Below the pieces are notes generated by a model. It was given only the letters and a program-made list of their open reading frames with translations. It made no database searches and had not been told where the DNA came from. From Lytechinus variegatus (lineage: Eukaryota > Echinodermata > Echinoidea > Temnopleuroida > Toxopneustidae), in the NCBI RefSeq assembly GCF_018143015.1, contig NC_054743.1, forward strand, positions 65,315,244 to 65,379,243: a stretch of 64,000 nt of DNA, read 5' to 3'. Below are positions 1 to 64,000 of the stretch, piece by piece. The first letter of the stretch is position 1. Each line of letters begins with the position of its first letter. The translations under genes were made by a program, and so were the position numbers.

Positions 1-686
1 TAAACAACGAAAAAAAAAATGCATAAGAAAAAAATTAAAATGTACATGTATACACAATTGATTTTAATGACTTGAGTTTTTCTCATTAATACCAAAATAA
101 AGGGAGTCAAAATCCAAAATTATCACATTTGTTTTTTATTTCGTGATTCAGAACCAACCTGCTGATTTCTGAAGTGAGTGCACAATCTACAGGCAAGATC
201 CTGAGCCCCCCCCCCCCCCCCCTACCAGGATCATTTGAATAAGTGAGGTTTAATGACTGCTTTTGTAGTCATTAAATTTATCTGATTTATACAGGCCTAC
301 AAGAGATATAAAAAAATTGTGTTCTTTTTTGGGTAATTTTGCAGTGTTCCTAGCTGACAAAGCAGAGGGTGATGGTGAGTGGGGGTCTAATAGGAATGCA
401 GAACAATGGAAAATTCATTTACTACTTTGGCAATAGAAAGCAAGTCACAGCATCTAGCATTGATTGATATTGGATGTTTTACAACTGTCCAAGAAATATC
501 ATCATTAATCATTTAAGCATCTAAGCACTTATTATCTTATAGACTTATAGATGTCACTGTTTTCAAATATTGACTGCTAGAAGACCAAATAAAGAAGAGA
601 ACAGTACTGGTAATTTAATTTTTTTTTAATGTGACTACTTTCTTCGCCAAAGTGAGGCAGTCATACTTAAGAGTGTTTTAACTTAC

Positions 687-799
687 AAGTGACATCACAT
701 TTCCTGCCTTCTTGTCTGGCTCTCCAAAACCTTCAACCATTTATACTTGGGTAACTTTGTATCTCGCATCCGTCTGAAAAGTTTGGGTGAAGCCTACAC
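687..799 (-). CDS. Start-codon exon of an unrecognised gene leaving the left edge
   Basis: A candidate exon read on the minus strand. It has a good pyrimidine-rich acceptor (CTTTTCCTTCAG) just before 799 and a strong donor (CTT/GTAAGT) after 687. The reading frame is closed by a TAA just upstream of an ATG at 740, then runs open for 18 codons (MVEGFGEPDKKAGNVMSL) to the donor in phase 0. The natural reading is a 5' exon holding the end of the leader and the first 18 residues, with all later exons left of the window. I do not recognise the protein from this fragment. Candidate untranslated exons of the same gene lie at 1415-1544 and upstream of 2429. The splice signals are visible; joining them into one gene is inference. 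Confidence 0.4.
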
Positions 800-1414
800 C
801 TGAAGGAAAAGAGTATTGAACTAATTAAAATATTTGCCATATATTTGTACATGTCTAAAAACAGGAAATAAAACATCTTTTGATTACCAGAATTCATATA
901 GAAGGGGGTAAACAAAGGGTTCAAGCTTTTATTATGTTAATCAAAAATAAAAATAGTAAATGACATATGCTCTGGCTGAGAAACTTAGAGAAATTATTCC
1001 TCGTAATGTAGCTTGTATGTACATACACATGAGCAAGTAGTGAAAAATGGATTGAGGGGTGTGAGTAGGGGCTACGCAAACAGAAGGGGGGGGGGCTGGG
1101 GTCGCATGTTAACTGTTGAGTTTTTAAAGTGAGCGACCATGCAAAAAATTGTGACCAAATGGTAATTTTTATGTTTTTCAGCTCCCGCACTGTTTTCCAA
1201 AACCATGTACAAAAATGACCATCTGGATGATTTTTTGCATGGTCATGGTCTTTCATGTCTATGTAATGTCTACATTACAAACTGACTTTAAAATCTGGTA
1301 CAGTGCGATTTCATTATCATTGATGTGGGTTTTAATGATTTAACATTCTGCAACCTAAACAATATCCTTCATTTTTTTGTCATCATTATAGCATTTTACT
1401 AGTCTACATGTTAC

Positions 1415-1544
1415 CTGTGGTTGCATTTCAATCTCAGTGTTTCTTCACCCATTGCCAAATCTTCTGCCACATGTTCATCAGATTGGCCCCTGGCACATTC
1501 CTTGCTGTAGTAGACCAGCCAGAGCCAAGCTCTCTAGTTCCAGT
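1415..1544 (-). other. Candidate internal or leader exon of the left-edge gene
   Basis: On the minus strand a TTTCAG acceptor precedes 1544 and an ACAG/GTAACA donor follows 1415. One frame is open from the acceptor for 36 codons and ends in TGA at 1434. It reads TGTRELGSGWSTTARNVPG, then a Trp-rich tail ending WQWVKKH. It could be a leader exon that happens to be open, or the last coding exon of another transcript. A further strong donor (CCGAG/GTAAGT) whose last exonic base is 2429 suggests a first exon just upstream, in a GC-richer stretch. I cannot choose between these readings. Confidence 0.3.
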
Positions 1545-2100
1545 CTGAAATTAGAACATTAATATTACATTGATATAACAAAGAAATATGTAGATTGACA
1601 CAGTGATCATTGAAAAATATTGCACTTTCTATGAATATTGTTGACATTTTATAAAGGGGAATGATTCAAATATACCAATCATTTTTCTTTCTTGTTGTAT
1701 TATCCTGAAATTTCTAGAATCGACCAACAATCGGTCAACAATTAATTCTTGTTAATTCATGTAATTTCCACTTGATTATAAGCAAGACAGTCATTAACAT
1801 ATTAATCATACAAATAATAAAACATTTTTGTCATTAATATATTTTTGAATTAAAATAAAAGTTTTTTCTAACCCAATAGCACATGGATACCTTGCTGGTT
1901 TAATTTACTGGACTTTGTTCAATAGTACTTTATTATGAGATTCAAAGGCAAAAAAATACTTGGGCTTGATGAGATCCATTGCATATTCCCCTTTATTTTT
2001 GTTTTAATGAATGGACCTTTAAGTACCTTTACGTGCTATTTAAGGTTAGGTTTGACTAGATCTAGACTCTAACTTTATGTGGTACGATAAAAATGAAAAC

Positions 2101-2295
2101 TTGAAGAGCCCCGACTGGGGGATTTCGCATTGTAAGTCCCATAATGGTGGCTGCACGATAGCTAGACAGCTTGCAGCTGTCTGTTTCGAGTTTTTAAACA
2201 TTTTTTTTATTTCTCCTCATACACAGACGGCTTGCTATTGTGCAGCCACCATTAGGGGACTTACAATGCAAAATCCCCCCGTCGGGGCTCTTCAA
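2101..2295. mobile_element. Short snap-back MITE, about 195 bp
   Basis: The two halves are inverted copies: the left end TTGAAGAGCCCCGAC is the exact reverse complement of the right end at 2281-2295. The match continues inward for about 80 bases with scattered differences, including the GGTGGCTGCACGATA block and its partner near 2230-2260. No transposase is present. A short open frame over it is palindrome-derived and is not called a gene. No clear target duplication was seen. Confidence 0.6.
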
Positions 2296-3067
2296 AGTTC
2301 AATTTTGTCTTTAATGAATAACAATTTTGAAAATTAACGCGACCAAAATGCAAATTTATATTCCCTCTTGGCAATAATTCCCCAAAACGGAGAAAATTGA
2401 AGTTAAAAGGAACAAAACAGTGACTTACCTCGGCTGTCGCGCAAATTCACTTCCCCTTTTTATCCGATCTTAAGTACGTAAACATATGGCCATTGAGTCC
2501 CCTGTACAGATCGTGCTAGAACTTCGGTCTCTGTATTTGGTGAGTGAAGCCAACGGAGTTCAGCTGAACAACCAGCAAAACAGGGACCGAAGCTTTTGGT
2601 CTACTGCCACGGGTGCACCATTTAAAACTTATAATATCTAGATTTTGATTGGGTGTGAACGCACCTCTGCCACATAACTCCCCCCTGAATCCTCGCCTGC
2701 TGTCGAGTGCCTCCATTTCGTTTGACTTGTGTTCGCTAAGCCTATATGCTAAATAAGTTGAGAATATCCAATTTATCACTCACACTATCAATATGTGATT
2801 TAGCTCCTGTCCAATTCCAATGACTGTAAGTACACAGAATTGGGATGGCCACATTAAACATTGGAATTTTGGATTTGTGTACATCTATTGCACACGCTGG
2901 TAATCGAGGATATCCCCGACCACACCGAGCAACAAAATTAATACAAAACCAAAGGAAAAGAAAAATTATGATTTTTAATATAGAATGTCAGGCCAAATCG
3001 TGGTTTTGGGAACCACTCGTAGATTTGTGTACGCGCACTTGTGTACAAAGTGAATGGAGGTGGAAAT

Positions 3068-3190
3068 TAGTCTTGAGGACGCAATGATGATGATTTTTTT
3101 AGAGATGTGATATTATACTTCTTCGTCAATGATGAAGAAGTATAATATCACATCTCTAAAAAAATCATCATCATTGCGTCCTCAAGACTA
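3068..3190. mobile_element. Perfect 57-bp-arm hairpin insertion with 9-bp target duplication
   Basis: The left arm 3068-3124 and right arm 3134-3190 are exact reverse complements, separated by 9 bases. The ends are TAGTCTTGAG and CTCAAGACTA. The hairpin is flanked directly by GGTGGAAAT at 3059-3067 and again at 3191-3199, as expected for transposition with a 9-bp target-site duplication. Perfect arms suggest a recent insertion. It has no coding capacity. Confidence 0.7.
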
Positions 3191-3199
3191 GGTGGAAAT

Positions 3200-4611
3200 A
3201 GTTAATAGGGTAGTGCGTGCGCGTGTGACTGAATAAAGCGCTGCTGTATGAAGTGAACGGTGGTTCCCTATATCACGATAATGCCGAATGTCATAAAGGT
3301 AAAACAATATAAAGATTTCTCTTAGCAAAATTACAGCCCTGTGTGGATCATAAAAACGTGTATGGACAGGGTCGCGATGGGTCGTTGTGTGGACCTCAGT
3401 CAGATACTTAGTTCTGCAGACACAGAAACACGGGTATGGGACTAGACTGGATTATGTACTGTCAAGTTTGTCGATCGTATCGACAGGGTTCCTGCCAGAA
3501 GATTATCTTTTCTTGTAATTCAATTGATAATTACGCACCACAAATTATTCATCACCTTACATATAATATGAACGACATTTTGAATGGTTTTACTTACGGT
3601 AAAATCCTCATTCACCTCTCCGGTGACCTTCACTTCTGCTAATTTCTTGGTTTCATTTCGAATCGTCGCGGCGAAAACATCAAACAAACTTTATATTTTT
3701 ATCAAAACTTTGGGAGTGGGCGTGGCCTAATTAGTCAGAGAACCTCGTTCAAGACGATTTGTTAAATAAAAATGTACTGAACGCGAAGGTTCGGGAAAAG
3801 CCCCCCGGTTGTGCCATTTGGGGGCGTTGTCGACACTGACGCGCCCTAACGCTCCCAACGCACCCTTTCGGCCAAACTGGGGGGGCTTTGGACGAATCTT
3901 CGCGTTCGCGTTGACGCACCCTAACGCGACAGCACCCACCCTTTCGACATAAGCCACTCTAAACGTAGTATGATTGGTTAAAGTGTCCTTGATATGAGTC
4001 TGCACTTGCAGAGTAGCGTAATAGTGTTCCACGTGATCAACCACAACTCCATGTATTCCTTCTGACATTAGTGGTGCATTGCCAGAAGCATTTTGTTTGA
4101 CGCGAAAGTGTTCTGTACCGCGTGATCTGTATTTTCAGTGGAGCGTTAAAACCGATCAATTACCATACCTCTATGATATCTGTGGCTCTATCACTTTTCG
4201 ATTCTTTCTATATGTAACAAAGAAGGGCAGGGCACATACATTACCTTTGTGCCTTTGATAAACGGATATAAATTCAACTTTTTAAATGACAGGAGCAGCG
4301 TTTGTAGGAAGTGAAACATTAAGAAGCACTTGAATCCTAGATCCAGTATTGCGGCGGCTTTTTACATCTTAAGTATATAACGCTCTCCTTCCACACTGTT
4401 GAATGGACTTGTACTGGTTTTCATTTATCACCAGCAAAGTCGTCAGGAGTACATGCAACTGGTCGACTTCAGGAAGGTAAATGAGTCTCAACGTAATCGA
4501 CAATACATCTTCTTCATCCACATAACAGGAGGATGAAATTTAGGTTTCGAGGGAAGCCGAGGATGACAGTTGAAGTCGATATCGCCGAAAGCTAATCGGG
4601 GTCGTTCTTTA
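3200..4611. other. Non-coding stretch, nothing firm
   Basis: No exon with both splice signals and a conserved-looking frame was found. The stretch around 3780-3990 is GC-richer and contains repeated GACGCACCCTAACGC-type words (3836-3856 and 3912-3930). Open frames here are short and unrecognised. Confidence 0.3.
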
Positions 4612-4772
4612 CAGCTTTTCGTAAGTTAAGGGCGACTTTAAGAACGACTGGTAATCTTTTCTTTTGGTAAATGATAGCCACCGTCAAATTTCATTGGGGA
4701 TTATTTAGCTCGTTAGAAAGGTTCACCAGTCTTTGTTAAAGTCGCTCCTAGCTTGCAAACAGCTTTGTGAAT
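4612..4772. repeat. MITE family copy 1 (CAGCTTTTCGTAAGTTAAG type)
   Basis: The arms are the GTAAGTTAAGGGCGACTTTA block near 4620 and an inverted partner near 4735-4772. The same element recurs at 16271-16450 and 16541-16712, where the ends read GTTTCATAAAGCTGTTCGTA and its complement. This is a non-autonomous terminal-inverted-repeat element. Confidence 0.6.
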
Positions 4773-7111
4773 CAATTATTGCTCATGACAAGGAAATCTT
4801 GTAGGATATGGGCATGGTTGTCAGAACGTTATTGAAATTCAACTCAAGCAATTACCCGTTCTCATCAACCATGATAACCATGTTCACAAGCTGTCTGTGT
4901 TCATTACTGTCGCATTATTACTTTCCCGCTGTCTCCGAGTTTGATGAAGTTGAATGGCATTCATATCATATGACCTTATGAGCTCCAATTAAGGCAGATG
5001 GACTAATAAAAGAACCTTTGTGAGAATGACATGTTATCACAATATTCTATGACATTATGATTATATACATGTACCATGGATTCATACCACGACTTTATGA
5101 TCTCTCATCAGCACGATCGGAGTCCCGTTTCATAAAGACGTGTTGTAGTAACAAATGCCGAATTTCTATAATGCTAGGTTCCCACTGCCGATCAAACCAG
5201 CCCGACCAAGCCCGATCAAGCTATTGTGGCCTGGTCGGGCTCGGTCAGCAAGGGCGATCGGGGTCGGTCTACCTTGATCGGTATCGATCTGGCTTCCTAC
5301 ACGACATTTTTTGGCATGCCAAAAAATATCGTGTAGGAGTCGTGAAGGCAAGCCATCGTACAGCGATCGTGTACTGATCGAGTAGAGATCGAGTTGATCG
5401 AAAATCGATCGTGTAGAGGTCTAGTTTGGTCGGGGTGGATTTTTTCCGCCGATCACTACCCGAGCATCTCGATTCACACACAACTTCTACACGATTGGTT
5501 CCCGATCAACTCGATCAACAACTCAACTGCTTCACGACCGAACATGTCTGCCCTGAACACTTACTCGACCGAACTCGCTCACTTCTCGACTGCTTTACGA
5601 TCACATCCCAATCACTTCTCGACCGCACTCGATCTTTCGGATCGCAACTCAACCAAGGGCAAAGACACAATTACGTGCTGATCTTATCACATTTTCTTCG
5701 TACCAGTAGGCCTATTATTGATATTAAAATTAATCAGTTCTGGAATTGGGAGTGATAACAGGTGACTACTTGGGGCTCTTCACATAGGGTAAGTGTAGGT
5801 AATTGGAGACCGTTAAGCTCATTTGCATAATTTACATGAACATGGAAAATGACACACTCTTAAAAGTTATTTTTTCCTCTTCAGCAACTTCAACTCAATA
5901 TTTGGTAACAAAATCGTGAACACAAATTAATTGATTAATAAGATAATGAGGATTAATGACGTCATCATCAAAGGTCTCTCATTACCTAAATGTGTAGGTA
6001 ATGAGGGACAGTTACAAATCATGTTATTTGCAAGAAAACTTTAGTAAAAATGGGATTGTCATGCTAAGTTCAAACACTTTTCTTACAGAAAAACATGTAG
6101 CCAATGATTTTAACATCATTTTAAAACAATATGAACCAGATGTGGTTGAAAGCATGTCTTTTTGTTTGCAATAATAAATGATGCTTTAAATCATAAATGT
6201 TCTGAAGTGCTTTAAAAATAACTTTTCTGAAAAAAGAAAGGAAAGTAGGCCCATATTTATTCTTATTTCTGCAGTCATTTTTTTAGATTCATTACATAAA
6301 AGAAGATGCTTTGTCAAGGACTTTCCTGTGACACCTGCCATTCATAACAAACAGTCGCCATGTTGGTGTCCCCCATTACCTACACACATTATTGGACTGA
6401 CCAGTTCATTGTGGCCACAGTATCACCCATACACAACACACAGTGGTCGTTTTTAGTGTTTGTGTGGCTAGCCCACTTACAAAACTTCCTATTTGAAGTA
6501 CTTTTACCGATCACCTCTTCACTATGAGAACACGCCCCAACATTCCTTGAAAAATGAATTTTCACACCAGAGCAAAATTTGAAGATGAAAATATCATACC
6601 TTGACCTATTTCGAAGTTTTTTGCTGCACTAAATGACGACCTGTATCGTAAACAAGCAGAGTGATCTTGCAGAAGTATTGTAGAAACTTTCCTGTGGTAA
6701 CTCCCAGAGAATTACGAAATGAGTATCAATAGATTTATATTTGAAACGACTATTTCATCATGCTTTTAAAAAGGTGTAATTACCTGAAGTTAGTGTCCTG
6801 CTTCTTTATTCGAGGCGATATGCGGTCAAGAAGCTCCCCAAATATGTCGGCGTCCACTCTCAGGAAATTTTTAAACCCTTTTGGGTCCTCTCTATTGAGC
6901 TCATTCAGCAGTTGTTCATATTGTCCAAAGAGCGGTCTCCGAGTCAACCACTGCCTCACCCAGATTTCCAGGGGCGTCGATCCATTTTTCAGATTGGGGG
7001 GGGGGGGCAAAATCATTAACGTTCCAAAGGCGCTCGATCGTACAAAACACCCGCCCACATACACATACACCCTCACACACACACACACACACACATAAAT
7101 ATGTATATATG

Positions 7112-7152
<41 letters not shown>

Positions 7153-7261
7153 AAAGTTATACATGTACAATAGCTTTTGACAACTCCTTTTTATTTAAAT
7201 ATTGTAAAGAAATGGATGAAGAGAACAATGGTAGGCGTAGCTTAAATCAAGGTTCCCCAGA

Positions 7262-7361
7262 GCTATCTACATGTACCCTTTGGAAAAATTGATGATGCCG
7301 AAAAAATGTCTCTGCTGGGAATCGAACCCGGGCCCCCAGCTTTGAACGCCGGTGCCTTAAC

Positions 7362-7368
<7 letters not shown>
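7262..7368 (-). repeat. tRNA-derived SINE head
   Basis: Read on the minus strand there is a tRNA-like A box (TAGTGGTTAAGGC) and B box (GGTTCGATTCC) about 30 bases apart, then a run into GCAGAGACATTTTTTCGGC. A proper acceptor stem and a 3' tRNA end are missing, so this is a SINE promoter rather than a tRNA gene. A TA microsatellite abuts its 5' side. Confidence 0.45.
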
Positions 7369-7415
<47 letters not shown>

Positions 7416-7511
7416 CACCAACAATTTAATGCGAGCGCGATTTTTTTTTAGAATACTGACAGGAAAAGTGATTCTCATTGTTTTAATACTAGATATGCAG
7501 CAAAAGATAAT

Positions 7512-7975
7512 TTGATCACCCCAAAAACTCATACCGAAATTTTTAAACACTCTTTATTTTACTCAGCGATTTTACTTTGGAACAACTTGCCATTTAATTT
7601 GAAACAGTCAAAATCTTTATCAATCTTTAAACAGAAACTTAAAGTGCATCTTTTTAAATTCTAAGTTTTATTATTGCCTCTTAAATTTGAAATCAACTTT
7701 TTATGTCTATCCACTTTATTTTATATGTACTGCTTCGTGTGTAATTTTGTTAATTAGTATCATGCTTTTAACGATGTCGTATGTTTGCTACTATGTTTTC
7801 TGTTATGATACGAGTCATGTTATTTAGAATATTTCTTTGTATATTTTAAATGTATTTAAATGTTTTATACTTGTTTTCATCATGTATTCCAGGGCCCCAC
7901 GGGAGACCAGTTTATTGCTGTGTGGGCTACCCTGGTTAAATATATTGAAATAAATAAAATAAATAAAAAAAAGCG
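7512..7975 (+). mobile_element. 5'-truncated LINE, C-terminal end plus 3' UTR
   Basis: One frame at 7512-7664 (51 codons including TAA) reads with the block SAILLWNNLPFNLKQSKSL and ends FKQKLKVHLFKF. This is the usual C-terminal tail of CR1/L2-like reverse transcriptases. The following 300 bases end with GGGCTACCCTGGTTAAATAT and an AATAAATAAA tail, consistent with a LINE 3' end. A diverged cousin of this tail is at about 17990-18070. Confidence 0.6.
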
Positions 7976-8039
7976 TGCTTGTTTAGGACCGTTTGTAGTA
8001 TCTCATGAGAAGGATACATATCTCACTACACAGATAGTA

Positions 8040-8460
8040 TGAGTGCCGAGAGTGAGCTGAAATTTCTTTATATTCTGACCTGAAAACTTGATATTCTAAG
8101 CATTTATGGTAACAAGGATTAAGATTTGTATCTAAAAGAAGAATAGATGCGAGCGCAAAGCGCGAGCTGAAAATTTTGATATTTCGATCTGAAAAATGAC
8201 ACTTTAATGGACGTTTTTGATAAAGAACAAAATATATATCCAAGAAAAGATGATTGCAAATCGAAGCAGGAGTTCTTTTGAGGATTAGATCTGAAAACAG
8301 GACATTTACATTCACCTATTTAATCATGAAAAGTATGGGTTTTTGCTACAGAAATGATGCGAGCGCGAAGCGCAAGCTGAAAATTTTTATATTCCAATCC
8401 GAAAAGCGGACATTTTGAGCACGATTTTAAATAAAGAACGAGATGTGTATCTCATTCTCG
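8040..8460. repeat. Dispersed repeat array with GCGAGCGCGAAGCGCGAGCT core
   Basis: Three or more units, near 8043, 8147 and 8355, each run GCGAGCGC(A/G)AAGCGC(G/A)AGCTGAAAATTTT, then a TATTCC/TCTGAAAA block. They are spaced by roughly 100-210 bases. The same unit occurs in the opposite orientation at 26110-26495. No coding potential. Confidence 0.55.
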
Positions 8461-9162
8461 CTTGCTGAACATTACAATCTTGTTGTTTTTATGCATATCA
8501 AGAATTATTGGGGGGGGGGGCAAAATGATATGTTTGCCCCCCAATATTTTCATTGGTGGGGCGATCGCCCCCCCCCCTGCCCCCCAGGATCGACGCCTCT
8601 GCAGATTTCCCTGTGCCGTTGCTGCCTACGCGTCCTCCTGCATCTACGTTCATCAACTTCTTCTTTTTCGAGCTGAACCACAGCCATTACCCTGTTTCTC
8701 TGGAGCTCTAACCACCTAGCCCACAACTGTAACTGTTCGATTTCCATCTCTTTCAAGTTTGAGATGAACTGAACCCTGGTAAAAAAATGAGTACTGTACC
8801 ATCAGCTGACGATAATGTTTGTGCAACCACAGTCAATTCACCACTGATCTTGGATCTCTTTTCGAACAAGTTGATCTGCTTGGGTCTAGATTGTGTAGAG
8901 ATCGGATGGACGTCCAGCTAGTCTAGTAGGGATCGCGTTGGGATCGTATGTAGATCGGAATGATCGAGAAGAGATCTAAGTAGTGGTCGACTGTACGTCG
9001 TGAAGGAGTCGTGAATGGTCGAATATGGGTCGTGAATGGTCAAATAGCGGTCGGGAAGAGCTCGTGTTTAGGCATGTGGTCGGGATTGGTCGGGGAAAAA
9101 TGGGTGATCGGGCTTGATCGGGCTTGGTTGGGTTGGTTTGATCGGCAGTGGGAACCTAGCAT

Positions 9163-9722
9163 AACAAATTTACCGTCAGCCAATCATGGTGAAGGATTTC
9201 AGTAGCTTTTGATTGTTATCATTTTTTGATCATAACAAGTTTTATAAAATGGGTCCCAGGGTAAATGCACTGATCCGAGAACCTTAATGAGAATGTTCGG
9301 TTTGGAACTCTCCGAGAGCAGCAATGCAATTTCATAGGTGCTCTATGCGTGGACAGGTGTTGTTTCTAGTTAAGGAATATTGTCAAGCTTCCTTTAACAC
9401 TACATACCAATTCCAACAGCCACGATGAAGAACGGACACTTGTTAAGCTAGTACTGGGAAAGTACTAGCTGTATACCACATTAACCAGATTAAGTTTAAG
9501 ATTAAGATATCTGCTACCGAATTTCTAAATCCATCGACAAAGACTACTTCGTGGTGCACAATCGATAAATGTGTGTCGACGCATGCCAATAGCATCTCTT
9601 CGTCTTGGTTGCTGAATATTTCATGCTATCTGTTGTGGACCTTCAGAGTATCTGATAAACTATTAACTACCTTATTAATGATCTTGTTGAATCATAGAAC
9701 GGATATCAATTCAACTGAAGAT
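9163..9722. other. Upstream region of the GPCR
   Basis: No gene and no clear TATA box were seen. The receptor frame stays open upstream of its likely ATG back to about 9570, but the extra residues begin from a non-ATG codon and do not look like a receptor N-terminus. Confidence 0.3.
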
Positions 9723-10700
9723 ATGCAAGGATTTGAATTCACGAGGAACGGAACGACCGGAAGAACTGAAAACCTAGATCGTATAAGGGGATCGTTATGT
9801 ATATTGAATATTATTCTTTCTTATTTGTTAAATGGTACACTTTTGGTTGTCATTTATCGTCAACGAAATCTGCAGGAATACATGCGAATTCTATATCAGA
9901 TCATGACCATATCTTACCTAGTCATGACAACCACGTGGGGTGTTTGGATAATGTTCGCATTCTCCTTCAGTGACTACAAGACATGTTTGATTATCAGTAT
10001 GGTCTTTCCATTCTTGAATGTCGTGGCTCTGTGGTCCATAATGTTATGCCTCTGCGGTGTTAGTTTCAACCTCTATCTCTCAGTCACACGACCTCTCCGC
10101 TATCACACAATTGTAACTAGAAAAAGATTCTTCTGTATTCTTTCAATGGCTTACTTGTTGATACTGGTGACGTGTGGAGTGCTTTCTCCGGTTCCCGATT
10201 CTCCCTTCATTACGTTATTCATAGACCAATGTCAATCTCTTCCAGTCGTGCAAAAAACTCCAATATTCTGGATCAACTACGTTTATATTTCTCTCCCAGT
10301 ATTCGTGACGACCGTATGTACAACCTTCATTAATATCAGGCTTCTGATCATTGCCAGGAAGAAATCAAAGGAGGTAGAAAACCTAGAAAGACCGCGCGAA
10401 GAAATGGACTTACAGCATAGACAGCTACAGAATGGAGCTGACCTACAAGTGGGTGGCAACGTGGAACGTCGAAAGAGAAGATTGTTCAAAGGTTTGGTCA
10501 CCACCCTCATCCTGACATGTTCGTTTTGTATCTCTTGGGTACCGTACCTTTTCATCGCCATACCAACGAATGGGATATTGCAGGCAATCTTGATCTTTTT
10601 TCCTTTGAACAATACGTGGATACAGCCTATTGTGTACTTGTTGACGAATTCCGAGGCAAGAGGACTATTCTTGAAGTTTGTAAGGTCTTGCTGCCTCTAG
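9723..10700 (+). CDS. Rhodopsin-like orphan G-protein-coupled receptor, single exon
   Basis: A seven-helix receptor of 325 residues from the ATG at 9723, expected in the plasma membrane. I chose this start because it leaves a short N-terminus with an N-G-T glycosylation site before helix 1. The frame opens earlier at about 9573 but only from a GTG. Helices lie near residues 23-45, 56-80, 88-120, 134-156, 181-212, 255-280 and 286-307. C88 and C170 could form the usual extracellular disulfide. The end of helix 3 reads NLYLSVTRPLRY, so the family's DRY is NLY. Helix 6 has CISWVPY. Helix 7 ends QPIVY in place of NPxxY. Intronless, diverged receptors of this kind form large lineage-specific expansions in sea urchins (known for the group). 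The ligand is unknown. A broken paralogue follows at 11398. Confidence 0.85.
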   Translation: MQGFEFTRNGTTGRTENLDRIRGSLCILNIILSYLLNGTLLVVIYRQRNLQEYMRILYQIMTISYLVMTTTWGVWIMFAFSFSDYKTCLIISMVFPFLNVVALWSIMLCLCGVSFNLYLSVTRPLRYHTIVTRKRFFCILSMAYLLILVTCGVLSPVPDSPFITLFIDQCQSLPVVQKTPIFWINYVYISLPVFVTTVCTTFINIRLLIIARKKSKEVENLERPREEMDLQHRQLQNGADLQVGGNVERRKRRLFKGLVTTLILTCSFCISWVPYLFIAIPTNGILQAILIFFPLNNTWIQPIVYLLTNSEARGLFLKFVRSCCL

Positions 10701-11397
10701 TGATCCTACCTAAGCTCTATATACATTATGGTGCACGTTTGTAATACAGAGGAGAATCTCAATCAGCGAGGAGTCAGATTAAATCCATCAACCCTGTGAT
10801 ATTTTTGCGTTAATCTAAAAAAAAATAGCCTGATATTGGGGGTATACATCATACAACCCTAAATGCAGTCCTCCCCAAGTCAATGATATAAGCAACCCTG
10901 ATTCGAATCGCCGCCGGTTAAAATAAATATCCTTAAGAAGAGGCTAACTGAAATAGGGAAAGAAAGAGAGAGATAGAGGCTGGATTGAGCTTACTCTTTC
11001 AACATGATTGTAGATTGGTTTTCGAAACGAGTTTAGTTTAGATATCTATACTCCTGTTTTGCTCTATCTCCTATCGAATAATTGTCACAGTATTTACAAG
11101 ATAATTTCAATTATTATTCATATCCAGTAGTATTTCCCTTTCTCCAATAAACTGAAAGTTTGAATTGACAAATCGATTTTCTTCCGATCGAGTCTTGGTT
11201 CCTTTCATAAAAACCTTCATGTACCAATGACGTACAGTTTACGCACGGTCTAGGAAATGTCCTTTATTCACGATCATGATCTATATATATATATATTCAC
11301 ATGGATGGATTGGAATCATTGTATAACATCAGTTATAACAGCAACTAATACCAGAGCGAAATCTGGTCATTATCAGGGAAAATTATATATTGAACTA
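10701..11397. other. Intergenic region between the two receptor copies
   Basis: AT-rich, with a short TA run near 11281-11296. No exon or RNA gene was recognised. Confidence 0.3.
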
Positions 11398-12283
11398 TGG
11401 CATCAGGAACTCCATTGAACGGAATCGCCTCGGAGACTCTTGACACACCAAGTGCCATATTCTACGTGGTGACATTGCTCTTTCCGTAATTTCCAACGGA
11501 CTTTTATTAATAGTACTTCGCAACCAAAAAGAGCTTTACCCTAATATGCAAGTTCTCTATAGAATCCTGGCAACTTGCAACCTGATCTTGAGTGTAACAT
11601 GGAACACTTGGAATATGATTTGGTTTTCGTTTGAAAGCGCGAAAATGTGCACGATCATAAGTCACGCGTTTCCTTTCGTATTTGTCTTATCGCTTTGGGT
11701 CGTCATGCAAACACTGTTCGCAATCAGTTTCAAGTTTCAGTTTCAAGCCTGGTGACCTCCTGGTCACCAGGCCCCTCCGGTATCCTACGATAGTGACAAA
11801 GACCAGATTGATTGTAGCCCTTGTGCCTACTGGAGCAACTTCATTGGTGGTATGTGGAGCATACCTGTCGATTCCAGAATCGCCTACTGTTTCTCGTCCT
11901 TGTGATATACATTCGACTCTTACTCATCGCTTGTCAAAAAGAAAAGACTGTCGCAAATCAGCAAGACAGTGCGTTTTGCAGGAACGAACGTCGGATATCG
12001 AGATGCAGAACGCCAGGAAGCAACGGAATGGATTCCCACAGAACAGACCGAACCCGAATGCAATGGGATACCAAAAATGACATCCCAAGAAGAGGGCTGT
12101 CAAAGCCTCACGACTGTTCTCGTTTGGATTCGGTCATTCTACATTACGTGGATATCATTTGTTGTGTTTTTCTCAAGATTATGGGAACCGTATGTTCTCG
12201 CCATTCTTGATAAGATTGCAGTCTGTTGTACTTGGGTCCAGCCGATAGTGTACCTGTTGACGAAGCAAGGAAGTTATGCTTGA
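11398..12283 (+). pseudogene. Decayed paralogue of the neighbouring GPCR
   Basis: Receptor-like pieces are spread over all three plus frames. After an ATG at 11398 the frame stops at 11491. From about 11484 another frame gives a helix 1-3 region (SNGLLLIVLRNQKEL, MQVLYRILATC), colinear with the upstream receptor. A third gives LLVTRPLRYPTIVTKTR and helix 4, then SIPESPT. A large part of extracellular loop 2 and helix 5 is missing before YIRLLLIACQKEK. Helix 7 (CTWVQPIVYLLT) returns in yet another frame and stops early. It shares VTRPLRY and QPIVYLLT with the intact gene, so the two are tandem duplicates, this one inactivated by several frameshifts and deletions. Confidence 0.75.
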
Positions 12284-12907
12284 AGATATTCAGGTTTGAT
12301 CGAGGAGCCCATGCATTAGATGTCGGATATTGCCAATTATCTGTTCATTTTGTTGGATGTAGACATCAGGCCCCATCACACTAAACCACGATAAAGGCGA
12401 AAAACAGAAGAACAAGAGACGAAGAGAATGACAGATGAGAGAAAAGGGGAGAAGTAGTTGGGTAAGAAGGAAAAAAGAGAAGTCTCACGTTGTGAGTTTC
12501 AATAATTTCATAAAAAGAAGAGGTTCCCGGGCTAGCGTTCAAACTCACTTGACACTCCGTTTTGTTGACGATCAGCCATGCATTCAGTCTTTTGTTCACC
12601 CTGCGATAGCTTCTATGGGAAAACGATGAAAACACGTTTATTTAATGTAATTATGGAAATACAAGCCTTATTTAAAATAACCAGAACTTTGTTATATTCA
12701 TGACCTGACACAGCCCGCCAAATGACTTTTGGTATCCCCTCTTCAAATTGTTTTTGCTCACTCATGCGTAAATGAGGAATAATCAAAGTTATATCAGATA
12801 AAAGAGGAGATTCTAAGTTTTACAGTGGTAGCTCATTTGTCTATTGTTTTTTGTGAATACGCTATGATGAATCATCGATAAATCTCGGTTTCTTTTTTTC
12901 TGGGACG
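12284..12907. other. Intergenic, no gene seen
   Basis: Purine-rich stretch near 12400-12490 and otherwise unremarkable AT-rich sequence. Confidence 0.3.
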
Positions 12908-13109
12908 CACTGTATATGTCCACATCAGAGAAGTGTCAGACAACACCAGTTTCGTTTTGGTATAACACTAGATAGGTGTTTATACAACACGAATTTGTAT
13001 CAAACAGCATCGGTTTGATTCCAAACTGGTGTTGTTTCAATACTTCTCTGGTGAGGACATTCGATTCCGGGCTGGTGTTAAATCAACACCGAAGTTTTTG
13101 CAGTGTATG
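12908..13109. repeat. MITE with CACCAG / TGGTGTTG blocks, copy 1
   Basis: Nearly the same sequence as 17604-17829. It contains ACAACACCAGTTTCGTTTTG, GATTCCAAACTGGTGTTGTT and AATACTTCTCTGGTG in the same order, and ends near GCAGTGTA. This copy lacks the outermost left end. A fragment of the same family (CTCCGGTGTTGACTTA) lies at about 36660. Confidence 0.65.
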
Positions 13110-13869
13110 ATTAGAGCCAGGTAACACAAAGGTCAGCGATTAATCATTAATTTGAAAGAAGAATTGTGATAGGCTCATTGTCAGTCTACTGAGCAAAATG
13201 CGCATGTGACGATGATCTTGATTGGCCGTTTCATTTAGCGAATTCTGTGTTACGTGGCCCCTCTTGATGATGCTGTTGATTGAATAAATTCATCATTTTC
13301 TGATAAAGCCTTACATGGACAAAAATTTGAATGTTTTGCCTCAAATGCGATTGTCTTTTTTTGTACTTCGTCTATTGATTGTTATGACCCCAACCGACAC
13401 AGATTTTTTTCTTTCATTTTACCGCCTATAAAAATATGTTTCACATCAATCAGCACCTCATAGCAGTTGCGTACTGATGTCCCCCTCCCCCCAACAAAAA
13501 ATAAATAAAGAGTGATAATAAGATAACAAGTCACGACTAAGAAAAAATAAATAGGGAAAGAAAATGAAAGAGAGAGTGGCAAAATGTGATATCATTTTCT
13601 GAATATTATGTAAAAATGTATCACAAATTGGAGTTTTTTAATAAAAGTGTAGATTTTTTCGCTCACTACCAATTTTGTAAATTTTTTGCTCGATATGATT
13701 TGCCATGGTAATTTTTTCGGGAGGGGGGTCATTATGCCACTGCACACATTTACAAGTTTGAAAAGGATGGGTAAAAATGAGTAATTTGTTGGTATAAATG
13801 GCATTTATCGGATAAAGATAAATTATGTTTCATTGGTAAAAAAAAAAATCAAGTAACATGGATTAACAG

Positions 13870-14276
13870 TAAGCCCGTCTCACTCTATGCGATCCGGTGC
13901 GACGCGATTTTTCAAGAAATCTCATTTTGCATTAAATATGAAAAATCTGAAGGAGACAAATGATTTTATTTAAAGTTTGGCATATTGTTAGGAAAACTAA
14001 AATCATGTTTTTACTTTGCGGCAAGCCCTATGGTCGGAGTAAAGTCCCCATCGGCTTCAAGTCGAAGCCGATGAAGACATCATTACGATTTGGAATTGAA
14101 CTTGTTTTTATTCATTCAGGGAGGCTCTAACTGGACTGAAATTCGGTTTCAGTAGTCCTACCACTATTCTGAGCTCTGATCTGTAATATTATAGTTGTTG
14201 GAATATCCATATCAAATTCTATCACAATTAATTTGAAATTCGGATCGCAACGAATCGCATAGTGCGAGACAGGCTT
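13870..14276. mobile_element. Foldback/MITE with TAAGCC-GTCTC ends
   Basis: Left end TAAGCCCGTCTCACTCTATG at 13870 is matched inverted at 14241-14276 (CATAGTGCGAGACAGGCTTA), with CGATCCG/CGGATCG next inside. About 400 bp, with no coding potential. Another related end (AAAAGCCCCCTCACACCTG) starts at 14277 with no partner recognised. Confidence 0.55.
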
Positions 14277-14427
14277 AAAAGCCCCCTCACACCTGACCGA
14301 ATGTAGGCGGACGGAGGGTGACGAATGGGAAAAATGCACGAAATGCACGCGAATTCAACGAATTCAAATAAAATTTCCGTCAAATCATGTGATCATTAGC
14401 TATTGTCAAATTTTATCAACGAACGGT

Positions 14428-15543
14428 AAAGCCCCTTTTACACCTTCACGGAAGCAACACGGATCATCCCGGATTGTCAATCCGGGGTCATCCGTGTACA
14501 GTCCGGGACTACCGTGTACACTCCGGCTACTCATCCGGCGCCATCCTTGATGTACCGGCATGGCCGGGAGAAAAATTGAACATGTTCAATTTTTCATCCC
14601 GGAGTACACGGACTGATAATCATCCGTGTTCATCCTTGTAGCCTCCTTGTACATCCGTGTAGCTACCGAATGCATCCGGGATGCTCCTTGTAAGAACCGG
14701 GTGATCCTTGTTGATACCGGCTTTATCCGGGGTCAAATGTTTGTATTGTTTGCGTACATGAACAATAGTCTGTATTCATAACTAGACAAGACCAATATTG
14801 GGAGAATTTGAATTCAAGGAGCATTTTGGGGTAAAAGTTGGGAACCGGTCATTTCACCTAATTTGAAGGTGCTGAATCTGATAAGACCGGTTCCCAAGCC
14901 AATTTTCAATGTCTAGACTACCTAATTTGCATAAACAAAATGGCTGCCAAATTGACCATTAAAAATCTTATTTCTACAATATTCTTTTATAATACTCGCT
15001 TTCATCGACATGGATACTGCAAAATCCTGCATACATGACATTCTGGAAAATTTGTTATTTCTGTTTGCGGCTAATTAATTATGCAAATTTATGCATATTT
15101 TCCAATATTATGTATAATTTGATAATTACACCTAAAAGTTTATCATTTTGGGTACAAATAGCATTTGTATCATTATGATAATTGTTTGGCCCTTAAATAT
15201 AATATTTAGGTCAATTTTTCTATGTATTTTATCGTCAGAATACTTGCCTAATGCACTTGATATATCCCAGTACAGAATGTGAGCAACCGTGAAGGTCCGT
15301 GTAAAGACCCAGTAACATCCGTGATCATCCGGGGTATTCCGTGTTGGCTCCGGGAGCATATCAAACAGGATCCCTATTGCTACTTTGCCTATCCTTGTAG
15401 ACTCCGTACTTTTCCGTACATATCCGTGTTAATAACCAGTTAACTCCGTACTCACTCCGGAAATGCTAGGAAAATACAAATTTGTGCCCCGGATCATCAC
15501 GGACTGAGATCCGCGATGATCCGTGAAGGTGTAAAAGGGGCTT
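14428..15543. mobile_element. Foldback element with TCCGTGT subterminal repeats, 1.1 kb
   Basis: The ends are AAAGCCCCTTTTACACCTTC at 14428 and its complement GAAGGTGTAAAAGGGGCTT ending at 15543. Both arms consist of many short ATCCGTGTA / CCGGGAT / TCCTTGTA words (14455-14730 and 15290-15530) around a unique AT-rich centre. No open frame. Confidence 0.6.
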
Positions 15544-16270
15544 GAGCGAAGGATTAACATGACATGCAAATGATATCGATTTTCGGTTCACCTCTTTGAG
15601 GAAATTGCTGCCGAAGGCGAGCGAAGGGTTGATAGAACACAATAAGACGAAGGAACAGTGAGCAATGATTTGATATGGCGTCCGATTAGAAACGAAGACG
15701 AGGGAATAGATTCGTTACGGGTTCTTTCGAGATCGGTCCGCTTTTGCAAAAGCGGAATTTGATGTCCATACATTGTGTTTATATTTATTTCATTTTTAAT
15801 GAAGCTGTTCAAGAAATAAAAAAAGGGAAAAGAGATACTGCGTAAAATCATCCTTCAGGTTTCAAGAAAAGAAATACAGTATACGTTTTACAATGACATT
15901 TTGAAAACTTAACTTATTGTTGTTAGTATTGTTATCATCCTCATAATCATTATTATTATCATTTTTACTATTATTATAGTGTTTAATAATCATCATTGCG
16001 AATAAAAAAAAATTCCCCGCTCGCTTCGCTTACTTACAATACTTATAGACAATTAGGTTATAGATTTGTATGTACGTACACTCATATAGCCTATGTATAA
16101 CACATACCCTCACCCACACACATTTCCCCTTATGAAATGTATATGTAAATTCATCCTATTACCCAAATGTGTTTTTTAAGATGTTAGTATAATATCAAGT
16201 AAATTTTCAGTTGAATTTCGTGAAACTATCCTCCAATCTCTTAACCTTTAATGGAAAGCAAAATACGACC
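15544..16270. other. Non-coding stretch
   Basis: AT-rich with ATT/ATC-rich low complexity near 15915-16000 and a GCTCGCTTCGCTTAC word at 16020 that resembles the core of the 8.1-kb repeat. No gene seen. Confidence 0.3.
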
Positions 16271-16712
16271 AGGTGGGTGCTTCATAAGCTGCTCGTAAGA
16301 TACGAGTGACTTTACGCACGACTGGTGATTCTTTCATGTACTATATGATACATGTATCCCCGTGTAATTGGGTTATGACCTAAGAACATGTTCCAGTTGT
16401 GCGTAAAGACGTTCGTAACATTACGAACAGCCTTATTAAACACCTACCTGGCCTTAATTGTCATTGGCAGTTAATGAGCGTTACCACGGTAGTTACCATT
16501 GGATGGCAAAGTTAACATCGTGGTAACTTTTATGCAACAGGTGGGTGTTTCATAAAGCTGTTCGTAAGATAAGAACGACTTTAAGAACGACTGGTGATCC
16601 TTTCTTTTGGTAAATGGTATACACCATAGGCGATGGTTTAGCGCGTAAGAAAGGATCACCAGTCGTTCTTAAAAGTCACTCTTAACTTACGAACAGCTTT
16701 ATGAAACGGCCT
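16271..16712. repeat. Two adjacent copies of the CATAAAGCTGTTCGTAAG MITE
   Basis: Copies at 16271-16450 and 16541-16712 each have an AGGTGGGTG(C/T)TTCATAA-type left end and an inverted right end (TTACGAACAGC, then TTTATGAAAC or TTATTAAACACC). Inner arms of the second copy (AAGAACGACTGGTGATCC and GGATCACCAGTCGTTCTT) pair exactly. Same family as 4612-4772. Confidence 0.65.
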
Positions 16713-17603
16713 CCAGTACCCTGAACGTTTAACAAACAAGCTGCTTACTTTACAAGATAATTCAAGGAGGAGAAAGTAGACTTTAATCAGATTATAATGT
16801 GTTGTCTCGCTCTTTGAGGAAATTGTCGTGGGATTTCTCCTGGTAAATATCTATTCAAAAGTACCGCCTCACCTTAATGACGCATCCTGATGGTATGTCT
16901 AGGGAATTACAGAAAGTAACTGCATGTTCAGTGAACCAGCGGCTAGCTATAGGCGATCAGCACAAGTCACACACACAATTAAGGGCGTTGTGATGATCCT
17001 CTACCGGACAAGGACAAAACATTACAATTTATCTGGGCTTTCCCTAAAAAAGATCATGTGGATTCTATATTTAGGATTCTATATTTAGAATTTGAAGGGG
17101 GGGAATAATAGGCCTGTTATACCGTGTTCAAAACATGACGTCAACAGTAAATACCATGAATACGTACGAGTGAATATGAATTCAAATGCATTTTCTCTGT
17201 GTAGAAGCCATTATCTGTAGCTGTCAATTCAAAACTCACTTTTGTCACGCTCCATGGACAATGGCAATGTTCGCGTTTGCAGTTGTTCGCGCGCAGCCAT
17301 GCTGAGACAAGATGGACTTTTCTACAGGTGTGAGGCAGCAGTTCCATCAGGATGTTTCCGAACAGACCAACTTTCACCGACTACTACAGAAAACGCGTTT
17401 GGTGTTGCAGGAAGGCTGTTGATTGCTCCTGTTGATTCGTTCCGACTACGAAGATAAAACTTTTAAATGCAACCCGAAGCAGCACCGGAAGCAGTGTAGG
17501 ACCATGGGCCCGACACCTTCACGCCCAAGGGAATCGGAGTAAGTGATCAATGATTTTCATATTATTTTTTATAAACTAACAAGCTTAAATATCTCGGATC
17601 TAT
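16713..17603. other. Non-coding stretch with a GC-richer patch
   Basis: A GC-richer segment at 17230-17460 has short overlapping open frames on both strands, but none has recognisable domains or clear splice context, so I do not call a gene. Confidence 0.3.
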
Positions 17604-17829
17604 TACACTGCAAAAATTCTGGTGTCGATTTAATGCCAGCCCGGAATCTATATATGTCCACACCAGAGAAATGTTCAACAACACCAGTTTCGTTTTGGTC
17701 TGACACCAGATTAGTATTAAAACCGCATCGATTTGATTCCAAACTGGTGTTGTTTCAATACTTCTCTGGTGTTGACACATATACATTCTGGGCTGGTGTT
17801 AAATCAACACCGGAGGTTTAGCAGTGTAT
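17604..17829. mobile_element. MITE with CACCAG / TGGTGTTG blocks, copy 2
   Basis: Complete copy with TACACTGCAAAAATTCTGGTG at the left and GGAGGTTTAGCAGTGTA at the right, so the ends TACACTGC and GCAGTGTA are inverted. Internally it matches 12908-13109 block for block. Confidence 0.65.
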
Positions 17830-18204
17830 ATTATTCTCTGATGTCCGCTAGTTTGCTTCAGTTGCTTTTTAAGTCATTGTATTTAGTGTCAATTGAATGA
17901 TCTTTTACTTTATCTTTAAGATTGTTCTACATATACTTACAATTTACAAATATATTCATGCCTATGTTATGACATGATGTTAAGTGTTATATGCTACATG
18001 TATTGTCACAAAGGCCCATGAGAGACCAACAAATTGTTTAATAGGCTTCCCTGTTTTAATAAAACTACTTTATACCCATACCAGGGGCTCTTAACATTGG
18101 CAACTGATTTAGAGCATTAGATATGTATTGCTGCAATTTATTTCATTATAAAGGATACATATTCACACAAGTATGAAATAATGAAAACAAAATATGATTT
18201 TTAG

Positions 18205-18420
18205 GTAATAACATAAGAAAACGGAAAGTGGAGATGTGACATCATCAGCCCACCTGATGAATATTCATGACGACTGTTTTCACAAAATATTGCTGAAGTT
18301 AAAACTTCAATAACTTTATTATTTGTTATCCGATTTTGATGAAATTTTCGGCATTTTGATCAGTGAATTCTACTCTATGTATTAAAATATCAATATTTTC
18401 AGCCCGGACCATCCCTTTAA
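18205..18420. repeat. Fragment of the GGGATGGTCCGGGCTGAAAA repeat family
   Basis: It ends TTTCAGCCCGGACCATCCCTTTAA and contains ATGACATCATCAGCC-type and TTATTTGTTATCCGATTTTG blocks, all found in the same order in the complete element at 57706-58322. Confidence 0.6.
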
Positions 18421-18734
18421 TTACATAATTTTATAATTTAAACTAACGGCTCTTATCATGCAGCATAATTGAATGAAAATATTTTCAGTACTTGGTATTT
18501 TCGAAACCCCCTCTCACTGTTTAGAAGCTGTCAAGTTATGATTTGTTTCAGTTATCCCTATTGTCAATTTTGTGTCAAAGTCAAGTTAAATGAAGACATA
18601 CGCGGAAACACATGGGACAATGCCTTGTGCATTTTCATTTTAACAAAATTGTGCAAACATCTTCTTTTACAATTTTATTTATGAAAATCACACTGATATC
18701 GAGAATGAAAGAATCAGCTTATCATTTGAAGATA

Positions 18735-19344
18735 TACACTCGGCAAAAAAGTTCTTGGACACTTATAAAAGTTAAAATATTCCATACAGATATTTGAATC
18801 AATTCAAATTATTGTATGTCAACATGACCAGACAATATTCCTCTTCCAGTATAACATGACATTTTCATGTGAACAGTCATGCATGGATGGTTAAATGCTT
18901 TAAACGACAGCAATGTCAGCAAAAGTAAATTGCAAGAAATGGACCATTCCAATGCTAATGATCATGGCCATCCAGTAGGCATACATTCAACAATTTTAAC
19001 AGGTGGTTATCATTTTGAATTGAATGCTTAGGGATGCACATGAGATGCATAATGAGATGGACACTCACTTTCAAGATGAAGTTTTCCAACCAAGAGCGTG
19101 CAAGAGCAATAGGAATATTGAAGTCTGGGCAGTCATTTAGACATTTATGCCACATAAACTTTCACAACTTAAAGAATGACATCGTTTCCTTGCAATTTTC
19201 TTTTACTGTTCACATGAAAATGTCATACTGGACGAGGAATATTGTCTGGTCATGTTGACATACAATAATTTTCCTTTAATCAAATATCTATATGGAATAT
19301 TCTAACTTTTATAAGTGTCCAAGAACTCTTTTTAGCTGAGTGTA
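18735..19344. mobile_element. Tc1/mariner deletion derivative with long inverted arms
   Basis: The ends are TACACTCGGCAAAAAAGTTC and, inverted, GAACTCTTTTTAGCTGAGTGTA. Arms of about 280 bases pair with few changes (TTCTTGGACACTTATAAAAG, GACCAGACAATATTCCTC). A TA is present at each end, as for Tc1 insertion. The centre, about 19070-19150 on the plus strand, encodes FSNQERARAIGILKSGQSFR, which resembles the helix-turn-helix start of Tc1 transposases. The rest of the transposase is missing. Confidence 0.6.
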
Positions 19345-19648
19345 TTTAAAAAATAAAGACAATAAAACACTTAAAACTGTAATACAATACTGATCAATGG
19401 TGTACGATTTGCTCTATATAACAATAAGCTGCTGATTTTTTTTTAGACTCGCCTTGTGACACCCTGATGAAATTGTACTGAAAAGAAATAGGTGTCAAAT
19501 TTTTGGTCTTATGTTTATTCTATTGTTTTTTAATATCTCATGCATTTCCTTGTTATAATTTTTTTATGGTGTTTTGTCGATGGAAATTATAGGGGACAGA
19601 ATGACAACCACAGACAACATGAAGTAAATTGTAAATTGCTTTCTGGTC

Positions 19649-20196
19649 CCGGGGGGGGGGCACTTACATTGACGAGTGGATACCATGCGGGACCACCCCA
19701 AAAAAAACGGAAAAAGGATGTCCTTTTCATGATAGGGCACGTTACGTACGTAACGTGAAAAAGGGGTATCTATTTCGTTAGGAAAGCTACGTGTTTAGGG
19801 TCAAATTTCCGGGGATGATAAAACAAAATAAATCTGTGTTATAAAGGATGTCCTTTTTGCCCCAACACTACGTGTTTAGAGTCCGATTCGCGCGACATGT
19901 GGAAGGTAGGGCCGTACTAAACCAAAAGATGTGTAAAAGTAAAACCGACGACCGACGGACCCGTGACATACATGTATCTCTCCCGGATATCGCTGTACTT
20001 GTTTTGGGGTTCATTTCAGGGAATACTTGTCAAGAGTATCGTTTTGTTTCCAATATTTGTTAAGGGTAGGGTTTCACACGCCAATACTTGTTAAGGGGTG
20101 CATTTTCAGAATATGGAAAATACGTGCTTATGGTTTTTTTCGAGACCCCATGGTCGCGCATGGTATCCACTCGTCAATGGAAGTGACCCCCCCGGG
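19649..20196. mobile_element. G-run-ended MITE, copy 1, with 9-bp target duplication
   Basis: The ends are a G run then CACTTACATTGACGAGTGG, and inverted CCACTCGTCAATGGAAGTG, then a C run. Flanks TTTCTGGTC (19640-19648) and TTTCAGGTC (20197-20205) differ at one of nine positions. Inside are ACGTTACGTACGTAACGTG and CTACGTGTTTAG blocks shared, in the opposite orientation, with 30144-30704. Confidence 0.65.
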
Positions 20197-20205
20197 TTTC
20201 AGGTC

Positions 20206-21311
20206 ATTAAAATATAATAAAGTTTACATCGCTACAAAGAATACCTCCTGGTCATCCAAGCGTGAACACGCACCACATAAATATGGTATCAAATTTGGGG
20301 GAACGTATTCTTTCAGGTCATATATAATGATTATGTGTTCATGGCATACCTTAAATTAGGGATGTGTGATGTTTCATTTTTGTTTACTCACACGGTATAT
20401 ACAGTATAAATGGAGTGGGCGCAGGGGGCACCCACTCACTCCTACGAACAGAAGTAACGACTTCAATTGGTATTCAGAGACCGAGGATCTCTGCATGGGT
20501 TGTGCAATCATCCATTGATCTTTCATTGTCCATACGAGTTTACAGATATTTGAACTGTTCACATGGTCGTGCTTCTGTGGTTTGTATGTATAGGCTACCG
20601 ATTCAAGTCATGGAATTGGGTGAACTTCACACGAATGTGAAAAATACACAACACAACATTGCTTTATATTTATTCATGTTGGCTTAATCTTGTCCCCCAT
20701 ATTGGTCTGGTATTTCGTGCAATCAAAAATTCCTTGACAATAAGCATAAGGATGAAAGGTGAAATGTGCATATAGATACGTGAATTATAGGGTACCTTCT
20801 ATTTTGACGTGTGAAATAGACGTTCATAGTTTCATCTGCCAAGCCAGGAAAAGTGATCAGGTTAAATGTAACCAACATAGCCGGAGCAATTGACAACAAA
20901 CATATGTTAAGCCCCTAATAATGGTCGGGGAGCAAGACACCTTGGCCCCCTGAATCCCCTGGTATATATTTAAGAACCCGTGGTCGCACGTGTGTACTGT
21001 ATATCTTTAAGTTTAAGTACCACTGTCACTACTACTGTTACTAGGGGTAGACCCTGGATTACATGTAGATATAGGGAGGGGGCACATTGACAAGCAATGA
21101 AAAAATAATTACGATAAAGGCCTATATTACACGGTTGTTATTTTGTAAACATTTTTTTTTAACAAAGGGAAAATTTCGGTAGGCGAAGCAAATAGGCCCC
21201 AGGATCAACGCCTGAAGGTAGTACTTATTCAACTATATGCGCATCCACAAGCAAGCTTACATGTAACGTTGTAATGTTCTTACTTTCATTCAATTTTGTT
21301 CAGACTCATGC
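20206..21311. other. Region upstream of the NLR gene
   Basis: No exon recognised. A TATATATTTAAG box at about 20963 lies 350 bases before the likely NLR start codon and could be a core promoter, but TATA-like words are common in this AT-rich DNA. Confidence 0.25.
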
Positions 21312-24300
21312 ATGCTGTTACGATATCTCTGTTCTCTGACCAGGTTTATTTCACTACCACTTTTCAGGAAGCCTACTCTGAGGAAAAATGAACTTCTCGA
21401 GCTATCCCGTAAACTGAGCTTTAGTGACGTCACTGAAGTTCTACATCGGCTAACATGTACCATCCCCCGGGCACGAATCGACGATACCCGAGGCAACCCA
21501 GACCGGGTCTATAAACTGCTTCTGGAGTGGCACAAGAGCTGTGGGGCGCCAAGTGAAGCTAGAGCGAAACTTTCCGTTGCTCTTTCACTTTCTGGTAGAC
21601 AAGACCTGGCCGATGAACTTGAATCAAGTATGTTAATTTTGAGGATATTTGGGTACCCCTGTTCCTTAATTTAGACAAAATTTAAATTCGCAACCCACCC
21701 TAGGTCAAATATGCTATTCTGATTGAATCATGAAAAATGATTGAATTTGGTAAAAAAAACTGCATCAATTCAACTTTCCAATAATTTATGTCTTTTTCTG
21801 TATGCATAAATGGAATCGCTGGTCCCAATACATGTCACCACACCATAAGCATGTGAAATTCCACAAAATTACGGCCATCTTTAATAGATTTGGGGCTTGC
21901 ACAATTTTGCTTTAGACCCGAGATCATCAATATTGTCACTTTATGTCGGGATGTAGGACGTGGAACACACAAACACTGTGAACACCGTTCCATAAGTAAA
22001 ATGAAAAAAAAAAACATGACCATCGTATAGCCCACTCCTTATTGAAGCAACCATTATCTTTCTCTTGTTCTTTCAGATGAAATCTTACATGTTACCCTAT
22101 GTCGACAGATTCTCGCCTTTAGGTATGAGAGCCTGTTGGAGGAAGAAAAATGGAAAGATGGCTATTTCATCAAACCAAGGCTAAAGCATCTCAGTGATTC
22201 GGGGATATCTGAACAACCTGCTTTTGATCCTTACGAGTGCTTGGCAATGCCAGGGAAGAGTATCATCATAGAGGGTGAAGTGGGAATGGGGAAGACGATG
22301 CTTATGAAAGGCATTTTGGCCGAGTGGGTAAGGAGGTATAAGAGAGGAGTGTCTCTGCCTCTCTTATTCTTTTTGGCCAGCGACGAAATCAAGGAAGAAG
22401 ACACACTGCATAGTGTAATCTACCGGAAATATTTCGGCAGTTGTGAAGGCATCACAGAAAACGAACTTTCTGATTACATGATTGGGGACCCACATGGATG
22501 TTTGATCGCCATTGATGCAGTTCCTAAGATGCGATCATTATTGAAGACTCAAATTGGAAGGTCTTTCCAAAGCAATATGGGAATATCAAGCTACGAATTG
22601 TCTTTGATTATCACATCCAGGCCAAGAGATTCGGCTTATTTCAGTTCGGATCTGAAATTCAAGATCGACTCCTTAAATGCCGAAGAAGTAGAGATGTACG
22701 TCCGGAATACCTATTCATCCCCTAAAGATAAGGAACATGGAAGCAAACTCGTAGAATTCCTTCAAAGGAATCCCATCGTTTGCAATGATCTGTGCTCCAT
22801 TCCACTTCTATGTGGTGTGATGTGTAGACACTGGAGCATTTGCCGACAACAAGAGAAAAGTCACATGCAACAGCGAATGGAATTTTGCCATGGTATTACC
22901 CACGTTTCTAAGTTGGTTGCTGAAGCATTGGTACACGATAAAATCACCGACATTAAGCCCCTGCTTTTCCCCACACCAGGTTTCAATTTCCTTCTACAGT
23001 TGAAGAATTCGGGAGACTGTGGTAACACAGCTCATGCAGACGACCTCCTGCAGAAGAACATGGAAAATCTCGGCCAAGTGGCATTTAAGAAATTGAAAAA
23101 GATTCAATCTCTTTTCGGGAAGCCGATTTTACCGTTTGTCCGAGATCTTACAAGATAGCTTGTCTAACGAGAGTTCTGGTGAAAAGAGGAAGCTGCATTG
23201 AATTTTTCCACCCGATCATTCAAGCCTACTGTGTAGCTGCCTACATCGTCAAACTCCACCATCGGGGAACCAGGGAGTTCAACAAAACTCTATGTGAATT
23301 AGATAGCTGCGTATCCTCTTATCGCAAGTGGGTCTACAGGTTTGTCTCTGGAGATAGTCACATCGAAACAGCAAAAGATGTTATCAATCATCTTGCACGA
23401 AAAAGTTCCACTCACAACATCCTCTGCGAGAGCCTCGCAGAAGTATATGAGAATTACGATACGCTTCAGGATGAACATCCGGTTATTGTGCCTCCTGATT
23501 TCCACGACATTACATGGCCCTCAGGTATCGTTCTGAAAGATCCCACCTCACGCACCCTAGGAGGGTTCTATTCAGTTGCCAAGTATGCCAATAACGCCAT
23601 AAGCGAAGTCACGATACACAAAATGTCCTCGTATGGTGATGAGGAAATTCAGAACCCGCAAGCTTTTCAACAATTGCAAGAACTTCGACTTAACTTAGGT
23701 GCCTTGTTTATGACAGAATGTGACCTTCACCGGTGTACTCTCCTCTTCAAGGCGCTGATTCAAAGGACATTGCGGGTACTTGATTTGTCCGGTTCAACAT
23801 CAATAGAAGACCTGAGCGATGCTCCCGAACAATTTCTATCATGTCTCCCTGACCTCACTACTCTCAGACTTCCAAACATGGACCAATATCCATGTCTGCT
23901 TCTGGCATCTCTTCCAGATTGCTGTGCAGGACTTAAGGAATTGTCGCTGGCATTTAGGAGATTTTGCAGCCACTCTGGGAGCTGCATGGAATGTAACAGT
24001 CGTTTCGAGAAATTGGAGACCTTGGCGATTAAGTGCCCTAGCTCCGTGGTACGATCGCAACTAGCACATATCATATCATGCACCAACATCTTAGGAAGCA
24101 TGTCCTTGGCATGTGAAAGAATTGACGAGGATTTTATTGAGTCTCTTGAAACCTTGAGACACGTACATAGGGTTCTTGTTGAAGTAAATTCAATCGAGCG
24201 GGATACACTAGGTTGCCTCCTCCAAAAGATCCCGGGTCTCAAACAATTCAAATTGGCGTTTGGTGGGAGGCACGAGGCTGAATTAATCAATACATTCACG

Positions 24301-26136
24301 GCACTTTCGTCTTCCAGCAATATCAGTGAGCTAGATGTCAGTTACATTATTCCGGGTACCCCTTATTCAGATCGACCACCACCAAGTCCTGCACTCATGA
24401 GGAATATGCACGACCTGATTGTCAAGCTCCGGAACCTCAGGATTCTAGCCATGACGGATGTACCCCTTGGCAACACGGCAACTCTTGAAATACTCCAAGA
24501 TATGAGGTCTGAAAAGATCACTGTAACTGACTTACGGTAAATAAGAATTTTTTAACAATAAATATTCTTAAGACAGTATCACCATTGAAATTTTCAGACG
24601 ATGTTTACGCGGATTCGAATAGCTCGTTGATGTATTTTTAATGAATTATTTTATCGCTTTTTAGTTTGTGTCAATTAATCTGCAAAATATAAGTTCTTTT
24701 AAAATGATCCTCATATTTTTCACAGACTTGTTTCGAAACCTCCAATCCCCATGTTAATCCTAGAAAATAGTTTGAGTTTAAACCGTTTATCACACAAATG
24801 TGATGACGAAACGAGAAAAAATGGTTTTGTTGAACGGCATGTAATGATTGTAATAACGGACACTTAATAAAATGTGTAGTCAAAGAATCGTTTCATCTGT
24901 AACTCCTAATTAAATAATTCATGTAAAACTAAAGGAAACTGCCAGTTCTGACAAAAAAAAGACGATATACTTTTGTTGTTTCTCCCCAGACTTATTCGAT
25001 GCAATACGCAATCCAGTGGTCCCTTCGAAATCTGTAGAGAGATCCGAAGAAAGGGCTGTGACGTAACAATCGTCCATGGGACACCCGGTTGCAAGCATTC
25101 GGAGGTAGGTTATCAGTGTAGATGTTTTATAACCACACTTTGTGGTCCATAAGACAGAAAGAAAAAAACAGTATCCTACAAGATGAGGTGTGATTACCTA
25201 CACATTTTCTTGAAGTTTTGGATTCAGTAGCATCAGCTTGCTTCTGCACATATTCTTCTCTTCCGTTCACTTAACATGTTATAATATGCACATCAACTTG
25301 AATGTTGTACTTTTAATAAGTTAAAATTTGAAAGAAAAAAAAGCGCTTGCATGTTTTAATGAATTTTGAACTATATGATTTGGTTTCAATTGTTGGAGTT
25401 ACGTACATTTCAAGGAAACTCCTGGGAAGAAACTTTCATCAAATATGAAGTGCGTCCAATAATTATTTACTTAATTTATTTTTGTATCGCAAACTCCTAT
25501 TTTGACATTCCTTTTTGCCTCAAGCAGCCAACTGAATCAAGGGGAGGGCAGTCGGTTATTGGTGCAGAAGGAATACAGCTATCCAGAGATGCGCGGGATG
25601 ACAGGGGTGGACAAGCAACTCGTCCCAAGAGATCGAAATCGTGGCGACCGACGATTCCTTTACAACGGCCGTCAGTTGAATCTACAGAAGATAATGAACT
25701 CATGCCAGAGATACCGCCTCCGAAGCGGTCTTCCTCGAGACATCAGTCAAAGGCTGTGGTGTCTCCTGAGGGATCTTCTTCCGGAGTAGGGGACCCACAG
25801 ATGACGTCAGCCGAGGAGCGTTTGCTGATGGTTTCTCTTCCGGTTCTTTTACCTCACACTCTCAAAATGAAGCTTTCAGAGCAACTCCAATCCAATACCT
25901 TCACAGGCAATGACTGGAGAGCTCTTGCTGAAAAATTTCACATCGATAAGTATGCAGCTCGCATGAGTAGACATCCAAATCCTCCGGAAGCACTGTTCGA
26001 CGTTGCTATGGAGAGAAGATGTTTTACATCACTTGAAGAATTGGCAGATGTATTTGAGAGCATGGAACGGGAGGATTGCAAACATGAAGTCATGAAGTAC
26101 ATGCAGCAAATGAACGTCAGTATACCAAAAAATTAA
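21312..26136 (+). CDS. NLR immune receptor: Death-NACHT-LRR-Death, four exons, one frameshift
   Basis: Exons at 21312-21627, 22077-24536, 24990-25104 and 25528-26136. All junctions are GT-AG and the phases fit (1, 2, 0). Restoring one base in exon 2 gives about 1166 residues. Exon 1 holds a Death-fold domain (ELLELSRKLSFSDVTEVLHR, VYKLLLEWHKSCG, LADELES). Exon 2 has a NACHT ATPase: Walker A GEVGMGKT near residue 172, sensor-1 ITSRP near 284, and a Walker B that reads CLIAIDAVPKM. Leucine-rich repeats follow (LRVLDLSGS, LPDLTTLRLPN, ISELDVSYI) into exon 3. Exon 4 has a Ser/Pro-rich linker, then a second Death domain (LPVLLPHTLKMKLSEQL, NDWRALAEKFHI, LADVFESM). NLRs of this class sense danger signals and recruit Death-domain adaptors in the cytoplasm (family knowledge). 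The A run at 23096-23100 is one base short, shifting frame between NACHT and LRR. This could be decay or an assembly error. Confidence 0.8.
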
Positions 26137-26495
26137 GCTCGTGCTTCACGCTCGCATTTGATTGTTTCAGACACACAGCTTGTTCTTTATTTAAATAAAA
26201 ACTCGCTTAGACTGTCCAGTTTTCAGGTCGGAATATCAAAAATTTTGAGCTCGCTCTTCGCACTCTCATTGTTTAATTGGTGATACTTGTATCCTCTTCT
26301 TTAATCACTAACAACAGTCCTAATTGAGTTCTTTTTAACGGTATTATAATAAAATTTCGGCTCGCGCTTCGCGCTCGCTTTGTTTAGTTGGATACTTATC
26401 TTTATTCATGATAATGAAAACGACTCAGAATCTTCAGTTCTAATACATAACATATCAAAGAATTTTAGCTCGCGCTTCGCGCTCGCATGATATAT
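26110..26495. repeat. Array of AGCTCGCGCTTCGCGCTCGC units at the NLR 3' end
   Basis: Four units near 26130, 26255, 26355 and 26465, each with an AAAATTTT(A/G)GCTCGCGCTTCGCGCTCGC core, sometimes preceded by GGAATATC. This is the reverse orientation of the 8040-8460 array. The first unit overlaps the last codons and stop of the NLR. Confidence 0.55.
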
Positions 26496-27733
26496 TAAGA
26501 CCACATGAAATACCTTATCTTGTCTATAACCACAAAAACTAACATACTTATAACTTCACTCTTTAGTTAGGACTACCCCCTGAAAAACCAACCCAAAAAA
26601 TCAAATTATAGCGGCAAATCGAGAAAAATGTTGATGAAAATATGTGTCGGCCCCCCTATTGGCGAAAGCTGGATCCGCCCCTGACATATGTGTAATTGTT
26701 CGTCCGATGCAAATCTTCGGGTGATCTGCTATCCCAGTCCAACTATCGACAAAAGCTTCTCAGCTCTCCATTGTGACCTTGCATTTTCAAAGGAATATAT
26801 GCGTTTGTGTCTCCGTATTAATTGCGAAAACTCTCTATTGTGAGAATTTGTCGGGGTGTAACCTAGTTTTTCCTTGGAATCGTTCCTGATTGTAAAGTTG
26901 TGGTCTATCACAGTGGCATAGTGAGCCCCCAAAATATGAGGAGGCACGATATGACGTCTGTGGAAAAAAAATCTAAAAAAATCCTGAGCTCGCGACGTCA
27001 GCAAGCCAAAACTTTGAACTTTGAATATTCGAATTATTTGCATCAGATTTTGACATATTTTGAAAATAACATCACACAGTACCCCCCGTTTCTTTCCTTT
27101 TCTACTTTTTCTTTCGTGAATTTCTTTTAAAGGGGTGGGGGTAATGATCCTGCTCAAGATTCCATTTGTGCCCCAGTGGTTTATCGTGCGGTTTTGAAGA
27201 GATGTAGTCAGGAATTGGCTTGATATCAGAATCGATCCTATATGCAAGATCACTGGGCCCAATTTCCGCGAGCTCTGACATGTCTAAGCTATGCTAAGGA
27301 AGCCAGTTATAGTTGCAGTTCCAGTGGATTTTTTTAACCTACTGTTTCTTCAAATTTTTGTTGTCAACTTAACCACGATCATTTTTTGTTGCCCTTATAT
27401 TTTGTAAATGGACTATATCATAAACTGTAAAAATGGTATTTCCAAATAATCATATCCAAAGCTGTGTTTTGTAAATGAAATGTATGATAACTCTTAATAG
27501 GATCGAGACATGATATTGTAGATTCGAGTTGCTACGCATTCATTGAAACGCTTACATGAATCTTTAGTCATATAAAAGGTGAAGATTATCGCTGAAGTGT
27601 TTTACCTCGGGGTCACCCTACAGACCCAAGTTATCAATATAAATGATGCATTAAATATTGTACACATAAAAACTAAGGGCTGATACAGGGTTCTGACAGG
27701 GTCTTGTCCTGCCCCTCTCCTTCATTAGACCAA
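26496..27733. other. Non-coding stretch with a hAT-like end
   Basis: At 26648-26690 the minus strand reads CAGGGGCGGATCCAGC then a G run, a typical hAT-type terminal sequence without a visible partner. The remaining sequence has overlapping open frames on both strands near 26730-27260 with no domain I recognise. Confidence 0.35.
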
Positions 27734-27747
27734 CAGACTTCCCTTTG

Positions 27748-28204
27748 CTGATGTGGTTTACGGTACACCATGTGGAGTGTTATAGAAGCAGTGGATAGAA
27801 GAAGAGAGGAAGTGGATAGGCGAGAAAGTGGAGATTTGAGAATAGAGTATTCTTTCTTGAGAATAGTCCTGAAAAGGACTGTAAACCAGAAGGAATGTTG
27901 AGTGAGAACAGCTTGAGTAGTAGAGCTGATGAGGGGATGCTGGCTTGCGTCGGCGAGTAGAGATGATGAGTAGTAGAGAGACTCGACGTTTCGGACAGGT
28001 TGACTGTCCGTCTTCAGGTTCCTTCTGGTTTACAGTCCTTTTCAGGACTATTCTCAAGAAAGAATACTCTATTCTCAAATCTCCACTTTCTCGCCTATCC
28101 ACTTCCTCTCTTCTTCTATCCACTGCTTCTATAACACTCCACATGGTGTACCGTAAACCACATCAGCAATTGTACATGCCACCATGCAAACCTTCAAACA
28201 ACAT
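27748..28204. mobile_element. Penelope-like snap-back element with hammerhead-like motif
   Basis: Arms of about 150 bases (27748-27896 and 28017-28168) are almost exact reverse complements. The central 120 bases, read on the minus strand, contain CTGAAGA, then a CGGACAG/CTGTCCG hairpin, then GAAAC and GTC (28017-27985). This resembles the hammerhead ribozyme core found in Penelope-like retroelement terminal repeats (family knowledge). The 14-bp direct repeat CAGACTTCCCTTTG flanks the unit at 27734-27747 and 28205-28218. No reverse transcriptase is present. One extra base between the core and the stem means catalytic competence is uncertain. Confidence 0.5.
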
Positions 28205-28449
28205 CAGACTTCCCTTTGTTTTACCTGTCATTGTTTTGCAAGGTTTTCCGTGTTGGTTACCTTTGACATTATTTTTGTACAGCACCCCCCCCCCCATCTT
28301 GCTCAATTCTAGATCCGCCTCTTTGAAATAGTAATACATGGCATTGAAACAACTGAAATATTTTTAATTTTGGATTTTATTTGGAAATTGAATTTTATTT
28401 TGTCTTCGAAAAACAACTCCACCAGAAAAAACACGATTCGTTCCGGATT

Positions 28450-29094
28450 CGGCGGTCATCCGAACCGTCGTATCACTCATACGACGGTGCTCACCTTTTT
28501 CTGAGAAAAATCGACTTCAAAGTTTACCATAGCTTTCTCACTTAGTTCCCTAGCCTTTCAACATAATCATTGCTTGAAAATACATGATTGGAAAGACCAA
28601 GAAAATTGCTTCACGTTGGTATCTTTATTCTAACACAAAAGTAAGAATCTGAGAAAATAGATGGTGGCAAAATAGCTACATGCTTGTAATTTCGGTTTGA
28701 GCGGCTTATATTTTCCCTGTACAAAACCTCATAGGGAAAGCACGATACGATGTTTTTACTGACCGCGATTTCAATGCGCGCGGTTAGTCAAAACGTCGTA
28801 TCGCTTTTCACGTGCAAAGTCAATGCAGTGCCCAGTGCCGATACGACGGTTTGGTTGACCCGCGCGCATTGATATCGCTCTGTTACAGTACACGTTTCCA
28901 ATGGGATTGCGCATTTTATTGAAAAAAAAATTGTATGGCATCGCCGTGAAAATTCTCTTATATCTCAAAAAAATAAAATAAATTGCTGCATAAAAATTTA
29001 GTTATGAATGGAGTAAGACTTATACTTTCATTTTCTGCAAGAATCTCCTTTTTTTTACCAGAATTGACTAATACGACGGTTCGTATGACCACCG
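28450..29094. mobile_element. Foldback element with ATACGACGGTTCG ends
   Basis: Left GGCGGTCATCCGAACCGTCG and right ACGACGGTTCGTATGACCACC are inverted. CGTCGTATC/GATACGACG words and the ACCGCGATTTCAATGCGCGC stretch near 28765 (with a partner near 28860) repeat the theme inside. No coding. Confidence 0.5.
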
Positions 29095-30143
29095 ATGGTA
29101 TGTGTGCTAAATCTCTGGAGCCACGTTTTGTATAAAAATTTTAATGATCCTGTCTCCATAGCCAATCAAAGTTCAGGAATTTAGTTGCATAAAGCAGTGT
29201 ATAAGGTAACTGTGTAATCGTTTTAATCATCTTCGTGAAGAGAAACCTATTCCAAGATGTTCCAAGTTGAAGCTGTTCACACTTTTGCTGGCAACTTTTC
29301 CATACTGGGGCAAATCTCCCTCATCTTTCTGAAAAAAATTAACAATTGGGAGAAAAAGAAGTATATACATGTATATATATCTAAATAATAATGATAACAA
29401 TAATTGGATTCATACATGTACTAGTACTTTTCAAGAGAATTCACAGCAAATCTATATTACAAGCATTATCATGCCGGCTTCAGCTCTTGTTGGCAAATCC
29501 AGTGCTCATTAAATGATCCAGTGAATATATCTTGCCAGGGGCATAGCCTCATACAGCATGTACAGTGTCAGTAGAAATTTTTCGTTCTTATTTTCTGATT
29601 GTATGTTATTTGATTTATTGTTACAGATGTTGTTGCCATGATATGTTTTGAATTCCTCGTTATACGAACTACGAATTATCAAATTGTTAGCCGATTAGGT
29701 TTTTTTTCGACAGTCTTATTTGAGTAGAAAGTGGTTGTGTCCGCTGCCTATTTTTGGCCAAGACATCATTTTCGAACTAAACAAATCCATAGCATTACTT
29801 TCTATATTTTACTTAGTTACGCCGCTTTTATTTCATGTTTGATTGTATCTGATCACATTTGTAATATTTTTTTTCCTTTGTATTGTTTTCCTTTGAAATA
29901 CATTTGGCAATCCCCTCAAAGGCTTGTGTATCTTCGTTTCATCCTTAAAATCATAATATAAATATCAAAATAAGATTAACTAAATTTGATAATGATGAAG
30001 AGTTACGCGGTTACACTTCGTAATTCCAAAGGTTCGTCATTGCAAAAGTTCGTATTCCGAAACACGCAAATTGCCACTACCTCGAAGTTCATTAATCCAA
30101 AAACGAAAAAAAAAGGTTTAGAAACAGAACATTTGTCATGGAA
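29095..30143. other. Non-coding AT-rich stretch
   Basis: No gene, RNA or clear element ends recognised. Confidence 0.3.
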
Positions 30144-30704
30144 CTGGGGGGGGGGGACTTCCATTGACCATTGGATACCAGATGCGACCATGGGGTTTCG
30201 AAAAGCACCCTAAACAAGTATTTTCAAGATTCTGAAAATGCACCCCTTATAGGTATTGGCGTGTGAAACCCCTACTCGCAACAAGTATTGGAGACAAAAC
30301 GATACTCTCCACAAGTATTCCCTGAATTGACCCCCTAAACAAGTACATCAATATTTCAATTGTTAAATCACGGACGTTGGCTTTACCTTTACTTACATTG
30401 GGTTTAGTACCACTGAAACCTCCCATACCACGCTCAAATCGGACTCTAAAAACGTAGTGTTGTGGCATAAAGTACATCCTTTGTAAAGAATATTAGTCTT
30501 TTTATAGTTTGACATTCCTTTTGCCTCAAACAGCCAACTGTTTAAAATTTGACCGCCTACACACGTAGCTTTCCTAAATAAATATCTTTAAAACCCTTAT
30601 TACGTTACGTACGTAACGTGCCAAATCTAGAAGTAGAGATCCCTTTTACGCGTTTCTTTGGTCTTGCCTGGTATCCACTCGTCAATGGAAGTGCCCCCCC
30701 CCCC
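30144..30704. mobile_element. G-run-ended MITE, copy 2, with exact 9-bp target duplication
   Basis: GTCATGGAA occurs directly at 30135-30143 and 30705-30713, flanking an element that starts with a G run and GACTTCCATTGACCATTGG and ends GTATCCACTCGTCAATGGAA, GTG and a C run. Inverted relative to the 19649 copy. It carries about 35 extra bases (30508-30540) absent from that copy, which match the NLR exon 4 splice acceptor region. Confidence 0.7.
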
Positions 30705-30713
30705 GTCATGGAA

Positions 30714-31480
30714 AAGCTTTTTAATACCAAAAAATCGGGCGTCCTTACAAAATATGTTAAATTTCCTAACCTCTTTATGTTAGAATTTTGTCACAAATTA
30801 AAGAAAGAAGAATGAATTCTTTACTCATATAGTACTTCTACTTCTAGTTCATTTCGTACTCCAAGTGGTAGGTTATAGTAATACGACCAGTTCATTTTCT
30901 TGTGTAAATATATTACAATATATTATAATGTGTTATATTATATTGATATGAAGTTATAACTGATCGCATACAATGTACGCATACATTTGTTAAGTAATTT
31001 TTTACATGTTCTTTTTATGTTGTACTCTCATACCCATAGAGGGGGTCGATAGGGTGAATAAAATCTTATCTTATCAACATCACGAAGGATGAATAGGGGA
31101 TTTCGATCGGTCACTGAAGTACCTCTCCGACCGTACTCAGCGACCGATCGTTTTTTTACCAAAACGATCGGTCGCAGAGTGCAATAAAATGCTTTCACAT
31201 CATGATTTCGGTCGCTGCAACCGTACCCAGCGATTGCACCTTGGTGTGAAAGCAGTTTATTACTTATTAGCCAACACATTTTTTCTCTCTCTCAATTGAA
31301 ACCGTCGATTCTCTTTGAAGATCAAGTATTATCTACCGCCCTCTCTCGACGATTGTTTTAAAAGAATTTTTGAACACCTAATTTACGAAATTATCATAAT
31401 GGGATATCAGAAGCAACATCTGCCATCTGATCAAAATAAGGAATTCCAAATCCTACACATCCTCCAGGTGGAGGCGTCAT
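30714..31480. other. Non-coding stretch with a small palindromic repeat
   Basis: Between 31095 and 31265, GATCGGTCGC/GCGACCGATCG words recur in both orientations together with CTTTCACATCA and GGTGTGAAAGC, suggesting a small inverted-repeat element. No gene seen. Confidence 0.3.
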
Positions 31481-31860
31481 GACATGGTCTAGTGGTTACG
31501 ACTCTCGTGTCTATATCAGAGGGACGTGGGTTCGAATTCTAGCCATGACGTGTTTTCCTTCGGCAAGACATTTACCCACGTTGTGCTGAAATCGACCCAC
31601 GTGAGGTGAATGGGTACCGGGAAGGATTTATTCTTTGACGCAATAATAGCGCAGATATGGCGGCTTACCTACGACCGGGCTGATTATGATACCAAGTATC
31701 ATCAAAGCGCAGTTGGGTATATGAACATAGCAACTGCGCTATACAGATGGACATGTTATTACTTTTTTTTGACAGAACATAGGAAAAGCTTTTCAACCAC
31801 TTGTGGGGTTGCCACGCAGTCAAGTTTATCTTATAGTCGCAACCCCTGTACCTTCTAATA
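31481..31860 (+). repeat. tRNA-derived SINE, diverged
   Basis: A box-like ACATGGTCTAGTGGTTACGAC and B box GGTTCGAATTC, followed by TTCCTTCGGCAAGACATTTA and GAGGTGAATGGGTACC, the same body blocks seen in the SINEs at 47432 and 63043. It is more diverged over its 3' half. Confidence 0.55.
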
Positions 31861-32184
31861 ACCGATATGTTTTAATAGAAAATGCAATTTTCTTTTTCTT
31901 CTATGCTTTGCTTGTCAGTTATATGTATATTATTATTGTATTTTCTTTGTTAATGTGTTTATGAAAAAAGTGTTGCAGAAACCAATAAATGAAAACGAAA
32001 AAATGTTACTTTGTCGGTTCTTTTTTTTGGTGATGTTTGTTCATTCCATACGATCAAATACCAAATGATCCAAGGCATAACTGATATTACGAAATCCAAA
32101 TATGGGACAAACATGACAATTGACAAGAATTTTTTGACATAATTATCAACACAATTATCTCAATTTACTTTAAGATTGAATGCA

Positions 32185-32503
32185 GGGGCCGATTGCACAA
32201 AAGAGTCTTTGCAAAACCGTCTTTCGTGACGCCCATTTATTATGATGCGCCATGTGAAACGCATTTTAAAATAAATTAACTGCAAACATTTTTTATTAAT
32301 CCGTTATAGTAAACAAAATCTTTGTTTATGAAATGAAGTGATATATCATGAAATTGTATACAAATTGATTTGAATGCTAGCTAACAAATTTTATTTGTTT
32401 ATCATACATTTCAGAAATATCCCCAATACATATACAGCGCATCATAAAAGATGGGCGACATGAAAGACGGTCCTTGGAAAGACCCTTTCGTGCAATCGGC
32501 CCC
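32185..32503. mobile_element. MITE with GGGGCCGATTGCAC ends
   Basis: Left GGGGCCGATTGCACAAAAGA and right TTTCGTGCAATCGGCCCC are inverted, followed inward by GTCTTTGCAAAACCGTCTTTC and its partner GAAAGACGGTCCTTGGAAAG. About 320 bp, non-coding centre. Confidence 0.65.
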
Positions 32504-32847
32504 TGGTTAACTCGATGCTAGTGATAAGTACTCTATGAAATAGGTCAGAACAAACGGCCTTCAATTATAAAGCTCAGGTCACATTGATTAAAACAAATAT
32601 TCCATTTATTACAAATATTCCGATCTGAAAAATCTGTATGATCAAAGTTCTGAATATTGCTATGAATACGAGACTTTCTGTTGTTAAAGGGACATGCATA
32701 ATCGTAGTGACGTCATACAGACATCTTGTCATCGGCTGTGCGATTCAAATCCGAAACGGAATTTGTAATGCTTAAAGTATGATTGTGAATCCATTATTCC
32801 TTAGCATAGCTACGGTTATTTTGAATTGGAAATGAGATTAATGAGGT

Positions 32848-33071
32848 TACACTCTAAAAACAAATCAGTCAAAAATGACTGGTTAATAGGGTCAGCTGGG
32901 AGCAACTGTTATTCTAGTCATATCTGACTATTTTCTAGTCATATTTTACTAGAAAATAGTTATTTCTGACTACAATATATGTCAGAAATGTGAATATCAG
33001 TGATTGCCATATCAGTTGCTCCCAGCTGACTACTAGTCTAGTCAATTTGACTGATTTTTTTTAAGAGTGTA
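32848..33071. mobile_element. MITE with TACACTCTAAAAAC ends
   Basis: Left TACACTCTAAAAACAAATCAGTC and right GACTGATTTTTTTTAAGAGTGTA are inverted. Inner blocks GTCAGCTGGGAGCAACTG and CAGTTGCTCCCAGCTGAC are exact complements, so the whole 224-bp element folds on itself. Confidence 0.7.
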
Positions 33072-33442
33072 CTACACGCAATCACAAACGTCCTTAAAAA
33101 AATCAGCGGGGTTAAAATGGTTTTGAGTTTAAAAAAAAATACTTCCCATTCCACTATAAAGACAAATTTTTAATACGATTTGGCATGTCCGAATGGCCCT
33201 TGCCTAAATTTGCATGGCAAGCATGCAGAAGTCGTTATCGGGTTGTACTCGGATCGCAAAGTCTGCGGCTGGCATAAGATTAGATGACGTTATTAGATTT
33301 AAAATGATCGTTCTTGTACTTTTGGCAGGGTTGAAACGGGTTTTGGTTGAAAATTTACTTCCCATACGTCTCTAAACACAAATCATCTGATTCCTCAATG
33401 CCCCCCGACTTTGAATCGCAGTTAGATCATCGCTGATTCAAC

Positions 33443-36400
33443 TTACATTCCAAATGTTTCACCATCTTCTAGCGTCTCGGGGAGCTTCTTTCCCCGTGTT
33501 TCCGGGAGGATGAGGCATAAGCCAGCTGCTAGCATCGCGGCTGCTGTCTGAAGGACGAGAGGACCGGGCGACCACACGTCATAGAGGAGGAGTACAAGAG
33601 GGGTTGCTATAGCAACCAGTCGAGATGCCGATGAGCAGATTCCAACGCCCACACTCCTTTATTTTTGTCATGAGAAAAGAAGTAGAGGTTTCAAGGGTAT
33701 GAGTATGAGGTATAATATGCGAGCAGCACCTGCAATCTAATCAATTGCATTTATTTATATATTTATAAAGTTGTGAATCATAAGTTATGTCCGTATTAAC
33801 ACAAATTATTATGCGTTGTTTTAGAATTCTATTAATAAATATTACAGGATGTTACACTCAGAGTCATGAATAAATATAAAACGAACGTTCGGTATTTTGT
33901 ATTCTTTTTATCATCTCACCGTGTATGTTGTCAAAACGTGTATGTGATATGAAAAAGCATAATAGCCATCTTTGCCAATAACAAATCGATGGATCAATAA
34001 GGGGTTAATTAGCAAACCTTATTTTTTATAGGCGTTATTCGTTTTCATTCCATTTGACTAATTGTCATTATATAATTGATTATGGTTTATTAATTATATT
34101 TTACATTACATAGGTTATGTATAAATTGGTGACATTTAATATTAATATTATCATTATTACTACTATTTTATCTGCTTATTCGTTATGTTTTTTTTTTCAT
34201 TTTCCCCTTTTTTCGGCGCGCGGTCTTACCTTGTGACCGTTGGCAATACCTCGATAGGATATATCAGCCCTACCGCCCATGAGCAGGCGATACCAAACTT
34301 GCCCACCATGGCAACGCTAGTTTTCGCTGCACCGATAGCTGTTAGAGAGAAAAAAATATAGGCACACCGTGACAGTTTCACGAAGGATTAACAAGTAATG
34401 GCATTCTTAATGTTTAGCTTACCCCCCCCCCCCCAAAAAAAAAATGAACATAATGGAAGCTGGTACAGGGGTTCCGAAAATCACCTCAGCAGAAGAACGG
34501 TGTGCCACATGGAGGCTCAAAGCCAAGTGGAATGTTAAGAATCCCTTTGTTACGCTTTAGAAACCAATCAGTGCGTTTTACATAAATTACTAGAGTTCTA
34601 AGCAACTCCCTTGTCACACATCAGTGAATTCATTAACCAACCGATCAATGCCCACCTCGTCAGGTCAATAGTCAGACACTGAATGCAACTCTGCCGTCGA
34701 CTGTCCCTAACAACATTGACCGATACGTCAAGATCAGAATGAGATTTGGAACCCTTTTTAAAAGGTGGTGCTTGGATTTTTTTGAAAATATTATCTCAAA
34801 AATAGTTGCAACATATTTGGAAACTTGAATGACAACGTGTGAGTTGTATTAATCACAGTGCATTACTAGGATTCAACTTGGACTTTTGTAACTGTGGTCC
34901 ACTGCTAGGGCTGAAGAAGCCGTTATGGATGTGAAAGGTTGCAGTTTGTGATGTCAATAAAACTGCTGTAAATAAACGTAAGTCGATCTTTTCATATTTA
35001 TTTCCCGAAAAAATCAATGTGTATGTTGTTGCCATAGAAGCTCGGTCCATTCGTATGTATACATTTAATATATAATATTTATGTGTTTCTTTAGTACAGG
35101 TCTTAAACACTTGTTCACTGCTACCACCCTGCATTTTCAATTAAGAAAAAATAATTCAAAGAATCAAATTTACAACCCAAGTTATATGATGAATAGCTAT
35201 AATAAAAACTGAAAGTGTAAGAAAATCAAGCATTTGTCCCACAGAAAAAGAGAAAATAAGCCAAACATTGCCACCCTTATTTTGCCACACATGGAGATGT
35301 ATCTGAGAACAAGGTTATATCATAACCTTGTTCATTGAATGAGTGTACTTAAGGGCATTTAAAAATATAATTCATTCACGTTTGAGGCACGTATTAGGCA
35401 ACAACTACGTTCCAGTATAGACCTCGTTCTTCATAATCTTCATATCTGGAAATAAAAAGGCGTGAACGAGCGAAAAAAATATTCCCCTTAAACTGAAAAT
35501 ATATTTCAGGTTTCTTTCTTTTTCTTTTTGTTTTATGATGACGTGTTTGGTTGTGGAACTTTGTTTCGGACAATTTCCCCAAGACCTCACTTATAACCCA
35601 ATGTGTGAGGGTGATTGTGTGTGTGTGTGTCCACACACCTTTCTATCTTGGTTTTGTTTTTATTAAATTCATTCAATACAATATCATATTTTTTCGAGTA
35701 ACAATACAAATAAGATATATAGATGTTTCAAAATTCGTTTCACTAGATCAAAAAAAAAAAAATACCTGCAAGAATACATACATAGGTGATCATCAATAAC
35801 AATCAACTTTATTTTCAAATTTCAACCGTATTGGTGTAATCGCGAGTGATCGAAACGAGCGAGGAAAAAATACCTCTCAATTAATTACTTTCACATAACA
35901 GTGAGAATAGTTGAATTGTATCATTACAATAAACCCCATTCTACCCGAAAACCAGGAAAGGACGGGAGTAGGTCATTGCATAAAAGTTGCGAGGCATCTC
36001 CTACCCCCCTCCTCTGGATATCGGTGCCCCTGATAGGATGCTAATCCTGAATCGATCGATTGACTTACGGGTAAAAATGACGACAAAGCTAGCAACTCCC
36101 GATATGGCGAGGCAAGCGATAATACTGTATCGACGTCCGATCACTTCGATCATTGGCATAATCAGGAGCATCGCAGTCATTTCTACTATACCAGAGATTA
36201 GGAAACTAAGGTAGATATTCACCCCGAAGCTACCGGTACTGAGATGCAGTCCGTAAAATATCAGATTGTTAGCCATCCTGCAAAGGATAGGATTGATAAA
36301 GTAAAAACTCATATATTTTGATTTGGAACGTGTTCCAGTTAGAAGACAACATATCAACCGGTGTGGACAATTGAAATCTGTAATGTTTCCTGATAGATTT

Positions 36401-39400
36401 AACAAAAAACAGATATTTGATTCTTGTCAAAGACTCAGTTACATTTCAATTTATGCTTATAATGTGAATAAAGAATACTTTTTCAATCATAAATATTAGC
36501 ATCGATGCACTTACCAAACGATGATCAATACGATCGTTCTTTTCCGTAAGATAGGTGTTCGGAAAAGATCGGAAAGATTCGGATCACGATTCTTCTCAAG
36601 TGTTCCAGTTTCCTTGTGTGGACAATGAGCGGGGTAAAAAAAACCACATTATTAAAAACTCCGGTGTTGACTTACCCCCAGCCCGGAATCAGTAAAGTAT
36701 TAAGTGTACAAGCGAGGACTGTCGGTAGGAACCTGGTAAATCAATGATCATTATAGACCTATATAATTTACTTTAGAATCAAGGACATATTATATTATCA
36801 TTGCAAATCGAGGACTTTAAAGTGCAGAAATGCCCATCTATGCAGGAGTATATGATTTGGGTATGTTTGTGATTGAGCCGAGGACGTCCTCTCTTTGTGG
36901 TGTGAAATTTATGTGTGTGTTTTGCATTTACTACCTTGAGCATTGAAGCGCGCGCCCATATCACCCTCATGTACAGGCATGCACTCAGTTTCAGTCGTTT
37001 AAAAGATATTACAGAATGAAAAAAAAAAAAAAAAACATGCCTTATATATTTCAGAACAAAAGAACGGAAATAATTCCGTTTGGATTTTGAAAAAAAATTC
37101 TCGCTCTCTCCTGCATGCCCGGTCTCGGTGAACAGAATGCCTCGTCGTGGAATTATGCATACAAGACTAGAAGAAACAGGACTACACGTGACACGGGCCT
37201 AATCACAACTGGCCGGCAAAAGATATTCATTCGAGCCAACCCATTCTCAATTTTGAAATTTGATATTGTTGATTGACGAAAAAGAATGAATACGACTGAA
37301 AATCTACCACTGATTGTAGGGACGGTACCTACTGAACTTCCTTTTTTCCCACATTGGAAAGATATATCACTACTAATTAAAGAAACTATTGTTTTACTGG
37401 CGGAAGAATAAGGGCCATTTTACTCTCTCACGTGACGACTTTGTTCCCGTCAGATGTAGTCTTCATAAATGCCGATTTATTTTTAAAATGAGCCGGTCGA
37501 GGTAATCTTTTTCTGGTCAGAAATGGAATGTCAGACATATATCCTATCCACTGGTAGTAAACATTCAACCCTCGAATTTCCTCCTTATTTTTTAATGTTA
37601 TTTTTTAAAGCGCCACTTTAACACACGAGTCTATCGGAAATTATAAGCCTGTGACATCTTAGTCCAGATTGGACCTTGTTGTTTGGAAGTGCCCTTTTCC
37701 CAAAGCTAACATAGAGGGCACATGTCTCCAAATCTCTAATCAGCGCCAATCCACTCATCTTCCCTCCCCAACAAGGGAAGATGAGTTGACTGGCGCTGAT
37801 TAGAGATTGGGAGACATGTGCCCTCTATGTTAGCTTTGGGACTTCCAAACAACAAGGTCCAATCTGGCCTAGTGACATCTACACTATAGTTCCGAACGTG
37901 CCGAACGCACGATCCAACCAAATGAGCGGTCGGGTTAATTCAGTGTAACAGTTACGGTTTCAGGACGAGTTTTTACCAAGACCGGGCAGCTTTAAATCAA
38001 AGTAATCATTACCTTAGATTTGTAAATGTTGTGTTGGTAGAAGAAGTCGTCTTCGAGCTTGACCTTGTTTATCTCTGCTACCCTCCTAACGGTCTCTTGG
38101 GCTTGCTTGTATCGACCTTTGGAGATCTGCCAGCGGACTGATTCTGGAACGAAACTAGAATCAAAGAGGGAGTGGGCTTATATAACATCACCCAGGTTGA
38201 TATTCTTAATTTAGGCCTAGATCGTGTATCACGAAAGAACCTTCAAATCGGACAAAGATAATTGCTAATCGGAATAGAATGAATTATATGATTTTTTCCT
38301 TTCCCGGTTCACAATACACCGCTGTTTGTTTTATGAACTTTTTTTAATAGTTTTTAAACAGTTGACATAAAGATATGCTTAACTTATTTAAGCTTAAGTA
38401 TTCAAAATTGAATTTGTTTAAGATTTTAAGTACTTAATAACTACTGCACAAACAGTAAACTGTGTTGCATGAAAAGATAAAACAGAGTTTTTACTGGTTA
38501 AGGAAGTTTGGAGTTTTTATATTTTTTTGTAATTCACTCAGAAAACAATTACGATGTTGCGCCAAGGATGAGAAAAATAATGAAATAAATGAAACAAAAA
38601 TCAGCTCATTTTTATGCGCAGATTTTCATTTGCCGTGCTAGTCAATATTGTTAACGTGTTGGTCCGTGTAGCTGACGTGTTGGTCCGTGTTGCTGACGTG
38701 TTGGTCCGTGTATAGCTGACGTATTGATCCGTGTTGCTGATGTGTAGGTCCGCGTTGCTGACGTGTTGGTCCGTGTAGACGACATGCTCTGTCGGTATGG
38801 TCCGTGTAAATCCTTGTGAAGATGCCGTGTGTGCTGTCATCAATGCTCGTCGACGCTTAATCCGGGGCAAAACGATCCCGGACCTCCCCGGATTATGCCG
38901 GCATTGCCGTGTTGATCGGTGTCTATATGTGACTGGGGCTTTAATCATAAGGCTTTTTTGCACGTATGGTACTTATAAAAATATTTTAAGCCCCAGTCAC
39001 ATATAGACCTCGGGCCATCCCGGATCTGACCCGGGGTGGTCCGGGGAGAGATCCGTGTTGGCGCCTTGGGTATCCTTGGAGGTCCATGGTGGTCCGTGTT
39101 CGTACTTGAACGTCCGGGAGGCCAACACGGCAGTTTTTTATTAACTGTCAAAAACATCCGGCGTCATCCGTGGACTGCCGGGTAGATAAGCAATCCGGGA
39201 TGGTCCGTGTAGCTGATGTGTTGGTCCGTGTAGCTGCCTGTAGTATCCTTGGCAGTCCGTGTTCTTTTTTCCCAATCAAATCTGTAAAACGCTATTTACT
39301 TCACGAACTTTTCAGTAGTTGTTAAAAAGTTGACACCAACATGCTCAATTTATTAACATTAGTGATTAAATATTCAAAATTAAATTTGTCGTTCAAGATT

Positions 39401-42400
39401 TAAAGTACTTAAAAACTACTGTGTAAAACAGTAAACTGTGTTGTATAAACAAACAGCGTTTTTACTGGTTAAGGAAATTTGGAGTTTTTATATTACTTTT
39501 TAATAACAAAATCAAATAATGTTGCGACAAGGATGAGAAAAAGAATGAAATATCTAAATAAATATCAGCTGATTATTATGAGCAGATTTGCCGTGCTGGT
39601 CAATATAGCTGCCCTGTTGGTCCTGGAGCTGACGTGTTGGTCCGTGTAGCTGACGTGTTGGTCCTTGTAGCTGACGTGTTAGTCCGTGTAGCTTACGTGT
39701 TGGTCCGTATTGCTGACGTGTTGGTCCGTGTAGCTGACGTGTTGGTTCGTGTAGCTGACGTGATAGTCCGTATTGCAGACGTGTTGTTCCGTGTAGCTGA
39801 CGTGTTGGTTCGTGTAGCTGACGTGTTAGTCCGTGTTTCTGACGTGCATGTCCGTGTTGGTGACTTGTTGATCCGTGTAGACGACCAGATGATCCGTGTA
39901 GACGACGTGCTCTGTCTGCATGGTTCGTGTAGACCCTTGTGAAGATGCCGTGTGTGCTGTCATCAACGCTCGTCGACGCTTAATCCGGGGCAAAACGATC
40001 TCAGAACCTGCTTGGATCGTGCCAACATTGCCGTGTTGATCCGTGCGGATCCGTGTCTATATGTGACTGGGGCTTTATTGACGATGTCAGAGAAAATAGT
40101 GAACAACCGTAAATCGTAGCATCTTGATTATCTAAATCTAGGGTCTATGTCATTAGGTTTTTTTCTAGGAATGGTTTAACTTATAAAGAGGGGCCATTAT
40201 TACACAAAAGATAATGAAGCAATAAAACGGAGAAAAACAAGAAGAAATACTGAGAATCGTTGAAAATTGAAATCGTTGAAATATTGTATACATTTTTATT
40301 GTTGTTTGATATTTTTTATGTAACAGGACCGTGTTAAAAACAGTGTATATTATTTGAACATGTTATCCTGTATAAATATGTTTTAATAAATGAAATAAAT
40401 AAATAACTAAATAAATAAACCTAGAGCATACCATCAACAATGTAAACATAAAACAAAACAAATTTATACTTACATGAACACAAAGAAGTAGAGGACAAAC
40501 GTTAGGTGCAATGCAAGGAGAAGGTAACGCCAATTGTTGATGAAATAAGCGTATAATGTGAGAAGAAGATACCCAGCTGGGAAGGCGGTCGTCATGATGA
40601 CGCTAACGAATGCACGTTTAGACGGGCCAATGAACTCCGTAGCTGCAAAAGAAAAAGATAAAGTTTAAAGGCGGTTAGAACTTTTTCCAGAATTCCGAAT
40701 TGAAAAATCCGATTTACCGTCTAACTCAAGCATATATAACCCTCTAGGTCAGAAATGAAAGACTATCGATTAATAGATATCAATGGCGCAATTAGTCAAA
40801 GGATTTTGATGAGGAGGAGCTGAGTAATAAGATGGAGGACTTTCAACACTGAAAAGTTCTAAAAAGATGTATCTAATATTTCATTATTTCCCTTTCATTT
40901 TCGTTTTTCTTTTTCTTCACTCAAAAAGAAATGAATTGCAAATTTGGCTCTGTCAGTGCTAAATTATTATTTGTGCGAAATTGTTTTTTTTTTCCACCGA
41001 TCTCCAGACCCCAATATGACTTGCGTCTTCGGAATAAGAGTACGCATGCCATGAATGAATCAGCACCCTCAAATTGCTGGTACATGTACCCTTATAGGCC
41101 TGAGGCTTAAAAATATAATATATATATATATATATATATGTATAACAAAATACAAGGTGAATAAAAAAAGTGTTGCAGTGTGTGCGCAGTGTCTGGATTA
41201 TGGGTCTATTTTAGCTTTAAAAAATCATCTTTAGATGTGTGCAATTTCTATCAAAATTTGGATCATCAGTATTTTCATGGTGCAACTTAAGCATTTCTGC
41301 TGCTGCACATTGATTTTTGATGGATTTACTCAAGATTAAGCTGGATTTTTAATGGACTTTTTACCATCTCTAGACTACAGAAGGAAAGCAAGCTCCCTGA
41401 CTTCAGTCCCATCTACTGTATTTTGAGTAGGCCTAGAGTTGACAATCAAGCAGCAGATGACACTTGTACTTTCTTTCTTCTTCAACCGGTGCTACTACTA
41501 AAGCATTTTCATCCAAGTAAACTGTATCAATCTGCTCAGGTAGTTGTGATTAGTTTGTATGCTGAATTTTGAGACCGGTTTTTATCTCATTGCTGGATTA
41601 AGTTGTGAATGGTGTGTACATGTACTGTTATCATTTATTATATCATTGTAGACTCATTGTACTTTGCAGCCCTGAGGCTGATCTAAGGTCTGTGATTGAG
41701 TTACCCATTGTATGTGGTTCCTGATGATAAGCTTGGCCTAAAAAAAATGGCTAGATCTGTAACTGGCAAGATTATTTGCCTTACTTTGCTTCTGACAATC
41801 TTAAATATAATATACACTGAGAATTGTGTCTCTAGATCTACAAGGTCAAGGACATTGCTATTTGCAAGGCTGAAATGTACCAATAGCCATAGGTCATCAT
41901 CCAGCAAGCTTTCTATAGGGCATGCCCAAATAGGATTTACCAATAACCTGCCAACTGATCTTGAGGTTTTCACAAACTCTCTCCATCATCTTCGAGTGCA
42001 AAGGAAGGGCAACATTCACATGCTTAGTTCTACATGTCGTTGTAAGACTCTCGTAGCTGCTTATCTGACCCTGCTGCTCTTAACAAATGCATCAGATATT
42101 GAACTCAACCCAGGTCCTGCCAGCAAGTATCCTTGTCAGATTTGCACCTACCCGGTAACATGGCGACAACGAGGCATTGCTTGCGATGACTGTAACCAGT
42201 GGTACCACGTAGAATGCATGCACATGTCAACACCAGTTTATGAAGCTCTCGCTAATTCAAGTGTATCTTGGCAATGCATTTCTTGTGGAATGCCCCAGTT
42301 TTCTAGCAGTTTGTTCAACTCTTTTATCGTTGACACCAGCAATACCTTCTCCACACTGTCATCGTCCTACTCTGATGATAATGCAACAGTGCCATCAAGT

Positions 42401-45400
42401 CCTGGACCGCCTATAGCATCTTCTCCTTCCCGCCAGTCCAATAGAAGGCACCCAGTCACGGAAAGAAAGATGAAGATTTTAACAGTCAACTTTCAGAGTG
42501 CACGGAACAAAAAGGAAGAGATCGGAAATCTAATAGATTCTTCTTATCCGGATATTATCCTTGGCACTGAGACTTGGCTCAACAGCAACATCCATAGTGC
42601 TGAATTGTTCCCTCCAGAGTATGAAGTGATACGGAAGGATCGCTTTGACGGATATGGTGGTGTTCTCATAGCACTTAAAAAGGACATCATCTTTGAACAA
42701 CTACCAGATGATCCTAATCTTGATGTTGAAGCAATCTTTATCAAAGTAAGCCTTCCAAATAATAACTTCCTTATAATAGGTGCTTTGTATAGACCTCCTT
42801 CTAGTTCTGTCAACTATATGGAGAATCTCTGTCAATCTATAGAAGAAATTCACAATCAGCACCAAAGTTCTGTCATCTGGATGGGTGGGGACCTGAATCT
42901 ACCGGACATCGACTGGGATACAGAGTCGTCATCAGGTAACCAGTATCCTCTGCCAATCAAGCAAAGATTCTTGACGATGATCCACAATTGTGATCTACAA
43001 CAGATGGTGTCCTTTCCTACTAGGTTGAACAGCTGTCTTGACATTTTCCTGTCAAATAGGCCCACTCTTCTTAGCAGGTGTATTGCCCTTCCAGGAATAA
43101 GTGACCATGATATCGTGCTAGTGGAATCCTCTGTTGTAGCACGCAGGAAAAGACTGGTGAAGAGGAAAGTATTCCTTTGGAAGCATGCTGACATGGAGGC
43201 CCTCCGAGAAGACTGTCTTGCCTTTCAACATTCCTTTACAGAGCAATTTGATAGGACGAGTCCTGTGCAAGTCATGTGGGACAACATCAAGTCTACCCTC
43301 TTACGTCTGATGGAAAAGCATGTACCATCTAAGATGACATCAACAAGATACAGTCAACCTTGGATCACTCGTTCATTGAAGCAGTTGACCCGTAGGAAGA
43401 AGCGATGCTTTGACAGAGCTAAGGCAAGCAACAACCCTGGGGATTACACCAAGTACTTGGATGTGAAGAAACAGGCAAAGAAAGCATGTAAAGCCGCTTA
43501 CTTCAAATATGTTGAAGATATTGTCAGCCCAGATTCAACCACCAATCCTAAACGATTCTGGAGTTACATTAACAGCAAAAGATGTGACTCATCTGGGGTA
43601 GCTTCGCTGAAGTCAAGCGATGAATCCTGAATAGACAGTTCTCATCTGTCTTTACTAGAAATGAAGACATGACTAACATGAAGGACATGGGTAGTTCTCC
43701 CTATCCCTGTATGGAACCCATCACCATACAATGCGATGGTGTGCAGAAAATCTTGTCTGGTCTACAAATCCATAAAGCCACTGGGCCCGATGAACTGTCT
43801 TCACGGCTATTGAAAAACCTGGACCGCGAACTCGCACCTGTTCTGACAGTCCTATTTCAAGCTTCCCTTGACCAAGGAGTTGTTCCAGCTGACTGGAAGA
43901 ATGCAAACATTGCCCCTGTCTTCAAAAAGGGAGAAAGATGTAAGCCAGAGAACTACAGACCGATCTCGTTAACATCAATGACATGCAAAGTTCTGGAACA
44001 CATTGTCCACAGCAACATTATGGACCATCTTGAAGACCATGACATCCTCTCTGATGCTCAGCATGGTTTCCGTAAAAAACGATCCTGTGTCTCACAACTT
44101 GCTCTTGCGGTCCAAGACCTTGCGAAGGGTATAGACAACAGAGAACAGATCGATGTCATCCTGCTAGATCTTGCCAAGGCCTTTGACAAGGTGCCACATG
44201 GGAGACTTCTTCATAAGCTTGATTTTTATGGCATACGGAACTCTACTCATGAATGGATAGCCGACTTTCTTGACAATCGCACGCAACAAGTACTCCTTGA
44301 AGGAACCATCTCTACCAAGTCCCAAGTGACATCGGGAGTTCCGCAGGGTAGTGTCGTCGGTCCGATGTTGTTCCTGATATTTATCAACGACCTACCAGAG
44401 TACCTGTCTAATGACACCACTGTTAGGCTCTTCGCAGATGACTGCCTAGTTTATCGCAAGATAAGGTCAGAGGAAGATGGTGCTCAACTGCAGGAAGACA
44501 TCAAGTCCTTGGAGCAATGGGAGGCTGACTGGCTGATGGAGTCAACCTCAAGAAATGCCAAGTCCTCCATGTAACCAACAAACGGAAGCCTATCATATTG
44601 CCATACATCCTTCATGGTTACACCTTGGAGAAAGGAGACACAGCAAAATATCTTGGAATCTACCTCCATCAAAAGCTCAGCTGGAATCATCACATCAGCC
44701 AGGTAGCAAAAAAGGCTAATTCCACCAGGGCTTTTCTTCAAAGGAACATTAGATCATGTCCTCGCAAAGTCAAGGTGCTCTGCTACCTCACTCTACTTAG
44801 ACCAGTCATGGAATATGGAAGTATCATCCGGGATCCTTTCACTCAAGCTAACATCATGAGGCTTGAAATGATACAGAGAAGGTATGCTCGCTTTGTTTGC
44901 AATGACCACCGCAGAACAAGCAGTGTCACCTCCATGCTCCAACAACTGCAATGGCCATCCCTGCAAGAAAGGAGAGCCCAGGCAAAGGTTGCGATGATGT
45001 TCTGCATTAAGAACTCGTTAATATCCATCCCGGAGGCTACTCTGATCCCATCTCTCCATTCCACATGCTACATGTAGGACACAGACACTGCAAAAAACTA
45101 CTTTCCTGACGAAACCAGGCTATGGAACGCTCTTCCACAGGTCGCCGTCTCATGTACCTCTCTTCCAAGTTTCAAAAGAGAGGTACAGAAAATCCAGCTC
45201 CGTTAACTTTCTACGGATGTCTTTTTAGCTGCACACTCTTGAGTTCATTTTAGACCCTTTATTTGAGACACTGTACATACATTGCACCTGCACAACAGTA
45301 CGACAATACGCCAGACGGTGGCCTGTACTTACAGAGAAGAAAAAGAAGAAGAAGAACGTATATAGAAGAGTTGATCAAATTTTCGCCCATAGGGCTTCAT

Positions 45401-46066
45401 CAAGAAATGATGAATTTATTAGTCAACAGCACCAACCTGATGGAATGAATGTGTCTTTCCACTCCTTTCCCGTGGTTTGATTTCTTTTCTCCCCCTCTCT
45501 CTCTCTTGCTTCCCTTTCTTGTTTTCTTCGTTTCTTTCTGTTGTCCTTTCCTTTCTTTTCCTTCTCTTTCTTTCTTTTTCTTTCTTTTCTTTTTTTCTTT
45601 CTTCTTCTTTTTTTCTCTTTCTGTCCTATTCTTTTTTTTTCTCTTATTTTTTCCCCCAGCTGTCCTCTCTATTTCTGGCCCCTTTTCTCCCTTTCTCTTT
45701 TTTCTTCTAGTCCTTTTCCTTTTCTCTCTTCCTTTTGTCTCCCCTGCTTTCTCTTCTTCTTTCTTCTTCTTTTTTCCCTTCCCCTTTCTTTCCCTTTCCC
45801 TTTTCCTTTTTTTTTCTATCTTTCTCTCTCTCTTGTACTGTTGCGCTTCGCGTCTTACCTTTAGCGCGTTGTTTTTTACGCTTTGCCCACTGCGTTCCTT
45901 GGTGCTGCTGACTAATAAATTCATCATTTCCTGCTGAAGCCCTATGGGCGAAAAATTGATCAATTCTATCTACGGTTGTTTCATTCACCTTGTATCTTGC
46001 TTTATACTGCCACAACCGACACAGGACCTTCATTTATATATACATATTATATATATATATATATAT

Positions 46067-46110
<44 letters not shown>

Positions 46111-49100
46111 CTAGATCCAATTTTTTAGGACAGAATCCTAGGCTAGGCTAGGGCATTAACTTTAATTCATTGGTTTACTGCAAGTAAACGTAAAATTTGG
46201 AATTAACCAGTTCTAAGTTAACCATGGCATTATTCGGCTGCAGGCATTAGACAGGTCCAGATTTAAGATAAAGTTAATGCCCTAGCCTAGCATTTTGTCT
46301 TGTCATTCGGCAATTCGTTAAGTGTTTCAGAGTTAGATCTAGATATTGGATCTAGTATAGATATCATCCTAAGGCCTATAAGGGTTCTGAAAGTTACAGA
46401 AAGCATCTGCAAAATGGATGCTGCGAAGAGTTTGCCCACTGACCTATAACGTATGAGATGATAGCTGATCCAAAGCAGGCTGCAGCATCGACGGACCTCG
46501 TCACAACAAAAGTAATGAAATTTGGTGAAAAGGCAGAAACTACCCCAGAGATTACAATGATCACGTTACAAAGGATGAGAGACACTCTCCTCCCGAATCT
46601 GAAAAAAGCGCCAGAATGAACAAACTATTAATGAAGGTGAAAGAGCGGGAAACTAATACAACCTACACAGAAACCTATATATATAATGAACCGGACATGG
46701 TGGCTCAGTAGTGGAGCGACCTGCCACACGAACATAACATATTTTAAAAATTATGTAGAGCCCGCTGGGGGAGCAGCTCAAAAGAGGTTGAAGTGGCTAC
46801 CGTGTGTAAATTATTATTATTATTATTATCATTATTACTATTATTATCATTATTATATAACCGGTATAAAAAACACATTTTGAATCAACAAAAATAAATG
46901 ACATTCTCGTTTCCTGCGACATCTTTCAAGGCAGCGCCAAAGGGCAGAGGTGGGATAAGGGGCAACCACCGCGACTGGTTGAAAATTGTAGAAAGGAAAG
47001 AAAAGTCGTATTAAAATGCCAGGTATGGGTACGTCCTCACTCACTGTTGCCCCATTATTCAATTGTTTAAATAAATAAGGGAGAGCATTCATTTTTTTTT
47101 GTTGTTCCCGGATTGAACCAAAGTGCAAATCCACTTACCTATCGGCTATTCCCCCAAAGGTTGCAGATCCGATCAGAATGCCAACGAAAAAGAGGGATTG
47201 AGATAGATTGATCAGGTATTTCCGGTCACAAACCAGGTCAAACTGTTTGGAAAAATGAAGAAAACAGTGAATTCAGAGGATGCATTGTTTAATGATTATG
47301 ATAAAAATAAAATTTGTAGTGAATTAAGATGATCTGATTATGTTATTTCTATTTCTTTACTATTTTTTTACTATTCGGTTTGATTCGAGATTTTTAAAAA
47401 CATTAAAAATGGTGATAGGGCCTAATAAAGTGGAGCGTTGTGGCCCAGTGGATTAGTCTCCGGACTTTGAAACAGAGGGTCGTGGGTTCAAATCCCAGCC
47501 ATGGCGTAGTTTCCTTCAGCAAGAAATTTATCCACATTGTGCTGCACTCAACCCAGGTGAGGTGAATGGGTACCTGGCAGGAATTTATTCCTTGAAATGC
47601 CCCAGCGCTGTAAAAGGCTGCGGGGCTAAAGCCAGGGTAATAATATCCAAGTCCTTTGGAAGCGCATAGAGACGTTATTTATAATGTGTTATGCGCTATA
47701 CAAGAACTGTCTATTATTATTATTATTATTCTCTCAGATATATTGATAGTCACGATTTAAACTTGGGGGGGGGGGTTACGTTTCATTATCCAATTGTAAT
47801 AATTAGTAGAAGCGTATTAAACGAATAAAGTGAATTCTTGCATACATGTATGGGCAGCCATAAGGGCAAAATTAATGTCATCTTAAACGATGGTGATTAC
47901 AGACAAACTACGATTATAAACAAAGGACGGTAGAAATAAACAAAGTACAATTAGAAACAAACAGGATAGTTGCAAAAACAAGGGACGATAAAAAACAAAC
48001 GAAAGAAAAGTTAAAACAAAGGTCAAGTAGAAACAACGCAGGACGATTAAAACAAGAAAGGATACTTTTAGCCATTATTGCTGCCCATATACACGGGGGT
48101 TTTGTGGTCTTAATAGTCTCATCTGAGCAAAACATATTTTTGTATGATCCAAATTTGTGACAGATTTTTTTAAATGTAGAAAAATAGTCGTATTTTTATG
48201 CCTACCCTTTCTCTTACTGTAATTATTTTCTTTTCGCCCCCCCCCCCCGGCCTTACCCCCAAACATGCGCAAGAGAACACCTGTTTGATTGTGAATAATG
48301 TCATTTTTTTGTAAAACATTTGATTTGACAAAGAATATCTTATTCTTTTAAGAAGGGATTGAGTATATACTCAACTTACCGATTGGGTTATTGTTAGCCC
48401 CGATAATTCTCTGTCATATGTCCAACCCTCATCACATGATATGACGTCATAAATAACTCCGCTCTGATTGGTATTTTCCGCGTAAAACGTCATTGCATCA
48501 GCAAACGATACATGCGCTACATCGTACTTGCGACACTGATCGTAAGTAATGGTATAGTCGTGTGCTATTGTATGAGGTATACCAAGGTGTTTCTTGTAGA
48601 AAGCACACTCACTCTCATTCAATCTCAGCTCCGTGCAATTGGCTGTGTCCCAATGCGATACCTGGTAAAAATTATGAATATGTCATGTTGACAATTTATT
48701 GAAAGAGGGATAAAACGGCAGAGCAGCTAGAAGAAATGTGATCGAACAAAAATATTTGTTGACTTTCCTTTTTTTTCTTCAACTTCTTACATTACGCTAA
48801 CAGGTCGTGTGCAAATGAAATGTATCGAAAATGATAAAATTGTAGTCTAATCAGAACATTGCAGAATGCAACCTAAATTTGTGATACAAAAAATGAGATT
48901 CAGTTCGACTAGAAAAATAAAGTGGATTTTTTTTCATATACATAGAGAGGCGATGCCAAGAAATTTTTAAGCGGGAAGGATTATCTAAATGCGACGTCTG
49001 AATTGTTCTTGATAGCATTATAGAGTTATTATAAGGATATAACTGCACGGCTCAGGCCTATCATTTTTAAACTGTTCTTCATTTTTTTTATCCTTCATAT

Positions 49101-49562
49101 CACTGTTTCTCATCTCTCTTTATTTTCAATATTTGAAATCCCATAAGAGGCGGTTGATGCTGCCCTTGAATCTATATATTAGAAAAAATAATGTCCAAAA
49201 TTTTACCCGAACTGGCACTTATTTATTGCAATGTCAACAAAAAGAAGAACGAAGTGTTGATCAGTATTAAAGTTTGAAATCCATCAATTCATCTGAACAT
49301 TGCACCGTTCTATTACATAATATGTCATTTTCTTATCATTGGTATGTCTAGTGTTGCCTGTGTAACAAAAAATACAACACGAGTTATTAAATTGTTCTTT
49401 CATTTGACTTACCGAGCACCAATGATCAGCCGGTGCAGCGATGAAAACTATCGCCAAGACATTGGCAGCTGCTGGAAATTTAAAGACATATAACAGGACG
49501 GTGATGATCTTTTGGTAGGTACCAATTTCACCAAGCGTGGGTAGAAGATCGTCGAAAGCCAT
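33443..49562 (-). CDS. SLC22-family organic cation/carnitine-type transporter A, ten exons
   Basis: Twelve-helix major-facilitator transporter of about 543 residues, expected in the plasma membrane. Minus-strand exons: 49562-49413, 48661-48380, 47242-47139, 46598-46444, 40642-40474, 38154-38013, 36612-36515, 36277-36069, 34338-34230 and 33656-33443. All have GT-AG borders and phases that join exactly. Start MAFDDLLPTLGEIGTYQK with an AAACATGG context; helix 1 then HWCS. A large Cys-rich loop in exon 2 ends DEGWTYDRELSG; then FDLVCDRKYLINLSQS, the GGIADRFGRR signature, the ATEFIGPSKR block, FVPESVRWQISKGRYKQA, VIGRR and PETRGKKLPETLEDGETF. These order-specific motifs are those of OCT/OCTN-type SLC22 proteins, which move organic cations or zwitterions such as carnitine; the actual substrate is unknown. 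The stop overlaps a donor-like GTAAGT. A candidate leader exon ends at 50581 (CAACG/GTAAGT). Intron 4 contains a LINE. Confidence 0.9.
37660..37871. mobile_element. Snap-back element with 9-bp target duplication, in intron 6 of transporter A
   Basis: Arms of about 95 bases begin TAGTCCAGATTGGACC and end GGTCCAATCTGGCCTA. They pair with a few mismatches and an 8-base indel. GTGACATCT flanks it directly at 37651-37659 and 37872-37880. It shares the TAG-initial end and the 9-bp duplication with the hairpin at 3068-3190. Confidence 0.65.
38300..40076. repeat. Duplicated foldback with a 21-bp minisatellite, intron 5 of transporter A
   Basis: Two roughly 0.7-kb copies (38300-38943 and 39285-40076) share an AT-rich lead (TTTTTACTGGTTAAGGAA), then GTTGGTCCGTGTAGCTGACGT units, then GAAGATGCCGTGTGTGCTGTC and a CGCTTAATCCGGGGCAAAAC block. 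The second has about 14 units at 39620-39910. The boundary word GTCTATATGTGACTGGGGC ends both copies and appears inverted at 38987-39009, so 38985-40076 is a foldback with AAGCCCCAGTCACATATAGA ends. The in-frame LVRVADV repeats it encodes are a by-product of the 21-bp unit. Confidence 0.65.
41150..45350 (+). mobile_element. CR1/L2-type LINE with PHD finger and 2A-like motif, inactive copy
   Basis: A nearly full-length non-LTR retrotransposon in intron 4 of transporter A, opposite strand. The first frame, likely from ATG 41747 to a TGA at 43628, has a hydrophobic stretch, the 2A-like DIELNPGP (42095-42118), a PHD-like zinc finger (CQIC, CDDCNQWYHVEC, WQCISC) and an APE-type endonuclease (VNFQSARNKK, ILGTETWL, ALYRPPS, GGDLNLPDIDW, GISDHDIVL). 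The reverse transcriptase follows at 43624-44545 in another frame (KATGPDELSSRLLK, KPENYRPISLTSM, LAKAFDKVPH, GVPQGSVVGPMLF, FADDCLVY). The C-terminal part is at 44546-45206 in a third frame with a TAG at 45075 (YLGIYLHQKLSWNHHI, TRLWNALPQ, FKREVQKIQLR). Two frameshifts and a stop make this copy inactive. Exact ends were not fixed. Confidence 0.85.
45360..45970. mobile_element. Inverted-repeat unit around a 400-bp pyrimidine tract
   Basis: Arms of about 75 bases at each end (GCCCATAGGGCTTCATCAAG near 45387 and, inverted, CTGCTGAAGCCCTATGGGC near 45930, plus AAATGATGAATTTATTAGTC and its complement) enclose 45470-45835, almost pure C/T on the plus strand. TGATGAAGCCC-TAT-GGGCGAAA in the arms resembles the hammerhead-like core of Penelope-type terminal repeats. 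Lys/Arg/Glu-rich and Phe/Ser-rich frames here are low-complexity artefacts. Confidence 0.45.
46038..46105. repeat. TA microsatellite
   Basis: Nearly pure TA dinucleotide repeat of about 68 bases with one TATTGTA interruption, in intron 4 of transporter A. Similar TA runs lie at 41112-41137, 55597-55617 and 61172-61217. Confidence 0.7.
46683..46855 (+). repeat. SINE fragment with TTA-rich tail
   Basis: Starts GACATGGTGGCTCAGTAGTGG, an A-box-like word, and ends in a 55-base TTA/ATT tail. The B box is not clear. Confidence 0.4.
47432..47735 (+). repeat. tRNA-derived SINE with ATT tail, intron 2 of transporter A
   Basis: Head GTGGCCCAGTGGATTAGTCT (A box) and GGGTTCAAATCCCAGCCATG (B box), then a roughly 200-base body with GGTGAATGGGTACCTGGCAG and AAAAGGCTGCGGGGCTA, and an ATT repeat tail. 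Nearly identical to 63043-63330. The tRNA-like part lacks a matched acceptor stem, so it is not called a tRNA gene. Confidence 0.75.
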
Positions 49563-49744
49563 GTTTCTCTTGCGATCCTTTCAGGTGCCAGGGGTGCCAA
49601 TTCCTCACCTCCTAAAGTTTACAACTTTAATGGGACGGTGCGTGGGTGACACCGCACGCACCGTAGCACGAATGTTTACTGTCAGTCGCAAATCGAAAAG
49701 CACAGTTCTGATTTGTCACTTGTTTGGTCTTTGTAAGGGTTTAT

Positions 49745-50050
49745 TTCGATTCGTCCAATTGCCAACCCGTCTATTTTCATTTGGTCTACCATCAGTTCGT
49801 CCACTATCCACATGTTTTAATTTTAAAAAAATCGTCCTCTCACCGTTTCGTCTAATAACCAGATGGTCCAATAGCCATTTAGTCCATGAACCATTAGATC
49901 TAATTCGATAAGTTTTAATTGGACCAAATTAATGAAATGGTTATTGGCCCAAAAGGTTGATAGCCGAAATTTTGATGGACGGAATGACATTAGACTAAAT
50001 GAACGTAGACCATGTATTGAGTGGACGAGTTGGCATAAACGAATTGGCAA
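49745..50050. repeat. GTCCA/TGGAC-rich MITE, copy 1
   Basis: Shares CATTTGGTCTACCATCAGTT and CGTCCACTATCCACATGTTT with 60815-61170, and folds back on itself (GACGAGTTGGCATAAACGAATTGGC at the right versus GCCAACCCGTCTA at the left). It lies between transporter A and its candidate leader exon. Confidence 0.6.
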
Positions 50051-51869
50051 TTTGCCTTTGGAAGAACATGCGCCCGTTACAGTAATCCCGAATGGTCAAA
50101 GCCATTCTCGATTGGTTGAAGTTCTCTGTGCTTCCGGTCGCCTTGTGATCATGAATGTTTTAATGCAGTCACATACCAGCGGTACCTTAGATAAAAATAA
50201 CACCCTAATAGTAATAACCAAGTTTCAGCTCTTAAAAGGCCATTATAAAACCAATCCGAACTTTTAGAGGTCTTTGAAAATGCCATAAACATTTACAGAA
50301 ACTTCGAAGATTCGACCTTCTGCTCTGCAAATATACCTTATCACGTTCTTCAAGGTTTCTGACCTTTGAATCTACTTTGTCTCTCTTCTAAAATAACACA
50401 CATTTGTGCATGTTTATGTGCATAATTAAGTTTTTTTTATAAGCAAAGGAACATCATTATTTGAGTATCAAGTGATCACTAAACAGTCTAGTCAAGTTCA
50501 GAGGAAAAGGTCAATGCCATACCAATGATGTGTTTACATTCATATCGTAAGGTTTAATGAGAGCAAAGTTAAAAACTTACCGTTGTCTATTTCGTTTGAC
50601 GCTGATGTGCATGAGGTAACCAGTAAAGTTCATTAGATAAGAGGCGGATGGGCAATTTAGACTCAATCATCCAATGCGGGCTCGGTTGCAACCAAAATTG
50701 TGGGGAAAGTCTAGACATCTGTTGGCGTGTTTATGAATCATCATACGCATTTGCTAAAGATTAAAATGTTTTACTTACCTTGATTAGCATTACTTTACTA
50801 TATAAAGGAATATCATCGATTCCCATACCTGAGCTTAGAACTACACTGTCGCTCATAAATTGGGATAGGACTATATTTTTATTGGGTTATGTTTTTTTGT
50901 GGCCCAGCCACATTTTCTCCCGCTTTAATTTCTAGAACTAGTCACGATATCGAATTTCGGTACCCTCACTAAACACGTTAACTCGCCATTCCCGGGTAGT
51001 AAGTAGAATTTTTAAAAAGTTTGTCAACCTCTGCAATGCCCATTTTTTAACGCCCCCCCCCCCCCATTTTGGTTCATTTTTTGTTAACCCGACTGATCAA
51101 GGCCCCTTAGTCCTACTCCCATGAAATGCATCTAACGTATAGGATTGTTTCATCTAAAACTTATACAGTATATCTTTTTCAAAATGGAAAAATTTTGCTC
51201 ACTTTTGCTCGAAATTCAGGTTTTATTGAACTTGTCAATTTCCTTGAGAAACATGACAATTTGCATAGCAAATATAAATGCATAAAATTAATATAATTAT
51301 ATACGTTATTCATCATCATCATCATCATAACTATTTATTTACATCAGCATTTTCCCTTAAAACGGGTTCATTTTCTCAAACCATGACCAACACCTCTCTC
51401 TCTCTCGATCATCCACATCATTCAGAACAACTGCATCATTTTCCTATTCTTCACTACATAATGTCAATGGACTATTGAAATCTTTCCTAATTTTGTATCA
51501 TTAATTTCACAATCTTTATTCTTTCAATTTATGTGCTTTTTATTCTGATTATATCCTTTCATCCCTCACATTTGAATACCATAAGGCATTCCAACACACT
51601 TCAACCCACTTTCACACTAGAGAAATAATAAGAAAATCATCAATGTGAAATGTAAGGTAATGTGCTATTTATAAATGATAACATTATCCACATTCGTCCA
51701 TCTCTAGTAGGTCCATCGGTGCTGTCCCTTAATAAGGTAACAGCATGGGATGCTGAAGCAGTCGGTGGATCGAACTTTGTAGGGTCCATGCGCATTGGGT
51801 TACAGGAATATAGATTGAAGAGTTTTATTTTTGCTCCGTGATGTACGGAGGATTACAAAACACAGTAGA
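50051..51869. other. Upstream region of transporter A
   Basis: Two minus-strand donor-like sites, CAACG/GTAAGT (last exonic base 50581) and ATCAAG/GTAAGT near 50780, could end leader exons. A cluster of six-base palindromes lies at 50931-50996, and a CAT/CAC-type simple repeat near 51310. No coding exon seen. Confidence 0.3.
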
Positions 51870-52089
51870 CAGTGGCAGATCCAGGGAGAGGGGGCAATTC
51901 AGGTCAGTGCCCCGCCCCTTGAGAGTCATAGTCAATATTTGTAATGTAGATATGCCGTTCATACACAAGTGTCACCCCCCCCCCCCCACTTTGAGAGGCA
52001 CTAAAATTATGTCCATACACAAGTGAGAACCCATTTTCCCTTGGGAAAATGTGCCCTCCCCTTTTTGAAAATCCCGAATCTGCCCCGTG
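51870..52089. repeat. Possible hAT-like MITE
   Basis: Left CAGTGGCAGATCCAGGGAG and right, inverted, CACGGGGCAGATTCGGGA are similar but not identical, and the element contains a C run. Weak support. Confidence 0.3.
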
Positions 52090-52345
52090 ACAGCAAATAT
52101 ATTGAAAATGCCCATCAAACGACATAAAACAGCTGAAATATCTTTGTCAAAAATTAGTGGACCGGAATTGCAGTTTCGTTTTAAGTTTCGGAGCTTACGA
52201 AAAATAAAAAAAAACATGTCGTTTGTCCAAAATCAAAAACTAAACCTGCTGTTTTGAGTCACCAATTTCCGACAAAAACCTCTTGATTGTTCTTCGTCAC
52301 GAATGGCATTTGACAAAGAATTGTCTCTGTCCTCGAATCGTCCGT
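52083..52345. repeat. Dispersed repeat with CTTTGTC...GACAAAG arms, copy 1
   Basis: GAAAATGCCCATCAAACGAC at the left and GTTCTTCGTCACGAATGGCA at the right, with inner TTTGTCAAAAATTAGTGGAC and GTCACCAATTTCCGACAAA arms. Copies of the same arrangement occur at 56980-57190 and 58500-58720 in introns of transporter B. Confidence 0.5.
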
Positions 52346-52599
52346 ACGTCGCTTTGCAAAAACTCCCTAATACCTGTTGTATCCCCTCCGGCATCTGATC
52401 GTCATGAAAATTATAACGGAGCCCTTTCCATGCTGTGAAGTTCCTTCTCGGCCTTTTGCGTTTTTCTGGAGTGAGAATCGTGACAAAAATCATTTTACGT
52501 GTTTGATAATAACGAAGATAATGATGAGAAAATAAAAAAAATAAAACATCAAACGATAGAAGAAGGTAACCATGATAGTGTTAATGATGGTTGTAATAA

Positions 52600-52904
52600 T
52601 TGTTGTACATGTATTACGTTTACTACTATTACGTTTACTACTATTACTACTACTTCTACTACTATACTTCTACTATTACTATAAATACAACAACACCAAC
52701 TTCTATTACTACTTCTGCACTACTACTACTACTACTACCACTACTACTGCATACTACTACTACTACTACTTCTACTATTGCTACTACTTCTAATGCTACT
52801 ACTACTTCTACTAATTCTACTACTACTACTATACTGCAACTGCAACTACCACAACAACTTCTACGACATCTAGTACTACTACTACTACATTTGTTACTAA
52901 TTCT

Positions 52905-52968
<64 letters not shown>

Positions 52969-53055
52969 ACTACTACTTCTATTACTAATTCTTACTACTA
53001 CTTCCACTGCTGCTACTACTACTACTGCTGCTGCTGCTACTACTACTACTACTTT

Positions 53056-53099
<44 letters not shown>

Positions 53100-53110
53100 T
53101 TCCTAATACT
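52600..53110. repeat. Long ACT/TAC trinucleotide microsatellite
   Basis: About 500 bases dominated by TAC/ACT repeats with TGC and TTC variants; the longest clean runs are 52905-52950 and 53055-53100. All frames look like poly-Tyr, poly-Thr or poly-Val and are not genes. Confidence 0.85.
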
Positions 53111-53243
53111 ATTACTACTACTTCTAATAGTAATGACAGAATAACAAGGTTATGATGCTGACGATGATGATGATGGTATATGAAGATGATAATGTTGCCG
53201 ATGAGTAACAATAACCGCTCTTACAGTCTGCTGCTTTGCAAAG

Positions 53244-53528
53244 ATGACGAAGGGTACTTCCAGCATTGGAAAGCGCCATAACAAGACCCACAACTTCTGT
53301 AGGAGGTGCGGGCATCGTAGCTGGCACATCCAGAAGTGTTCCTGTGCAGCCTGTTCATACCCGTGTAAGACCATTAGGAAATACAACTGGAGTGTGAAAG
53401 CTAAGCGCAGAAAGGCTACTGGCTCTGGACGCACCAGGCATCTCAGGGCAGTCAACAGGAGATTCCACAATGGATTCCGTGAAGGCACTAAAGCCAAACC
53501 CAGAGCCCGAGGAGCAGCTTCATCTTAG
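53244..53528 (+). CDS. RPL37: Intronless copy of ribosomal protein L37 (retrocopy)
   Basis: A 94-codon frame from ATG to TAG, the usual L37 length. It opens [16 protein letters not shown], keeps the zinc-ribbon cysteines at positions 19, 22, 34 and 37 (CRRC...CAAC), and has [15 protein letters not shown] and [16 protein letters not shown]37 is a component of the large ribosomal subunit in the cytoplasm. Animal L37 genes are normally split (family knowledge), so an uninterrupted copy in transposon-rich DNA next to the 3' end of transporter B, on the opposite strand, points to a reverse-transcribed mRNA. No long poly-A tail is visible. Extra cysteines (32 and 41) and other changes at usually constant sites suggest relaxed constraint. 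It may be a processed pseudogene with an intact frame or an expressed retrogene. Confidence 0.75.
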
Positions 53529-53804
53529 GATCTCACTTGGCCCACTACCGGTTATCACCAAGAACAGCAAGCAGTAGACAATATCTCTTTCAAAAAAATG
53601 CAAAAGACTCTTCAAAGAACTATTCCCTTCGTAAGATGTGAATAAATCCTCACAGAATCACCCCCCCCCCACAAACAAGAGTAACAATAACCGATAATGT
53701 TATAATAATACTGTTAATTAAAATGGTAATAGTAATAATAAAGAATAACAATTATAAAATAAAAAAAATGCTAGGAAAAATTACTAGTAAATGGTTACGT
53801 TAAC

Positions 53805-55578
53805 CTACATTCCGAAAGTTTCTCCGTCCTCCAGCGTCTCTGGGAGCTTCTTGCCTCGGGTTTCGGGGAGAATGAAGCACAATCCCGCCGTTATTAAAGC
53901 AGCTATGGTCTGAAGAACGAGTGGACCCGGTGCCCAAACATCGTAGAGGATGAGAAGCAGAGGGGTTGCTATAGCAATGATGCGGGATGCCATGGAACAT
54001 ATTCCGATACCAACACTCCTGCGTAATGAGAAAATGAAATAATTGCAGAGCAGTTGTTACTTAGGCCATATAGGATACCTTATCTTGTTTATGAAACTAA
54101 AACTCGAATGAATTAAACCTCAGTCCTTAGGACAACCCCCTCCCCCTCTAGATAAAAAAATACTTTGAGCGGCCGATCGGGGAACATGAGGAATCCCCCC
54201 CCCCTTCCTCATGTTGGCAAAGCTTATAGTTAACAGAAAACAAGCGTACAATTACATTATCTTTCTTTGTCACTTAAAAGGGGTGGGAGTGGAACCTTGA
54301 ACTATAACGTCTATCGAGACCCCGAGCATTTGCTGAGTGTTGGAATTAGATGTTGTTGTTGTTGTGTTTTGCTGCTGCTTGGATGAATATTTCTGTTCCC
54401 AAGCTACCCTCCTTCAAGGCTCCCGTCCAGAAACGTAACCCCCCTCACTCACCTTGTAGGAGTTGGTAGGATTTCAAGGACAATGACACAACCAATCGCA
54501 AAGGACCCGGCGATACCGAACTTTCCGATCTTGCCGACCGTTGATTTGGCCACCCCAGTTGCTGTACGATTAAAGAGAAACAAATTCATAAATGCAGAGA
54601 TGAATCTAGAGCGCGGTGCACCAAGAGCTGCAATCAATCGCATATCCAAATATCAATAACAACGTAAAAATCACCTTCCCGCACTAAGGCAGTTAGCGCG
54701 CACTGCACGTCGCCTTCCCGCAGAAGGACCGTTAACGTGCAGTGAATAGTGCGCGCGAACGGCCTTTGTGCGGGAAGGCGACGCGCACAGAGATGTATAT
54801 TATTATGGCGACGCGCAGTGCGCGCTAGTTCGGCCTTTGTACGGGAAGTCAATGTGCCTAAGATCAACATCGTAGTAACAATGGTTAACACTCGCATACC
54901 AGTCCTGATGAAGGGGATGGCAGAGTGCCCCCCATCTTCCCGTCAGAATCTGATGATCCCTTTTTTCTTGTTTTATCTCTAGTTGATGTTGGTGTCAAGA
55001 ATTCATGGCGGGCAACAGACCTGATACGACATCATTATCTCATAGCGCCCACCCTCAGAGGACATAGGAATACGCGTTAAACGGAGATGTCAGTGCCCAT
55101 GGTGAGTGACAAAAAGATAACATTCAGAAACGCTTTCTGAAAAAGACGAGAGAAACACGTCTGTTTACTATCGTCTGTTTCAGAAAATGATTTTGACTGA
55201 AGAAAAGCGTCACTTTTTATTTCATTGTTGAGAGCTATGCTCCGTGATTTTAAATTTTGTTTATTGCATTCTACTATTACCAATCGTGATTTTTTATTCT
55301 TTAGATGCCAAGTAGACTGAATTTTCAATTCATGTATAATTGTATTATTGTGTGCTTACGGACGAATATGGCAATAAAACTTGCCACGCCTGCAATGACG
55401 AAGCAGGCTATGATACTGTACAGACGACCAATCCATTCTATCGCTCGGACACAAAGACTGACAGAAACGATCTCTACGGCCCCGGAGATAACAAAACTCA
55501 GATAGATATTGACTCCAAAGGACCCGGTACTCAGATGCAAGCCATAGAATATGAGGTTGTTGGTTAACCTAAAAAAAA

Positions 55579-55618
<40 letters not shown>

Positions 55619-58600
55619 GCGCCATCAGCATGGCAGAGAGTGAACAGACAACCGGGGAAGGGTGAAGGAGATAAGGGAGGGAGGGGGCTACGCAATATCA
55701 TTACATTACTTTCAAAATGGACCCTTTATTCTAATCACTCTTCAATCTCATAGTACCCTCTCTAACAACCTGCATACAATATCCTGTTTTCATTTTCATT
55801 AAAATGGAAAATGTGCCCTGCCCCCAATCTTTGCAATTTAGATACTCTTTAAAGGAAGAATGCATGTTTTAAACTTAATACTTTGGTAAATGTATGAAAA
55901 AGAATGGTACTGTCCCTAATATTTTGAGAACATTCTTTTGAGGTAGGGTTAACACTCATCACGTTTAAAATCGTACGACTTACCAAATAACAATCAAAAC
56001 GAGCGTCCTTTTTCGCAGGACTGGTGTCCGGAAAAGATCAAGTAGAGTTGGATCACGTTTCTTTTCAGCTTGGGTTTCCTAAGATTATTGGGAAAAATTA
56101 ATTATAATAATAACAATAGTTACAATAGTAATAAGACATATTTGCCTAAGGTAGCTATTTCGGCTCTTATGAACTGTTCTCCAAGAGGGCCCTGCATAAC
56201 ATAACGTTGTTATTACCCTCCGACATTCTTTAACGTCAAGCACTCGACAAGAAGGCAGGACGTCCCATTTGAAGTCTTTGACACGGCTCGGGAGGAATCG
56301 AACCCATGACCTTCCGTCTTGAGGCGGACGCTCTACCACTAAGCCATAATGTCCGGATGATGATTATCCTCACCATCTGCATCGTAATTGATATGAATTA
56401 ATGTGAGCTTTTCTTGTGCTGACAATCATGTTCATACTTGTTCTCTACTTATGATTGTCAAATAAAGGATTTTAAAAGTGGGTGGGGGCGCTGAGAGGAT
56501 ATCTGAAAATAGGGGAGGGGCGCAAATTACATTTTAAAATATGAATATAGCTATACTAGTGTGTAAATTATATTCACTCGGTGATTCTAATATATATATA
56601 GCTCGAAATACATTTTTTGCTTTTCTACTTCATAGCAGAAGGGTTAGAGTAACCTTCTTCAATTTGGATCTTGTTGAAAATGACCAGTGCTCATGGCAAG
56701 TCGCTTGTAGTTTCTGGTCAGAAAATGTATACGTGGTCATGGTGTTTCATACCCATTTAAATATACATACCCCTGAATTATAAAAGTCGTGTTTGTAGAA
56801 GAAGCCATCCGGGAGATTGACTTTGTTGAATCTGGCAACCTTTCTTACGGTAGCTTCCGCCTCTTTGTACCGACCTTTGGAGATCTGCCACCTTACCGAT
56901 TCAGGGATAAACCTAATTACAGAACGGGGTAAATGTGGTACACTAACACACTGAATACACACTAAAACACACTAACACACGTATTGAAAATGCCTATCAA
57001 ATGACAAAGAACAACCGAGAGGTCTTTGTCGGAAGTTGGTGAACCGGAACCGGAACAGCAGTTTTGTCCTAAGTTTTGGAGCTGACAAACAATTGCGAAT
57101 GTGTCGTTGCCAGGGTCCAACTCAGCTGGGTTTTGTTTTATTAACCAATTTTCGACAAATACTTATTGTTGTCTTTGTCATGATGATCATAGTTTTAGTG
57201 TAAATTTTCTCTGTTTGGAAATCTTCCGACCATCGCTGAGCAAAAAACTCCACATTACAAGCGTGCCTCGATAATTTATACGAAATTGTAAAAATCAACG
57301 TAATAAATAAGTCAAAAATAGTTTGTAGGTAAGATCGTATTTCAAATTAATTTCCTCATCACGTTTTCTCAATGTAAACCTATGGTTTTATGGCAACAAA
57401 TAAAAAGGTGTAAATTCTGGTTATAATAGCAACCTTTATGGAAGTCTAAAGGCTCAAAATAAAAAAAATAAAAAGTTGCTAAATGAGCACTTCTATGAGC
57501 TCGTATTGCGACTGCACTTCATGTGCTGATTTTCAGTACTTTGGTATTCTTAGTAACTTATTAAAGTGTTATGATGTATAATATATACCCTAGTAAGATA
57601 TAAATTATTTATTCGATTAAGCAATTGAATAAAAAAAAGACTAAAGAATATGAAAAGCTAATAGAATTTTATGGTCATGGTTGTAATTGAAGTAAGTTAA
57701 AGTTGATTTAAAGGGATAGTCCGGGCTGAAAATATCTATATCTAAATATATAGAGTAAAGTTCAGAAAGCAAAATGCTGAAAATTTCATCAAAATTAGAT
57801 AACAAATAACAAAGTTATTGAATTTTTAATTTTGGCAATATTTTGTGAAAACAGTTATATGCACATCATTCTGGATATTCATTAGATTGGCTGATGATGT
57901 CACATCCCCGCTTTCATCATTTTTCTTATGCTATTACACGAAATCACAATTGTTTATTTTTCCATACATTTGTAATTGATGTGTCTCCATTATAATAGAA
58001 TAAGTTGCGGCAATAAATAACTTATGCACTAAATCAGTTGGCAATCCAATTGCTTTAGTTCTTGGTAGAATTTTTTTAGATAAACTTAATTTGATATAAT
58101 GAAATACAAAAGAACAAGTGGGGATATGACATCATCAGCCTACCTAATGAATATTCATGAAGACATGCCTAGAACTGTTTCACCGGAAAAATTCAAATTT
58201 TTTAAAATAAAAAAACTTCGTTATTTGTTATCCGATTTTGATCAAATTTTCAGCATTTTGCTCTGTAAATCTTACTCTATTTATTGAGATATGAATATCT
58301 CCAGCTTGGACCATCCCTTTAAGGGTTCTTATGTGCTTATTACCAAAACCGAATATAATGCCTGAACCTTTATTTATGAATATATACACACTTTTGTTTT
58401 GTGTATATCCGCGATGTAAACAATGCTTATTTTGTAATAGATGATAGAATATGTGTTTTTTCTCAGCTATGTACGGAGGAATCCAGAACAAAGTAAATAT
58501 GTCAAATGGCCGTCATGACAAAGAACACCTAACAGGGCAAAGAAGACTTTGTCGAAATTTGGTGAATCAAAACAGCAGATTAGTCCTTCATTATTGGCAG

Positions 58601-61172
58601 ACAACTGGCAAACGACATTTGTCATTTTTTGTCAGCTCTCAAACTTATGGCAAAACTGATGTTCTAGTTCACCAATTTTCAACAGAGACCTCACAACTGT
58701 TCTTTGCAATTGTTTTTACAGGCAGTTTGATACGCTTACTCTGTTGTGAAATCCTCCGCACGTGGCAGCTGAGACGAAAGGGCATCAAAACTATACTCAC
58801 GGGTAAAAGAAGAAGAACAGAGCGAATGTCAGATTGACCGATAGTAGAAGATAGCGCCAATTTCTGATAAAATAGGCGTAGATCGTGAGTAGCAGATATC
58901 CAAAGGAAAATGACACGGAGATGAAGATTCCCACAAAGGCACGTTTCGATGGGCCGACAAACTCAGTTCCTGTGGAAACAGAATTGAAGAGATTCGGTCT
59001 GGTTTCACGAAATCGTTAGCAGTACACCACAATCAATGGCAAGTAGTATGATCAATGAATTTTACCAAGTTATAACTCGAATCCAGATTCCGGAATTTAA
59101 TTGTTTTGTCAATGGTAATCTTGCTTTGATACCTCAATTCTAGAGCACTTTTTCATCCATTGTATTGTATTTACCCATGTGCATCAGAATAATATATACT
59201 TTTTTTTACTTTACGAATTCCGGTGCAAAATGAAAATGTAGAGGGTGCAAAATTACCATACATGTATGTGCACCCTGAAAGAAGATGTAATTTTGCGCCC
59301 TCGATGGCCATTGTTTTGTGCGAATTAACGTGCAAAAGTAATACTCTGCGTCCTTTAAATAGAAACGAAGGCATCTTCCGACGTAAAGTTGCTCAAAGTT
59401 GTTCTTTGACGAAATCATCAGTAACCAGCTTTCAAATTCGAACTAGAGATTAGGGAGAGGGGTACGGCCATACAAGGTAGATACCATACTCTTAAAAGAA
59501 AACACGTGAGAGGTATGGTATACACGCGTGAGGTCCCTCTAATACGTTGAGAATGTTATGTCTACTTGAAGAAATCTTAACGGTATGATGGAGACATGAA
59601 TAGTGTAGTAGTCTGCGACATCTTGACTCACCCCCTCCAAGCCCGTAGGATTTGACCCTGACCACGTCAGGTTCGTGGTGTATTGGTTCTGACTCTCGCC
59701 CTGTAATCAGAGGGTCATGTATTCGAATCACACTGCGGACTGGTGTCCTTTGGCAAGGAGTCAATCCACGCTTTGCCACTCTCCACCCAGGTGCTAAAAA
59801 ATGTATACCGGTAGGATGTGAAATTCATTGTTTAGTATTGTTTGTGCCTCATTTGCGACTGGCTGGAATACTACGTATAGTACGGTCGGGTTTGCAGCGG
59901 CACCTCGTTATTTATAATTTACCCCCATCTAGCCCATGGACATAATTTACTATGATAGTAGTCTAGGTAACAATGCTAACGGACTAGGACTGTTTTAAAT
60001 GTAACAGGTGTAAGAATTATTCTGTCAGAGCAAAATAATGTGCATTATTAATTTTGTTTACAAGATTATCATTTGGATCCTTGTTATTTGAGAAACCATC
60101 CCCATTATGAAAAAAAACAATACCGGTCAACATAACTGGTTAATAGTAGCAATCATTAGTATTTTTTTGTTATCCACAACTTAATGGCCTGTCACTTGTT
60201 GGAGCTCAAGCGATCATTTGATTCGAATCCATCACACCATTTTATAATAATACCACTTACCTATCACCGTAGATATCAGAAGCATCCCAAAGCATCCGAC
60301 AGCCGAGAGCGCCCTCAGGGTAACAAGAGTGATGTAGTTCGGAGAAAATGCAGCACAGACACCAAACAATACAACGATGATGTTTGAAATGATTAACGAT
60401 ATTTTCCTTCCATATCTAACAGAAAAACAGTGAGATATTTTAATAAAGTTTAAAACGCTGCTTAAACGCGTCGGGCAGATATAAAACGGAGAACGGGGCC
60501 CTAAAAGGATTTGACAGTGAAAAAAAATAATTGAAATAAGATAAAATATACTAGTAGTAGAATTAAAAAGTCGTCATTAAAATTATTGGACACACCATTT
60601 ATATATTTACACTTATAATATGTATATTTACACTTATATGAAATTTGCATTCATAGATTGTGTTTACTTTTATGAACGTGTTTTTTGTATACATGTTTAT
60701 TTAGAGATCGGAATATATATTAGAACAAATATGCATATACTTATGCCATCATAGCATTCCCATATCACAGAATCATGAGTGCAATATATTGGATATATTC
60801 CCAATTTGTCTACTGCCAATTCGTCTAATTGCCAACTCGCCTACTATCATTTGGTCTACCATTAGTTCGTCCACTATCCACATGTTTAAATTGCTATTTC
60901 GTCTAATAACCAGTTGGTTCAATAGCTATTGAGTCCACATGCCATTTGGTCTAATGGACTAAGTGTTAATTGGGCGAAATGAATGAAAAGAAAATTGGTA
61001 TTAGACCAACTGGTTATGTGACAAAATGGTCACAGAAGAACTGGTGATTAGACGACGGGATGATTTGACCAAACGGTTATTGGACCAAATATTTTTTAGA
61101 CGAAATGTTGATCGACGGAATGGCATTAGACTAAATGAAGGTAGACCACGTGATGGGTAGACGAGTTGACAG

Positions 61173-61223
<51 letters not shown>

Positions 61224-64000
61224 TCTTGTCAGGAAAAAGAATGGAAAGTACAATGGCTACGACGGTAGTAACCGTGACCTATTTTAATTCATTGTTGTTT
61301 GCTCCTTAGAGACAATTACGCCTCCCTCATTAAATACAGATCCGCCCCCTGTGTATACTGATTACCTGTCTGCAATTGCACCAAGTATAACAGAACCAAT
61401 GAAGACCCCAACGAAGAAGATTGATTGTGACAAATTGACCAGGTATTTCCGGTCACAAACCAGGTCAAACTGAAAACAAAGGAGACAATGATCATCTTGA
61501 TTGAGAAAACGTATATCCTATATAATCTTCACAACCTTCTCATTCAAACTTCCAAAATATTCGAAGGGGTATGCTTCATGATGTTCAAAGAGTCCCTCAC
61601 TTAGATAGTTACATAGGCATTTGTCAAAATGAATTAATGTGTCTTTTAATATACATTTAAACATAAGCCCTAAAGTACATTTTTCAGATGCGTTTCCTTC
61701 ACACCGTTTCTCAAACCGGCTTTTTTTAAGAAAACTGCATTTTTACAGTGAAACCGTGCCAATCTTCACGATTATTCACCGGTAATTTTCAAGGCAGGCC
61801 GAGTATTACGATTGAAATACAGGAACCCCACCCACAAAAGAGAAGATGATGAATGAATCAATTTATGAACATAATTTGCACCACTTAAACACGGCCCGAG
61901 GGTCTGTAGTGAGAAGGAATATGAAATAAAAAAAAAAGAACGCATTTAGGGGTTTGGCTTATATATGATTTATATCTAAGTTGAACATTTTTTTTTAATC
62001 GGGAATGAGACAAAAAGACAGATTGAAGAGGAGAGAGAAGTAACAGGAGGGTAAGATAGCACTGCCCTGGAAAATGGGGGGGGGGGGTGGGGGTGCTGCG
62101 TGTGTAATTTTCTGCCTATAGGGCACTATATAGTAGGGCTATTCTGGAAGGCATGAATGTAGAAATGTTTCCAAAATGACCTTCATTTTGTATTATACTC
62201 CTCTTATTTTTTGCCTGTCAATTTCCTGTAAAATCGTTATTATTAGGGCCCTGTAGAAATGGGGAGTGCTTAAAGCACCTTTCACATACAATTGACGTAC
62301 GGACAGTTTACGACCGCCTGCAACAGTTTTTTTCCTTGTTGTTGCATGATCGATCTCTTGGTGTCTTGCGAGCACTTGCAGTCGTTGTAGACGATCGCAC
62401 GAACTCGAGGTGGTCGTGAGACTACGGATCGCATCTGAACTTTGAACACAGTCAAAATCCAAACGCGATCAAATACATGTACGATCGATTCACTCGGATC
62501 AGGTCGTACCATCGGTCGGGCGATCATCGTGTGAATGTTGTTCAAAGTCGTACGACTTGATGCGAGAGGTGGCACAACATAAGTAGTCGCATTTAGTCGA
62601 CTGGAGGTCGTACAACACTTGCACATGTGCTATAGCGACCTACGGAGACCAGTCTTGTGACTTTGTGCGATAATATAGGCCATAAGACTGTTGCGAGACC
62701 GATGGCAACACTGCTTACAGCATTGCACTGCCGTTGCATTCGCATGTATGCGACCTTTTCTCAGAGTTACAAAATAGAAGTTAAGAATAAATAAGAGATG
62801 GCCGAAAATATAAGAAGAAAAAAATAACATAAACTGCGCGAAATTCAAAGGGTAAGATAAGTGTATATTTTTGTCTTTTAAAACATAAATCAAACTTTTT
62901 CGAAATCAAACCTAGAGGAAATAAAATAAAGGGCATTTCTCCCTCAACAAATAGGCCCGCATACTGAATTCGGGTATAAATTAAACTTTTCTAAGTTTGT
63001 GGTTTAATTAAGGATAACTAATTGTTCCATAAATCATAAATACCGTGGAGCGTTGTGGCCCAGTGGATTAGTCTTCGGACTTTGAAAAAGAGGGTCGTGG
63101 GTTCAAATCCCAGCCATGGCGTTATTTCCTTCAGCAAGAAATTCGTCCACGTTGTGCTGCACTCGACCCAGGTGGGGTAAGTGGGTACCTGGCAGGAATT
63201 TATTCCTTGAAATGCCACCACGCTGTAAAAGGCTGCGGGGCTACAGCCAGGGTAATAATATCCAATGGAGCGCATAGGGACGCATTTGGCAGTGATATGC
63301 GCTACATGTATATAAGCATGTTGGTATTATTATAAATCTGTAATGTGCAGGTTTAATTTATTAGCTCATTCAAACAAAAGGATATGTACATACGCTCATA
63401 CATTCGCGCACCTAGCTCATTGCAGATTGACAGACAGCCCATTGGATATGTTGGAAGCCCCAAGCTATGGCTGCTATATTACATTGCTCTGAGTTCGAAT
63501 TGGTCTGTACCTCACATTAATCACACGAGCACTCGCACTTGTTTCATTCAAACGTACGAGCATTCGCATTGTCACGTCGACTCTCACGACTATACAATCA
63601 GTAGTGCAACTATTGAGACTGATATCAAACCACTCGCAATCCCTCGTGCAACACTCGCATGTGATCGCACGAAAACAATACGAGCATATGCGACTTACTG
63701 TTGCAACTGTGTTGACTGGTTGTTTTTGTTGTACGACAGCTGTTGCGACCGTCAAAGCCTCTGCGCGATCTTATGAGATGAATAGCTATTGATGCCTGTT
63801 GCAGCCTGTCGCGCGACTAAAAGGTTGCAAATGGTCGTACGTCAATTGTGAAAGAGGCTTTAAAGGGAGAAAAAAAAGAAAACAATAAAATAAAAAAAAA
63901 ATGAAGAAAATTATGTCAAGGACAAGCTCAATTTCATGGGGCTTCACCCTACCGTCTGGGTAAATGTGTATGTTGATAGCGCCATGTCATGTATCCATCC
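53805..64000 (-). CDS. SLC22-family transporter B, tandem to A, 5' end beyond right edge
   Basis: Minus-strand exons: 64000-63953 (end of exon 2), 61469-61366, 60415-60261, 58969-58801, 56912-56771, 56078-55984, 55568-55360, 54561-54453 and 54018-53805. Exon lengths equal those of gene A except exon 7 (95 versus 98 bases), and every intron phase is the same. Visible motifs: FDLVCDRKYLVNLSQS, GAIADRYGRK, TEFVGPSKRAF, FIPESVRWQISKGRYKEA, LDLFRTPVLRKR, NNLIFYGLHLSTGSFG, VGKIGKFGIAGSFA and PETRGKKLPETLEDGETF. It is a plasma-membrane facilitator of the OCT/OCTN type by family; the substrate is unknown. Exon 1 and most of exon 2 are outside the window. As in A, the stop (ATGTAGG) overlaps a donor-like GTAGGT. 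The A and B pair arose by tandem duplication (inference). Confidence 0.9.
54660..54860. repeat. GC-rich palindromic repeat in intron 8 of transporter B
   Basis: CCTTCCCGCACTAAGGC, CGCCTTCCCGCAGAAGG, GGCCTTTGTGCGGGAAGGCG and GGCCTTTGTACGGGAAG are two opposed pairs of one motif, interleaved with GCGCGCACTG/CAGTGCGCGC words. A foldback-like element without a gene. Confidence 0.45.
56095..56350 (-). repeat. tRNA-derived SINE in intron 6 of transporter B
   Basis: On the minus strand ATGGCTTAGTGGTAGAGCGT (A box) and GGTCATGGGTTCGATTCCTC (B box) lie in tRNA-like spacing. A long body and an ATT-rich tail follow, so this is a SINE rather than a tRNA gene. Confidence 0.6.
56980..57190. repeat. Dispersed repeat with CTTTGTC...GACAAAG arms, copy 2
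   Basis: GAAAATGCCTATCAAATGAC, GGTCTTTGTCGGAAGTTGGT and AACCAATTTTCGACAAATAC in the same order as at 52083-52345. In intron 5 of transporter B. Confidence 0.5.
57706..58322. mobile_element. MITE with AAAGGGATAGTCCGGGCTGA ends
   Basis: Left TTAAAGGGATAGTCCGGGCT and right AGCTTGGACCATCCCTTTAA are inverted. Inner CATCATTCTGGATATTCATT/ATGAATATTCATGAAG and TGATGATGTCACATCCC/GGGGATATGACATCATCA arms also pair. Intron 5 of transporter B. The fragment at 18205-18420 belongs to the same family. Confidence 0.65.
58500..58720. repeat. Dispersed repeat with CTTTGTC...GACAAAG arms, copy 3
   Basis: TGACAAAGAACACCTAACAG, GAAATTTGGTGAATCAAAAC and CACCAATTTTCAACAGAGAC in the family order. In intron 5 of transporter B, just downstream of its exon 5. 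Confidence 0.5.
59665..59815 (+). repeat. SINE head, diverged
   Basis: CGTGGTGTATTGGTTCTGAC (A-box region) and GGTCATGTATTCGAATCACA (B-box region), then TGTCCTTTGGCAAGGAGTCA and CACCCAGGTG, matching the SINE body layout. Intron 4 of transporter B. Confidence 0.45.
60815..61170. repeat. GTCCA/TGGAC-rich MITE, copy 2
   Basis: CATTTGGTCTACCATTAGTT and CGTCCACTATCCACATGTTT as in the copy at 49745-50050, with a matching inverted right half (ACTAAATGAAGGTAGACCAC). A TA microsatellite follows at 61172-61217. Intron 3 of transporter B. Confidence 0.6.
62271..63862. mobile_element. Foldback element with GTCGTACG-rich arms, intron 2 of transporter B
   Basis: Left TTTCACATACAATTGACGTACG and right GTACGTCAATTGTGAAAG, with TAAAG/CTTTA beyond, are inverted. 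Both arms (62290-62750 and 63440-63830) are filled with short GTCGCA/GTTGCGAC/GTCGTACGA words. A tRNA-derived SINE is nested at 63043-63330. Confidence 0.6.
63043..63330 (+). repeat. tRNA-derived SINE nested in the foldback element
   Basis: Nearly identical to 47432-47735: GTGGCCCAGTGGATTAGTCT, GGGTTCAAATCCCAGCCATG, GGGTACCTGGCAGGAATTTA and a GCTACA/ATTATT 3' end. It lacks a long ATT tail. Confidence 0.75.

Follow-up and report, generated by a model that had tools for sequence, protein, structure and literature searches.

Organisation of the locus

Can a single NLR carry Death domains at both ends? This question is raised by a locus on contig NC_054743.1 of Lytechinus variegatus, which lies in a stretch of 64,000 nucleotides that was analysed here and is referred to as the window. 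An earlier note on this DNA had proposed that four exons at 21312-26136 (+) form one NLR, joining a Death-like domain, a NACHT domain with LRRs and a second Death domain. GT/AG boundaries are present at 21627/22077, 24536/24990 and 25104/25528, giving introns 1, 2 and 3 lengths of 449, 453 and 423 nt, respectively, and the phases agree across all three exon junctions. The predicted features of the gene are as follows.

Exon 1, 21368..21627, + strand: N-terminal Death domain of the NLR type, predicted from an own-genome Death profile, Pfam Death, the acceptor and the phases.
Exon 2, first part, 22077..23158, + strand: NACHT frame, with the NACHT match at 22262-22717; an in-frame stop closes the frame in the window copy.
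Walker A, GEVGMGKT, 22274..22297, + strand: kept.
Walker B, CLIAIDAVPK, 22499..22528, + strand: aspartate kept, acidic pair after it lost.
Exon 2 frame overlap, 23089..23158, + strand: both frames open; site of the frame break, where the window copy and a second copy differ in length by one base, in a homopolymer run.
Exon 2, second part, 23089..24536, + strand: end of the NACHT-associated region and putative LRRs, in the other frame (LRR_4, LxxLxL count); one frame with NACHT in the second copy.
Exon 3, 24990..25104, + strand: short; the LRR pattern goes on; entry phase 2, exit phase 0.
Exon 4, 25528..26136, + strand: terminal; basic linker (about 25528-25830), then a UNC5-type Death domain (Pfam match 25867-26097).
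AATAAA, 26194..26199, + strand: 58 nt past the exon 4 stop; weak evidence.

The hexamer score of exon 3 in its own frame is -0.28, lower than the 0.05 obtained in one reverse-strand frame. Directly 3' of the gene, at 26135-26500, several repeats of a GCTCGCGCTTCGCGCTCGC-like motif were noticed by eye.

The N-terminal Death exon

To place exon 1 among the NLRs of the same genome, a comparison set of 20 NLR stretches of 9.9 kb was selected by us from 99 scored NACHT places, and a profile was built from 11 Death exons out of these stretches. In 15 of the 20 stretches, this profile found a Death exon ahead of the NACHT exon; the count includes the 11 profile members and one partial exon. Exon 1 as first delimited scored 26.5 bits with the profile, which rose to 27.4 bits after trimming at the acceptor, compared with 8.4 bits for the best of 5,000 shuffles, and the claim of a Death-like domain was therefore borne out. 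The Pfam comparison that the earlier note had suggested for both terminal exons gave a match to the Death family in each case (E 0.0038 for exon 1 and 0.00095 for exon 4), each under the gathering score; the cut-off is passed by two paralogous N-terminal NLR Death exons from this genome.

In a crude scan, 12 of the 15 NLR Death exons have entry phase 2, the same as exon 1, and 14 of the 15 have a phase-1 donor candidate, some also with other candidates. Exon 1 most likely starts at the acceptor at 21368 (alternative 21344), and the ATG at 21312 is probably intronic. It is clearly homologous to the ordinary N-terminal Death exons of this genome's NLRs and is itself an exon of that kind. A fold search with a structure model of exon 1 gave no informative match, and a first exon upstream of this Death exon was looked for and not found.

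NACHT, LRRs and a frame break in exon 2

The NACHT domain that the earlier note had placed in exon 2 is well supported, with a Pfam match over the cut-off (E 4.5e-12) in the first part of the exon. The LRRs attributed to exons 2 and 3 are weak by Pfam, where the second part of exon 2 matches LRR_4 under the cut-off (E 0.00065). Strict LxxLxL motifs are enriched (8 compared with a shuffle mean of 2.2, a count reached in 9 of 5,000 shuffles), while a looser LRR pattern is not significant (12 compared with 8.9 expected; 813 of 5,000 shuffles).

The part of the proposal that failed is the single frame of exon 2. The NACHT frame ends at a TAG at 23156-23158, and the LRRs lie in a different frame that is open at 23089-24540; the hexamer coding signal moves to another frame between about 23,100 and 23,150. 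In addition, exon 2 (22077-24536) is 2,460 nt long, and because this is a multiple of three, entry phase 1 is incompatible with exit phase 2. The matching phases (1, 2, 0) from which a single transcript had been read are thus compatible at the junctions, but exon 2 of the window copy is not one open frame.

A second copy on the same assembled chromosome

A second, inverted copy of the gene was found at 63.10 Mb on the same assembled chromosome (C4), 2.2 Mb from the window gene. It aligns with window positions 21016-26116 at 97.85% and again with 26148-26330 at 98.4%, with about 1.3 kb of extra DNA between its two aligned segments. All seven splice sites examined are common to the two copies. 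In the second copy, NACHT and LRRs are in the same frame, within an open NACHT-LRR exon of 831 aa, and the lesions lie elsewhere: exon 1 differs in length by one base, exon 3 has an extra codon's length, and the end of exon 4 is altered beside the extra DNA. Each half thus survives intact in one of the copies, yet the complete protein is encoded by neither locus as assembled: the window copy loses its frame in exon 2, and the one-base change of the second copy falls in exon 1. The one-base breaks of both copies sit in homopolymer runs (5 and 6), a kind of sequence in which assembly errors occur often, and we infer that the frame breaks are either young or assembly errors.

Two NLR pairs of this genome are comparable. 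L001/L002 and L003/L004 are each on one assembled chromosome, megabases apart, and are 98.1% and 99.6% identical, respectively; these pairs are recent duplicates or other haplotypes that were put into the scaffold.

The Death domain of exon 4

The assignment of exon 4 to the Death fold was confirmed from two directions, with the Pfam match below the gathering score as given above. Among solved structures, the closest to exon 4 by sequence is the Death domain of UNC5H2 (E 4.2e-5). In a single-sequence structure model, with a mean pLDDT of 59.9, residues 110-197 form six helices, and a Foldseek search with this model placed UNC5H2 Death chains at ranks 1-5, where the best match had E 6.4e-3 and a TM score of 0.70 by target length, and none reached E 0.001. 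By sequence and model alike, exon 4 encodes a basic linker followed by a Death domain of UNC5 type. The hexamer signal of this linker is separated weakly from other frames.

A genome search in which 15 of 15 candidates were scored returned exon 4 itself, the copy at 99%, two exons on C2 at 37% and 36%, and one exon on C6 at 25%. Both C2 relatives match Pfam Death, and the one whose upstream sequence was examined adjoins an exon that matches ZU5 (E 1.2e-23) and, under the cut-off, UPA (E 0.00025), so this relative looks UNC5-type. Neither exon 3 nor exon 4 of the window gene has a Pfam match to ZU5 or UPA (FIIND). At the C6 locus (L033), a weak TIR match (E 0.0019, under the cut-off) is followed by the Death exon, which could represent a TIR-Death adaptor.

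A divergent NLR lineage

Comparisons across the genome indicated that the gene stands apart from the other NLRs. A Death domain lies on the same strand within 15 kb upstream at 24 of the 99 scored NACHT places (19 within 2 kb), and none of the 99 has one on the same strand within 15 kb downstream of NACHT. Likewise, a Death domain of the exon 4 type was found at none of the 20 NLR loci, where the best match (12.1 bits) was an N-terminal Death exon. For the LRR part, a genome search in which 54 of 54 candidates were scored matched only the gene itself and the second copy, while the NACHT part, for which 113 of 135 candidates were scored, gave 71 matches, namely itself, the second copy (98%) and 69 others that are only 18-26% identical. 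Only the best candidates were scored in the family scans, and the window gene is absent from their lists. Within those limits, the window gene appears to be a singleton NLR lineage in this genome, among the candidates scored.

The NACHT domain is also unusual in its Walker B motif, which reads IAIDAVPK in the window gene compared with DG-x-[DE]-E in all 20 other NLR loci, and which has zero substitutions between the two copies. Without the acidic pair behind Walker B, ATP hydrolysis may be weak or impaired.

One gene or several

The reading that we favour, with about even confidence, is that the locus is a divergent, singleton-lineage NLR with the layout [unfound first exon]-Death-NACHT-LRR-linker-Death, whose last Death domain is UNC5-type, which is functional or was until very recently, and which is present twice on the same assembled chromosome. 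We infer that exons 1-4 are probably spliced into one mRNA. This one-gene reading follows from the splice sites common to the second copy, the compatible phases, the preservation of the whole unit in that copy, and coding constraint. The earlier proposal of one gene with Death at both ends therefore stands as the best reading, although each assembled copy has a one-base frame break.

The coding constraint counts against an alternative in which both copies are decaying pseudogenes, so that the layout was once real, the breaks are true, neither locus now makes the protein, and the window locus gives at most a truncated Death-NACHT product. Each copy does carry a one-base coding length change, the last residues of the second copy are altered beside its extra DNA, and the LRR part alone has no purifying signal (2 synonymous and 6 nonsynonymous differences). 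Taken over the whole gene, however, the copies differ at 12 of 777 synonymous sites and 13 of 2,685 nonsynonymous sites (pN/pS 0.31, P 0.0043), and there are fewer differences in coding sequence (25/3,462) than in introns (34/1,314; P 1.1e-6). Synonymous and nonsynonymous differences number 1 and 0 in exon 1, 4 and 5 in NACHT, 2 and 1 in exon 3, and 3 and 1 in exon 4 (P 0.039 for exon 4). With the shared splice sites and the location of both breaks in error-prone homopolymer runs also speaking against decay, we consider pseudogenes unlikely, though a serious contender. It is extremely improbable that a very small intron or programmed frameshifting accounts for the frame change at 23089-23158 as a normal feature of the gene: the coding signal is strong on either side, but the second copy, which differs in length by one base here, passes through the region in a single frame, so that neither device is required.

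A different objection is that the NLR stops with exon 3 or shortly beyond it, exon 4 being part of another, small gene that encodes a UNC5-type Death domain. The domain is of a different type from the NLR Death exons, scoring 0.9 bits with their profile, which is no match; no Death domain resembling exon 4 lies downstream at any of the 20 NLR loci; and read-through past exon 3 meets a stop after 15 more codons. Against this, the 423-nt gap resembles the other introns and ends in a good acceptor of compatible phase, the coding signal drops off upstream of that acceptor by the hexamer measure, and the unit is kept together in the second copy. Intron 3 also has no AATAAA or ATTAAA, a weak point given an AATAAA background of 1.375 per kb and the two present in intron 2. 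A separate gene is, in our judgement, quite unlikely, and the single two-ended NLR is the reading considered below.

Possible mode of action and relationship to known systems

In such an NLR, the LRRs would sense a ligand and the NACHT domain would oligomerise, and the N-terminal Death domains, which are of the ordinary kind, would be gathered in this way, as in other NLRs of the Death type. The second Death domain, on its flexible linker, could offer a surface of its own for assembly with a Death-domain partner of another kind, and both ends may, as the earlier note suggested, recruit adaptors. Because the lost acidic pair suggests weak ATP hydrolysis, the protein may be more of a scaffold or bridge with slow reset than a cycling switch. 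The working mode would be somewhat like that of NLRP1, with C-terminal death-fold signalling, but without NLRP1's FIIND. We propose, as a speculative scenario that is unlikely to hold in full, that a UNC5-type Death domain was gained by exon shuffling and the NACHT hydrolysis motif was lost, so that a cycling sensor became a Death scaffold with two ends, linking Death signalling of the NLR type to a second Death partner of the UNC5 type.

The layout published for Death-type NLRs (NLRD), in the relevant passages of one account, is Death-NACHT or Death-NACHT-LRR (PMC11508797). DD-NACHT combinations are reported in amphioxus, sea urchin and Nematostella in a passage of PMC2575513, while passages of PMC8260672 describe cnidarian NACHT proteins combined with Death and with ZU5 and do not state the domain order. 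The window gene, with its Death exon, NACHT and putative LRRs, follows the order of the Death-type NLRs of sea urchin, amphioxus and sponge, and its exon 1 and splice phases match those of this genome's own NLRs. It departs from Death-type NLRs in the UNC5-type Death domain after the LRRs and in the altered Walker B, and from this genome's 69 other NACHT matches in the low identity given above. A literature search recognised no description of a Death-NACHT-LRR-Death layout.

Vertebrate NLRP1, for which a passage of PMC11508797 gives a C-terminal FIIND-CARD, is described in part of the literature as signalling through its C-terminal fragment. NLRP1 and the predicted product of the window gene both have death-fold domains at both ends, whereas the window gene has Death instead of PYD and CARD, and has no FIIND match in the exons searched. 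As compared with the UNC5 netrin receptors, which provide the best solved match for exon 4 by sequence and by fold, the exon 4 Death domain would be attached to an NLR, and there is no ZU5 or UPA match in the gene's exons. If the joined transcript is real, the gene would be an invertebrate counterpart of the NLRP1 layout, assembled from other parts, in animals whose Death domains are said to fill the roles of CARDs in vertebrate NLRs, according to a passage of PMC12909245. Comparing this singleton, which has an additional Death domain and a changed ATPase motif, with the large NLR family of the same genome would also allow a test of sensor against scaffold roles in a single set of NLRs.

Other features of the window

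Elsewhere in the window, a Rhodopsin-family GPCR exon is present at 9447-10697 (7tm_1 E 1.2e-12). Non-LTR retrotransposon-like ORFs occupy 41696-45074, with a PHD finger and endonuclease frame at 41696-43627 and a reverse transcriptase in another frame at 43624-44571. Two 21-bp tandem repeat arrays with nearly identical units lie at 38654-38778 and 39592-39909, and a long trinucleotide array of about 169 units spans 52621-53126.
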